In this document: piece by piece, positions 1 to 43,793 of the stretch
Position numbering within the stretch: the first letter of the stretch is position 1
Layout: every line of letters begins with the position of its first letter
DNA from: Clostridia bacterium
GTDB taxonomy: Bacteria > Bacillota > Clostridia > Oscillospirales > Acutalibacteraceae
Reading direction: 5' to 3'
Assembly (NCBI GenBank): GCA_017625095.1
Contig: JAGALQ010000006.1
Location: 1-43,793, forward strand
DNA length: 43,793 nucleotides
Position numbers and translations under genes: made by a program
Notes under the pieces: model-generated
What the model was told of the DNA's origin: nothing
Database searches by the model: none
Seen by the model: only the letters and a program-made list of their open reading frames with translations

Positions 1-80
1 GTCTTGACCGTTCCGTAAAGTATTATTGAAAGTGACGGTAGAGGCGAGTCTGTATGGTTTGTAACACCTCGTAATATGTG

Positions 81-184
81 AGTGTAGTTTGTTGTTGATG
101 CTTTTGGTGTGAAATTTTGGATAAAACACTTGACAAATTACTAATAATAGTTTATAATCTCAAAATGTTTGAGCAAACTACACT
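81..184. repeat. 11-bp inverted repeat around the tRNA-Lys promoter
   Basis: AGTGTAGTTTG at 81-91 is repeated exactly in inverse orientation at 174-184 (CAAACTACACT). The 82-base interval contains the consensus promoter at 130-158. The remaining sequence in 1-281 shows no convincing coding frame; a short inverted repeat (TCTTGA/TCAAGA) lies at 242-256. The pair could be an operator, a relic of an insertion, or chance. I do not recognise it. Confidence 0.4.
130..158 (+). promoter_or_regulatory. Sigma-A promoter for tRNA-Lys
   Basis: TTGACA at 130-135, a 17-base spacer, and TATAAT at 153-158: both hexamers match the consensus exactly. The next gene downstream is the tRNA at 282, which would leave a 5' leader of about 115 bases to be removed by RNase P. 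Confidence 0.85.
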
Positions 185-281
185 TTATTGAAGCGATATT
201 AAAGTATAGTAGTCAAGGGATGAACTTCCCGAAAATCAAGGTCTTGAGCTTCAAGAATGGCTCTATATCAACGAAAATCTT

Positions 282-357
282 GATCCATTAGCTCAGTCGG
301 CAGAGCACTTGACTTTTAATCAAGGTGTCCGGAGTTCGAATCTCCGATGGATCACCA
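282..357 (+). tRNA. tRNA-Lys (anticodon UUU)
   Basis: A full cloverleaf can be read. The acceptor arm GATCCAT pairs with ATGGATC. The D arm contains the usual TTAGCTCAGT. The anticodon stem is CTTGA/TCAAG with loop CTTTTAA, giving anticodon TTT. The T arm contains GTTCGAATC. The discriminator A is followed by an encoded CCA at 355-357. Length is 76 nt. No variable-arm expansion or intron is seen. It decodes AAA and AAG lysine codons. Confidence 0.97.
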
Positions 358-476
358 GAAACGCCCTTGCGGGCTAAGATAAGAGATAATAGTGAATAAA
401 GAATAATTGATAGACAAACGATGACGTTTAGTTGGCGTTTCTGTATTATTCTCTATTCTCTGTTATCTCTTATTTA
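356..476. repeat. Interleaved inverted repeats downstream of tRNA-Lys
   Basis: Two inverted repeats interlock. Arm A (CAGAAACGCC, 356-365) has its exact complement at 434-443. Arm B, about 32 bases of purine-rich AT sequence at 376-407, has an imperfect complement at 445-476 (most positions match). The order is A-B-A'-B', so the two hairpins exclude each other or form a pseudoknot-like fold. A small GCCC-TTGC-GGGC hairpin sits at 363-374. No open frame is present. It resembles the MITE-like or REP-like intergenic repeats of clostridial genomes (inference). Confidence 0.6.
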
Positions 477-502
477 TTATTTTAAAGAAAGTTGTGAGAT
501 GA

Positions 503-862
503 TTGTCGCAGAACAGTGTGCTTCTTGATAAAGCTCTTTTGTTCGCAGCAAGGGTGGTAAAACTTTATCGTTATTTATCAAACGAAAAGAAAGAAACAAT
601 AATTTCAAAGCAGATAATCTGTTCAGCCACAAGTATAGGTGCTAACGCTAACGAGGCTGTATATGGAATAAGTAAAGCTGATTTTATAGCAAAACTGCAG
701 ATTTCACTTAAGGAGACAGCTGAAACTGAATATTGGTTACGTTTGTTGCAACTTTCAAATTATCTGAATGAAAATGAAGCTCAATCATTAATTAATGATT
801 GCCTTGAAATTAAGCGTATATTGATTTCAACATTAAAAAACGCTAAAGGAGAATCTAAATGA
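503..862 (+). CDS. Four-helix-bundle protein (S23/Avd-like family)
   Basis: The 119-residue protein is almost wholly helical and matches the pattern of the four-helix-bundle family once called S23, encoded in 23S rRNA insertions and related to the Avd accessory protein of diversity-generating retroelements. Typical features are the central CSATSIGANANEA (about residues 41-53), then ADFIAKLQISLKETAETEYWL (about 59-79, an Asp, Lys and Glu-rich helix). The start is TTG at 503, since the nearby ATG at 499 is out of frame; the ribosome binding site is weak. It ends in an ATGA overlap with the next gene, so the two are co-translated. The DNA is more A+T-rich than folC downstream. Molecular function is unknown for lone members; no retroelement reverse transcriptase is seen here. 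Confidence 0.75.
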   Translation: MSQNSVLLDKALLFAARVVKLYRYLSNEKKETIISKQIICSATSIGANANEAVYGISKADFIAKLQISLKETAETEYWLRLLQLSNYLNENEAQSLINDCLEIKRILISTLKNAKGESK

Positions 863-1410
863 CTCTTTATCACGGCAGTCCAACGGGCGGTCTGACTCAG
901 CTTATACCTTCTTTATCAGAGCATAATAAGCCGTACATTTATTTTTCGTCCAATCCTGTTGTTGCGCTGCTGTATGCGGTGAAGCCTGTGCCTAAGCCTT
1001 TCAGCTTTTATCCTTACGGATTTGGTAGTAACGGTGAGATCATATATTCCGAATACTTTAAAAATTCTTTTGAGTCAATATATAAAGGTAAAGTCGGATA
1101 CATTTATGAGTGCGATAATGTGACCGAAGTTGAAAATCCGACACAGATAAGCTGTGCATATACGGTTACAAAACCAGTTGAAATAAACAGAGTTACTGAA
1201 ATATTAGATTGTTATGAGCAGTTCAAAGAATATGAAAAGCAGGGATTATTCAGAATCAGAGCTTTTGAAGATATATCAGCAAACGAAATGAAAATTGTAT
1301 CTGAAGATTTTGAAAATTATATACATAAATATGATTTAAGAAATAATTCGGATAATGAAATGAGTATTTTTATAAAAACAAATTTTCCACATATATGGGA
1401 TGTGAAATAA
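859..1410 (+). CDS. Uncharacterised protein with LYHGS N-terminus
   Basis: 183 residues, soluble, no signal peptide. I know no characterised function. The N-terminus MTLYHGSPTGGLTQLIPSL followed by YIYFSSNPVVALLYAV (about residues 26-42) resembles the opening of small ADP-ribosyltransferase-fold families (His-Tyr type: LYHG, then a strand ending in a Tyr/Phe, then an alanine-rich helix). The rest is strongly conserved-looking (YPYGFGS, KGKVGYIYEC) but fits no catalytic pattern I can name; a closing Glu motif is not certain. The start overlaps the stop of the upstream four-helix gene by 4 bases with AAAGGAG at 845-851. The stop TAA at 1408-1410 touches the folC ATG. The second half is very A+T-rich, suggesting later arrival upstream of folC. 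The fold assignment is inference. Confidence 0.6.
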   Translation: MTLYHGSPTGGLTQLIPSLSEHNKPYIYFSSNPVVALLYAVKPVPKPFSFYPYGFGSNGEIIYSEYFKNSFESIYKGKVGYIYECDNVTEVENPTQISCAYTVTKPVEINRVTEILDCYEQFKEYEKQGLFRIRAFEDISANEMKIVSEDFENYIHKYDLRNNSDNEMSIFIKTNFPHIWDVK

Positions 1411-2691
1411 ATGACCTACGATCAGTCCTTGAATTACATACATTCACTCAATAAATTCGGCATCAATCCGGGGCTTGAGCGTATTCAGGCGCTTTGTGCC
1501 GCTGTCGGCAATCCGCAGGATAAGCTTAAGTTTGTGCATATTGCAGGCACAAACGGCAAGGGCTCAACCTCAACTATGGTTGCAGGTGCGCTGAAATCAA
1601 GCGGCAAAAAAACAGCCCTTTTTACTTCTCCGTTTGTCACTGATTTCCGTGAGAGAATATGTGTTGACGGTGAAATGGTTGACAAAGAGCTTTTTGCTCA
1701 GGTTGTAACAGAGCTTGAGCCTGTTGTTTCTCAACTTGCTTCCTGCGATATGCAGCCGACAGAGTTTGAGGTCATAACCGCTGCGGCATTTATGATTTTT
1801 GAGCGCAGCGGATGTGAAGTCTGTGTGCTCGAGGTCGGACTTGGCGGCAGACTTGATTCGACAAACGTTATCTCAACTCCGCTTGTCAGCGTTATTGCTT
1901 CAATTTCACTTGACCATACCGCAATTCTCGGCGATACGGTTGAGCTTATTGCGGCTGAAAAGTGCGGAATTATCAAAGACGGCGGCAAAACCGTGTGTTA
2001 TCCCGTTCAGCCCGAAAGCGTTGAGAATATAATAAGAAAAACCTGCACAGAAAAGAATAATATCTTCATCAAGCCCGATACCGAAATGATAAAAGGCATT
2101 GTTAACGGAATCGACGGTGTCAGCTTTAAATACTGCGATGTCGATTACAAGCTTTCTATGAGCGGTGAATATCAGGTTTATAATGCTGTTACAGCGATTG
2201 AAACCTGCCTTTTGCTTGGACTTGATGACGACAGTATAAAGCACGGAATCGAATCCGCAAAGGTTGCCGCACGTATGGAGGTTATATCATCCTCACCGCT
2301 TGTCCTTCTCGACGGAGGACACAATGATGACGGCGGAAAAGCTGTTGCAACAAGTATAGGCACTTTACTTTCAGATAAACGCATATCAGCTGTTATCGGT
2401 ATGATGGCGGACAAAAACGTTGATGCATATCTGGAGTGCGTTGCACCTTTATGCAGCAGAATTACAGCCTGCAGTGTTGCCGACAATCCGCGTACGATGA
2501 GTGCTGATGAGCTTTGCAGTTTGGCTTCACATTACTGTGATAACTGCACAGCTGTTGAATCTGCAACGGATGCCGTGAGCCTTGCTCTTTCTCAAATTGA
2601 TGATTATGACTGTCTGCTTGTGTGCGGTTCACTTTACCTTGCAGGTGAAGTGAGAATGAAGCTGATAAATTATTTTTCTGCAAACCCTTAA
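1411..2691 (+). CDS. folC: Folylpolyglutamate/dihydrofolate synthase FolC
   Basis: FolC joins glutamate to dihydropteroate or to folates with ATP, in the cytoplasm. At 426 residues the length is normal. The Mur-ligase-type P-loop GTNGKGS lies at residues 46-52, followed by the family blocks FTSPFVTDFRERI, EVGLGGRLDSTN and SLDHTAILG. The C-terminal ligase domain starts near residue 290 with LLDGGHNDDGG. The start ATG directly follows the stop of the previous gene with no spacing, so translation is probably coupled, although no clear ribosome binding site precedes it. A terminator follows at 2716. Confidence 0.95.
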   Translation: MTYDQSLNYIHSLNKFGINPGLERIQALCAAVGNPQDKLKFVHIAGTNGKGSTSTMVAGALKSSGKKTALFTSPFVTDFRERICVDGEMVDKELFAQVVTELEPVVSQLASCDMQPTEFEVITAAAFMIFERSGCEVCVLEVGLGGRLDSTNVISTPLVSVIASISLDHTAILGDTVELIAAEKCGIIKDGGKTVCYPVQPESVENIIRKTCTEKNNIFIKPDTEMIKGIVNGIDGVSFKYCDVDYKLSMSGEYQVYNAVTAIETCLLLGLDDDSIKHGIESAKVAARMEVISSSPLVLLDGGHNDDGGKAVATSIGTLLSDKRISAVIGMMADKNVDAYLECVAPLCSRITACSVADNPRTMSADELCSLASHYCDNCTAVESATDAVSLALSQIDDYDCLLVCGSLYLAGEVRMKLINYFSANP

Positions 2692-2715
2692 ATCTGACAT
2701 ACTTTTTACACATTT

Positions 2716-2753
2716 GCCTCTATCCTAATTCGGGTAGAGGCTTTTTATTTTTT
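2716..2753 (+). terminator. Rho-independent terminator after folC
   Basis: A 10-bp stem, GCCTCTATCC at 2716-2725 with GGGTAGAGGC at 2732-2741 (one G-U pair), 6-base loop, then a T-rich tail to 2753. It separates folC from the sigma-F operon. Confidence 0.85.
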
Positions 2754-2774
2754 AAATCTATAAGGAGTGATTAA

Positions 2775-3092
2775 ATGGAATTGATTACGTCGGGCAAGTG
2801 TATGACTGTTTTTCTATCGGGTGAGATTGATCACCACACAGCCGCAGATATCAGAAAAGTGATTGACGAAGAAACGGACAAGCTTCTGCCGCAGGTGCTT
2901 GTGCTCGATTTCAGTGCGGTTACTTTTATGGACAGCTCGGGCGTCGGACTCGTGATGGGGCGTTACCGCAACGTCAGCGCACACGGAGGAAGGCTTGAGG
3001 CTGTCAATCTGCCGCCGTGGTGTTACAGAATTATGAAATTGTCGGGACTTGAAAAAATTGCAAAAATACAGATGTCAGGAGGCAGACGATGA
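2775..3092 (+). CDS. spoIIAA: Anti-sigma F factor antagonist SpoIIAA
   Basis: A 105-residue STAS-domain protein. Unphosphorylated SpoIIAA binds SpoIIAB and frees sigma F in the forespore; SpoIIAB inactivates it by phosphorylating a serine in the DSSG motif, here at residues 53-56 (FMDSSGVGL). The N-terminal strand SGEIDHHTAADIR is also typical. The ribosome binding site AAGGAGTG lies at 2761-2768. It overlaps spoIIAB by 4 bases (ATGA) and sits in the canonical spoIIAA-spoIIAB-sigF order, which settles the identity. A sigma-H-type promoter would be expected upstream, but I could not place one with confidence between the terminator and the start. Confidence 0.96.
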   Translation: MELITSGKCMTVFLSGEIDHHTAADIRKVIDEETDKLLPQVLVLDFSAVTFMDSSGVGLVMGRYRNVSAHGGRLEAVNLPPWCYRIMKLSGLEKIAKIQMSGGRR

Positions 3093-3529
3093 AACCGATA
3101 AATAAATTTACAATGACTATGGACAGCCGCTCTGCAAACGAGGGCTTTGCACGGCTTGTTGCCTCAGGCTTTGCGGCTCAGCTTGACCCCACGGTTGAAG
3201 AGTTGTGCGATATCAAAACGGCTGTCAGCGAAGCGGTTACAAACTGCATTGTGCACGCTTATCCCGATGGGGTAGGCAACGTTTACATATTTGCCGCGAT
3301 TTATGACGGCGGACTTTTCAGAATAAGAATCCGCGACAGGGGATGCGGAATTGAGGATATCAGAAAAGCGATGGAGCCGCTTTATTCAAGCCTTGGCGGT
3401 GAAAGAGCAGGGCTTGGCTTTGCGGTTATGGAAAGCTTTTGCGATAAGGTTTCGGTGCGCTCAACTCTCGGCAAGGGCACGAGCGTAACTCTTGATAAGC
3501 GTATAAAGGGTAAGCCGCTTGCCGATTGA
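3089..3529 (+). CDS. spoIIAB: Anti-sigma F factor / serine kinase SpoIIAB
   Basis: 146 residues with the GHKL-type ATP fold of HATPase_c anti-sigma kinases. The N box reads EAVTNCIVHAYP (about residues 48-59), the G1 box RDRGCGIEDI (about 92-101), and the G2 region GERAGLGFAVM with CDKVSVRSTLGKGT near the C-terminus. It binds sigma F and holds it inactive in the pre-divisional cell, and phosphorylates SpoIIAA. ATG start overlapping the spoIIAA stop. Its last 11 bases overlap the start of sigF. Confidence 0.96.
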   Translation: MKPINKFTMTMDSRSANEGFARLVASGFAAQLDPTVEELCDIKTAVSEAVTNCIVHAYPDGVGNVYIFAAIYDGGLFRIRIRDRGCGIEDIRKAMEPLYSSLGGERAGLGFAVMESFCDKVSVRSTLGKGTSVTLDKRIKGKPLAD

Positions 3530-4184
3530 AACCGTACAGCGTGAAAAGCTTATAACGGAAAATATGGGTCTGGTGCATTCGTGTGCCGGAAAATTCAAGG
3601 GCAAAGGCGTTGAGTATGACGATTTGTTTCAGGCAGGCTGTGTCGGACTTGTAAAGGCGGCAGACGGATTTGAGGCAGAGAGGGGATTTGCCTTATCAAC
3701 CTATGCCGTGCCCGTTATTCTCGGAGAAATACGCAGGGTATTCCGCGACGGCGGCAGCGTAAAGGTCGGCAGAATGCTCAAGGAAAAATCGCGTGCCGCC
3801 TTGCTTGAACGTGAGCGGCTGACACTTCTCAATGATCGCGAGCCTACCTTGAGCGAGCTTGCGTCTGCGCTGAATCTGGACTTACAGGAAACGGCGCTTA
3901 TTCTCAACGCGGCAATGCCTACGGTATCACTCACTGCGGATGAGGAATCAGGCTCGGCACAGCTTGATATACCCGTTGAATCGCAGGACGGTGAAATTTC
4001 GGACAGCATTGCTTTGCAGCAAGCGATGGTAACCTTAAGTGATCGCGACCGCAGATTGATTGAGCTGAGATATTTCAACGGACTTACACAGAGCAAAACG
4101 GCAGAACAGCTCGGTATGTCGCAGGTGCAGGTGTCGCGACGGGAAAAAGCTGTTTTACTGGAGCTGCGGCACAAATTAACATAA
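3519..4184 (+). CDS. sigF: RNA polymerase sigma factor SigF
   Basis: 221 residues; the first forespore-specific sigma factor of sporulation. Region 2 is seen as ENMGLVHSCAGKFKGKGVEY then DDLFQAGCVGLVKAADGFE and FALSTYAVPVILGEIRR. Region 4 holds the helix-turn-helix LTQSKTAEQLGMSQVQVSRRE near the C-terminus. The start is TTG at 3519 with AAAGGG at 3505-3510, inside spoIIAB; the ATG at 3563 lies well inside region 2 and is too late. Co-translation with spoIIAB keeps sigma factor and inhibitor levels linked. A bidirectional terminator follows. Confidence 0.95.
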   Translation: MPIETVQREKLITENMGLVHSCAGKFKGKGVEYDDLFQAGCVGLVKAADGFEAERGFALSTYAVPVILGEIRRVFRDGGSVKVGRMLKEKSRAALLERERLTLLNDREPTLSELASALNLDLQETALILNAAMPTVSLTADEESGSAQLDIPVESQDGEISDSIALQQAMVTLSDRDRRLIELRYFNGLTQSKTAEQLGMSQVQVSRREKAVLLELRHKLT

Positions 4185-4186
4185 AA

Positions 4187-4213
4187 AAAGCAAGGACCGC
4201 GTGTCCTTGCTTT
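4187..4213. terminator. Bidirectional terminator between sigF and glycosyltransferase
   Basis: AAAGCAAGGAC at 4187-4197 pairs perfectly with GTCCTTGCTTT at 4203-4213 around a 5-base loop. A-runs on the left and T-runs on the right allow it to end transcription from sigF (plus) and from the glycosyltransferase operon (minus). Confidence 0.9.
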
Positions 4214-4218
4214 TGGTT

Positions 4219-5322
4219 TTATTCACCGAAACAGTGTTTTACAAATTCCTTTGCGGTTGTTTCGGAGTCGTATTTCTGTTTTTTGAAAATCTCGGTCATT
4301 TCGTGTCTTTCGTACCCGTCGGCATATTTTGCCGCTGTCTGTGCCCAGAGTGTTGCATCTCCGAGCGGCAGATATTCCACAAGACCCGTTATGTCAGCTT
4401 CAGGTGTTATTCTGTCGGATATAACACAGTGAAGTGAGAGCGACTGTGCTTCAATAACCGTGTTGGGCATTCCCTCGTAGAATGAAGGGAAAACAAACAC
4501 GTCGGCAGCACAAAGCACCTTAGGCACATCACTTCTCAAACCGAGAAATCTGATTTTATTAAGTATATTTTTGTCTTTTGCTTTTTGTTTTATTTCATCC
4601 GAAAGCTCACCTTTGCCCACCAACATAAGCACGCTGTTCGGTTTGATTTTCAGGATTTCTTCAAATACATCAAGCAAAAACGTGTGGTTTTTTGCTGCCG
4701 AAAATCTGCCTACGTGAGCTATGACGTATTCGTCTGTGAATCCGAATTCACGGCGCATTTCTTCTCTCGTTTTGTCACTGTAGCGGTATACACCTGTGTC
4801 GATTCCGTTATGAAGCAAAAAAGCTTTGCCTTTTCTGATGCAACCCTTGCCGAAGCAGTATTCTGCTGCCTCTTTTGATGGGGCGAACTTAACGGTCGGT
4901 ACAATCTTTGCAAGCTGACCGACTGTGCTGTGCAGAATTTTCTGTTTTCTTCCTCCGTCAACGCTTGAGTTGCTTGAGCGGTAAATTAGCCTTTTGGCTC
5001 CGCCTTTTTTGGCGGCAATAAGCTCTAACGCAGTGCCCGGCTTAACTGAGGAGCACATCACGTTTTCGTATCCGTTATCGCGTACTATATCTTCAAGTGC
5101 TTTCAATGATTTTTTAAAGTCCTGCGATTTTGGCGGAATGCGGTATATCCTGCCGCCGAGAGCTTCGATTTCGTCATCGTAATATCCTCTTTCAGCGACG
5201 TTGACACAAAAGTCCATCTGATATTTTTCTCTGTCTATCTGACGGTATTGCTTCATCAGAAATGTTTCCGCACCGCCTGTGTCCATGCTGCTCATACAGC
5301 AGAGAAGTCGTTTGGTGCTCAT
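4219..5322 (-). CDS. Glycosyltransferase, GT4-like (GT-B fold)
   Basis: 367 residues. The N-terminal half carries MDTGGAETFLM (about residues 13-23), typical of capsule and exopolysaccharide GT4 enzymes. The C-terminal nucleotide-sugar domain starts near residue 205 with YVIAHVGRFSAAKNH, then LVGKG, RFLGLRSDVPKVLCAADVFVFPS, and the E-x7-E pattern EGMPNTVIE that binds the donor. Retaining transfer of a sugar from a nucleotide donor to a surface glycan is expected; donor and acceptor cannot be read. No signal peptide or membrane segment. It overlaps the upstream glycosyltransferase by 4 bases (ATGA), so the two are one operon. Confidence 0.88.
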   Translation of the reverse strand: MSTKRLLCCMSSMDTGGAETFLMKQYRQIDREKYQMDFCVNVAERGYYDDEIEALGGRIYRIPPKSQDFKKSLKALEDIVRDNGYENVMCSSVKPGTALELIAAKKGGAKRLIYRSSNSSVDGGRKQKILHSTVGQLAKIVPTVKFAPSKEAAEYCFGKGCIRKGKAFLLHNGIDTGVYRYSDKTREEMRREFGFTDEYVIAHVGRFSAAKNHTFLLDVFEEILKIKPNSVLMLVGKGELSDEIKQKAKDKNILNKIRFLGLRSDVPKVLCAADVFVFPSFYEGMPNTVIEAQSLSLHCVISDRITPEADITGLVEYLPLGDATLWAQTAAKYADGYERHEMTEIFKKQKYDSETTAKEFVKHCFGE

Positions 5323-6389
5323 ACGTTGCTTTCCTCGCTCTCTTTTTCTATTCCGAGCTCACGCAGCAGCGGCAATGAAGCTTCGTCAGGTTCGAAATGA
5401 TGGGTGCGCTCAAGGCAGTTTGCTTTCATGCTGTTTATACTATCGGGCTTGTTATGAATTTCAAGCAGTATTTTCCCAAGCAGCTCGGGTTTTGACGAAT
5501 CGTAAACTATGCCGTCAACCAGATGGCGGATGATGCTTGCGTTATAGTGCCAGTCTGTTGCGATTACAGGTACGCCTGCGGCAAAAGCGTCTACGATTGT
5601 GCCTGCAAAGCCTTCGCCCTCGCAAAATGTCGGAAAAAGCAGCGCAAAACAGCTTTTAAGCTCATTCGTGCTGTCGTTTGTGTTGATAAAACCTTTATAT
5701 GTGATGTATGGCTCGAAGGTTTTGGCGATTTCATCAAATCTGCTTTGATAAACCGGCTCAACCATACCGTAGATATCAAGCGTATAAACAGTTCTGCCGA
5801 GCTTGTTGTTGACATAGCGTACGGCTTCAATTGCTTCTTCAATTCCTTTTTCACGTAATATGCGTGAAAAGGTGCAGAGTCTGTACGGCTCCGATGTGCT
5901 GTAAATCAGCTCGTCGGGGCTGAGTGCATTTGTCTTACGGAAATTCGGCATATATACGGCGTTTGTAACACCGAGCGAAATCAGTTTATCGCGCATCTGC
6001 TCAAGCTCGACGTATACACGGTCAAGCTTTCTGATAGGGGGGATAAGCCTTGGACTGCTCTCAAGTCTGTCGGGTAACCAGCCGCCGACTACTACATAGT
6101 GAAGCTTTCTGTTAAGCCCTTTGTTAAGTGTTTCAAACACACTCGGAAAAACCTTGAAGCCTTTTCTTGCGGGCATCATTATAACGTTTTCACATTCCGA
6201 AAGAAGCTTGCGGCAATTCATAACCGTCTTAAGCGGATTTTTCTGCCATCCGCAGGAGTCAAGTACGGCAATATTTTCTTCTCCGATAACCTTAGCTATG
6301 GCATCGTATACAGCTTTTGTTTTGTCGGTTTGTCCGCTTACAAAATCTTTACCGAAGCCGAAATAACCGCATATACCGACTTTGTACAT
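5319..6389 (-). CDS. Glycosyltransferase, GT-B type
   Basis: 356 residues from the chosen start. The open frame runs 14 codons further upstream to 6431, but ATG at 6387-6389 opens with YKVGICGYFGFG, a natural first strand, and AAGGAACG lies just before it. The C-terminal donor-binding domain is clear: YRLCTFSRILREKGIEEAI, then ITYKGF, FALLFPTFCEGEGFAGTIVDAFAAGVPVIATDW, with the E-x7-type pattern. The N-terminal acceptor domain is unusual and I cannot tie it to a known acceptor. First gene of a two-gene operon with its own promoter. Likely role is assembly of an extracellular polysaccharide, inferred from the neighbouring sugar-nucleotide genes. Confidence 0.83.
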   Translation of the reverse strand: MYKVGICGYFGFGKDFVSGQTDKTKAVYDAIAKVIGEENIAVLDSCGWQKNPLKTVMNCRKLLSECENVIMMPARKGFKVFPSVFETLNKGLNRKLHYVVVGGWLPDRLESSPRLIPPIRKLDRVYVELEQMRDKLISLGVTNAVYMPNFRKTNALSPDELIYSTSEPYRLCTFSRILREKGIEEAIEAVRYVNNKLGRTVYTLDIYGMVEPVYQSRFDEIAKTFEPYITYKGFINTNDSTNELKSCFALLFPTFCEGEGFAGTIVDAFAAGVPVIATDWHYNASIIRHLVDGIVYDSSKPELLGKILLEIHNKPDSINSMKANCLERTHHFEPDEASLPLLRELGIEKESEESNV

Positions 6390-6435
6390 TGTTTCATCTC
6401 GTTCCTTAATCTGAATGGGATAGATACACAAAGAA

Positions 6436-6464
6436 ATTATATATTACATAAAGAAAAAAGTCAA
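6436..6464 (-). promoter_or_regulatory. Sigma-A promoter for the glycosyltransferase pair
   Basis: On the minus strand: TTGACT (6464-6459), 17-base spacer, TATAAT (6441-6436). It lies about 50 bases upstream of the ATG at 6389 and is divergent from the dinB promoter. Confidence 0.8.
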
Positions 6465-6480
6465 ACGGAAGAAAAAACAC

Positions 6481-6509
6481 TTTACAAACTGAAAAAGATG
6501 TGATATCAT
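6481..6509 (+). promoter_or_regulatory. Promoter of dinB
   Basis: TTTACA at 6481-6486, 17-base spacer, TATCAT at 6504-6509. The LexA box begins 6 bases after the -10 element, so bound repressor would cover the transcription start. Confidence 0.7.
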
Positions 6510-6514
6510 TCTAT

Positions 6515-6528
6515 CGAACAAATGTTCT
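6515..6528. promoter_or_regulatory. LexA (SOS) operator
   Basis: CGAACAAATGTTCT matches the Gram-positive LexA/DinR box CGAAC-N4-GTTC, with both half sites intact. Its place between the -10 element and the dinB start predicts DNA-damage induction of dinB. It is the only such box I noticed in the window. Confidence 0.88.
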
Positions 6529-6543
6529 AAAGAGGTGAACGAA

Positions 6544-7770
6544 GTGGCGGAGAGAGTGATTCTTCACTGCGATCTGAATAATTTTTTTGCATCGGTCGAA
6601 TGCTTGGGCAGGGATGACCTGAAGGATAAGCCCGTTGCTGTTGCAGGCAGTGTAGAGAAGCGGCACGGCATAATTCTTGCAAAAAACGAGGTTGCAAAAA
6701 AATGCGGTGTAAAGACAGCTGAAGCGATATGGCAGGCGCAGCAGAAGTGTCCGTCGCTTGTGCTTTTGCCGCCTCATTATGAGAGATATAATTATTATTC
6801 GCAGCAGGTGAGAGCCATATATGACAGATACACCGATGTTGTCGAGCCGTTCGGGATTGATGAATGTTGGCTTGATGTGACAGGCAGCACAATGCTTTTC
6901 GGAAGCGGTGAAAAAATTGCAGAAGAAATCCGTCTGTCGGTAAAAAAAGAAACAGGGCTCACGGTGTCTGTCGGTGTAAGCTTCAATAAAATTTTTGCCA
7001 AGCTCGGCAGTGACTATAAAAAGCCTGATGCCGTTACCGTTATTGACAAGGCTCATTTCAAGGAGATTGTCTGGCCGCTTGAAGCGAGCGAAATGCTAGG
7101 TGTCGGCAGGGCAACAAAGCAGAGCCTTCGCAGAATCGGAATAATCACAATAGGTGATGTTGCGCGCACGTCACCTGATTTGCTTCGTATGGTGCTTGGC
7201 AAGGGTGGTGAGACGCTGTGGCGTTTTGCAAACGGTCTTGACAACGCTCCCGTTATCAGCTCGGCTTTTGCTCCGCCACCAAAAAGTATCGGCAGAAGCA
7301 CAACACCCGAAAAGGATATGCGTACGTGGGATGACGTGCTTCTTATTCTGATGAAACTGAGCGACCGTGTGTCACATTCACTGCGTGAAAATCACGCTGT
7401 TGCAGGCGTTGTTCAGGTGCATATCCGCGACGGTGAGCTGAATATCAGAGAGCATCAGCGCAAAATGCCCCAGCCGATACGAATAACTGAAATGCTTTTT
7501 AAAACGGGTGCAGAGCTGATCGGTGAGATATGGGACGGTGAAACTCCCTTACGCTCAATCGGTATCAGAGCCTGTGAGCTGTCGGGTGACGATGAATGTG
7601 TTCAGCTCTCATTCGGCTGTGATTGGAATTATCTTGAAAAAATGGAAAAACTTGAAAGAGATATTGACGGTATACGCGAGCGATTCGGAAAAAATTCGGT
7701 TGTGCGTTGCCGTCAGCTGGAGGGTGAACCGCTCGGCATTTATTCTTCGTTCGGCAAAATTGTTGTCTGA
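6544..7770 (+). CDS. dinB: DNA polymerase IV (Y family)
   Basis: Error-prone translesion polymerase, about 408 residues. Catalytic carboxylates are D10 in HCDLNNFFASVE and D106-E107 in FGIDECWLDVT, where the usual SIDE reads GIDE. The helix-hairpin-helix MLGVGRATKQSLRRIGIITIGD and little-finger domain (SIGRSTTPEKDM onward) follow in normal order. The start is GTG at 6544, placed 6 bases after AGAGGTG; the in-frame GTG at 6535 lies inside that ribosome binding site. Regulated by LexA through the box at 6515. A canonical QLxLF clamp-binding tail is not obvious. Confidence 0.94.
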   Translation: MAERVILHCDLNNFFASVECLGRDDLKDKPVAVAGSVEKRHGIILAKNEVAKKCGVKTAEAIWQAQQKCPSLVLLPPHYERYNYYSQQVRAIYDRYTDVVEPFGIDECWLDVTGSTMLFGSGEKIAEEIRLSVKKETGLTVSVGVSFNKIFAKLGSDYKKPDAVTVIDKAHFKEIVWPLEASEMLGVGRATKQSLRRIGIITIGDVARTSPDLLRMVLGKGGETLWRFANGLDNAPVISSAFAPPPKSIGRSTTPEKDMRTWDDVLLILMKLSDRVSHSLRENHAVAGVVQVHIRDGELNIREHQRKMPQPIRITEMLFKTGAELIGEIWDGETPLRSIGIRACELSGDDECVQLSFGCDWNYLEKMEKLERDIDGIRERFGKNSVVRCRQLEGEPLGIYSSFGKIVV

Positions 7771-7799
7771 TTGAAAAAAGTGTTATTCTGTGTTATAAT
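7771..7799 (+). promoter_or_regulatory. Promoter of the MFS transporter gene
   Basis: TTGAAA at 7771-7776 begins right after the dinB stop; 17-base spacer; TATAAT at 7794-7799 preceded by TG-T, an extended -10 element. Confidence 0.8.
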
Positions 7800-7825
7800 G
7801 CAAAAAAACACGAGGGGTGATATGT

Positions 7826-9220
7826 TTGAAATCAGCTGCTGAAATTCAGAAAAAAGAAGCGCGACAGCTCTCTTCTCTGAAAAAAATTCAGAGCAAAGGT
7901 AACTCAGGCAAATATTTTTTTGTTTCGCTTGTGCTGATTGCTGTTGTTAACATAATTGATGAGGTTACAAGTAACCTGACCGTTACCGTACAGTCATCGT
8001 TTATAACTGAGTTTTTTGTCAACAATCCCTTTATGGGTAAGTATTACACTTATGAAGACGGACTTGCATTTCATTCGGGTATAGGCGTTTTTACTTATGT
8101 TCTCGGTCTGTTTACGCCTTTCTATAAGGCACTTGCTGATAAATGGGGCAGAAAACCGCTTTTTGTTCTCTCAACTCTCGGTATGGCGGCAGGCCTCCTT
8201 GTTATCCATCTTTCATCAAGCTACATAATGTTTCTTGTAGGCTTTGCAATTATCAGTTTCTTTATGGGTCACGATATACAGATAATCTACATCCTTGAAG
8301 AAGCTCCCGATAAACACCGTGCAAAAATCTACAGCTTTCTCAAGAGCTTCGGCATACTCGGTGTTATTCTCATTCCTGCTCTGCGTGATTCTCTGATGGG
8401 TGATGACGCGACAAAATGGCGCGATATTTTCCTTGTGCCTGCCCTTGTCGGTGTTGTCGCAAGCCTTTTTGTGCTCCTTTTTGCAAGGGACACAAAGGTT
8501 TTTGTAAACGACAGAATAACTTTTCTTTCACGTCCATATGAAGAAAGACAGGAAGAAAAAGCTCTCAAAAAGCAGCAGAAGCAGGCGCAGCGCAATCAGT
8601 CAGGTGTATTTAACGGTGTGAAATATATTTTCTCAAACAAGGACACCAAAATGCTCATAATTGCGCACATTATCTTTGATGCGGCAATGCCTGCAATAGC
8701 TCTGTATTTTGAATCGGCAATGCACCGTGCAGGTATGAGCACAAGCGATATAACAAAGGCTCTGTTTATGGTGCCTGTGGTATATGCGACGATTACTTTT
8801 ATGTCAGGATTCATTGCTGATAAGGCAGGCAGAAAAACAACTGTTACTCTGTTTTCCGCTACCTGTGTAACGGGCTATATTCTTTTTGTTGCAGGTATTA
8901 TCTGCGGTTGGAATCCTTATCTTGTAGGTGCTTTTGCAGGCCTTTATCAGGGCTCGTACTGGATAGGCAGAGATTATATGAACGTTATGATGACCGAAAA
9001 AGTGCCGACTGATATCCGTGCCTCAGTTGTCGGTGCAGAGGGACTTCTCGTTATTATCGGTCTTGTTGTAGGTTACGGCAGCATCGTGCTCGGAATTACG
9101 CTTCTTCCGATATGGTGGGCTTGCCTTGCGGTTTCTGTTCCGACGGTTGTTGTTGCAGCTGTCATTTTTGCGCTCAGAGTTAAGGAAACAAAGGGTGCAA
9201 ATCTCGACGAAATCAAATAA
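7826..9220 (+). CDS. Major facilitator superfamily transporter
   Basis: About 464 residues with 12 predicted membrane segments in two halves. Segment 2-3 loop reads ALADKWGRKPL (the MFS motif A, G-x3-D-x-x-G-R-K/R type); the equivalent in the second half is FIADKAGRKTTV. A basic, charged central loop (residues about 225-260, KALKKQQKQAQRNQ) links the halves. The substrate cannot be told; general sugar-porter-like architecture. The start is TTG at 7826, 8 bases after AGGGG; the in-frame GTG at 7817 overlaps that site. Its own promoter and terminator make it monocistronic. Confidence 0.85.
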   Translation: MKSAAEIQKKEARQLSSLKKIQSKGNSGKYFFVSLVLIAVVNIIDEVTSNLTVTVQSSFITEFFVNNPFMGKYYTYEDGLAFHSGIGVFTYVLGLFTPFYKALADKWGRKPLFVLSTLGMAAGLLVIHLSSSYIMFLVGFAIISFFMGHDIQIIYILEEAPDKHRAKIYSFLKSFGILGVILIPALRDSLMGDDATKWRDIFLVPALVGVVASLFVLLFARDTKVFVNDRITFLSRPYEERQEEKALKKQQKQAQRNQSGVFNGVKYIFSNKDTKMLIIAHIIFDAAMPAIALYFESAMHRAGMSTSDITKALFMVPVVYATITFMSGFIADKAGRKTTVTLFSATCVTGYILFVAGIICGWNPYLVGAFAGLYQGSYWIGRDYMNVMMTEKVPTDIRASVVGAEGLLVIIGLVVGYGSIVLGITLLPIWWACLAVSVPTVVVAAVIFALRVKETKGANLDEIK

Positions 9221-9238
9221 TTGATTTGTGAAAATAAA

Positions 9239-9280
9239 AAGTGTCATCACGTATCAGTTGCGTGATGACACTTGTTTTTT
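9239..9280. terminator. Bidirectional terminator, MFS gene and rfbD
   Basis: AAGTGTCATCACG at 9239-9251 pairs perfectly with CGTGATGACACTT at 9261-9273, followed by a T run and preceded by an A-rich run. It serves the two convergent genes; the rfbD stop codon lies at its edge. Confidence 0.9.
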
Positions 9281-10122
9281 TATTCAATTTCTTTAAGGAA
9301 TCTGCGCAGAGCATCTTCCCAACCCGGAAGGGGAGTGAAGCCGCAGTCAATGAGCTTTTGCTTGGAAAGACGGCTGTTCATCGGGCGTTTTGCTTTTGCG
9401 GGATATTCCGAAGAAGATATTGGTGCAATCCTTGTGCTCAGACCTGCCTGCTGCATAATCTCATAGGCGAAATCTGCCCACGAGCAGAAGCCTTCATTGG
9501 TTGCGTGATAGGTGCCGTATTTTTCGGTCTGAATCATATCGCATATCAGTCTTGCAAGGTCTTTTGTGTATGTCGGTGAACCGAACTGGTCGCATACTAC
9601 GTTGATTGATTTGCGCTCCTTGCCCAGGCGGAGCATTGTTTTGACGAAGTTGTTGCCGTTTTTGCCGAAAACCCATGCTGTGCGCACAATAAAGTGTCTG
9701 GGACAAATATGACGTACTGTGTTTTCTCCTTCGAGTTTTGTGGCACCGTATACCGTCTGCGGTCCGGTTGCATTGTCAACCTCATAGGGTTCGCTTTTTT
9801 CTCCGTCAAAGACATAATCTGTGCTGATGTATACAAATTTTGCCTGCATTTCGGCAGCTGCTTTGCAGAGGTTTTTTGTTCCGTCAATATTTACTTTGTA
9901 GCAGAGCGCACTGTCCTCTTCCGCTTTGTCAACCGCAGTATAAGCTGCACAGTGAATAATGACGTCAGGTCTGTATGAACCGACAAAGCCGTTGACCGAA
10001 TCAGCGTTTGTAAGGTCGAAATCTGCTTTGTCTGCGGCAATGCATCTGATATTTCTTGAGATAAGCTCAGCGGTAACGTCATAACCGAGCTGACCGGCAA
10101 AACCTGTAACCAAAACTTTCAT
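9280..10122 (-). CDS. rfbD: dTDP-4-dehydrorhamnose reductase RfbD
   Basis: 280 residues, normal length. It reduces dTDP-4-keto-L-rhamnose to dTDP-L-rhamnose with NADPH. The Rossmann motif GFAGQLGYDV lies at residues 7-16. The SDR active site is Ser/Thr in YISTDYVFDG and the YxxxK pair in VYGATKLEGE. The family block CDQFGSPTYTKDLA follows. Last gene of an rfbA-rfbC-rfbD operon; AAAGGAAAA precedes the start. A GC hairpin lies in the 56-base gap after rfbC. Confidence 0.96.
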   Translation of the reverse strand: MKVLVTGFAGQLGYDVTAELISRNIRCIAADKADFDLTNADSVNGFVGSYRPDVIIHCAAYTAVDKAEEDSALCYKVNIDGTKNLCKAAAEMQAKFVYISTDYVFDGEKSEPYEVDNATGPQTVYGATKLEGENTVRHICPRHFIVRTAWVFGKNGNNFVKTMLRLGKERKSINVVCDQFGSPTYTKDLARLICDMIQTEKYGTYHATNEGFCSWADFAYEIMQQAGLSTRIAPISSSEYPAKAKRPMNSRLSKQKLIDCGFTPLPGWEDALRRFLKEIE

Positions 10123-10150
10123 GTCAGTTTTTCCTTTTCAATGTAAATAT

Positions 10151-10170
10151 GGCAGGGGAGTGCCCCTGCC
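10151..10170. repeat. Intercistronic GC hairpin between rfbC and rfbD
   Basis: GGCAGGGG (10151-10158) and CCCCTGCC (10163-10170) form a perfect 8-bp stem with a 4-base loop. On the transcribed (minus) strand no T run follows, so it is not a normal terminator. It may stabilise or process the mRNA and tune rfbD relative to rfbA and rfbC (inference). Confidence 0.65.
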
Positions 10171-10178
10171 GTGTGATT

Positions 10179-10748
10179 TCAGTATGTAAATTTTACGTCG
10201 CTTTCTGCAAAAAGAGGAGCATTGCTGTCCTTAGCGGAAAGCTGAGGTGCATCAACACCCCATACAACGCCGAATGACGGGTCATTAAACCTGATACTGC
10301 GGTCAGCACTCGGTTCGTAGTAGTTATCTGTTTTATACATAACTTCCACATCGTCACTCAGTGTGACAAATCCGTGAAGAAAACCTCTCGGAATAAAAAG
10401 CTGATGCTTGTTTTCTGCGCTGAGCTCAACGCTTATCCACTGCTTATATGTAGGAGAGCCTTCTCTTATATCGACCGCAACGTCGAGGATGGCACCCTTT
10501 GTGCAGGTGATGAGCTTCGCCTGTGCATAGGGCTCAAGTTGACAGTGAAGTCCTCTTACGATGCCCTTTTGTGATGAGTATGAGCGGTTGTCCTGAACGA
10601 AATCTGCTGTTATGCCGAGTTGTTCGTATTTACGCTTTGAATAGCTTTCGTAAAACCAACCGCGGCTGTCACCGTGTATCAGCGGTCTGACGAGAATTAC
10701 ACCTTCAAGCTTTGTCTGCTCTGATGTAAGTGCATTACTCTGTGTCAT
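10179..10748 (-). CDS. rfbC: dTDP-4-dehydrorhamnose 3,5-epimerase RfbC
   Basis: 189 residues from ATG at 10748. It epimerises dTDP-4-keto-6-deoxyglucose at C3 and C5. Family motifs: [16 protein letters not shown] (about residues 20-35), the active-site histidine in GIVRGLHCQ, the cupin core [18 protein letters not shown], and [14 protein letters not shown]. The frame continues 80 codons upstream, but that part is antisense-like reading inside rfbA and is not the protein. The true start overlaps the rfbA end by 14 bases; AGAGGGG lies upstream of it. Confidence 0.96.
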
Positions 10749-11679
10749 AAAGATTATCCCCTCTGCCCCATATAGGTCTTTCGTTGGGCTTGTTTGATCT
10801 TGAGTAGAGTATTTTGCCTTCCGCAACTCTGAGCAAATGCTGACCGTAAGGCGATTTGCCGTATTTTTCAACGGATTCGAGAAGCTGTTTCTTGGATATC
10901 CAGCGCATATTGTATGCGATTTCTTCAAGAGCTGAAATCTGGATTCCCTGAAGTTTTTCAATGCTTCGGATAAAGTTTGACGCTTCAATCAGAGAGTCGA
11001 CCGTGCCTGTGTCGAGCCAGGCAAAGCCTCTGCCCATAAGTTTAACGTCAAGCTCACCGTTCTCGAGATAAATGCGGTTGATATCGGTGATTTCAAGTTC
11101 GCCTCTCTTTGAAGGTTTGAGCGATTTTGCATATTCGACAACACGGTTATCGTAAAAGTAAAGTCCTGTTACCGCATAGTTTGATTTGGGCACTTCGGGT
11201 TTTTCTTCAATCGAAATCGGCTTGCCGTTTTCATCAAACTCAACAACACCGAATGCGTTGGGATTTTCGACATAATAGCCGAAAATAGTGGCACGCTTGT
11301 TGTTGGTGGCGGCACTGCGCAGCAGTGAGCCCAAGCCGTTGCCATAGAAGATATTGTCGCCGAGAACCATTGCAACATCATCGTCACCGATGAAGTCTTC
11401 AGCGATAATGAACGCCTGTGCAAGTCCCTCGGGTTTTTCCTGTACGGCGTATGAAAGATGAAGTCCGAATTTTGAGCCGTCACCCATAAGTGCTTCAAAC
11501 TTGGGTGTGTCGGCAGGTGTTGATATGATAAGTATCTCGCGGATACCTGCAAGCATCAGTGTGGACAGCGGATAATATATCATCGGCTTGTCGTAAACAG
11601 GAAGAAGTTGTTTACTGGTTACCATTGTCAGCGGATACAGTCTTGTGCCTGAACCACCTGCAAGGACAATGCCTTTCAA
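10735..11679 (-). CDS. rfbA: Glucose-1-phosphate thymidylyltransferase RfbA
   Basis: 314 residues. It makes dTDP-glucose from dTTP and glucose-1-phosphate, the first step to dTDP-rhamnose. The nucleotide-binding loop [13 protein letters not shown] lies at residues 5-17; [24 protein letters not shown] and [11 protein letters not shown] are family blocks. The start is TTG at 11679, which yields the canonical MKGIVLAGG opening and lies 10 bases after AAAGGAA; upstream in-frame codons have no better site. First gene of the operon, with a promoter at 11737-11765. The dehydratase gene rfbB is not in the window. Confidence 0.96.
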
Positions 11680-11736
11680 TAGTTTCACGTTCCTTTCGGT
11701 TGTTTTACATAACAGAGTTCGCAATGAACTGAGTCT

Positions 11737-11765
11737 AATATACTACTTTCTTTCGTTTTAGTCAA
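11737..11765 (-). promoter_or_regulatory. Sigma-A promoter of rfbACD
   Basis: Minus strand: TTGACT (11765-11760), 17-base spacer, TATATT (11742-11737), about 58 bases upstream of the rfbA start. Confidence 0.78.
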
Positions 11766-11838
11766 TCCTTATGTACATTCTTTAAGATTTTGTTTACGAT
11801 TTGTGCAAAATGTCAATAATAATGGACGTGATAAAAAA

Positions 11839-11867
11839 TTGACCTGCAGTTGATGATGTGTTATACT
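11839..11867 (+). promoter_or_regulatory. Sigma-A promoter of the 57-residue gene
   Basis: TTGACC at 11839-11844, 17-base spacer, TATACT at 11862-11867, 25 bases before the start codon. Confidence 0.75.
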
Positions 11868-11892
11868 TGATTTGCAATAGGAGGTAGGATTT

Positions 11893-12066
11893 ATGAAAAT
11901 GTGTGAGGATTGTCTGAATTACGAATATAACGAAGATACAGGCGAATGTGAATGCATCGTTGATATGGATATGGACGATACCGAGAGATATATCGGCGGA
12001 TCAGTAAAAAGCTGTCCTTATTTTATGCTGAACGATGAATATGCTATTGTAAGAAAGCAAAACTAA
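11893..12066 (+). CDS. Small cysteine-containing protein (DUF6472-like)
   Basis: 57 residues (MKMCEDCLNYEYNEDTGECE to YAIVRKQN), below the usual ORF cut-off but clearly a gene: AGGAGG at 11879-11884 with 8-base spacing, its own promoter and a terminator. Five cysteines occur: C4, C7, C19, C21 and C41, the last in SCPYF. The pattern C-x2-C, then C-x-C, then CPY with an acidic middle is that of the short clostridial proteins grouped as DUF6472 (from memory). Metal binding, probably zinc or an Fe-S site, is inferred from the cysteines. Function unknown. Confidence 0.8.
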   Translation: MKMCEDCLNYEYNEDTGECECIVDMDMDDTERYIGGSVKSCPYFMLNDEYAIVRKQN

Positions 12067-12105
12067 AGACGGATGCGGCTGAACGCTGTGTCCGTCTTTG
12101 TCTTT
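12065..12105 (+). terminator. Terminator after the 57-residue gene
   Basis: AAAGACGGA (12065-12073) pairs with TCCGTCTTT (12091-12099) around a 17-base loop that can extend the stem partly; a moderately T-rich tail follows. The stem begins inside the stop codon. Confidence 0.7.
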
Positions 12106-12140
12106 GTTGATAAACATGTCTGACGGTTATATATCTTATA

Positions 12141-12169
12141 TTGACTTTTATTATTATGGGTGGTAGTAT
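12141..12169 (+). promoter_or_regulatory. Candidate promoter of the polytopic membrane protein gene
   Basis: TTGACT at 12141-12146, 17-base spacer, TAGTAT at 12164-12169, about 50 bases before the start at 12220. Confidence 0.55.
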
Positions 12170-12219
12170 TTTGACATAGATTTTCTTGCAGTAAGACGGA
12201 CTGCGTAAGAGGTATGAAA

Positions 12220-14325
12220 ATGAACTCTGAACCAAATGTCAGAAACTCTTTTGTTTGGCAGACGATAAATATTTTGGCGGCGGTGGTTTCACTGTTTGTT
12301 TCCTCTGCTGTATCGTTGGCTATAATCATAAGCGGTGATAATACAGATGTGAGTGTATATGCGGACGTGCTCTTGCCGAATATCCTTGCTGAATGCAGAC
12401 CTGAAAAAGATATTGTTGCCTATGCTGCTTTTGTTGTGCTGTTTCCTGTGCTTTATGCTCTGTTCATCTGCTTAATCCGTAAGATTGCCGATAACGGCAA
12501 TTCTTCGCTGAAGCAGTCGATGAGTTATACGGTTTCTTCGTTGTGGCTTTTCGGTATTTCAGCCGCCTTTGCGACGTTTATATTTTCTCTGTATTTCGGT
12601 TATGATTATGCGGATAAGTATCTTTACGGCAAAGATAAGTTTTGGCTTGTGTTGGTTTGTGCGGTGTTTGTTTGGGTTGTGTGTTATGCACATTGCAAGG
12701 GGAAATACAGTGCAGCGAATGAGATTGCCGCGGTTGCGGTAAATATCAGCTTCCTGCTGTTTGTTCTTTATGCAATAGGTAAGTATAACTATATGTTTTC
12801 CGGTTCTTTTTACAATCTTCATCACTACAGTGCGTGGTGGAATCCGATATACAAAGTCGGTTCGGGGCTGACCCTCGGTGACGGTTTTAATGAGCTCTAC
12901 GGCTTCTACCCCTATCTCGTTGTGCCCGTGCTCAGACTTTTCGGTGGTGTGAATCAGCAATCTGCCTCTCTTTATCTGTCACTTCTTTACGTGATTATGG
13001 CGGCATCTCTTTCACTTTTTTGCAACCGCTTTTTCAAGAACAAGCTTCTGGGTGCATTTTGCGTGTCGGGATTTTTTTCACTCGGTCCGATGGCATTTTT
13101 CTGCAGTACTGAGGTGTACTTTCAGTATTACCCCACACGTGCACTGTTCGTTTTTGTCATCCTCGGCATAATTGCTCTGTACCGCTCGGCGGAAAAATTC
13201 CGTAAACCCATAGCTGCAGGTGCTGCTGTTGCGTGTGCACTTGCGATATTCTGGAATGTCGAATCAGGTATGGTGGTTACTGTAGTGTGGTCGGCATTTC
13301 TGATTTTCGATAAAGCGCTTGATCACCGGCTTAATGATAAGGTGTTGCTGAAACGTATAGGTATGTCGGCTTTGTCTGCTTTTGTTTCAGTTATTCTGTT
13401 TGTTGTTGCTGCCGAAACTGTGACATATATCCGTTCAGGTATTCTGCTCGGCAAAGAGGATATACTTTTTGGTCTTATTACGTTTTCCGGTATTGGATTT
13501 TTTATGCTGCCTCTCAGACCGGGTGTATGGATAGGTGTGTTTTTTGCTTTGGTGTACGGTCTTTTTATTACCGTGCCTCATCTTGCGTTTGTAATGCGAA
13601 AAGGTGAAGCTTTTTGCGGCAACAGGGATAACGTTACGGCACTGTTTATATCTTCTGTGGCAGGTCTCGGAAGTTTTATGTATTTTATGGGCAGAAGTTA
13701 TCATTCAAACTGTATGACTTTTTTGCCGTGGCTTGTTTTGGTTTCTGCGTTACTGCTCGAAGATGATTCTTTTGCTCATTCGTTCGGTAGGGATAAGTTT
13801 TTTCGCTTTTTCGGTAAATTTTCCTTTGCGGCGTATCGTGCAGTCTGCTTTGCATTTGTCAGTTTGTCGGTTGTAACATCGTTTATGCTTGTTGTTAATA
13901 CATTCAACAAAGAAAGCGACATCAACACACTTTTCAGCCGTGAACAGCCGGCGTTTCAACAACTTGCCGACCGTATCGGACGCTGGACCGAAAACGAATG
14001 TGGCGGTGAAACACCGTATGTTTTCAATACCTATGCGGTGTTTGCTCAGGAGCTTGGCGGTATACCTGCCCGTGAAAATGTCTATGAGCAGATCAACTGG
14101 TTCCGTTTCAGCGATGCTCACAGCTACATTGATTTTATAAACGCTCATCCGGATGCTCCGTTTACAATTGATGAATCCGGTCTGTCAACGCTCAAAAATC
14201 ATTTTTTATCCGAGTGGGAAACTTTGGAGAGCAGATATGAGCTTGCTGACGTGTATGAATGGAATATGTATGTCGACGAAAAAACGGTCAATAATGTCTA
14301 TTTGTTCGTGCCTGTCAGCATGTAA
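12220..14325 (+). CDS. Large polytopic membrane protein, probable GT-C-type glycosyltransferase
   Basis: About 701 residues, with roughly a dozen hydrophobic segments (for example near residues 15-37, 64-86, 103-127, 141-157, 168-187) and a soluble C-terminal tail of about 130 residues. After the fifth segment a long loop holds HHYSAWWNP (201-209) and LTLGDGFNELYGFYPY (217-232). A polar loop followed by D/E and a G-x-Y-P-Y helix start is the layout of polyprenyl-phosphate-dependent GT-C enzymes. No close family is recognised, so this is inference. The start is ATG at 12220, 7 bases after AAGAGG; ATG at 12214 is too close. It stands directly upstream of the CDP-dideoxysugar operon and could move that sugar from a lipid carrier onto an outer acceptor. 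Confidence 0.7.
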   Translation: MNSEPNVRNSFVWQTINILAAVVSLFVSSAVSLAIIISGDNTDVSVYADVLLPNILAECRPEKDIVAYAAFVVLFPVLYALFICLIRKIADNGNSSLKQSMSYTVSSLWLFGISAAFATFIFSLYFGYDYADKYLYGKDKFWLVLVCAVFVWVVCYAHCKGKYSAANEIAAVAVNISFLLFVLYAIGKYNYMFSGSFYNLHHYSAWWNPIYKVGSGLTLGDGFNELYGFYPYLVVPVLRLFGGVNQQSASLYLSLLYVIMAASLSLFCNRFFKNKLLGAFCVSGFFSLGPMAFFCSTEVYFQYYPTRALFVFVILGIIALYRSAEKFRKPIAAGAAVACALAIFWNVESGMVVTVVWSAFLIFDKALDHRLNDKVLLKRIGMSALSAFVSVILFVVAAETVTYIRSGILLGKEDILFGLITFSGIGFFMLPLRPGVWIGVFFALVYGLFITVPHLAFVMRKGEAFCGNRDNVTALFISSVAGLGSFMYFMGRSYHSNCMTFLPWLVLVSALLLEDDSFAHSFGRDKFFRFFGKFSFAAYRAVCFAFVSLSVVTSFMLVVNTFNKESDINTLFSREQPAFQQLADRIGRWTENECGGETPYVFNTYAVFAQELGGIPARENVYEQINWFRFSDAHSYIDFINAHPDAPFTIDESGLSTLKNHFLSEWETLESRYELADVYEWNMYVDEKTVNNVYLFVPVSM

Positions 14326-14346
14326 TTATGTAAAAAAATTCTGCAG

Positions 14347-14375
14347 TTGTTTTTATGCTCATATAATGCTATAAT
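14347..14375 (+). promoter_or_regulatory. Promoter of the rfbFGH operon
   Basis: TTGTTT at 14347-14352, 17-base spacer, TATAAT at 14370-14375. No terminator separates it from the membrane protein gene, so rfbF may also receive read-through. Confidence 0.7.
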
Positions 14376-14410
14376 ATAATTATTAAAATAAATTTATTGG
14401 ATGTGTCAGA

Positions 14411-15184
14411 ATGAAAGTTGTTATTCTCGCCGGAGGTTACGGCACAAGAATCAGCGAAGAAAGTCATCTCAGACCAAAGCCTATGATTGAGATCGGCGGC
14501 ATGCCGATTCTCTGGCATATAATGAAGATGTACTCAAGCTACGGATATAACGAGTTTATTATCTGCTGCGGCTATATGCAGCACTCTATCAAAGAGTTTT
14601 TTGCCGATTATTTCCTTCATCGCAGCGATGTTACCTTTGACTTTTCCCAAAACGGCGAGATGACCGTTCACAATAATTTTTCCGAGCCGTGGAAGGTTAC
14701 TCTTGTTGATACAGGCCTTAACACAATGACCGGCGGCAGAGTAAAGCGTGTGCAGAAGTATATCGGTGATGAGCCTTTTATGCTTACCTACGGCGACGGC
14801 GTGTCTGATGTCGATATAGGTAAACTTGTTGAGTTTCATAAACAGCAGGGCAGAATGGCAACTCTTACAGCTATTCTTGTCAGCCAGCGATTCGGTGTGC
14901 TGGATATCGACAGCAATGATGCCGTGCACGAATTCCGCGAAAAGACAGCACAGGATGGCAGCTATATCAACGGCGGCTTTATGGTGCTCGAGCCGGGTAT
15001 ATTTGACCTTATTGAAGGTGATTCCACAGTTTTCGAAAAGTATCCTCTCGAAACAGCTGCAAAGAGCGGTCAGCTCGGTGCATACAAGCACGACGGCTTC
15101 TGGCAGTGTACGGATACTCTGCGTGATAAGCAGCTCCTCGAAAAGCTGTGGGCAGACGGTACCGCACCGTGGAAAAACTGGTAA
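14411..15184 (+). CDS. rfbF: Glucose-1-phosphate cytidylyltransferase RfbF
   Basis: 257 residues, full length. It makes CDP-glucose from CTP and glucose-1-phosphate. The loop LAGGYGTRISEESHLRPKPM (residues 6-25) is specific to cytidylyltransferases of this family; PILWHIMKMYSSYGYNEFIICCGY and LTYGDGVSDVDI (metal-binding Asp) follow, then INGGFMVLEP and DGFWQCTDTLRDK. The ribosome binding site is weak (GGATG). First committed enzyme of CDP-deoxysugar synthesis; followed 27 bases later by rfbG. Confidence 0.95.
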   Translation: MKVVILAGGYGTRISEESHLRPKPMIEIGGMPILWHIMKMYSSYGYNEFIICCGYMQHSIKEFFADYFLHRSDVTFDFSQNGEMTVHNNFSEPWKVTLVDTGLNTMTGGRVKRVQKYIGDEPFMLTYGDGVSDVDIGKLVEFHKQQGRMATLTAILVSQRFGVLDIDSNDAVHEFREKTAQDGSYINGGFMVLEPGIFDLIEGDSTVFEKYPLETAAKSGQLGAYKHDGFWQCTDTLRDKQLLEKLWADGTAPWKNW

Positions 15185-15211
15185 AATTTGATTTTTTCAG
15201 GGAGAACGCTT

Positions 15212-16267
15212 ATGTTGGATTTATCTTTCTATAAGGGCAAGCGTGTGTTCCTTACCGGTCACACAGGCTTCAAGGGTGCCTGGCTCAGCCGTATTCTCGT
15301 CAATGCAGGCGCGGTTATTACGGGTTATTCTCTTGAACCGCCTACTAACCCTAATCTTTTTGAGCTCGCTGACCTTGAGGGTAAGATGACTTCCGTTATC
15401 GGTGACGTGCGTGATTTTTCAAGCCTTAAGGCTGCTTTTGATAACGCTCAGCCCGAAATCGTTTTCCATCTTGCGGCTCAGCCTATCGTTCTCACATCCT
15501 ATGAGCAGCCGCATTTTACTTATGAAACAAATGTAATGGGCACTGTCAATATTCTTGAATGTGTGCGCCTTTGTAACAGCGTTAAGTCTGTGCTCAACGT
15601 CACAACCGATAAGGTGTACGAAAATAATGAGAGCGGCAGACCGATAAAGGAGAATGAACCGCTTGACGGTTACGATCCTTATTCAAATTCTAAATCCTGT
15701 TCAGAGCTTGTAACTCACAGCTATAAACGCTCATTTTTCGATAAAGGCGGCGTTGCCGTTTCAACGGCGAGAGCGGGTAACGTTATCGGCGGCGGCGATT
15801 TTGCGGATAACCGCATTATTCCCGACTGTGTGCGTGCGGCAATCGCTTCAGATGTCATTACCGTGCGCAATCCCAATTCTGTCAGACCTTATCAGCACGT
15901 GCTCGATCCGCTTTATGCATATCTTATGATTGCTGCGGCTCAGTACGAAAACCCTGCACTTGCTGATTACTATAACGTTGGTCCGAACGAGTGTGACTGT
16001 CTTACAACGGGCGAGCTTGCAACACTCTTCTGTAACCACTGGGGCAACGGACAGAGCTTTGAGGTGCTCAGCAAAGACGGACCTCACGAGGCAAACTTCC
16101 TGAAGCTTGACTGCGATAAACTTAAGTCGGTTTTCGGTTGGCAGCCGAGATGGTCTGCTCCCGAGGCTGTCAAAAAGACGGTCGAGTGGACTAAGGTTTA
16201 TGCTTCGGGCGGCGATGTGCCCGCAAAGCTTGACGAACAAATCAACGAATTTTTTTATAAAGGATAA
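15212..16267 (+). CDS. rfbG: CDP-glucose 4,6-dehydratase RfbG
   Basis: 351 residues, an extended SDR. It converts CDP-glucose to CDP-4-keto-6-deoxyglucose with bound NAD. The Rossmann motif TGHTGFKGAWL (about residues 14-24) is the signature of this subfamily. The catalytic Thr/Asp/Lys set lies in VTTDKVYEN and the YxxxK pair in YDPYSNSKSCSE. RPYQHVLDPL and VGPNE are further matches. ATG at 15212 has AGGGAGA about 7 bases upstream; an in-frame TTG at 15188 is not needed. Six bases separate it from rfbH. Confidence 0.95.
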   Translation: MLDLSFYKGKRVFLTGHTGFKGAWLSRILVNAGAVITGYSLEPPTNPNLFELADLEGKMTSVIGDVRDFSSLKAAFDNAQPEIVFHLAAQPIVLTSYEQPHFTYETNVMGTVNILECVRLCNSVKSVLNVTTDKVYENNESGRPIKENEPLDGYDPYSNSKSCSELVTHSYKRSFFDKGGVAVSTARAGNVIGGGDFADNRIIPDCVRAAIASDVITVRNPNSVRPYQHVLDPLYAYLMIAAAQYENPALADYYNVGPNECDCLTTGELATLFCNHWGNGQSFEVLSKDGPHEANFLKLDCDKLKSVFGWQPRWSAPEAVKKTVEWTKVYASGGDVPAKLDEQINEFFYKG

Positions 16268-16273
16268 ACAGCT

Positions 16274-17605
16274 ATGAAAGACGAAAGACAGGCAAGAGAA
16301 GAACTGCTCCGGGCGGTAGCGGAATACTGCGAAACCTACCACAATCAGAAAAAGCCTTTTGAAGAGGGACAAAGGATTCCCTATGCTTCAAGAGTGTACG
16401 ATAAAAACGAGATGGTAAACCTTGTTGATTCCGCACTCGAATTCTGGCTGACTGCAGGCAGATATACCGCACAGTTTGAAAAGCAGCTTGCGTCATATCT
16501 CGGTGTGCGTTTTTGTGCTCTTGTCAACTCTGGCTCGAGCGCAAACCTTCTTGCATTTATGACTCTGACTTCGCCTTTGCTCGGCGAGAGAGCCGTAAGA
16601 AAAGGTGACGAGGTTATCACTGTTGCGGCAGGTTTTCCCACAACGGTAACACCTATGATTCAGTTTGGCGCAGTGCCTGTTTTTGTCGATGTTACTGTTG
16701 ATCAGTACAATATAGATGTAACTCAGCTTGAAAGTGCTCTCAGCCCGAAGACAAAGGCTGTTATGCTCGCTCACACTCTTGGTAATCCGTTCAACATCAA
16801 GGCTGTCAAGGAGTTCTGCGATAAAAACGGACTCTGGCTTGTTGAGGATAACTGTGATGCACTCGGCTCACGCTATACTCTCGACGGTAAAGAGGGCTTC
16901 ACAGGCACATTCGGTGACCTCGGCACATCAAGCTTTTATCCGCCTCACCATATGACAATGGGCGAGGGCGGTGCTGTTTATACAAACAATCCGTTGCTTT
17001 CAAAAATTATGCATTCAATGCGTGACTGGGGTCGTGACTGTGTCTGTGCATCAGGTCAGGATAACCTCTGCGGTCACCGTTTTGACGGTCAGTATGGCGA
17101 GCTTCCGTTCGGCTATGACCATAAATACGTCTATTCTCATTTCGGTTATAACCTTAAGGCGACCGATATGCAGGCAGCAATCGGCTGTGCTCAGCTTGAG
17201 AAATTCCCGACCTTTGTTGAACGCAGAATAGAAAACTTCAACCGTCTGCGTGCAGCGCTTGAGTGTGTTTCAGATAAGCTCATTCTTCCGACTGCCTGCG
17301 AAAATTCCCGTCCGAGCTGGTTCGGTTTCCTGCTTACCTGTAAAGAGGGTGTTGACCGCAAGAAGGTTGTGCCTTATATCGAAAGCAAGGGTGTTCAGAC
17401 ACGTATGCTTTTTGCAGGTAACCTTATCAAGCATCCGTGCTTTGATGAGATGCGTGCAAGCGGTGAAGGCTACCGTGTTGTCGGTGAACTTAAGAACACC
17501 GACAGAATTATGGAGGATACCTTCTGGGTCGGCGTTTATCCGGGTATGACAGATGAAATGATTGACTATATGGCAAAGACCATCATCGAGGCAGTTAATC
17601 TTTAA
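16274..17605 (+). CDS. rfbH: CDP-4-keto-6-deoxyglucose 3-dehydrase RfbH (E1)
   Basis: 443 residues, fold type I aminotransferase family, but specialised for C3 deoxygenation. The Schiff-base lysine is replaced by histidine: YPPHHMTMGEGGA at residues 222-234, H225/H226. An Fe-S site is visible as C256-x-C258-x7-C266 (CVCASGQDNLC) together with C194 in EDNCDALGS; the x1 and x7 spacings equal those of the Yersinia E1 enzyme (from memory), while the long spacer is 61 instead of 57. These features separate it from sugar aminotransferases such as ArnB. E1 needs PMP and an E3-type reductase (RfbI/AscD), not found in the window. Ribosome binding site AAAGGA precedes the ATG. Confidence 0.95.
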   Translation: MKDERQAREELLRAVAEYCETYHNQKKPFEEGQRIPYASRVYDKNEMVNLVDSALEFWLTAGRYTAQFEKQLASYLGVRFCALVNSGSSANLLAFMTLTSPLLGERAVRKGDEVITVAAGFPTTVTPMIQFGAVPVFVDVTVDQYNIDVTQLESALSPKTKAVMLAHTLGNPFNIKAVKEFCDKNGLWLVEDNCDALGSRYTLDGKEGFTGTFGDLGTSSFYPPHHMTMGEGGAVYTNNPLLSKIMHSMRDWGRDCVCASGQDNLCGHRFDGQYGELPFGYDHKYVYSHFGYNLKATDMQAAIGCAQLEKFPTFVERRIENFNRLRAALECVSDKLILPTACENSRPSWFGFLLTCKEGVDRKKVVPYIESKGVQTRMLFAGNLIKHPCFDEMRASGEGYRVVGELKNTDRIMEDTFWVGVYPGMTDEMIDYMAKTIIEAVNL

Positions 17606-17620
17606 GGAGATTTCTTCTAT

Positions 17621-18535
17621 ATGAAAGCTGTTGTAACAGGTGCGAGCAGTATGATTGCTTCTGCACTTATCAGGCTTCTGATTGCCGAGGGGCACGAGGT
17701 TTATGCTCTGTGCCGTCCCGGCTCAAAAAAGCTTGGCAACATCATAAAAAATGAGCGTGTTCATATCGTTCATTCAGATATTTCAGATATCACCGCAGTC
17801 GGTCAGAGTATCGGCTGCGGTTGTGATGCTTTTTTTCACTTTGCGTGGGGTGGCACATCCGGTGCTCAGCGCAACGACAGCCGCATACAGTCGGAGAATA
17901 TCCGCTTCACGCTTGATGCTGTTGAGCTTGCTCACTCTCTCGGGTGTGAAGTGTTTATAGGTGCAGGCTCTCAGGCTGAATACGGCAGGGTTGACGGCAA
18001 AATTGCTCCGCATACTCCCTGCTTCCCCGAAAACGCTTACGGTGCCGCGAAGCTTGCTGCGGGTCACCTTTCGAGAATCGCCTGCGCAAAGCACGGCATA
18101 AGGCACGTGTGGGCGCGAATCCTAAGCGTTTACGGCATAGGTGACAATGATTTTACAATCACTGTTTCGAGTCTTAAAAAGATGCTTTCGGGTCAGGTTG
18201 CACAGTTCACTCCTGCAGAGCAGATGTGGGATTTTCTTTACTGTGACGATGCTGCAAGAGCTTTTCATCTTATGGCTAAATTTGGCAAGGACGGTGCGGT
18301 TTACACACTCGGAAGCGGTCAGGCGAGACCTCTTAAAGATTATATCAAGCTTATGCACGCGGCTTCGGGTGCTGACAGTGAGGTGCAGATAGGTGCCTTG
18401 CCTTATAACGATAAACAGGTTATGTATCTGTGTGCAGATATATCCGCGTTAACTGCTGATACAGGTTTTGTGCCTCAGGTCAGCTACGAAGAAGGTATAA
18501 AAGAAACTGTAAAATGGTTGAAAGGAAGTGAATGA
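17621..18535 (+). CDS. NAD(P)-dependent SDR, probable CDP-paratose/abequose synthase type
   Basis: 304 residues, extended SDR. The nucleotide-binding loop reads VVTGASSMIASALIRLL (residues 4-20), in which the later glycines of the usual TGxxGxxG are Ser and Ala. Active-site residues: Ser in GAGSQAEYG and YxxxK in NAYGAAKLAAG. Placed after rfbH, it should reduce the C4 ketone of the CDP-3,6-dideoxy intermediate; whether the product is paratose (RfbS-like) or abequose (RfbJ-like) cannot be told from sequence alone. No tyvelose epimerase follows. AAGGAG lies upstream; 15-base gap to rfbH; its stop precedes the next ATG by one base. Confidence 0.78.
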   Translation: MKAVVTGASSMIASALIRLLIAEGHEVYALCRPGSKKLGNIIKNERVHIVHSDISDITAVGQSIGCGCDAFFHFAWGGTSGAQRNDSRIQSENIRFTLDAVELAHSLGCEVFIGAGSQAEYGRVDGKIAPHTPCFPENAYGAAKLAAGHLSRIACAKHGIRHVWARILSVYGIGDNDFTITVSSLKKMLSGQVAQFTPAEQMWDFLYCDDAARAFHLMAKFGKDGAVYTLGSGQARPLKDYIKLMHAASGADSEVQIGALPYNDKQVMYLCADISALTADTGFVPQVSYEEGIKETVKWLKGSE

Positions 18536-18536
18536 A

Positions 18537-19490
18537 ATGAGTGAGAAAAAGAAGATTTCCGTAATGATACCGTGCTATAACGAAGAGGAAAACGCACGCC
18601 CGATTTACGAAGCGGTAAAGAATGAGCTTGTTACAAAGCTGCCGCAGTATGATTACGAAATACTTTTTATTGATAACAAGTCAAAGGATAAAACACGCTC
18701 TATCATTCGTGAAATCTGTAAGGAAGATAAGAATGTAAAGGCGATATTCAACTGCCGCAATTTCGGTCAGTTCAATAGCCCTTACTACGGAATAATCAAC
18801 ACAAGCGGTGATTGCTGTATTACAATCTGTGCCGATTTTCAGGATCCCGTTGAGCTTATTTCTGAGTTTGTGCGCGAGTGGGAAAACGGCTACAAGATTG
18901 TTATCGGCATCAAAACAGATTCAAAAGAGAGTAAGATTATGTACGGTCTGCGCACCGTTTACTATAAGCTCATCAAAAATATGAGTGACGTTGAGCAGAT
19001 TGAGCATTTTACAGGCTTCGGTCTTTATGATAAAAGCTTTGTCAAAACGCTCAGTGAGCTGGATGACCCTCAGCCCTTTATCAGAGGCATTGTTGCAGAG
19101 CTCGGTCCTGAGCGTAAGGAGATTGAATACACTCAGCCACAACGAAGAGCAGGCAAGACTCATAACAATTTTTACAGCCTTTACGATGCAGCGATGCTCT
19201 CACTTACATCATATACAAAAATAGGTTTGCGACTTGCGGTTTTTGCAGGCGGAGGATTATCGGTAATCGGCTTCATAATTGCGCTGGTTTACCTTATTCT
19301 CAAGCTTATACATTGGGACGAATTTGCCGCAGGTACAGCTCCGATTCTTATTGGTGTTTTCCTTATGAGCTCAATTCAGCTTTTCTTTATCGGTCTGCTC
19401 GGCGAATATATTATGAATATAAACAGGCGTGTTATGAAGCGACCTCTTGTCGTTGAAGAGGAAAGGCTTAATTTTGAAGAAGATAAATAA
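18537..19490 (+). CDS. GT2 glycosyltransferase, polyprenyl-phosphate type (GtrB/DPM1-like)
   Basis: 317 residues. The GT-A catalytic domain begins with ISVMIPCYNEEENARPIYEA; FIDNKSKDKT and the metal site CADFQDPVEL (DxD-type, first Asp replaced by Ala) follow; then GFGLYDK and the acceptor-loop block. Two membrane segments lie near the C-terminus (about 223-250 and 263-290), ending in GEYIMNINRR, as in GtrB, ArnC and dolichol-phosphate mannose synthase. Expected role: transfer of a sugar from its nucleotide to undecaprenyl phosphate at the inner face of the membrane. ATG at 18537 follows AAGGAAG by 8 bases; GTG at 18528 is inside that site. Context suggests the CDP-dideoxyhexose as donor. Confidence 0.88.
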   Translation: MSEKKKISVMIPCYNEEENARPIYEAVKNELVTKLPQYDYEILFIDNKSKDKTRSIIREICKEDKNVKAIFNCRNFGQFNSPYYGIINTSGDCCITICADFQDPVELISEFVREWENGYKIVIGIKTDSKESKIMYGLRTVYYKLIKNMSDVEQIEHFTGFGLYDKSFVKTLSELDDPQPFIRGIVAELGPERKEIEYTQPQRRAGKTHNNFYSLYDAAMLSLTSYTKIGLRLAVFAGGGLSVIGFIIALVYLILKLIHWDEFAAGTAPILIGVFLMSSIQLFFIGLLGEYIMNINRRVMKRPLVVEEERLNFEEDK

Positions 19491-19505
19491 ACCGGGGAGA
19501 ATATT

Positions 19506-20051
19506 ATGGATACAACAGAAGTAACCGTATTAAAAAACACTATTTATCGCGGCAAGATTCTCAACCTGCGCGTTGATATTGCAGGTCTTCCAAACGGCAC
19601 GGAAGCACCGCGTGAGTTTGTTGAGCACAGCGGCGGTGTTACCGTTGCGGCATTGACAGACGATGCTGAACTTATTTTCGTTAAGCAGTTCCGCTACCCT
19701 TATATGGAGGAAGTGCTTGAGCTGCCCGCAGGCAAACTTGAGAAGGGTGAAAATCCGCTTGCCGCAGGCAAAAGAGAGCTTCGCGAAGAGGGCGGCGTTA
19801 TCGCTTCGCAGTATATCAACCTCGGCGAATTCTATCCCTCGCCCGGATACACAAACGAGGTTATATACCTCTATGGCGCACGTGACCTGACTCAGGTTGA
19901 GCAGGATCTTGATGAGGATGAGTTCCTCAATGTCGAATATATTCCGCTTGACAAGGCTGTTGATATGGTGCTCAATAATGAGATAAAGGACGGCAAAACA
20001 CAGGCGGCAGTGCTCAAATTAGCCGCACTTATTGAACGCAATGCAAAATGA
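19506..20051 (+). CDS. Nudix hydrolase, ADP-ribose pyrophosphatase family
   Basis: 181 residues. A perfect Nudix box runs from G76 to V98: G76-x5-E82-x7-R90-E91-L92-x-E94-E95-x-G97-V98, binding Mg2+ for pyrophosphate hydrolysis. The preceding VKQFRYPYMEEVLELPAG and the later SPGYTNEVIYLY are typical of NudF/YqkG ADP-ribose pyrophosphatases, which clear ADP-ribose and sometimes sugar nucleotides. GGGGAGA lies upstream. It follows the GT2 gene by 15 bases, so it is probably co-transcribed, though functional linkage to the glycan genes is not implied. Its stop overlaps the next gene by 4 bases. Confidence 0.92.
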   Translation: MDTTEVTVLKNTIYRGKILNLRVDIAGLPNGTEAPREFVEHSGGVTVAALTDDAELIFVKQFRYPYMEEVLELPAGKLEKGENPLAAGKRELREEGGVIASQYINLGEFYPSPGYTNEVIYLYGARDLTQVEQDLDEDEFLNVEYIPLDKAVDMVLNNEIKDGKTQAAVLKLAALIERNAK

Positions 20052-20506
20052 TTCTGCACAGAAAGCCTAACCGTTTGAAAAATTACGATTACAGTAGTCA
20101 AGGTGTATATTATATTACGGTTTGTACCCTTGATCGCAAATGTATATTAAGCCAAATTGTAGGGGGCGATGCCCTCATCGCCCCACAAACAAATCTCACT
20201 CACTGCGGAGAGATTGCGAGAAAATATATTGAGTCTATGTCAGGGATATGCAAATATGCGATAATGCCGAATCACATACATTTATTAATTGCAATAGACG
20301 GGCTGATGAAGGCATCGGTCCCTACAAATTCCGTGCCTAACCTTATTCGCTCATTTAAAGTACTGGTTTCAAAAGAAACAGGTCAGAGTATCTGGCAATG
20401 CTCATATTATGACCATATAATCCGTGACGAAGAGGATTATATAAACCATTTGCAATATATAGAGGATAATCCTGCCGGATGGTCGAAAGATAAATATTAT
20501 ATATAA
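20048..20506 (+). CDS. REP-associated tyrosine transposase-like protein (RAYT, Y1 family)
   Basis: 152 residues, complete. The opening RKPNRLKNYDYSSQGVYYIT, the metal-binding HUH motif NHIHLL (H76, H78) and the C-terminal block SYYDHIIRDEEDYINHLQYIEDNPAGW match the TnpA-REP branch of IS200/IS605 transposases, which are domesticated, usually single copy, and act on REP-type hairpins. The catalytic Tyr is probably Y120 or Y121 (inference). The ATG overlaps the Nudix stop (ATGA) without an evident ribosome binding site, so it relies on translational coupling. A GC palindrome is embedded in frame at 20163-20184. No flanking terminal repeats of a complete element are seen. Confidence 0.9.
   Translation: MILHRKPNRLKNYDYSSQGVYYITVCTLDRKCILSQIVGGDALIAPQTNLTHCGEIARKYIESMSGICKYAIMPNHIHLLIAIDGLMKASVPTNSVPNLIRSFKVLVSKETGQSIWQCSYYDHIIRDEEDYINHLQYIEDNPAGWSKDKYYI
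20157..20188. repeat. REP-like palindrome inside the RAYT gene
   Basis: A perfect 9-bp stem, GGGGCGATG (20163-20171) and CATCGCCCC (20176-20184), loop CCCT, with outer TTGT/ACAA arms. It encodes residues about 39-46 (GGDALIAP) in frame. It is far more G+C-rich than the surrounding gene and looks like an inserted or co-opted repeat unit. I saw no second copy in the window. Confidence 0.7.
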
Positions 20507-20514
20507 TGTAATAA

Positions 20515-20556
20515 AAACGGATAGCATTCGCAATGAACGCTATCCGTTTAATCTTT
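20515..20556. terminator. Terminator hairpin between RAYT gene and rubrerythrin
   Basis: AAACGGATAGC (20515-20525) and GCTATCCGTTT (20539-20549) form a perfect 11-bp stem. A T-rich tail on the right and an A run on the left let it serve both convergent genes. Confidence 0.8.
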
Positions 20557-20565
20557 AATTTACAA

Positions 20566-21102
20566 TTAATAATTGATAACTCTCAGCTCAAAGTAGGCCT
20601 GAGGATGTGCGCATACGGGGCAGAGCTCGGGAGCGGATTCGCTGTCAACGATGTGACCGCAATTGCGGCAGATCCATACAGTCTTTGTGTTCTTCTTGAA
20701 CACTTCACCGTTTTCGACGTTTGCAAGGAGCTTGAGGTATCTTTCCTCGTGCTCTTTTTCGATTGCTGCTACGCCTGTGAAAAGTGCTGCGATATCGTCA
20801 AAGCCCTCTTCCTTTGCTTCTCTTGCCATACGTGCGTACATATCTGTCCACTCTTCGTTTTCACCTGCGGCAGCAGCCTTGAGGTTTTCCTCTGTTGTGC
20901 CGATTCCGTTCAGAAGCTTGAACCAGATTTTTGCGTGCTCTTTTTCGTTGTTTGCTGTTTCTTCAAACAGCGCGGCAATCTGCTGATAGCCTTCTTTTTT
21001 TGCTTTGGAAGCAAAGTATGTATACTTATTTCTTGCCTGGCTTTCGCCTGCGAAAGCTTCCATAAGATTTTTTTCGGTTTTTGTGCCTTTAAGGTTTGCC
21101 AT
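20566..21102 (-). CDS. rbr: Rubrerythrin
   Basis: 178 residues. It is a non-haem diiron peroxidase that removes hydrogen peroxide in anaerobes. The N-terminal ferritin-like domain has the ligand motifs [10 protein letters not shown] (about 49-58) and [10 protein letters not shown] (about 112-121), with [13 protein letters not shown] at the start. The C-terminal rubredoxin domain holds two Cys pairs, CRNCGH and [17 protein letters not shown] precedes the ATG by 8 bases. It is divergent from the flavodiiron protein gene across 118 bases; the pair forms an oxygen and peroxide defence unit. Confidence 0.96.
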
Positions 21103-21130
21103 TTTTCAATTCCTCCTGTATAATAAGTTT

Positions 21131-21146
21131 ATAGTAATAATACTAT
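21131..21146. promoter_or_regulatory. Candidate palindromic operator between rbr and the flavodiiron gene
   Basis: ATAGTAATAATACTAT is a 16-base near-perfect palindrome (14 positions symmetric), AT-rich, and lies in the divergent promoter region. It has the character of a Fur/PerR-family box but does not match the standard PerR sequence exactly, so the regulator is not assigned. Confidence 0.45.
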
Positions 21147-21220
21147 CATTTTTCATATTTGTAAATAACAAAAAGAAAAATAAGGTTATACTAAATATAA
21201 ATTTTTTAAGGGGAATGGAA

Positions 21221-22372
21221 ATGAAAGTTGCAGACGGAATTATTAATGTAGGTGTTAACGACAGAAAAATTGATCTTTTCGAGGGGCTTTATGTTGTGCC
21301 CAACGGAATAGCATACAATTCCTATGTTGTGCTTGATGATAAAATAACCGTGTTTGATACAATTGATTCGCGTTACGGTGATGAATGGCTTGCAAACCTT
21401 GACGAAGTGCTCGGTGAAAAAACTCCCGACTACCTTGTGGTTGAGCATATGGAGCCTGACCATTCAGCAAGTATTGCAAAATTCGTTGCAAAATATCCTG
21501 AGGCAAAGGTCGTCGCAAACGCAAGAATTTTTTCAATGATAGCCCAGTTTTTCGGTGAAGAGCTTAAGTTTGACAAGGTCGAAATCAAAGACGGCGATGA
21601 GCTTTGTACAGGCAGACACAACTTCAAGTTTGTTTTTGCTCCCATGGTGCACTGGCCCGAGGTAATGGTTGCTTACGATATTACCGATAAGATTCTTTTC
21701 TCAGCCGATGCTTTCGGCAAATTCGGTGCGCTTGATTGTGATGAGCCCTGGGATGATGAGGCAAGAAGATATTATATCGGCATCGTCGGCAAATACGGTG
21801 CTCAGGTACAGACTCTGCTCAAGAAAGCGGCCGCTCTTGAAATTGATATGATTTGTCCGCTTCACGGTCCCGTGCTCACTGAAAACCTCGGGCATTATAT
21901 AAGCCTTTACGATAAGTGGTCATCCTACACACCCGAAACCGACGGTGTTGTGATTGCGTATACAAGTATCTACGGCAACACAAAGAAGGCTGCAGAGCTG
22001 CTTTATGACAAGCTTGTCGAAAAAGGCTGCAGCGATGTGAAAATATTTGATCTTGCAAGAAGTGATAAATACACAGTGCTTGCTCAGGCTTTCCGCTGTT
22101 CAAAGCTTGTGCTTGCTTCGCCGACATATAATTCAGAGCTGTTTCCGCACACAAGAGCATTCATTGATATGCTCTGCGAACGCGGTTATAAGAACAGAAC
22201 GGTCGGCATAATTGAAAACGGAAGCTGGGCACCCGTTGCGGCTAATCTCACGCGCAAGAGAATGGCTGACCTCAAAAATATCACATTTGCCGAAAATACG
22301 GTTACTGTCAAATCAGCTCTCAACGCTGAATCAGTTGCATCTGTCGAAGCACTTGCAGACGAGTTGCTTTAA
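21221..22372 (+). CDS. FprA-family flavodiiron protein
   Basis: 383 residues. Flavodiiron proteins reduce O2 to water (or NO) in anaerobes. The metallo-beta-lactamase-like domain has the iron ligands H76-x-E78-x-D80-H81 (VEHMEPDHSAS), later His in MVHWPEV, D in FSADAFG and His in CPLHGP. The flavodoxin domain begins near residue 245 with VVIAYTSIYGNTKKAAELL (FMN phosphate loop). There is no rubredoxin extension. ATG at 21221 lies 7 bases after AAGGGG; ATG at 21215 is too close, and the longer frame back to 21005 only reads through the antisense of rubrerythrin. Divergent from rbr. Confidence 0.95.
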   Translation: MKVADGIINVGVNDRKIDLFEGLYVVPNGIAYNSYVVLDDKITVFDTIDSRYGDEWLANLDEVLGEKTPDYLVVEHMEPDHSASIAKFVAKYPEAKVVANARIFSMIAQFFGEELKFDKVEIKDGDELCTGRHNFKFVFAPMVHWPEVMVAYDITDKILFSADAFGKFGALDCDEPWDDEARRYYIGIVGKYGAQVQTLLKKAAALEIDMICPLHGPVLTENLGHYISLYDKWSSYTPETDGVVIAYTSIYGNTKKAAELLYDKLVEKGCSDVKIFDLARSDKYTVLAQAFRCSKLVLASPTYNSELFPHTRAFIDMLCERGYKNRTVGIIENGSWAPVAANLTRKRMADLKNITFAENTVTVKSALNAESVASVEALADELL

Positions 22373-22389
22373 GCAAAACGGAGCTTTTT

Positions 22390-23067
22390 ATGGGATATAA
22401 ATATCAGATGCACGTGCACACTTACCCGGTAAGTGACTGCGGCGTAATGACGCCGTCTGAGCTTGCTGAAGAGCTCTATTCTGGCGGTTACAGCGGCTGC
22501 GTGCTGACCAACCATTTTTATTGGGGTAATACAGGTGTTGACCGTAATCTGCCCTGGGCGGATTTTGTTGAGCGTTTTACGGAAGATTACCGCCTTGCTG
22601 TTGAGGCGGCAAAACGTTTCGATCTTGATATTCTGTTTGGTCTTGAGGAACACGTAGGCGAGGGAAAGGAAATTCTGTGCTACGGTGTGACCCCTGAAAT
22701 TCTTACGGCTCATCCCGAACTGCGTGAAATCGGTCTGCAGAATTGGCACAGCGTTATGAGCAGCCGCGATGCGCTGTGTATTCAAGCTCATCCTTTCAGA
22801 TTAAGAGCTTATATTCCTTCACCCGGTATGCTGGATTTCAGCTTTATTGACGGCGTTGAAGTTTTTAATGCTGCAAACCGTGAAGAAGAGAACGAAAAGG
22901 CAGAGGCTGTTGTTGCGGCAAATCCGCAGCTTATTGCTGTCTCAGGAGCTGATGCGCATACTGTGTCTGCTGCCTGTATCGGAGGAATAGAAACGAAGCG
23001 CCGCATACGTACAGTTGAAGAGCTTGTACGTGTGCTGCGCCTCGGAGATTATAAAGTATTAAAGTAA
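22390..23067 (+). CDS. PHP-domain metal-dependent phosphoesterase
   Basis: 225 residues. The four PHP motifs are visible: HVHTYPVSDCG (about residues 8-18), LTNHFYW, FGLEEHVG, then AHPFR and GADAH near residue 190. These His and Asp residues bind two or three metals for phosphate ester hydrolysis. Substrate unknown; histidinol phosphatase and general PHP esterases share this length. It follows the flavodiiron gene by 17 bases and is probably co-transcribed. It converges on the lipase gene with only 18 bases between stops and no evident hairpin. Confidence 0.85.
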   Translation: MGYKYQMHVHTYPVSDCGVMTPSELAEELYSGGYSGCVLTNHFYWGNTGVDRNLPWADFVERFTEDYRLAVEAAKRFDLDILFGLEEHVGEGKEILCYGVTPEILTAHPELREIGLQNWHSVMSSRDALCIQAHPFRLRAYIPSPGMLDFSFIDGVEVFNAANREEENEKAEAVVAANPQLIAVSGADAHTVSAACIGGIETKRRIRTVEELVRVLRLGDYKVLK

Positions 23068-23085
23068 GTCGGGTGAATGTCGGTC

Positions 23086-24357
23086 TTAAAGGCTGTCAAG
23101 CATCTGACAGAGTTCAAGATAAAAGCTGTGTGTCTGTTCTTCGTCACCAAACAGGCCGATTGCCGTGCCGTGGTCGCCGCGCTGAACAGGCATAACCTGC
23201 CATACACCCTTTTCAATGTTTCCGCTGTCGAAGTCTTTATGAGGCTCGTCCAGCGGATATTTTGCGCTTTCGGTGTTTACGAGCGCATCATTTGCGAGCC
23301 AGCTGCCGCTGTATTCAACACCCGTGTCGGGGTCTGTGAATTTAAGACATCCCATTGCAAGTGCGGTCAGCATAATGATGGGGTTTGTGTCATAGTTGGG
23401 GTACTGGATTCCGAAAAGCTCAGATTTACTTGTTGTGGAGAATGCATATGAGAAGTAGTATACGTCATCGCTGATGTCGAGCTTGCTGTTGAGCTTCACC
23501 GTGCCTTGGGGTGTCAGGTCATACAGGCACGAATCTTCCTTGTTTTCAAGTGCAAGTGACACGGATTCAAATAAGCCGTCAGCCTTTTCTCCGCCGGGCA
23601 CATCTGTCATACCGAACTGTTCTAAATGAAAGTCGACAAGGCGGCCGTTGGCGTAGCTTCTGCCCATAATTGCAGCGTAAATATAGCTGAGTGTCTGAAC
23701 AATAATATCAAGGCCGAGCGCTTTGAGCGGATAGTAGACGGAAGCGCTGTTGTGCGGTGTGCAGATTGTTGTGGCACTCTTGACCCAATCGCTTTTTCCT
23801 CCGGTGAAAAGACCGGATATATCATCAGCGGATGTTGCAGCTATCTCTTCTGGCGATCCGTTGGTCAGAAGGTGAATGAGCAGTCTTATTGTTGTGCCGC
23901 CGAAGCTGTGACCGATGAGATGGATTTGCTGAATTTTTCCGTTTTCATCAAGCTCGCCCCAGTCGGGAACAAGTGCCTTGTAATATGTTCTGCCGTAACG
24001 GTCGTGGTTGTAGGCCTTTGAGTGTGCAACACCGTAATCGACTGTTGCACCGATAATCTGTGCATAGAGCTCACACGCTCTGTCCCACGCGCTGCTCATC
24101 GGACCTACCGAAGCTGAATAGCACTCGTATCCCTCACCTTGCAGGTAGGTCATAAGGTCACCTGTGGTAGCGCCCCAGTAGGGGATAATGCCGTTGATTC
24201 CTTCGCTTCCGCCCCAGCCGTTAAGACCGTGGACAAAAACAAACGGTTCTTCGTTTTTCGGTTCCCATCTGTCAGATGAAGCAAAGGCTGAAATGCCTAC
24301 CGCTGAAACAAGCAGGCAGATGCTGAGAATAAACGCTGTGACTTTTTTTGCTTTCAT
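23086..24357 (-). CDS. Secreted lipase, staphylococcal-type (alpha/beta hydrolase)
   Basis: 423 residues. A signal peptide occupies about 1-27 (basic start MKAKK, hydrophobic core, AFA cleavage site). The oxyanion strand FVFVHGLNGWGG (39-50) and nucleophile elbow GHSFGG (149-154, Ser151) give the hydrolase core. The stretch DYGVAHSKAYNHDRYGRTY (107-125) closely resembles the block before the catalytic Ser in staphylococcal/Geobacillus family I.5-I.6 lipases. The catalytic Asp is likely in SCLYDLTPQGT and His in QRGDHGTAIG. It should hydrolyse glycerides outside the cell. The start at 24357 has AGGAAGTG; upstream codons to 24405 are not used. It lacks the long propeptide of staphylococcal enzymes. 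Confidence 0.88.
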   Translation of the reverse strand: MKAKKVTAFILSICLLVSAVGISAFASSDRWEPKNEEPFVFVHGLNGWGGSEGINGIIPYWGATTGDLMTYLQGEGYECYSASVGPMSSAWDRACELYAQIIGATVDYGVAHSKAYNHDRYGRTYYKALVPDWGELDENGKIQQIHLIGHSFGGTTIRLLIHLLTNGSPEEIAATSADDISGLFTGGKSDWVKSATTICTPHNSASVYYPLKALGLDIIVQTLSYIYAAIMGRSYANGRLVDFHLEQFGMTDVPGGEKADGLFESVSLALENKEDSCLYDLTPQGTVKLNSKLDISDDVYYFSYAFSTTSKSELFGIQYPNYDTNPIIMLTALAMGCLKFTDPDTGVEYSGSWLANDALVNTESAKYPLDEPHKDFDSGNIEKGVWQVMPVQRGDHGTAIGLFGDEEQTHSFYLELCQMLDSL

Positions 24358-24456
24358 AAAATCACTTCCTGTAGGGTTAACTGCAGGTGAAAACTGCAGT
24401 TTCAAAAAATACTATCTTAAAACTCATAAACAGAGCCCAAAGACCGAATAAAGAGA

Positions 24457-25629
24457 TTATCTGTACGGTGTGCGTACGCTGACCATACGGAAATCAACAG
24501 GTGTGGTGTCGCAGTTGACGCGGTATACGCTGAACACAACACCCATTGCAATGTAGATACAAAGGTTTGACGAGCCGCCTGCACTCATAAACGGAAGCGT
24601 GATACCGATACAGGGCAGAAGCATAAGGCACATTCCCACATTGACGATAACCTGTGAGGCAATCATTGCGGCAACACCTATGCACATCATTTTGCCGGGG
24701 TTGTCGTTTGCCATCTGTGCAACCTTGATTGTTCTGAAAACAATAAGAAGGAAAAGCACGATTACTGCAAGACAGCCGAGAAAACCGAGCTCTTCGCCGA
24801 ATACGCTGAGAATCATATCGTTTTCAGCTTCCGGCACAACACCGTTCTGTGTGTAAGCACCTTTGAAAAGTCCCTGACCTGTAAGACCGCCTGAGCCGAT
24901 TGCATTTTTACCCTGAAGCTGCTGATAAATAATATCCGAATATGATTCGGGGTATATAAGAGCAAGGAATCTGTCACGCTGGATGTTGTTGAAAACCTTG
25001 ACCCAGACAATAGGGAAGGCGGCAACAACGGTAAGCAGGGCGACTGCAAAATATCTGAGCTTGATGCCTGCCATAAACATCATAATTGCAAAAATCATAA
25101 GGAATACGAGTGCTGAACCCATATCACCCGTGATGACAACGAGAAGTGTCGGCACTGCACCGTGAGCACAGAGCAAAAGAATATTAAGTATTTTATCAAG
25201 TCTGTCGCTTGCCAGTTCAATATGCACGGCAAATGTAATGATAAAAGCGATTTTAAGCAGCTCCGATGGCTGGAAGTAAATACTGAAACCGCCGAGCTTG
25301 AAGGGGAGCCACGTGATAACGTCGCTTCTTTCGCTCGGACCTGTGCCCCAGATAAACAGCGACAGCATCAACGCAACGGAAACACCTGCAACAACAGGCC
25401 ACAGCTTAATTATAATTTCGTAATCGATTGCCGAGATAACCATACATATTATCAGACCCAGCACAACTGCGGCAATCATAACGATTGCGTCACGTGATAT
25501 GGAAGCGCCTTCTTCAAGGTTGAAGCGTGTTGCACTGAAAACGGCTATGACTCCCGCAACCGAAGCGATAACACAAAGCGCCAGCATATAAAGATCGGTT
25601 TCTTTTATGAATTTCTGTATGCTTTGCAT
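24457..25629 (-). CDS. RodA/FtsW/SpoVE-family cell-wall polymerase
   Basis: 390 residues with about ten membrane segments. SEDS proteins polymerise lipid II glycan strands during elongation (RodA), division (FtsW) or spore cortex formation (SpoVE). Family blocks: FSATRFN near the N-terminus, FQPSELLKIAFIITFA (residues about 123-138), GDMGSALVFLMIF, and GLTGQGLFKGAYTQNG with PEAENDMILSVFGEELGF, then LPFMSAGGSS. The set favours RodA, but I do not assign the paralogue. The start at 25629 follows GAGGTGA; the extra 12 codons upstream lack support. A promoter lies at 25667-25695. The lipase gene is downstream on the same strand. Confidence 0.92.
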   Translation of the reverse strand: MQSIQKFIKETDLYMLALCVIASVAGVIAVFSATRFNLEEGASISRDAIVMIAAVVLGLIICMVISAIDYEIIIKLWPVVAGVSVALMLSLFIWGTGPSERSDVITWLPFKLGGFSIYFQPSELLKIAFIITFAVHIELASDRLDKILNILLLCAHGAVPTLLVVITGDMGSALVFLMIFAIMMFMAGIKLRYFAVALLTVVAAFPIVWVKVFNNIQRDRFLALIYPESYSDIIYQQLQGKNAIGSGGLTGQGLFKGAYTQNGVVPEAENDMILSVFGEELGFLGCLAVIVLFLLIVFRTIKVAQMANDNPGKMMCIGVAAMIASQVIVNVGMCLMLLPCIGITLPFMSAGGSSNLCIYIAMGVVFSVYRVNCDTTPVDFRMVSVRTPYR

Positions 25630-25666
25630 TCCATCACCTCGCAATTTCATAGAATTATCTGACAAT

Positions 25667-25695
25667 ATTATATCTCAGTATGAAAAAAATTACAA
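25667..25695 (-). promoter_or_regulatory. Promoter of the RodA-family gene
   Basis: Minus strand: TTGTAA (25695-25690), 17-base spacer, TATAAT (25672-25667), about 38 bases before the start codon. Confidence 0.7.
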
Positions 25696-25702
25696 GTAAT
25701 AC

Positions 25703-25731
25703 TTTATATATTTGACAGCCTGTGTTATAAT
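25703..25731 (+). promoter_or_regulatory. Extended -10 promoter of the tsaE operon
   Basis: TATAAT at 25726-25731 is preceded by TG at 25723-25724, an extended -10 element; a weak -35 (TTTATA, 25703-25708) sits 17 bases upstream. The TTGACA at 25712 is only 8 bases from the -10 and cannot be the partner. Confidence 0.65.
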
Positions 25732-25755
25732 TTATCGGACAAAGGGTGAGAAGAT

Positions 25756-26202
25756 ATGAAGAGAAAAATAATTACCAACAGTCCCGAGTCTACACACAGT
25801 CTCGGAATCGCTCTCGGTGCGAAACTGCGTCGGGGTGATGTTGTTGCATATTTCGGCGGTCTGGGTATGGGCAAAACCGCCTTTACAAGAGGTATCGCAG
25901 AGGGTATGGGGCTTGACTGTCACGTCAGCAGTCCGACTTTTGCAATTGTGAATGTCTATGACGGTTCGCCAAAGCTCTGCCATTTTGATATGTACCGTAT
26001 CGACGGTTGGGACGATCTGTGCACAACAGGCTTTTTCGAGTATCTCGAGGATGATGCCGTGCTTGCGGTTGAATGGAGCGAGAATATCGAAAACGTACTG
26101 CCCGACAACACGCTTTACGTTACAATTGAAAAAGGTGAAAAAGAAACAGACAGAATTTTTACTTTTGAAGGGGATGAGCGGTTTGAAAATATTGGCGATT
26201 GA
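25756..26202 (+). CDS. tsaE: tRNA threonylcarbamoyladenosine biosynthesis ATPase TsaE
   Basis: 148 residues. TsaE supports TsaB-TsaD in forming t6A at position 37 of ANN-decoding tRNAs. The Walker A loop GGLGMGKT lies at 34-41; the family signatures SSPTFAIVNVYDG and HFDMYRIDGWDDL, then LAVEWSENIE, follow in order. GGGTGAGAAG precedes the ATG. Its end overlaps tsaB by 20 bases, the usual bacterial tsaE-tsaB arrangement. Confidence 0.95.
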   Translation: MKRKIITNSPESTHSLGIALGAKLRRGDVVAYFGGLGMGKTAFTRGIAEGMGLDCHVSSPTFAIVNVYDGSPKLCHFDMYRIDGWDDLCTTGFFEYLEDDAVLAVEWSENIENVLPDNTLYVTIEKGEKETDRIFTFEGDERFENIGD

Positions 26203-26878
26203 AAGCTCGGCTGTCAGTGCAAGCGCAGCTGTTTGCGATAACGGCAGAATAGTCAGCGAGAATTTTATCAACGCAGGGCTGACTCATTCGCAGACGCTTA
26301 TGCCTATGGTTCAAAACTGTATGGCGACTGCCGGGGTTTCGCTTGAAGATATTGACATTGTTGCTGTCGCACAGGGCCCGGGATCATTTACCGGTATACG
26401 TATCGGTATTGCAGCTGCCAAGGGTATTGCCTTCGGTGGTAAGCCGTGCTGCGGTGTGTCAACACTTGAAGCAATGGCTTATATGCTCAGCGGAATTGAC
26501 TGCATAGCACTCTGTGTTATGGATGCACGCTGCTCTCAGGTGTATATGGCAATGTTTGATTGCGGTGAAAAGGTCGAAAGACTGTGCGAAGACAAGGCGG
26601 TTATGGTTGCCGAACTGCCCGAAATGATAAAAAATTTCAAAAAAGATGTAATTTTACTTGGAGATGGCGCAGAACTGTGCTATAATTATCTGAATAGCAT
26701 CTGCGATAATGTGCGCCTTGCCCCTGCTTCGTGCAGGTATCAGCGTGCATCGGGCGTTGCTCTTGCGGCAGAATATGCAGGCTTACAGCGCGTTTCGGCA
26801 GATAAGCTGACTCCCGTTTACCTGCGTGTGCCGCAGGCAGAACGTGAATTGAAAAAGAAAAGGAGTGCTGAAAAATGA
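26183..26878 (+). CDS. tsaB: tRNA threonylcarbamoyladenosine biosynthesis protein TsaB
   Basis: 231 residues, actin-like ASKHA fold; partner of TsaD and TsaE in t6A synthesis. The opening MKILAIESSAVSASAAV and the AQGPGSFTGIRIGIAAAKG block are diagnostic. I place the start at TTG 26183: it gives the standard N-terminus and lies 9 bases after GAAGGGG, whereas the in-frame ATG at 26174 directly abuts that site. The frame open back to 25952 belongs to a shadow of tsaE. Ends in an ATGA overlap with rpiB. RimI and tsaD are not adjacent. Confidence 0.92.
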   Translation: MKILAIESSAVSASAAVCDNGRIVSENFINAGLTHSQTLMPMVQNCMATAGVSLEDIDIVAVAQGPGSFTGIRIGIAAAKGIAFGGKPCCGVSTLEAMAYMLSGIDCIALCVMDARCSQVYMAMFDCGEKVERLCEDKAVMVAELPEMIKNFKKDVILLGDGAELCYNYLNSICDNVRLAPASCRYQRASGVALAAEYAGLQRVSADKLTPVYLRVPQAERELKKKRSAEK

Positions 26879-27315
26879 TAGCATTGGGAGCTGACCACGG
26901 CGGCTACGAACTTAAGGAAGCGATAAAAAAGCATCTTGACGAAAAAGGTGTTGAGTACCGCGATTTCGGTACATTTACAGGCGAAGCAATCGACTATCCC
27001 ATTATTGCCGAAAAGGTTGCACTTGCAATCACAGGCGGTGAATGTGAGAGAGGTATCCTCTGCTGCGGTACAGGCGTAGGTATATCAATTGCCGCAAACA
27101 AGGTCAAGGGCATCCGCTGCGCTTGCTGTTCGGATTGCTTCAGCGCGCACTTCACAAGACTTCATAACGACGCCAACATTCTCGCAATGGGCGGCAGAGT
27201 TATCGGTTCAGGTCTTGCCTGTATGATGGTTGATACCTTCCTCGATACCGAGTTTGAGGGCGGCAGACACGCACGCAGAGTTGACCTTATAACAGAAATC
27301 GAAAATAAAAACTGA
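26875..27315 (+). CDS. rpiB: Ribose-5-phosphate isomerase B
   Basis: 146 residues of the RpiB/LacAB family; interconverts ribose-5-phosphate and ribulose-5-phosphate. GADHGGYELKEAIK (residues 5-18) and DFGTF at the start, then the active-site region GILCCGTGVGISIAANKVKGIRCA, carrying the catalytic Cys in LCCGTG, and HNDANILAMGGRVIG. RpiB rather than allose isomerase is the default by context. Start by ATGA overlap with tsaB, with AAAGGAG upstream at about 26858-26864. Confidence 0.94.
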   Translation: MIALGADHGGYELKEAIKKHLDEKGVEYRDFGTFTGEAIDYPIIAEKVALAITGGECERGILCCGTGVGISIAANKVKGIRCACCSDCFSAHFTRLHNDANILAMGGRVIGSGLACMMVDTFLDTEFEGGRHARRVDLITEIENKN

Positions 27316-27349
27316 ATTGTAATTCAAGAAGAAAGGATGTGTACGGACA

Positions 27350-27790
27350 ATGAAGGTTGTTCTTAAGCAGGATGTCAAAGGTCTCGGCAAGAAGGGTGAG
27401 CTTGTAAGCGTATCAGACGGTTACGCAAGAAACTTCCTCTTCCCCAGAAACCTTGCATCGGAAGCTAACGCACAGGCAATGTCCGAACTTAAGAATAAAG
27501 AGCAGGCGGAGAAATACCGTATCGAAACAGAAACAGCAGCTGCAAAGGCTGACGCTGCAAAGATGGAGGGCAAGACAATCAAGCTCACCGCCAAGGCAGG
27601 TCAGAACGGCAAACTCTTCGGCTCTGTTACAGCTAAAGAAATCGCAGCACAGCTCGAGAAAGATCTCGGCGTAAAGATTGACAAGAAGAGACTTGACGTT
27701 GACGATATCAAGGCTTTCGGCACTTATTCCGTCGGAGCAAAGCTCAACCACGGCGTAAAGGCTTCTTTCTACGTTCAGGTCTGCGAATAA
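27350..27790 (+). CDS. rplI: Ribosomal protein bL9
   Basis: 146 residues. The signature [32 protein letters not shown] (N-terminal RNA-binding domain) is diagnostic; a long charged helix (about 45-75) leads to the C-terminal domain with [12 protein letters not shown]. It lies directly upstream of dnaB, a frequent pairing in Firmicutes. AAAGGATG precedes the ATG. rpsR and gdpP are not next to it. Confidence 0.97.
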
Positions 27791-27820
27791 TCAAATTTTC
27801 AAACGAAAGGAGGGTGCAGT

Positions 27821-29209
27821 GTGGATATCAGCACTCAGACCAACTATGACGGTATGAATATGCCATACAGCCTTGAGGCGGAACAGGCAGTGCTCGGTTC
27901 TGTTCTCAAAGACCCACGCTGTATGCCTACCGTTCAGACAATACTCAGGGCAGAGCATTTCTATATGCCTCAGCACAGATCCATTTATGCAATAATGGTG
28001 CTGCTTGATGCAAATGCTCAGCCTATTGATCCGCTTGTTGTGCTTGAACACCTCAAGCAGGAGGGTGTATACGACGATGCAGCAGGCAAGACCTATCTCT
28101 ATCAGCTTGCTCAGGCTGTGCCTTCTGTGCAAAATGTCGATACTTACGCAAAAATCGTGCGTGAAAAGCACTATAAGCGTACCCTTATCACAACAGCACG
28201 CGACATTATTGACAGTTCAATGAATGAGGATAATTCCGCTGATCTTCTTCTCGATTCTGCTGAACAGAAGATATACAACATCCGTCAGGGCAAAAGCACT
28301 GATGCTCCCTCACGAATTGACGATGTAATCAATAACGAAGTTCTCGAAAAGCTCAAGATTATATCCAACCCAGTAGAGCGTGAAAAGCACAAGGGTGTAC
28401 CCACAGGCTTTTCTATGCTTGATAAATATATTTCGGGTCTGAATAAGTCTGACCTTATAATTGTCGGCGCACGTCCCGGTATGGGTAAAACCAGCTTTGC
28501 TCTCAACCTGGCGCGTAATATCGCTGTTGTCGGCGGCAAAAAGGTTATAATGTTTTCACTCGAAATGACAAAGGCTCAGCTTGCGGAGCGTGTTCTCGCA
28601 ACCGAGGCAAGAGTTGACGTCAAAAAAATGCGTTCGGGCGAATTTGACGATAACGACTGGCAGCGTATCGGTGTTGCTGTCGGCTCGCTTGCAAACTGCA
28701 ACCTCTATTTTGATGATACTTCAACAATAACCGTGCCTGAAATGAAGGCTCGCATCCGCCGCATGCGTGATGTTGACGCTGTCGTTGTTGACTATCTCGG
28801 TCTTCTCAAATCAGATAAGAATTTTGAGGGTCAGCGTGTGCAGGAGGTTTCCGATATCACACGAAACCTCAAGCTTATGGCAAAAGACCTTAATATACCG
28901 GTTGTGGCTTGTTCGCAGCTTGCCAGAGTTACAGAGGGCAGAGGTAAGTCCCATAGGCCTATGCTTTCTGACCTTCGTGATTCAGGTTCAATTGAGCAGG
29001 ATGCCGATATCGTTCTTATGCTATACCGTCCGTTTTACTATATCAACGAAAAGGACGGACCTCTTACAGAAGAAGATCTTGCCAAGAAAAACGAGGCTGA
29101 GCTTATAGTTGCAAAGAACAGACACGGTCCTCTCGAAACCGTGCCGCTTCATTGGAACGGTGCGTTCACTCTCTTCTCAAATGCGGAGAAAACTCGTAAT
29201 GAACCTTAA
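27821..29209 (+). CDS. dnaB: Replicative DNA helicase DnaB
   Basis: 462 residues. Hexameric 5'-3' helicase of the replication fork (DnaC in Bacillus naming). N-terminal DnaB domain: PYSLEAEQAVLGSVL (15-29). RecA-like domain: Walker A GARPGMGKTS (216-225), Walker B as DAVVVDYLGLL, then SQLARVTEGRGKSHRPMLSDLRDSGSIEQDADIV, the typical motif-3/4 block. No intein interrupts it. The start is GTG at 27821 with AAAGGAGGG close upstream. Overlaps tilS by 11 bases. Confidence 0.97.
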   Translation: MDISTQTNYDGMNMPYSLEAEQAVLGSVLKDPRCMPTVQTILRAEHFYMPQHRSIYAIMVLLDANAQPIDPLVVLEHLKQEGVYDDAAGKTYLYQLAQAVPSVQNVDTYAKIVREKHYKRTLITTARDIIDSSMNEDNSADLLLDSAEQKIYNIRQGKSTDAPSRIDDVINNEVLEKLKIISNPVEREKHKGVPTGFSMLDKYISGLNKSDLIIVGARPGMGKTSFALNLARNIAVVGGKKVIMFSLEMTKAQLAERVLATEARVDVKKMRSGEFDDNDWQRIGVAVGSLANCNLYFDDTSTITVPEMKARIRRMRDVDAVVVDYLGLLKSDKNFEGQRVQEVSDITRNLKLMAKDLNIPVVACSQLARVTEGRGKSHRPMLSDLRDSGSIEQDADIVLMLYRPFYYINEKDGPLTEEDLAKKNEAELIVAKNRHGPLETVPLHWNGAFTLFSNAEKTRNEP

Positions 29210-30533
29210 AGTTAAGCAGACATCAGAGCGTCATCATATGCTTTCACCGGGGGATACTGTTCTGGTAGCCCTCTCGGGCGGAGCTGACTCGATGGCGCTC
29301 CTTAATGTTTTATATGAACTGAAAAATGAATACCGGCTCACGCTTAGAGCGGCTCATTTCAACCACGGGATCCGCGGCGATGAAGCTTTGCGTGATGAGA
29401 ATTTCTGCGTAGAGGTCTGCCGTGAAATGGGTGTTGAACTGTTTGTCGGCAGGGCTGACATTCCTGAGCTCGCCCGAAAACTCGGAATAGGCGTTGAGGA
29501 ATGCGGCAGGCAGGAAAGATATGCTTTTTTTGACCGCGTTGCACCTGATGCAAAGGTTGCAACGGCACATACGCTTTCCGACTGTGAAGAAACTTTCCTT
29601 TTTAATCTCGCGAGAGGAGCGTCGCTTAAAGGGCTTACTTCAATTCCGCCCGTCAGGGATAATATAATCCGCCCTCTGATTGATTGTTCACGCGCTGAGA
29701 TAGAAGCATACTGTGAAGAAAACGGTATTCGTTTTGTTACGGACAGCACAAATCTTTCCGATGAATATACACGCAACCGTATCCGACACAAAATCGTGCC
29801 TGAACTAAAAAATCTCAACGGTGCGTTTGATTCCGCCTTCTCACGCTGTGTTGATTCTCTGCGTGAGGATGAAGAATTGCTTGCGATGTTGAGCAGTGCT
29901 GCTGTTGAGCGTGCACGTGTGCCGGACGGATTCCTTGTTGAACAGCTCGCTGTGCTTCACCCTTCGCTCAGACGCAGAGCGGTTGCTGACATAGTTGTTT
30001 CACTTACAGGCGAAAAGCCTCAGCATCATCATATTGATGCAGTGTGCAAGCTGTTTTTATCATCGGGTGATGTACAGATTTGCGGCGGTGTTTCGCTTCG
30101 CGTAAGGGGAGGTCTGCTTCAAAAGGTTGCCGATCCGTGCGGCGAATGGAGTGTTGAGGTTGAGATCGGAAACAATAAATTGTCCGGATATGACGTAAAT
30201 ATTGCGGTTTGTGATAAAAATGACACAATAAATATTGAAAAAATTAACAAACACCTATTGGATAATTCTGTAAATTATGATAAAATAAAGGGAAAGTTGT
30301 TTTTAACATCTATCCGCGAGGGCGACAGGGTTTGCCTGAGAGGCAGAGGTGTCACAAAACAGCTTCGTAAGATTTTTAACGAAATGCACGTTCAGCCTGA
30401 GCTTCGTCGCAGTATACCTGTGCTTCGTGACGATGAAGGCATTTTGTGGGTGCACGGTGTCGGTGTTGCTCAAAGAGCAGCTGTTGATAAAGATACCTGC
30501 CGTATGCTGGTGCTGACTTCGGAGAAAGTCTGA
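29199..30533 (+). CDS. tilS: tRNA(Ile)-lysidine synthetase TilS
   Basis: 444 residues. It attaches lysine to C34 of tRNA-Ile(CAU) so that it reads AUA. The PP-loop ALSGGADS lies at 24-31; HFNHGIRGDEALRDE and STNLSDEYTRNRIRHKIVPEL are family blocks; the C-terminal TilS domain follows. ATG at 29199 has GGAGAA upstream and sits inside the dnaB end; the open frame extends back to 29109 but would remove the normal N-terminus. A short A+T-rich stretch near 30170-30300 inside the gene may hold a promoter for ftsH. Confidence 0.95.
   Translation: MNLKVKQTSERHHMLSPGDTVLVALSGGADSMALLNVLYELKNEYRLTLRAAHFNHGIRGDEALRDENFCVEVCREMGVELFVGRADIPELARKLGIGVEECGRQERYAFFDRVAPDAKVATAHTLSDCEETFLFNLARGASLKGLTSIPPVRDNIIRPLIDCSRAEIEAYCEENGIRFVTDSTNLSDEYTRNRIRHKIVPELKNLNGAFDSAFSRCVDSLREDEELLAMLSSAAVERARVPDGFLVEQLAVLHPSLRRRAVADIVVSLTGEKPQHHHIDAVCKLFLSSGDVQICGGVSLRVRGGLLQKVADPCGEWSVEVEIGNNKLSGYDVNIAVCDKNDTINIEKINKHLLDNSVNYDKIKGKLFLTSIREGDRVCLRGRGVTKQLRKIFNEMHVQPELRRSIPVLRDDEGILWVHGVGVAQRAAVDKDTCRMLVLTSEKV
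30258..30286 (+). promoter_or_regulatory. Candidate internal promoter for ftsH
   Basis: TTGGAT at 30258-30263, 17-base spacer, TAAAAT at 30281-30286 with TG one base upstream (extended -10), inside the unusually A+T-rich end of tilS. No better promoter is visible between tilS and ftsH. Confidence 0.4.
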
Positions 30534-30626
30534 AAGCATAAATTGAGTGATTATCGCCAACATTAATCGGTGTAACGATATTTAAAAGATACATCACTTT
30601 ATCGAATATACAGAAGGAGTTAAAAA

Positions 30627-32564
30627 ATGGACGGAAACAAGAAAAGAAAGATACGCACGCTGCTGATTTATCTGCTTGCGTTTGCGCTCGTTATCGGCGC
30701 AGGCTTTTACCTGATCACCTCATCAACACAGGGCGAGCGGGTTCAGTACTACGAGATAGTATCAAAATTTGAGCAGGGTAAGGTAACTGAATACAGCCTT
30801 AACCTCAGCTCCGGTGCACTCATATATGTTGAGAAGGATGAAAAGGGTAACACGGTTCCGCAGAGGTACACCGTTCCCAATGTTCAGATTTTTATCAACG
30901 ATATTCATCCACTCGTCAGTGAGTACAACAAAGATCCTGCAAACGCAGGAAACCCTATAAAGTACGACTATGAGCGTGGCGGCGAAAATTCGTGGATAAT
31001 GAACGTGCTGCCGACACTTATGCTTATGCTTGTGCTTGGCGGAATAATGTTCTTCTTTGTCCGCCGTATGGGTCAGAGCTTCAATAACGAAAACAACAAG
31101 ACTCTCAGCTTCGGCAAAGCACGCATCAAAAACGCCAAGGATGAAAAACGTAAGGCAAAGTTTGAAGACGTTGCAGGTGCAGATGAAGAAAAAGAAGAGC
31201 TTGCAGAGATTGTTGAGTTCCTCAAGAATCCCGCCAAGTTCAATGAGCTTGGTGCGAGAATTCCCAAGGGCGTTCTTCTCGTAGGCCCTCCCGGTACAGG
31301 TAAAACTCTTCTTGCAAGAGCTGTAGCAGGCGAGGCTGACGTACCGTTCTTCTCAATTTCGGGTTCCGATTTCGTTGAGATGTACGTTGGTGTCGGTGCC
31401 TCACGTGTACGTGACCTTTTTGATCAGGCGAAGAAGAATTCACCCGCAATCATCTTTATCGATGAGATTGATGCTGTCGGCCGTCACAGGGGTGCCGGTA
31501 TGGGCGGCGGTCATGATGAACGTGAGCAGACGCTCAACCAGCTGCTTGTTGAGATGGACGGTTTCGGTGCAAACGAAGGCGTTATTATTATCGCTGCAAC
31601 AAACCGACCCGATATACTTGACCCTGCGCTCCTGCGTCCCGGCAGATTTGACCGTCAGGTTACAGTCAACTACCCCGACCTCAAGGGCAGAGAAGCTGTT
31701 CTTAAGGTTCACGCAAAGGGCAAGCCCCTCGCGCCCGATGTTGATCTTGCGGTTATTGCCCGCTCTACTGCAGGCTTTACCGGTGCTGACCTTGAAAACC
31801 TTCTTAATGAGGCAGCTCTGCTTGCTGCAAGAAAAGACAAGAAGGCAATTACAATGAGCGAAATCGAAGAAGCTACGGTCAAGGTAGTTGTCGGCACTGA
31901 GAAAAAATCACATAAGATGACCGATAAAGAAAAGAAGCTTACAGCATATCACGAGGCAGGTCATGCCGTTGCAACGTTCAACCTCGAATCACAGGATCCC
32001 GTTCACGAGATCTCGATTATTCCCAGAGGTATGGCAGGCGGCTACACAATGTCTATCCCGACAGAGGATAAGAGCTATACCACAAAGAACGATATGCTCG
32101 ACAACCTTGTGACACTTCTCGGCGGACGTGTTGCTGAGGCGATTATCCTCGGCGATATTTCAACCGGTGCATCAAACGACATTCAGCGTGCAACCGAGAT
32201 TGTCCGCGGTATGATAACAAAATACGGTATGAGTGATGAACTCGGTCCGATTGCGTTCACTTCGGGTAATAACGAGATATTCCTCGGCAGAGATTACGGT
32301 CAGACCCGTAACTATTCGGAGAAGGTTGCAAGTTCAATTGATGAAGAAATGAATTCTATCATCACAGGTGCTTACAAGCGCTGTGAGGATATTCTCACAA
32401 CCGATATTGATAAGCTCCATGCCGTTGCTCAGTACCTTATTGAGCACGAGAAGATGAACGGTGAAACCTTCAAGGCTATTATGACAGGCTCTTTTGGCAA
32501 GGAAGAGGATACTGTATCCGAGCCTGAAAACGCACCCGAAATCAAAGCAGAAACTGAAGAATAA
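30627..32564 (+). CDS. ftsH: ATP-dependent zinc metalloprotease FtsH
   Basis: 645 residues, membrane-bound AAA+ protease. Membrane segments at about 11-30 and 124-145 frame an extracytoplasmic domain. Walker A GPPGTGKT (220-227), Walker B IIFIDEID (about 275-282), the second region of homology [18 protein letters not shown] with arginine fingers (about 327-343), and the zinc site HEAGH (442-446). The usual C-terminal acidic tail is present. AGAAGGAG at 30613-30620 precedes ATG. It sits downstream of tilS as in many Firmicutes (hpt is missing between them). Confidence 0.97.
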
Positions 32565-32630
32565 GATCTGTAATTTGCCGGCACGCCTTTGGTAGTGTCG
32601 GCAAACTGCGGTATAAAGAGAGGGAAACAA

Positions 32631-34616
32631 ATGCCTAAAAAAGCGGAATACGGAGTAGAAAGCATAACCTCGCTCAAAGGTGCGGACCGTGTGCGTAAGC
32701 GCCCCGGCGTTATATTCGGCTCGGACGGACTGGAGGGCTGTGAGCACTCCATTTTTGAAATTATCTCAAACTCAATAGACGAAGCGCGTGAGGGTCACGG
32801 CGACAAGATTATTGTCACCCGTTTTACGGATGGCTCTGTTGAGGTGCAGGATTTCGGCAGAGGTATCCCTGTCGATTACAACCCGAAAGAAAAGAAATTC
32901 AATTGGGAGCTTGTTTTCTGCGAGCTTTATGCAGGCGGTAAGTACGACACCAATGACGGCGGCAGTTACGAGTATTCGCTCGGTCTGAACGGTCTCGGTC
33001 TTTGTTCAACCCAGTATGCATCCGAATATATGGAGGCTGAAATCAAGACGGGCGGCTTCCGTTATGAGCTGAAGTTCAAAAAGGGTAAGCCCTCGGGCAA
33101 GATGCTCAAGGAAGAGTACGCAAAGCGTGACACCGGCACGAGAATCAAATGGAAGCCCGATCTCGATGTTTTCACCGATATTGCCGTGCCGCTTGATTAT
33201 TTTCAGTCAACTCTCAAGCGTCAGTCAATCGTCAACCCCGGTGTACGTTTTATCCTTAAAAACCAGAAGGGTAACGCAAACTCGTTTGAAACGTTCGAAT
33301 ATCTCTACGAAAACGGTATTAAGGACTATGTTGATGAGCTTGGCGGCGACACTGCAATCAGCCAGACTCAGCTGTGGACTGCTGAGCGTGTAGGCCGTGA
33401 CAGAGAGGATCAGAAGGACTATAAGCTCAAGATAAACGTTGCTGTCCGTTTCTCAAACAAAACTCAGCTCAAAGAGTACTATCACAACTCAAGCTGGCTT
33501 GAACACGGCGGCGCACCCGATAAGGCTGCAAGAAGCGCCCTTGTTTCACAGATTGATGCTTATCTCAAGCAGAACAACAAATACACAAAGACCGATCCGA
33601 AAATCAGTTTTCAGGATATTGAGGATTGTCTGATTCTCGTTGTTTCGTCTTTTTCAACACAGACCTCTTACGAAAACCAGACAAAGAAATCAATCACAAA
33701 CAAGTTTATTCAGGAGGCTATGACAGACTTCCTGCGTAAACAGCTTGAAATATACTTTATTGAAAATAAGCTTGATGCGGAAAAAATCTGCGATCAGGTG
33801 CTCATCAATATGAGAAGCCGTGTCAAAGCGGAGAGCACACGTCAGACAATCAAAAAAAATCTGCAGACGAGCAACGATATGGCAAACAGAGTGCAGAAAT
33901 TTGTCGACTGCAGAAGCAGAGACGTCAATCTGCGCGAGCTGTTTATCGTTGAGGGTGACTCTGCATTGGGTGCCTGTAAGCAGTCGAGAGACTCCGAGTT
34001 TCAGGCTATTATTCCCGTCAGAGGTAAAATCCTCAACTGTCTCAAGTGTGAGTATGACAGAATTTTCAAGAGCGATATCATAACCGACCTTATAAAAGTC
34101 CTCGGCTGCGGTATTGAAGTCAAGGGTAAGGCTGCCAAGGATTTGTCCACCTTCAATCTTGATAACCTTCGCTGGAATAAGGTTATTATCTGTACAGATG
34201 CCGATGTTGACGGATTCCAGATAAGAACACTTATCTTAACTATGATTTACAGGCTTATGCCGACTCTTATTGAGAAGGGCTATGTCTTTATTGCGGAATC
34301 TCCGCTTTATGAAATCACTTACAAAGACCAGACCTGGTTTGCCTATACCGAAAAGGAAAAGGCAGATGTGCTCGCTGAGCTTGAGGGTAAGAAGTTTACC
34401 ATTCAGCGCTCAAAGGGTCTTGGTGAAAACGATGCGGATATGATGTGGCTCACAACCATGAATCCCGCAACACGCCGCCTTATCAGAATCGAGCCTGATT
34501 TTGCAGAGGCAATGGCAGATAAATTTGATCTGCTGCTCGGTGATAACCTTGCAGGCAGAAAGCAGTATATAGCGGAAAACGGCCACCTTTATATTGATAT
34601 GGCTGACGTAAGCTGA
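32631..34616 (+). CDS. Divergent type IIA topoisomerase subunit B (GyrB/ParE-like)
   Basis: 661 residues. The GHKL ATPase motifs are recognisable but altered: FEIISNSIDEAREG (42-55; N47, D50), DFGRGIP (74-80, where gyrase has DNGRGIP), and LGLNGLGLCSTQYAS. The Toprim domain has EGDSALGACKQSRD (441-454; usual EGDSAGGSAKQGRD), PVRGKILN, and DADVDGFQIRTL (523-534), in which the usual His after DG-x is Gln530. PxYEITYK replaces PLYK. Metal carboxylates E441, D523 and D525 are kept, so it should be active. Paired with the A subunit 19 bases downstream. ATG at 32631 has GAGAGGG. A second, non-gyrase topoisomerase is the best reading. Confidence 0.87.
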   Translation: MPKKAEYGVESITSLKGADRVRKRPGVIFGSDGLEGCEHSIFEIISNSIDEAREGHGDKIIVTRFTDGSVEVQDFGRGIPVDYNPKEKKFNWELVFCELYAGGKYDTNDGGSYEYSLGLNGLGLCSTQYASEYMEAEIKTGGFRYELKFKKGKPSGKMLKEEYAKRDTGTRIKWKPDLDVFTDIAVPLDYFQSTLKRQSIVNPGVRFILKNQKGNANSFETFEYLYENGIKDYVDELGGDTAISQTQLWTAERVGRDREDQKDYKLKINVAVRFSNKTQLKEYYHNSSWLEHGGAPDKAARSALVSQIDAYLKQNNKYTKTDPKISFQDIEDCLILVVSSFSTQTSYENQTKKSITNKFIQEAMTDFLRKQLEIYFIENKLDAEKICDQVLINMRSRVKAESTRQTIKKNLQTSNDMANRVQKFVDCRSRDVNLRELFIVEGDSALGACKQSRDSEFQAIIPVRGKILNCLKCEYDRIFKSDIITDLIKVLGCGIEVKGKAAKDLSTFNLDNLRWNKVIICTDADVDGFQIRTLILTMIYRLMPTLIEKGYVFIAESPLYEITYKDQTWFAYTEKEKADVLAELEGKKFTIQRSKGLGENDADMMWLTTMNPATRRLIRIEPDFAEAMADKFDLLLGDNLAGRKQYIAENGHLYIDMADVS

Positions 34617-34635
34617 GAAAGGGGAGTGTGTTTAA

Positions 34636-36873
34636 TTGGCAAGAAAAAAGCCCGAAAAACAGCCTAAGGCTGAAGTGAATCCGAATGCACATATCCTCGG
34701 CGCGGGTGAGGTTGTAAACCAGCGCATTACCGATACGCTTGAAATCAACTATATGCCCTATGCGATGAGCGTTATTATGTCCCGTGCAATTCCTGAAATT
34801 GACGGTCTCAAGCCTGCTCACCGCAAGCTTCTCTATACAATGTATAAGATGGGTCTTCTTAACGGCTCAAGAGTCAAGTCAGCTAACATTGTCGGTCGTA
34901 CAATGCAGCTCAACCCCCACGGTGATGCCGCTATTTACGATACGATGGTGCGTCTTTCCCGCGGATATGAAGCGCTTCTTCATCCGCTTGTTGATTCAAA
35001 GGGTAACTTCGGTAAGGCTTACTCGCGCGATATGATGTGGGCTGCTTCACGTTATACCGAGGCAAAGCTTGAGTCAATCTGCTCCGAGCTTTTCGGCGAT
35101 ATTGATAAGGATACCGTTGATTTTGTTGATAACTACGATAACTCTATGAAAGAGCCCACTCTTCTTCCCGTTTCTTTCCCGAGTGTGCTTGTCAACGCAA
35201 ACACCGGTATTGCTGTCGGTATGGCAAGCTCAATCTGCTCGTTCAACCTTGAAGAAATCTGCAACACCACGGTAGAGCTTATCAAAGACCCCGATTTTGA
35301 TGTTTCAGAAACAATAAAGGCTCCCGATTTTATCGGCGGCGGTCAAATTATCTACAACCGTGAAGAGATGGATAGCGTCATCAACAACGGCAGAGGAAGT
35401 ATCAAAGTCAGAGCAAAATATAATTACGATAAATCAAACAACTGTATCGATGTTTTTGAAATTCCGCCTACAACAACAGCGGAAGCAATAATCGATAAGA
35501 TGATTGAAAAGTTCAAAGCTGGCTCACTTAAAGAGATAAGTGATGTGCGTGATGAAACGGATAAGAACGGTCTGAAAATCACAATCGACCTCAAGCGCGG
35601 CGTTGACCCGGATAAGCTTATGCTCAAGCTCTATAAGCAGACACCTATGGAGGATACCTTCTCCTGTAACTTCAACGTTCTTATCGCAGGTATGCCTCAG
35701 GTGCTCGGTGTAAAGGACCTTCTGACCGAATGGATTGCGTTCCGTACCGAGTGTGTTCGCCGCAGAACCTTCTATGATCTGCAGAAGTGCCGCGACAAGC
35801 TGCATCTGTTGCAGGGTCTTCAGAAGATTCTTCTTGATATCGACAAGGCTATCAGCATTATCCGTAACACTGATGAGGAAAAAGAGGTTGTCACAAACCT
35901 TATGATAGGCTTCGGTATCGATGAGATTCAGGCTGAGTACGTTGCTGAAATCAAGCTGCGTCATCTCAACCGCGAATATATCATCAAGCATACAAAGGAT
36001 ATTGAAGGTCTTGTTGAAACAATCAAAGACCTTGAGGAAATCCTCGCAAAAGGTCAGCGTGTAAAGAAGATAATTATTGCTGAGCTTCAGAATGTAGTCA
36101 AAAAGTTCGGTAAGCCCAGAAGAAGCGAGATTATCTATCAGACGGAAATTGCCGAAGAGGAGACAGAAGAGCCAGTATCGAACGAGCCCGTTCATATCTT
36201 TATCTCCCGTGAAGGCTATTTCAAGAAGATTACACCGCTTTCACTTCGCATGAGCGGAGAGCAGAAGGTCAAGGAAAACGATGAGATTATTGCAACCTAT
36301 GACACAACTAATGACGTTGAACTGCTCTTCTTTACAAACAAACATCAGGTATATAAAGCAAAAGCTGATGATTTTGAGTTTACAAAGGCAAGTGTGCTCG
36401 GCGATTACGTGCCCTCAAAGCTCGATATGGAGCCTGAGGAAACCGTCGCCTATATGGCGTTGCTCAAGGAATATAACGGTTATATGCTCTTCTTCTTTGA
36501 AAACGGTAAGGTTGCAAAGGTCGATATGTCCGCATACGCAACCAAGACCAACCGTAAGAAGCTTATCAAAGCTTACTGCGATAAGTCACCGCTTGTAAGT
36601 GCCGTTTATCTTCAGCAGGATGTTGAGCTTGTGCTTATTTCAAGTGCAGGCAGACATCTGCTCTTCAATACTGCAGCAATAGCCTCAAAGACAACTAAGG
36701 ATACGCAGGGCGTGGCTGTATTCACACTCAAGAAAGGTCAGCGTCTTATGACGGTCAGACCTTATGTTGAGGGCGAGTTTGCAAAGCCATATCGCTATCG
36801 CACAAAGAATCTTCCGTCAACAGGTGCGCTGCTCAGTGCAGAGGACAGCGGCGAGCAGATAACACTTATATAA
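34636..36873 (+). CDS. Divergent type IIA topoisomerase subunit A (GyrA/ParC-like)
   Basis: 745 residues. Breakage-reunion core: YMPYAMSVIMSRAIPEIDGLKPAHRKLLY (39-67), LNPHGDAAIYDTMVR (92-106), GNFGK, and catalytic Tyr140 in AASRYTEAKL. The residue equal to E. coli GyrA Ser83 is Ala98; Asp87 is kept as D102. SFPSVLVNANTGIAVGMAS is intact. The C-terminal domain is short, irregular, and shows no GyrA box (QRRGGKG), arguing against gyrase and for a topoisomerase IV-like decatenase or relaxase. Start is TTG at 34636 with AAAGGGGAG upstream. Forms a two-gene operon with the B subunit. Confidence 0.87.
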   Translation: MARKKPEKQPKAEVNPNAHILGAGEVVNQRITDTLEINYMPYAMSVIMSRAIPEIDGLKPAHRKLLYTMYKMGLLNGSRVKSANIVGRTMQLNPHGDAAIYDTMVRLSRGYEALLHPLVDSKGNFGKAYSRDMMWAASRYTEAKLESICSELFGDIDKDTVDFVDNYDNSMKEPTLLPVSFPSVLVNANTGIAVGMASSICSFNLEEICNTTVELIKDPDFDVSETIKAPDFIGGGQIIYNREEMDSVINNGRGSIKVRAKYNYDKSNNCIDVFEIPPTTTAEAIIDKMIEKFKAGSLKEISDVRDETDKNGLKITIDLKRGVDPDKLMLKLYKQTPMEDTFSCNFNVLIAGMPQVLGVKDLLTEWIAFRTECVRRRTFYDLQKCRDKLHLLQGLQKILLDIDKAISIIRNTDEEKEVVTNLMIGFGIDEIQAEYVAEIKLRHLNREYIIKHTKDIEGLVETIKDLEEILAKGQRVKKIIIAELQNVVKKFGKPRRSEIIYQTEIAEEETEEPVSNEPVHIFISREGYFKKITPLSLRMSGEQKVKENDEIIATYDTTNDVELLFFTNKHQVYKAKADDFEFTKASVLGDYVPSKLDMEPEETVAYMALLKEYNGYMLFFFENGKVAKVDMSAYATKTNRKKLIKAYCDKSPLVSAVYLQQDVELVLISSAGRHLLFNTAAIASKTTKDTQGVAVFTLKKGQRLMTVRPYVEGEFAKPYRYRTKNLPSTGALLSAEDSGEQITLI

Positions 36874-36890
36874 TTGTATATTATATGTAA

Positions 36891-36990
36891 CTGTTAAAGC
36901 AGGCTTCCCCGCCGTTAACAGCCGACGGGAAAGCCGCGTGCAAACGCTTTTAAAACCGTTGCTTTGTCCGTCTACAGTATTTTAAGCGTT
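36891..36990 (+). other. Structured intergenic region downstream of the topoisomerase operon
   Basis: In the 292-base gap 36874-37165 no gene is visible. Inverted repeats include CTGTTAA/TTAACAG (36891-36897 with 36915-36921); an interlocked GC hairpin, GGCTT-x-CCCG at 36902-36911 with CGGG-x-AAGCC at 36926-36935; and AACGCTT/AAGCGTT (36943-36949 with 36984-36990). No T-run follows the GC stem, so it is not an ordinary terminator. It may be a 3' UTR structure or a small RNA. I recognise no Rfam-type signature. Confidence 0.4.
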
Positions 36991-37030
36991 ACCACACAAT
37001 ATATGCTTTGAAATATTTTCCGTATATTTC

Positions 37031-37051
37031 ACACTTTTTTAAAAAAAGTGT
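37031..37051. repeat. 21-base AT palindrome at the secG promoter
   Basis: ACACTTTTTT, one central A, then AAAAAAGTGT: perfect symmetry about 37041. It touches the -35 element of the secG promoter. It could be an operator, an upstream AT element, or a weak terminator for transcripts coming from the topoisomerase operon. Confidence 0.5.
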
Positions 37052-37079
37052 TGCAAAATCAGAAAGTATATGTTAGAAT
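37051..37079 (+). promoter_or_regulatory. Sigma-A promoter of secG
   Basis: TTGCAA at 37051-37056, 17-base spacer, TAGAAT at 37074-37079. About 80 bases of leader precede the start codon. Confidence 0.72.
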
Positions 37080-37165
37080 ACTCAAGTATAAAAACGGAAG
37101 ATGTTATATCTATCTGAAAAGAAAGGGTAAATCGTTCTGCCAAGGCAGACGTTAAGGTGATTATT

Positions 37166-37414
37166 ATGGTATGGTATGAAATCGTATTTGGCGCTGTTCT
37201 TATTGTTCTCTCAATCGCTGTTACAGCACTTGTTCTCCTTCAGGAGGGTAACTCTCAGGGCCTTTCCGGCACTATTGCAGGCGGTGCAGAGACATTCTTC
37301 GGTAAGAACAAAGGTCGCACAATGGAAGCAAAGCTTGTCAAGCTTACAAAGATTCTCGGCGTCGGTTTCTTTGTAATTGCTCTTGCTGCAAAGATCATTA
37401 TCACAATATTCTGA
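37166..37414 (+). CDS. secG: Protein translocase subunit SecG
   Basis: 82 residues with two membrane segments (about 3-23 and 58-80). SecG joins SecYE in the export channel. The loop LLQEGNSQGLSGTIAGGAETFFGKNKG is the family signature (Q-x-G-x-G-L-S, then G-A-x-x-x-F-G). ATG at 37166 lies 6 bases after AAGGTG; GTG at 37157 is part of that site. Own promoter and terminator. The common clostridial neighbours rnr and smpB are not present here. Confidence 0.95.
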   Translation: MVWYEIVFGAVLIVLSIAVTALVLLQEGNSQGLSGTIAGGAETFFGKNKGRTMEAKLVKLTKILGVGFFVIALAAKIIITIF

Positions 37415-37430
37415 TCAACCGCAAAGTCAT

Positions 37431-37465
37431 ACAGCTGAGGTCGCAAGATCTCGGCTGTTTTTTTG
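37431..37465 (+). terminator. Terminator after secG
   Basis: ACAGCTGAG (37431-37439) pairs with CTCGGCTGT (37450-37458), one G-U pair, 10-base loop, followed by seven or more T. Confidence 0.88.
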
Positions 37466-37476
37466 TTGTATATCGC

Positions 37477-37504
37477 TTGACTATTTTTTTCGATGTGCTA
37501 TCAT
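37477..37504 (+). promoter_or_regulatory. Promoter of the oxidoreductase-transporter operon
   Basis: TTGACT at 37477-37482, 16-base spacer, TATCAT at 37499-37504, 37 bases before the start codon. Confidence 0.65.
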
Positions 37505-37540
37505 TACTGGTATATGTTTAAATGATCCGAGGTTATTTTT

Positions 37541-38824
37541 ATGTGCGCAAATCCCATAACAGCAATCATCGTCGGCGGCGGTCACCGCTCATTCACTTAT
37601 GCAGAGCTTGCTCTCAAATGTCCCGATAAGCTTAAAATCGTCGGAATTGCCGACCCGAATCCTTACCGTTGCGAAAAAGCAAGGAAGATGTTCGGATTCC
37701 CTGCGGAAAACTGTTTCTCAAATGCGCAGGAGCTGGCTTTGGTGCCGAAGTTTGCAGATGCTGTAATCAACGGCACGATGGATCATCAGCACGTTGAAAC
37801 CGCAATCCCTCTGCTTGAGGCAGGCTACGATATGCTTCTTGAGAAGCCTTTTGCCGTCAATATGGAGGAACTTGAAAAGCTTGTCGGCACGGTTGAAAAG
37901 TACGGTAACAAGGTTATGATTTGTCACGTGTTGCGCTACACACCGTTTTATCTTGCAATCAAGAAACGTGTGCTTGCAGGTGAAATCGGTGATGTTATCA
38001 GCATAAATATGTTTGAGCACGTCAGCTATCACCACGCTTCAACATCTTATGTCAGAGGTAAATGGGGCAGAAAAGAGGAGTGTAAAACCTCAATGCTGCT
38101 TGCAAAATGCTGCCACGATCTTGATATTATGATGTGGATGATGAGCGGCGACAAGCCGAAAACGGTTTCAAGCTGCGGCTCGATCTTTCAGTTCAAGCCC
38201 GAAATGGCTCCCGAGGGTGCAGGTACAAAATGCCTTGTCGACTGTCCTCACGTTGACAGCTGCATTTATTCCGCAAAACGCATTTATATCGACCATCCCG
38301 ACAGATGGGAGTTTTATGTCTGGTCAGCACTCGAGGACCTTGAAAACGCAACAATTGAGGATAAAATCAATCTGCTCAAGGGTGACAGTCCTTACGGCAA
38401 GTGCATATATAAGAGTGGTAACGACGTTGTCGACCATCAGAGCGTTATGGTTAATTTTGAAAGTGGTGCAACGGGCACTCACAATATGATTGCAGGTGCG
38501 GCAAGACCGATGAGAAGAATTGAAATCGTCGGTACAAAGGGCGAAATTTACGGAGAATTTGAAAATAACGATATACATATTCTTAAAATAAATCCCGATC
38601 CCGATAAGGAGTTTGACGAAGAGGTTGTTAACCTCGCAGCGTTTGCAAACACCTGCGGTCACGGTGGCGGAGATCTTGCTCTTGCAGAGGATTTTGTCAA
38701 TTATATCCGCGGAGGAGAGCCTTCGGTTTCCTGTACTTCGATTTTCGATTCGGTTGCCGGCCACAAAACAGTTTTCCTTGCAGATATGTCACGCGAAAAT
38801 TCAAGCGCGGCAATGAAATATTAA
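37541..38824 (+). CDS. Gfo/Idh/MocA-family oxidoreductase
   Basis: 427 residues. The NAD(P) Rossmann domain begins ITAIIVGGGHRSFTYAE (residues 6-22); the family motif EKPFAV lies at 101-106 and the catalytic-region residues in KCCHDLDIMMW (190-200). Enzymes of this family oxidise or isomerise sugars, inositols or their derivatives. An uncommon cysteine-rich insert, C231-x3-C235-x5-C241 (GTKCLVDCPHVDSCIYSA), may bind a metal or Fe-S centre (inference). Substrate unknown; the GH29 gene 2.7 kb downstream hints at fucosyl or other glycan sugars. GAGG precedes the ATG. Transporter gene follows after 13 bases. Confidence 0.88.
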   Translation: MCANPITAIIVGGGHRSFTYAELALKCPDKLKIVGIADPNPYRCEKARKMFGFPAENCFSNAQELALVPKFADAVINGTMDHQHVETAIPLLEAGYDMLLEKPFAVNMEELEKLVGTVEKYGNKVMICHVLRYTPFYLAIKKRVLAGEIGDVISINMFEHVSYHHASTSYVRGKWGRKEECKTSMLLAKCCHDLDIMMWMMSGDKPKTVSSCGSIFQFKPEMAPEGAGTKCLVDCPHVDSCIYSAKRIYIDHPDRWEFYVWSALEDLENATIEDKINLLKGDSPYGKCIYKSGNDVVDHQSVMVNFESGATGTHNMIAGAARPMRRIEIVGTKGEIYGEFENNDIHILKINPDPDKEFDEEVVNLAAFANTCGHGGGDLALAEDFVNYIRGGEPSVSCTSIFDSVAGHKTVFLADMSRENSSAAMKY

Positions 38825-38837
38825 GAGGTAATACCGT

Positions 38838-39758
38838 ATGGTAACAAACAAGAAAAAAGCTATGGGCGGCAATTTTGCGTTGCTGCTTGCCGCTGTCATC
38901 TGGGGCACGTCTTTTGTTGCACAGGATGTCGGTATGGAGCACGTTGAGGCTTTTACATATAACGGCATACGTATGCTTATGGGTGCAGCGGTGCTGATAC
39001 CCGTTATACTGTTTATGCAGCTCGGTATGAAAAAGTCCGGTCGCGCAGAAGTTTGGGACAAAAAGCGGATTTTCACCCAGGCTAAAAGCGGTATTATCTG
39101 CGGTCTGATCCTCTTTTGTGCAAGCAATCTTCAGCAGTTTGCGTTCAACTATATTCCCGAAGGCGCATCGGGTAAAATCGGATTCATAACAGCGCTTTAT
39201 ATGTTGCTCGTTCCGATATTCGGTCTGTTCCTCAGGCAAAAGCAGCGGCTTATCGTCTGGTTTGCCGTTATAATGGGCTGTGTGGGTGCATATCTGCTGT
39301 GTGTCGATTCGGCTATGACAATAGGTCCGGGCGAAATACTGACTCTCGGCTGTGCGGTTTTCTTTGCAATACATATCCTTTATATAGACAGCGTTGCCGA
39401 TAAAACTGACGGCGTTATCCTTTCCGCAACGCAGTTTCTGGTGGTAGGTGTGCTGTCGGTAATATGTATGTTTATCTTTGAAACACCGCGCATTGCAAAC
39501 ATCAACACCGCTATCGTGCCTATTCTTTACTCGGGTGTAATGAGCAGCGGTGTTGCATATACACTTCAGATTGTCGGTCAGAAGCACACTAATCCTGCGA
39601 TTGCTTCGCTTCTGATGTGTCTTGAATCGGTGTTTGCCGTTCTGGCAGGTTGGGTGATTCTCGGTGATAATCTTGAAATGCGTGAATATATCGGCTGTGC
39701 GGTTATGTTTGCAGCGATAATTCTCACCAACCTTCCTGAAAAGAAAAAGAGCAAATAA
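38838..39758 (+). CDS. DMT-superfamily (EamA) transporter
   Basis: 306 residues with ten predicted membrane segments made of two EamA repeats. Repeat 1 opens NFALLLAAVIWGTSFVAQDVG (about 12-32); the first repeat ends at LLCVDS. Repeat 2 opens GEILTLGCAVFFAIHILYIDS; the conserved end AIASLLMCLESVFAVLAGWVILGDNLEMREYIGCAVMFAAIIL fits. Substrate not predictable; drug/metabolite export is the family default. AGAGGTAA upstream, 13 bases after the oxidoreductase, so co-transcribed. A terminator follows. Confidence 0.9.
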   Translation: MVTNKKKAMGGNFALLLAAVIWGTSFVAQDVGMEHVEAFTYNGIRMLMGAAVLIPVILFMQLGMKKSGRAEVWDKKRIFTQAKSGIICGLILFCASNLQQFAFNYIPEGASGKIGFITALYMLLVPIFGLFLRQKQRLIVWFAVIMGCVGAYLLCVDSAMTIGPGEILTLGCAVFFAIHILYIDSVADKTDGVILSATQFLVVGVLSVICMFIFETPRIANINTAIVPILYSGVMSSGVAYTLQIVGQKHTNPAIASLLMCLESVFAVLAGWVILGDNLEMREYIGCAVMFAAIILTNLPEKKKSK

Positions 39759-39790
39759 AGTGGTTGCTTTAATAGGTATGAAATTTATGA

Positions 39791-39818
39791 CAGAGTGCTT
39801 AAGGCACTCTGTTTTTTT
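39791..39818 (+). terminator. Terminator after the DMT transporter
   Basis: CAGAGTGC (39791-39798) and GCACTCTG (39804-39811) form a perfect 8-bp stem with a 5-base loop, then seven T. Confidence 0.92.
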
Positions 39819-39849
39819 ATAACAATTTATTCAAGAATGCATTTTTCTA

Positions 39850-39878
39850 TTGCGTTTTCTGACATATTTTGATAAACT
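39850..39878 (+). promoter_or_regulatory. Promoter of the HAD-GH29 operon
   Basis: TTGCGT at 39850-39855, 17-base spacer, TAAACT at 39873-39878 with TG one base before it (extended -10). Confidence 0.6.
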
Positions 39879-39913
39879 GTAACCATATATGGCTATTGAA
39901 GAAAGGAGAGGTA

Positions 39914-40687
39914 ATGAAAAGCAAAAGGTATGACGGCTGTCTTATCTGCACAGATATGGACGGCACTCTGCTCACAACGGATAAGGTGCTCAGCCGTGAG
40001 AATGCCGAGGCAATAAAACGCTTTCAGCAAGGCGGCGGTCTTTTTACTGTTGCAACGGGCAGATACTGGGATTTCGTTAACGTATACAGGGATGTTTTTG
40101 TTCCGAATACACACGTTATCTCGCTCAACGGCTGCGTTATATCAGAGTACGGCAGTGAAAAAATAATTCGCTGTGCTGAAATGGATAAAGCTTGTTTTGA
40201 TGAAGCGGAATATGTTTTTGACAGCTGTCCTCAGCTTACAATGCTTCTTGTCAACACAACACGCGGCTTTGTCCCCATCAAAAGGGGTGAGCTTTCAAAG
40301 CTTGATGAAATTGAAATAAACAGTGACAATAGAATCTATAAAATGACATGGATGTCTTTACCCGGTGAAGAACTCACCGAGGAAACCAGAGCATTCTTTG
40401 TTCCGTTTGCAAAGGACAGATATAACTGCGAACGAAGCTGGCCGGGCGGTATGGAATATTATCCGCTTGAAGGCGGCAAGCACAATGCGGTTATGTGGCT
40501 CAAACAGCACACGGCATCTGATAAACTTATCTGCGTAGGCGATTATGAAAACGATGTGACTATGCTCGGGTGTGCAGATGTTGGAGTAGCGGTCAGCAAT
40601 GCGATTGACTGTGTGCGTAACGCAGCGGATATAACAGTATGCTCCAACGACGAGAACGCAATTGCGGCTCTTATTGAGAGATTATAA
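39914..40687 (+). CDS. HAD hydrolase, Cof/type IIB sugar-phosphatase family
   Basis: 257 residues. HAD motif I ICTDMDGTLLTTD gives nucleophile D14 and D16; motif II as TVATGRYWD; motif IV GDYENDVTMLGCADVGVAVSNA near the C-terminus, with a type IIB cap between. Such enzymes dephosphorylate sugar phosphates, FMN or pyridoxal phosphate. The start is ATG at 39914 after AAAGGAGAGG; the frame back to 39869 adds 15 unsupported codons. First gene of an operon with the membrane protein, GH29 and small protein genes, where a sugar-phosphate substrate would be sensible (inference). Confidence 0.9.
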   Translation: MKSKRYDGCLICTDMDGTLLTTDKVLSRENAEAIKRFQQGGGLFTVATGRYWDFVNVYRDVFVPNTHVISLNGCVISEYGSEKIIRCAEMDKACFDEAEYVFDSCPQLTMLLVNTTRGFVPIKRGELSKLDEIEINSDNRIYKMTWMSLPGEELTEETRAFFVPFAKDRYNCERSWPGGMEYYPLEGGKHNAVMWLKQHTASDKLICVGDYENDVTMLGCADVGVAVSNAIDCVRNAADITVCSNDENAIAALIERL

Positions 40688-40704
40688 AATTGAGAGGTAA
40701 TAAC

Positions 40705-41535
40705 ATGAAAGATTATATTAAACGAATTACTACAATACCCAAAAAATGGGAACTTGTCTGGTGGTGGATTATCCGCGGTGCAATGATCTTCGGTATTATT
40801 GATTCATTGGTCGGCATTACATCACGCGGCGGCAATCCGCTTATGGTCAAGCAGATGGCAGCTAACATTGTCGGTATGTTTGCGTGGGAAATCTGCCAGA
40901 TGATGAGCAAAAAGAACTTTATGAGATATCTTCCTTCATACATCCAGGACTTCACTGTCTTCGGATTCTTCATGGCTTCTTTTTGCGGAGCATATCTCAA
41001 CCTTTACTACAGCTTCCGTTTCTACGATCTTATATTCCACTTGTTCGGCGGCGCAGCAGGTGCTCTCTTCGGCTATGAGGCTCTTGTTGCAATGCAGCAC
41101 CGTGATAAGGTGAGAAGTCACGTTCCCTTTGTTGTTATTGCAGCATTCGGCTTCTCGTTTATCTGCGGTAATGCATGGGAGATTGTCGAGTTTGTTCTTG
41201 ATCAGTTCTTCGGCTCCGACGCTCAGCACTGGTGCCGTGAAGCAGCAAATGCAGCAGCAAATGCTCCCGGCGGAAACGAGTTCCTTGCAAATCCGCACAT
41301 AATTCCCCATGTTGCAACTGTTATGGGTGAAGGCTGGACTGCTGAAACATATCAGATCCGTTGGGCAATTATGGACACTATGGAAGATATTATCTGCAAC
41401 ACCATCGGCGGTGCAGTGGTCTACGTTGTTCTTCTTATATGGCCCTATCACCACACCGGTAAGAACAATGTCAACAACCTTTATACAGACATTGTTGCAG
41501 AGAAGAAGCCCAGAAAAGAAGCTGCAGTAAAATGA
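40705..41535 (+). CDS. Membrane protein, YjdF/DUF2238-like
   Basis: 276 residues with about six membrane segments (for example near 19-38, 48-65, 81-104, 113-130, 145-165, 233-250). Polar residues within or near the segments form a repeated pattern: FRFYDLIFHLFGGAAGA (about 102-118), FICGNAWEIVEFVLDQF (about 152-168) and AIMDTMEDIICNTIGGAV (about 224-241). The D-x-x-x-H, W-E-x-x-E and D-x-x-D series resembles the YjdF/DUF2238 family (from memory), whose function is unknown. The start at 40705 follows GAGAGGTAA; the earlier in-frame TTG at 40690 sits before that site. Overlaps the fucosidase gene by 4 bases (ATGA). Confidence 0.78.
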   Translation: MKDYIKRITTIPKKWELVWWWIIRGAMIFGIIDSLVGITSRGGNPLMVKQMAANIVGMFAWEICQMMSKKNFMRYLPSYIQDFTVFGFFMASFCGAYLNLYYSFRFYDLIFHLFGGAAGALFGYEALVAMQHRDKVRSHVPFVVIAAFGFSFICGNAWEIVEFVLDQFFGSDAQHWCREAANAAANAPGGNEFLANPHIIPHVATVMGEGWTAETYQIRWAIMDTMEDIICNTIGGAVVYVVLLIWPYHHTGKNNVNNLYTDIVAEKKPRKEAAVK

Positions 41536-42878
41536 GTGAGTTTCTGAAGTTTATAGAAAAAGCAGGCAAAGTGGTGCCGAGTGAGCGTCAGCTCAGACAT
41601 ATGAAGGAAACACCCTTCTATGCCTTCATCCACTTCAGCCCCAACACCTATACAGGTCTTGAATGGGGTACGGGTGAAGAAGACCCTGCAATTTTCAACC
41701 CCACAGAACTTGATTGTGACAGCTGGGTTGAGGCGATCAAATCAGCAGGTATGAAAGGTGCAGTTATCACCGCCAAGCATCACGACGGATTTTGCCTCTG
41801 GCAGACGGAAACAACCGAGCACAGCATAAAAAACAGCCCCTACAAAAACGGCAAGGGTGACGTTGTGCGTGAGCTTGCCGAAGCTTGCCGCAAAGGCGGA
41901 ATAGAGTTCGGCTTTTATCTCTCTCCGTGGGACAGAAACAGCAAGTACTACGGTACGGACAAATACAACGATTTTTACCGTGCACAGCTTACCGAGCTGC
42001 TTACAAACTACGGTGAGGTTTTTCACGTGTGGTTTGACGGTGCCTGTGGTGAAGGTCCTGACGGCAAAAAGCAGGTTTACGATTTTGAATCGTACTTTGA
42101 GCTTGTGCGCAGATATCAGCCGAATGCGACTATGTTCAAGGATGACGGTCCCGATATCCGTTGGTGCGGTAATGAGTCGGGCAGCTCCCGTGCTGCAGAA
42201 TGGGCGGTTGTGCCTTATGAGCTTTGCGGATTCTGCGAAAAGCAGACCGAGGGCGCACTTCTTGAAGGTGAACTGAAAAACGCTTACAACAGCGATAAGG
42301 ATATCGGTTCGCTCGATAACATTATGTATTCAGGCGGTCTTGTTTTCTGTCCGTCGGAGATTGATATGTCAATCCGTCCGGGTTGGTTTTATCATCCGGA
42401 AGAAGAACCGCATTCTCTTGAAAGGCTTTTTAAAACATATATCAATTCGGTCGGCGGCAATACGTCGTTCAATCTTAACATTCCGCCTATGCCCAATGGC
42501 AGGTTTGATCCGCGCGATACAGCAAGACTCAAAGAGCTTGGCGATAAAATCCGTTCAAGCTTCGGCGATAATCTCTGCAACGGCGCAAAAATAACCCGTA
42601 CGTCTCTCAGCTCAACTCAGTGTGAATACCTTGTTGAGCTTGATGGTGAAAAAGAAATCCGTTTCTTTGAGCTTGAAGAGGATATTGCAAAGGGTCAGCG
42701 TGTTGCGTCTTTCCGAATTATGAGCCGAAAGAACGGTCGTTGGGAGAGAGTTTACTCGAATTATTCCACAATCGGTTTTAAGCGAATTATTGAAGAACAC
42801 GTTTGCTGTGACGCTTTTAAGATTATTGTTGAAGCATCAAGAGGCGAGGCGCTGATCAGTAAAATCGCCGCATATTAA
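41532..42878 (+). CDS. Alpha-L-fucosidase, GH29
   Basis: 448 residues. GH29 retaining fucosidase fold: MKETPFYAFIHFSPNTYTGLEWG (24-46), AVITAKHHDGFCLW with H83-H84 (77-90), GFYLSPWDRN (127-136) and nucleophile Asp169 in HVWFDGACGEG. The acid/base residue cannot be placed with certainty. There is no signal peptide and no carbohydrate-binding module, so the enzyme acts in the cytoplasm on imported fucosylated oligosaccharides. The short N-terminal form resembles subfamily B (1,3/1,4-specific), inference. No fucose permease, isomerase or kinase is nearby. Start by ATGA overlap with the membrane protein gene. Confidence 0.9.
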   Translation: MSEFLKFIEKAGKVVPSERQLRHMKETPFYAFIHFSPNTYTGLEWGTGEEDPAIFNPTELDCDSWVEAIKSAGMKGAVITAKHHDGFCLWQTETTEHSIKNSPYKNGKGDVVRELAEACRKGGIEFGFYLSPWDRNSKYYGTDKYNDFYRAQLTELLTNYGEVFHVWFDGACGEGPDGKKQVYDFESYFELVRRYQPNATMFKDDGPDIRWCGNESGSSRAAEWAVVPYELCGFCEKQTEGALLEGELKNAYNSDKDIGSLDNIMYSGGLVFCPSEIDMSIRPGWFYHPEEEPHSLERLFKTYINSVGGNTSFNLNIPPMPNGRFDPRDTARLKELGDKIRSSFGDNLCNGAKITRTSLSSTQCEYLVELDGEKEIRFFELEEDIAKGQRVASFRIMSRKNGRWERVYSNYSTIGFKRIIEEHVCCDAFKIIVEASRGEALISKIAAY

Positions 42879-42888
42879 GGAGTTAGCT

Positions 42889-43203
42889 ATGATACCTGAA
42901 CTTACGTTTGAATATCTTCTCGGTGCCGTTCCGATATGGGGCAAGCCGAACACTTATTTCGGCTCCGTTGCTCTCAAAGAAAACAGCGGTGTCTTTGACG
43001 ATCAGTTCCGCTACAGGCTTACTGTTATCGTACCCGAAGAAGGGGATAAGGAGGTTTCAGCTCTTTATTATATCGGCTGGCAGTCTTATGATAACGCTGA
43101 CAAAGAGCAGATGACAGAGAAAAGATTTTCTGCCGATGATGACGGTGCAGCAGCTGCCTGTGCCTGGCTTCGCGAAGAGTTGGCAAAATATACAATAGAA
43201 TAA
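42889..43203 (+). CDS. Small protein of unknown function
   Basis: 104 residues, acidic, soluble; no motif recognised. It begins MIPELTFEYLLGAVPIWGKPNTYFGS and alternates short predicted strands with a C-terminal helix (AAAACAWLREELAKY). AAGGAG lies at 42878-42883 with good spacing, 10 bases after the GH29 stop, so it is the last gene of that operon. The strand-rich layout with FRYRLTVIVPEEGD could be a small beta domain, but I assign no function. Confidence 0.75.
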   Translation: MIPELTFEYLLGAVPIWGKPNTYFGSVALKENSGVFDDQFRYRLTVIVPEEGDKEVSALYYIGWQSYDNADKEQMTEKRFSADDDGAAAACAWLREELAKYTIE

Positions 43204-43236
43204 TCCTATAATAATTAAAAAAATACAAAAAAACAC

Positions 43237-43265
43237 TTGCTTTTTGGTTTGTAATCTGTTAATAT
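43237..43265 (+). promoter_or_regulatory. Promoter of rpmB
   Basis: TTGCTT at 43237-43242, 17-base spacer, TAATAT at 43260-43265 in an A+T-rich gap. Confidence 0.6.
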
Positions 43266-43312
43266 AACTTATGTTCGTTTGGTTAAAGACTTTACTTAAG
43301 GAGGTGCCGCAA

Positions 43313-43501
43313 ATGGCAAAATGTGAATTCTGCGGTAAGGACGTTGCATTTGGTATCAAGGTATCGCACTCACACAGACGTTCAAACAGAACTTGGAAGC
43401 CCAACATCAAGCGCGTTAAGGCTGTTGTAAACGGTTCACCCAAAAGGGTATACGCTTGCACTCGTTGCCTTCGTTCCGGTAAGGTTACACGTGCTGTCTG
43501 A
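43313..43501 (+). CDS. rpmB: Ribosomal protein bL28
   Basis: 62 residues: MAKCEFCGKDVAFGIKVSHSHRRSNRTWKPN is the family signature. Four cysteines (C4, C7 in CEFC and the pair in YACTRC) mark the zinc-binding C+ form, so a zinc-independent paralogue may exist elsewhere under Zur (inference). AAGGAGGTG lies just upstream of the ATG at 43313; the 14 earlier in-frame codons to 43271 are leader. Single-gene unit with a terminator. Confidence 0.96.
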   Translation: MAKCEFCGKDVAFGIKVSHSHRRSNRTWKPNIKRVKAVVNGSPKRVYACTRCLRSGKVTRAV

Positions 43502-43519
43502 TGTAAAACCAGTTGATTT

Positions 43520-43551
43520 AGAGACTGTCATTTGTGACAGTCTCTTTTTCA
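43520..43551 (+). terminator. Terminator after rpmB
   Basis: AGAGACTGTCA (43520-43530) and TGACAGTCTCT (43535-43545) form a perfect 11-bp stem with loop TTTG, followed by TTTTTC. Confidence 0.93.
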
Positions 43552-43793
43552 TTGTCTCTTTAGCAAAGACAAAACCCCCGGTTCTACCGGGGGAGAAAAA
43601 AGTGCGAAGCTAAAACAAAATGCGCGAGCTCGAAGCCAGCGAAAAAGGAAGCCGGTGAATTGTCAAGTAAGTGCAACACCATATCCGAAGAAAATTTCGG
43701 CAGGTGAATGCCAACCAAGACATTTTCTTGGTCTGTTGTTAATGAGATTGACAACGAAATCGACATCATCTTGAGAAATCAAGCGAAAATCAA
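43552..43793 (+). mobile_element. Possible end of an insertion element, cut by the window edge
   Basis: Beyond the rpmB terminator a perfect 8-bp GC stem occurs: CCCCCGGT (43575-43582), loop TCT, ACCGGGGG (43586-43593), with no T-run, so it is not a terminator. Compact CCCCCGG-type hairpins near an end are typical of IS200/IS605 elements. No known protein follows; an ATG at 43708 opens a frame (MPTKTFSWSVVNEIDNEID...) still open at the window end. A second frame reads through the hairpin to about 43770. The assignment rests on the hairpin and the lack of a housekeeping gene, so it is tentative. Confidence 0.35.

Follow-up and report, generated by a model that had tools for sequence, protein, structure and literature searches.

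Organisation of the locus

The window, a stretch of 43,793 nucleotides from an uncultured Clostridia bacterium of the gut, contains a run of six genes on the forward strand between positions 12,214 and 19,490. All six open reading frames of the original prediction were found there in one direction, with neighbouring genes separated by short gaps or overlapping; the longest gap, of 85 bases, separates the first gene from the second, and there is no other long one. The run encodes a membrane protein (M703), DdhA, DdhB and DdhC (also named RfbF, RfbG and RfbH), a protein of the SDR family and a GT2 glycosyltransferase.

Upstream of the run lie rml genes and two Glycos_transf_1 genes. On its downstream side, 15 bases after the GT2 gene, a forward-strand gene encodes a NUDIX hydrolase (19,506–20,051; PF00293), which is retained in the related loci L027–L029 and is probably not part of the glycosylation system. 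No flagellar genes were found among the scanned open reading frames of the window, and the scan for promoters and terminators returned consensus matches only.

Synthesis of the CDP-sugar precursor

The three ddh genes can be assigned firmly from their similarity to curated NCBIfam models. The glucose-1-phosphate cytidylyltransferase DdhA (14,411–15,184) matched TIGR02623 with 398.8 bits (cut-off 300) and the CDP-glucose 4,6-dehydratase DdhB (15,188–16,267) matched TIGR02622 with 422.1 bits (cut-off 278), so that both bear out the rfbF and rfbG assignments made earlier. The listed start codon of ddhB is TTG, with an alternative ATG at 15,212. The CDP-4-keto-6-deoxyglucose 3-dehydrase DdhC (16,274–17,605) scored highest, with 713.9 bits against the RfbH model NF011936 (cut-off 423).

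DdhC had been predicted to be a true 3-dehydrase, in agreement with this score. It has the signature of such enzymes, a histidine replacing the PLP lysine (PPHHMTMGEGG, residues 225–226), and four cluster cysteines. The corresponding motif, SxYxxHHxTxGEG, is present in all 78 members of the DdhC cluster of at least 420 residues. The closest solved relative is 3bcx, a CDP-6-deoxy-4-hexulose 3-dehydrase (515.8 bits), and the histidine as well as Cys 194, 256, 258 and 266 align with Cys or His of that structure. The cysteine spacing ahead of the C-x-C-x7-C end is 61 in the protein of the window, not 57; a search pattern with a spacing of 57 matched none of the 78 cluster members and was discarded.

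A search for an E3 reductase (DdhD/AscD, with Fer2, FAD and NAD domains) in the window's genome, which is 87% complete, returned four Fer2-domain proteins: a FAD-NAD-Fer2 protein, in which the domain order is inverted, a Fer2-pyridine nucleotide reductase, a RACo and a Fe hydrogenase. None of the four has the domain layout of DdhD, one of them having the same domains in another order.

A YerE-like enzyme elsewhere in the genome

Unlinked to the run, on another contig (G000:C11:89990-91804), the window's genome encodes a ThDP enzyme of 605 residues. Its best PDB match, 8rph, scores 407 bits and the highest-scoring acetolactate synthase 229; with the best acetolactate synthase model the enzyme reached 337 bits, below the cut-off of 538. 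The structure 8rph is that of JanthE, described as a YerE-like enzyme (PMC12188165). Judged by these scores, the ThDP enzyme is closer to JanthE than to the acetolactate synthases. According to PMC12247030, YpYerE adds a pyruvate-derived unit to CDP-4-keto-3,6-dideoxyglucose.

Among 150 genomes of the family, ddhC was found in 21, YerE in 18 and both in 17 (Fisher 1e-17, with shared ancestry ignored). We also compared 80 ddhC loci, some of whose fetched flanks stop at contig ends. A ThDP gene of cluster 4 lies locally in 34 of the 80, and 39 of the 46 genomes lacking a local one carry a YerE-like gene elsewhere; the local count (34/80) and the in-genome count (73/80) take in both ThDP subclasses. 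Treating all ThDP neighbours as one kind was rejected, since cluster 4 splits into 27 JanthE-like members (two of them partial open reading frames) and 7 members at 31–35% identity. The enzyme of L104, one of these divergent seven, is nearer to 5ahk, which may be the PpYerE of the literature, and to acetolactate synthases. In three relatives from the window's genus, the divergence of the unlinked YerE keeps pace with that of DdhC (95/94, 91/90 and 89/88% for DdhC and YerE). The lack of linkage in this genus makes the partnership of YerE with the SDR of the run a statistical one.

The SDR and the identity of the sugar

Pfam assigns the protein encoded at 17,621–18,535 to the SDR family, and no curated model of Pfam or NCBIfam specifies its reaction. 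Naming the reaction from a curated family or a PDB structure was abandoned, as the matches were too weak (the nearest solved relatives reach at most 64 bits). SDRs of its type (at least 280 bits) occur in 28 of the 80 ddhC loci, and a YerE-like gene is present in each of these 28 genomes; it is local in 24 loci and JanthE-like in every one of these 24. The type is absent from the seven loci whose ThDP enzyme belongs to the other subclass and from the seven ddhC loci whose genomes lack YerE, four of which have an SDR of another type (64–190 bits) and three none. Matches of at least 240 bits were found in 13 of the 150 family genomes, each of which also has ddhC and YerE. A tree places the window's SDR among the YerE-associated SDRs; the SDRs of L041 and L090, loci with a JanthE-like enzyme, fall outside the main set.

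Since the YerE-like gene of this genome tracks both ddhC and the SDR type across genomes, a C4-branched sugar is the more likely product, and the paratose or abequose proposed originally is probably wrong. The SDR would then be the reductase of the C4 branch. Direct reduction of CDP-4-keto-3,6-dideoxyglucose to CDP-paratose or CDP-abequose by the SDR, with the unlinked YerE-like gene serving something else, would agree with the layout of the window, common to L027, L028 and L029 as well, in which the SDR gene follows ddhC with no YerE gene in between. C4 reduction would in general suit an SDR, and CDP-paratose genes have been predicted in Clostridium butyricum (PMC13317340). We nevertheless consider this route unlikely, because the association with YerE also holds in the three genus relatives in which YerE is unlinked, and the SDR type is missing where the genome has no YerE.

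No match to the HMGL aldolase that accompanies YerE in relatives was found in the window's genome, in a search run with no positive control, and a pyruvate-derived branch is therefore preferred over one from a longer donor. A literature search covering titles and the openings of abstracts turned up nothing on YerE or sugars of the yersiniose type in Clostridia. The view that 3,6-dideoxyhexoses are known mainly from Gram-negative bacteria needs qualification: a number of flagellar islands of Clostridium are predicted to contain genes for such sugars (PMC13317340), so that confinement to Gram-negative bacteria is too strong.

The GT2 and the missing flippase

The last gene of the run (18,528–19,490; PF00535) encodes a GT2 whose closest solved relative is the GtrB protein sll0501 (5eke, 142.6 bits) and whose best PHROG match is the GtrB-like phrog_841 (205.7 bits). 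It also matches ArnC, like GtrB a polyprenyl-phosphate transferase. A simple hydropathy count gave a median of two membrane segments for its cluster, and inspection of the window's sequence placed both segments at the C-terminal end, as originally described for a GtrB-like protein. Homology thus points to a GtrB-type polyprenyl-phosphate transferase, and the 5eke match together with the family models of the ddh genes supports the earlier proposal of CDP-dideoxysugar synthesis together with a carrier-loading enzyme of this type, here in a Clostridia lineage. In 44 of the 80 ddhC loci, the fetched flanks, in some cases cut short by a contig end, contain no GT2 of at least 400 bits, indicating that ddhABC serves other pathways as well.

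As had been noted before, no GtrA is visible in the locus. Three GtrA matches lie elsewhere in the window's genome (59.8, 36.2 and 20.6 bits), and GtrA is present in 13 of the 80 related ddhC loci, all 13 confirmed by Pfam. Seven of the 80 loci contain a Wzx-like protein, c19, a homologue of which is also encoded elsewhere in the window's genome; PF01943 was detected in two of eight c19 members, the window genome's own copy not being one of them. The missing flippase need not be an obstacle, since a single GtrA-type protein of Lactococcus lactis is reported to serve three transferase pairs (PMC8035078).

Alternatively, the GT2 might be an ordinary cytoplasmic transferase acting on a Wzx/Wzy-type repeat unit or a protein, with no polyprenyl-phosphate sugar being formed. 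The c19 genes of the seven loci, the rml and Glycos_transf_1 genes upstream of the run and the prediction that Clostridium dideoxyhexose genes serve flagellin (PMC13317340) would fit such a role. The similarity to the polyprenyl-phosphate transferases GtrB and ArnC and the GtrA genes of related loci speak against it, and flippases of the MATE or Wzx type have also been put forward for single sugars on a carrier (PMC11127046 and PMC8035078). We regard a cytoplasmic role as quite improbable and retain the carrier-loading one.

M703 and the proposed outer-transferase slot

The first gene of the run (12,214–14,325) encodes M703, a candidate outer-face transferase of 703 residues; the length of 701 residues given earlier counts from the second methionine. 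Its polytopic nature was borne out by a simple count of 15 membrane segments and by a family-averaged profile, which resolves about 13 distinct transmembrane segments followed by a C-terminal tail of about 140 residues. The M703 family matched no model of Pfam, NCBIfam or PHROG, no relatives were found in the PDB by sequence, and a comparison of its profile with the YfhO, GT87 and Wzx-like clusters gave no link. Weak Pfam hits to individual members (best 0.0014) were put down to chance. In a conserved loop, the column three positions before the invariant His204 holds N in 7, D in 4 and E in 2 of 13 members. The protein of the window has Asn at this column, where an acid was expected; the loop is only a candidate for the catalytic, or first outer, loop.

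The surroundings of related ddh genes suggest that this position in the run is a slot for an outer transferase. Polytopic proteins of 380 residues or more are encoded within 3 kb in 25 of the 28 loci with the SDR type, and such neighbours include YfhO (a cluster of eight loci), GT87 and, in L028, GtrII, with Pfam run on one or two representatives of each cluster. In six relatives, the place upstream of ddhA is taken by YfhO. Of 300 family genomes, 3 encode M703, the window's own among them. Relatives of M703 adjoin ddhA, ddhC or the GT2 gene in L027, L038, L060 and L105; most of its relatives lie outside ddh loci (L109, L160–L163, L166, L168 and L169). Judged by the tests proposed originally, the case for a GT-C fold is weak, given this sparse occurrence and the Asn of the conserved loop. 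The three-component logic of the original prediction holds for the family, in which the core stands beside YfhO, GtrII or GT87 and GtrA, while the window's M703 is left with no family match.

There is a real possibility that M703 acts as a polymerase, ligase or transporter and lies upstream by chance, the transferase that uses the lipid-linked sugar being encoded elsewhere. The lack of family or structural matches and of a profile link to YfhO or GT87, the sparse distribution, the relatives outside ddh loci and the absence of an invariant acid from the conserved loop are all consistent with this. Against it, a member of the family directly follows the GT2 gene in L038 and L105 and ddhC in L060, and the six YfhO genes occupy the very place of M703. 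Assigning the final transfer to M703 is a guess.

Proposed pathway

Taken together, the data somewhat favour a locus that makes and exports a CDP-derived branched deoxysugar by way of YerE, the SDR, the GT2, a flippase and a polytopic transferase. DdhA, DdhB and DdhC, on strong homology, would convert glucose-1-phosphate to the precursor CDP-4-keto-3,6-dideoxyglucose. The YerE-like enzyme, to judge from homology, co-occurrence and its linkage in relatives, would add a two-carbon or similar branch onto C4, and reduction of the branch by the SDR would yield a branched 3,6-dideoxyhexose of the yersiniose class in CDP-activated form. The GtrB-like GT2 would transfer this sugar to undecaprenyl phosphate at the inner face of the membrane, and the lipid-linked sugar would be turned over by a flippase of the GtrA or Wzx type whose gene lies elsewhere in the genome. 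Its final transfer to a surface glycan on the outer side of the membrane would fall to a polytopic transferase, for which the neighbouring M703 is the likeliest candidate given its slot.

More tentatively, gut Clostridia may carry C4-branched 3,6-dideoxyhexoses on a surface glycan through a DdhC–YerE–SDR–GtrB block combined with swappable outer transferases and flippases, with M703 representing a new GT-C family. The exchangeable parts would be YfhO, GtrII, GT87 and the M703 family on the one hand and GtrA or Wzx-type proteins on the other; the sugars would be of the yersiniose class, or have larger branches wherever YerE is joined by an HMGL aldolase. Sugars on the surface of gut bacteria bear on phage attachment and immune recognition. 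If the proposal is true, a sugar class of Gram-negative O antigens, mycobacterial glycolipids and antibiotics also decorates common gut Clostridia, and three-component glycosylation gains a new class of donor. The sugar, the lipid donor and the exchangeable outer transferase are predictions open to test in cultured relatives.

Relation to known systems

The arrangement resembles the Gtr and CsbB-GtcA-YfhO three-component systems in that a GtrB-like GT2 adjoins a large polytopic protein, relatives of the window use YfhO, GtrII or GT87 together with GtrA, and the flippase may be encoded elsewhere (PMC8035078). It differs from them in its sugar, a CDP-dideoxysugar that is probably branched, whereas theirs, in the portions of the literature covered, are Glc, Gal, GlcNAc or unknown; moreover, the donor-synthesis genes here belong to the same run, and M703 matches no known family. 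With the yersiniose A pathway of Yersinia pseudotuberculosis (ddh and YerE) the genome shares a DdhC relative, a YerE-like ThDP enzyme and an SDR. There, however, the sugar goes to the O antigen, while here a GtrB-like enzyme is linked, and the YerE-like gene is unlinked, with JanthE its nearest solved relative.

Clostridium flagellar glycosylation islands provide a precedent for RfbF, RfbG and RfbH in Clostridia, but decoration of flagellin is predicted for them, with RfbS and with no YerE in the passages covered (PMC13317340); the window has instead a GtrB-like enzyme and a YerE-associated SDR. The GT136 pentofuranose system of Citrobacter youngae combines a carrier-linked single sugar with a MATE-type flippase and a GT-C enzyme (PMC11127046), and its flippase parallels the Wzx-like c19 of seven relatives, although its ribofuranose derives from PRPP without a nucleotide sugar.

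A predicted gene run for dideoxysugar synthesis and carrier loading

The six open reading frames claimed as one run are indeed present, all on the + strand at 12214-19490. They comprise a polytopic membrane protein of 703 residues (M703, 12214-14325; the 701-residue protein of the original prediction is this frame read from its second Met), ddhA, ddhB and ddhC (rfbF, rfbG and rfbH), an SDR (17621-18535) and a GT2 (18528-19490). M703 and ddhA are 85 bases apart, the following gaps measure 3, 6 and 15 bases, and the SDR and GT2 frames overlap by 8. A NUDIX gene lies 15 bases beyond the GT2, and rmlA, rmlC and rmlD lie divergently upstream of the run.

Each of DdhA, DdhB and DdhC scored above the curated cut-off of its equivalog model. 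The proposed assignment of RfbH as a true 3-dehydrase is borne out by the His-for-Lys change in DdhC, a pattern common to all 78 proteins of the cluster that reach 420 aa. The best PDB match of DdhC is 3bcx, with which its His and four Cys align. A Cys pattern with the spacing of 57 given in the literature fitted no protein among these 78; the spacing in the window's DdhC is 61, with the C-x-C-x7-C end unchanged. The GtrB-like character of the GT2 was likewise confirmed, its nearest PDB entry being GtrB sll0501, followed by ArnC, and its nearest PHROG also being GtrB. We have little doubt that this locus directs CDP-dideoxysugar synthesis, and the GT2 very probably loads the carrier lipid. The best NCBIfam model for the GT2 was PgfS, under which we did not file it because its score of 173.5 bits is below the cut-off (500). 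The SDR matched general SDR models only, none of them above an equivalog cut-off.

A YerE-like enzyme and the likely sugar

We surveyed the neighbourhoods of the 80 best ddhC candidates, out of 572 or more, with up to 10 kb per side, several stopping short at contig ends. A ThDP enzyme was present in 34 of the 80 loci. The window itself has no such gene; its genome (G000; 53 contigs, 87% complete) encodes a 605-aa copy, 73% identical to that of locus L031, on the separate contig C11, with a cation-efflux gene on one side and the SRP54/ffh region on the other. The nearest PDB entry, at 407 bits against 229 for the best acetolactate synthase, is 8rph, the YerE-like enzyme JanthE (PMC12188165). 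For yersiniose A, YpYerE adds a pyruvate-derived unit to CDP-3,6-dideoxy-4-keto-glucose, while ErwE prefers longer hydroxy-keto acids; YerE-like enzymes are also named there for mycobacteria and, as an assumption, for a spirochaete (PMC12247030). The YerE-like enzyme of G000 probably branches the sugar.

In one draw of 150 family genomes (E <=1e-100 for ddhC and YerE, <=1e-40 for SDR), ddhC was found in 21, the YerE-like gene in 18 and the SDR in 22. Seventeen genomes carried both ddhC and YerE; YerE occurred without ddhC only in G008, where 150 bases separate it from a contig end, and ddhC without YerE in G029, G082, G095 and G099. ddhC and SDR coincided in 18 genomes, with SDR alone of the two in G064, G074, G113 and G119 and ddhC alone in G099, G120 and G144. 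An SDR scoring 240 bits or more was present in 13 genomes, each of which also carried ddhC and YerE. Fisher tests, which ignore shared ancestry, gave 1e-17 for ddhC-YerE and 5e-15 for strong SDR-YerE across the 150 genomes. At these cut-offs all three genes were missing from the congener G018. Among the 46 ddhC loci without a local ThDP gene, a YerE-like gene was found elsewhere in the genome of L027 (apparently G148, the nearest relative of G000 and of the same genus) and in 38 of the remaining 45. A match counted if it reached 36% identity or came as several pieces of a single gene; those of about 31% identity and 215 bits were left out as acetolactate synthase background. The seven without one were L045, L048, L071, L078, L086, L101 and L102.

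The type of SDR follows the same pattern. Matches of at least 280 bits to the window's SDR occurred in 28 of the 80 loci, and all 28 genomes have YerE, 24 within the locus and four elsewhere (L027, L028, L029 and L066). Local ThDP genes were JanthE-like in 27 loci and of another kind in seven; all 24 accompanying this SDR type were JanthE-like, and none of the seven loci of the other kind holds it. In a tree of 38 SDRs, several of whose outer rows are long, the window's SDR clusters with those of L027, L028 and L029 (support 100/100) inside a 27-member set (91/90), all YerE-associated; the window was labelled as local JanthE although its YerE-like gene is unlinked. Outside the set fall the JanthE-associated L041 and L090, and L055, which comes from a genome with a YerE-like match of 39%. 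Within the genus, identities of the three relatives to G000 fall in step: 95, 91 and 89% for DdhC, 94, 90 and 88% for YerE, 92, 89 and 87% for GT2, and 86, 71 and 66% for SDR. Together, the association, the tree and the in-step identities make a branched product more likely, as judged from sequence, than the paratose or abequose originally predicted. Yersiniose A is abequose bearing a 1-hydroxyethyl branch (PMC8533242). The SDR may well act on the branched sugar.

Twelve of the 80 loci (L038, L047, L057, L058, L059, L064, L073, L076, L088, L092, L095 and L105) have an HMGL (4-hydroxy-2-oxovalerate aldolase-like) gene, one member of which was typed by Pfam and NCBIfam, close to the YerE-like one, often adjoined by a HAD-type gene (c21, one member typed by Pfam). 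By analogy with ErwE, the HMGL product could supply longer keto-acid donors and so larger branches. The YerE-like matches in L119 (G080) and L180 (G734) each contain one in-frame stop.

Tyvelose, paratose and abequose are described as primarily from Salmonella and Yersinia (PMC7725333) and are placed in Gram-negative LPS (PMC8987622), and C4-hydroxyethyl octoses in polysaccharides of several Gram-negative genera and antibiotics of Gram-positives (PMC4753412). In Clostridia, dideoxyhexose genes by themselves are no novelty, since C. butyricum, C. sporogenes and C. thermosuccinogenes were already predicted to carry genes for CDP-paratose or 3,6-dideoxyhexose in their flagellar glycosylation islands (PMC13317340). 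In the literature searched, no paper on YerE or on yersiniose-type sugars in Clostridia came up. Systems of this kind are already known; this one would stand apart through its donor sugar, its host group and its exchangeable parts.

Candidate outer transferases and flippases

In 25 of the 28 loci with the at-least-280-bit SDR, a polytopic protein (at least 380 aa and at least 7 segments, Wzx-like cluster c19 excluded) lies within 3 kb on the same strand; L029, L041 and L095 have none in that range. Pfam, run on one or two members per cluster, identified a YfhO type (c17, eight loci; 348 bits in L031, 333 in L036), a GT87 type (c16, 69.6 bits in L057; c18, 31.8 in L033 and 26.8 in L090, cut-off 25) and GtrII in L028 (72.5 bits). 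M703 relatives fill the slot in L027, L038 and L105, and proteins of other kinds occur too, six of which gave no Pfam match when tested.

An alignment of 13 M703 relatives, the window protein included, shows that some five distinct segments are followed by a long loop with the most conserved residues, His204, Tyr229 and Gly230. Three residues ahead of His204 stands Asn in seven, Asp in four and Glu in two; the window protein has Asn, which disagrees with the Asp or Glu proposed as a check if the conserved loop is the active one. The chances that M703 is the outer transferase appear even. M703 relatives are rare, occurring in 3 of 300 family and 4 of 391 class genomes, G000 counted in both. Of 50 genomes with ddhC loci five have one, and three of these five were genomes from which rows of the query had been taken. 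Relatives also occur as adjoining pairs, L161 with L163 (G536) and L166 with L169 (G707).

GtrA (c10) was found in 13 of the 80 loci, Pfam agreeing for all 13, and c19 in seven, PF01943 matching two of eight members (best 1.5e-6) and not G000's own copy. No locus of the 80 has both, numbers that are only suggestive of mutual exclusion. On contig C13 of G000, GtrA and a c19 homologue flank a purF-like gene. One GtrA protein serves three pairs in L. lactis, and Wzx-type flippases have been suggested for some systems (PMC8035078); a MATE-type flippase has also been described (PMC11127046).

In two loci of the same genus, ddhB and ddhC are separated by additional genes (L028:5996-9986, L029:7741-9992), namely c19 and one resembling polysaccharide pyruvyl transferase, with GtrII in L028 only. 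Twenty-two of the 80 loci, L033 and L034 among them, have a LicD-type gene (cluster 5, one member typed by Pfam) close to the ddh genes, often where GT2 is absent, as in Lacrimispora loci; there the sugar may enter a phosphodiester-linked polymer.

Surroundings of the run

We infer that the host is an uncultured gut Clostridia bacterium. A tRNA-Lys gene lies at 282-357. An IS200-like (Y1) transposase frame lies at 20048-20506 (23.3 bits, cut-off 23), and the - strand encodes a Lip_C lipase-like protein (23086-24405) and an FtsW/RodA-family protein (24457-25665).
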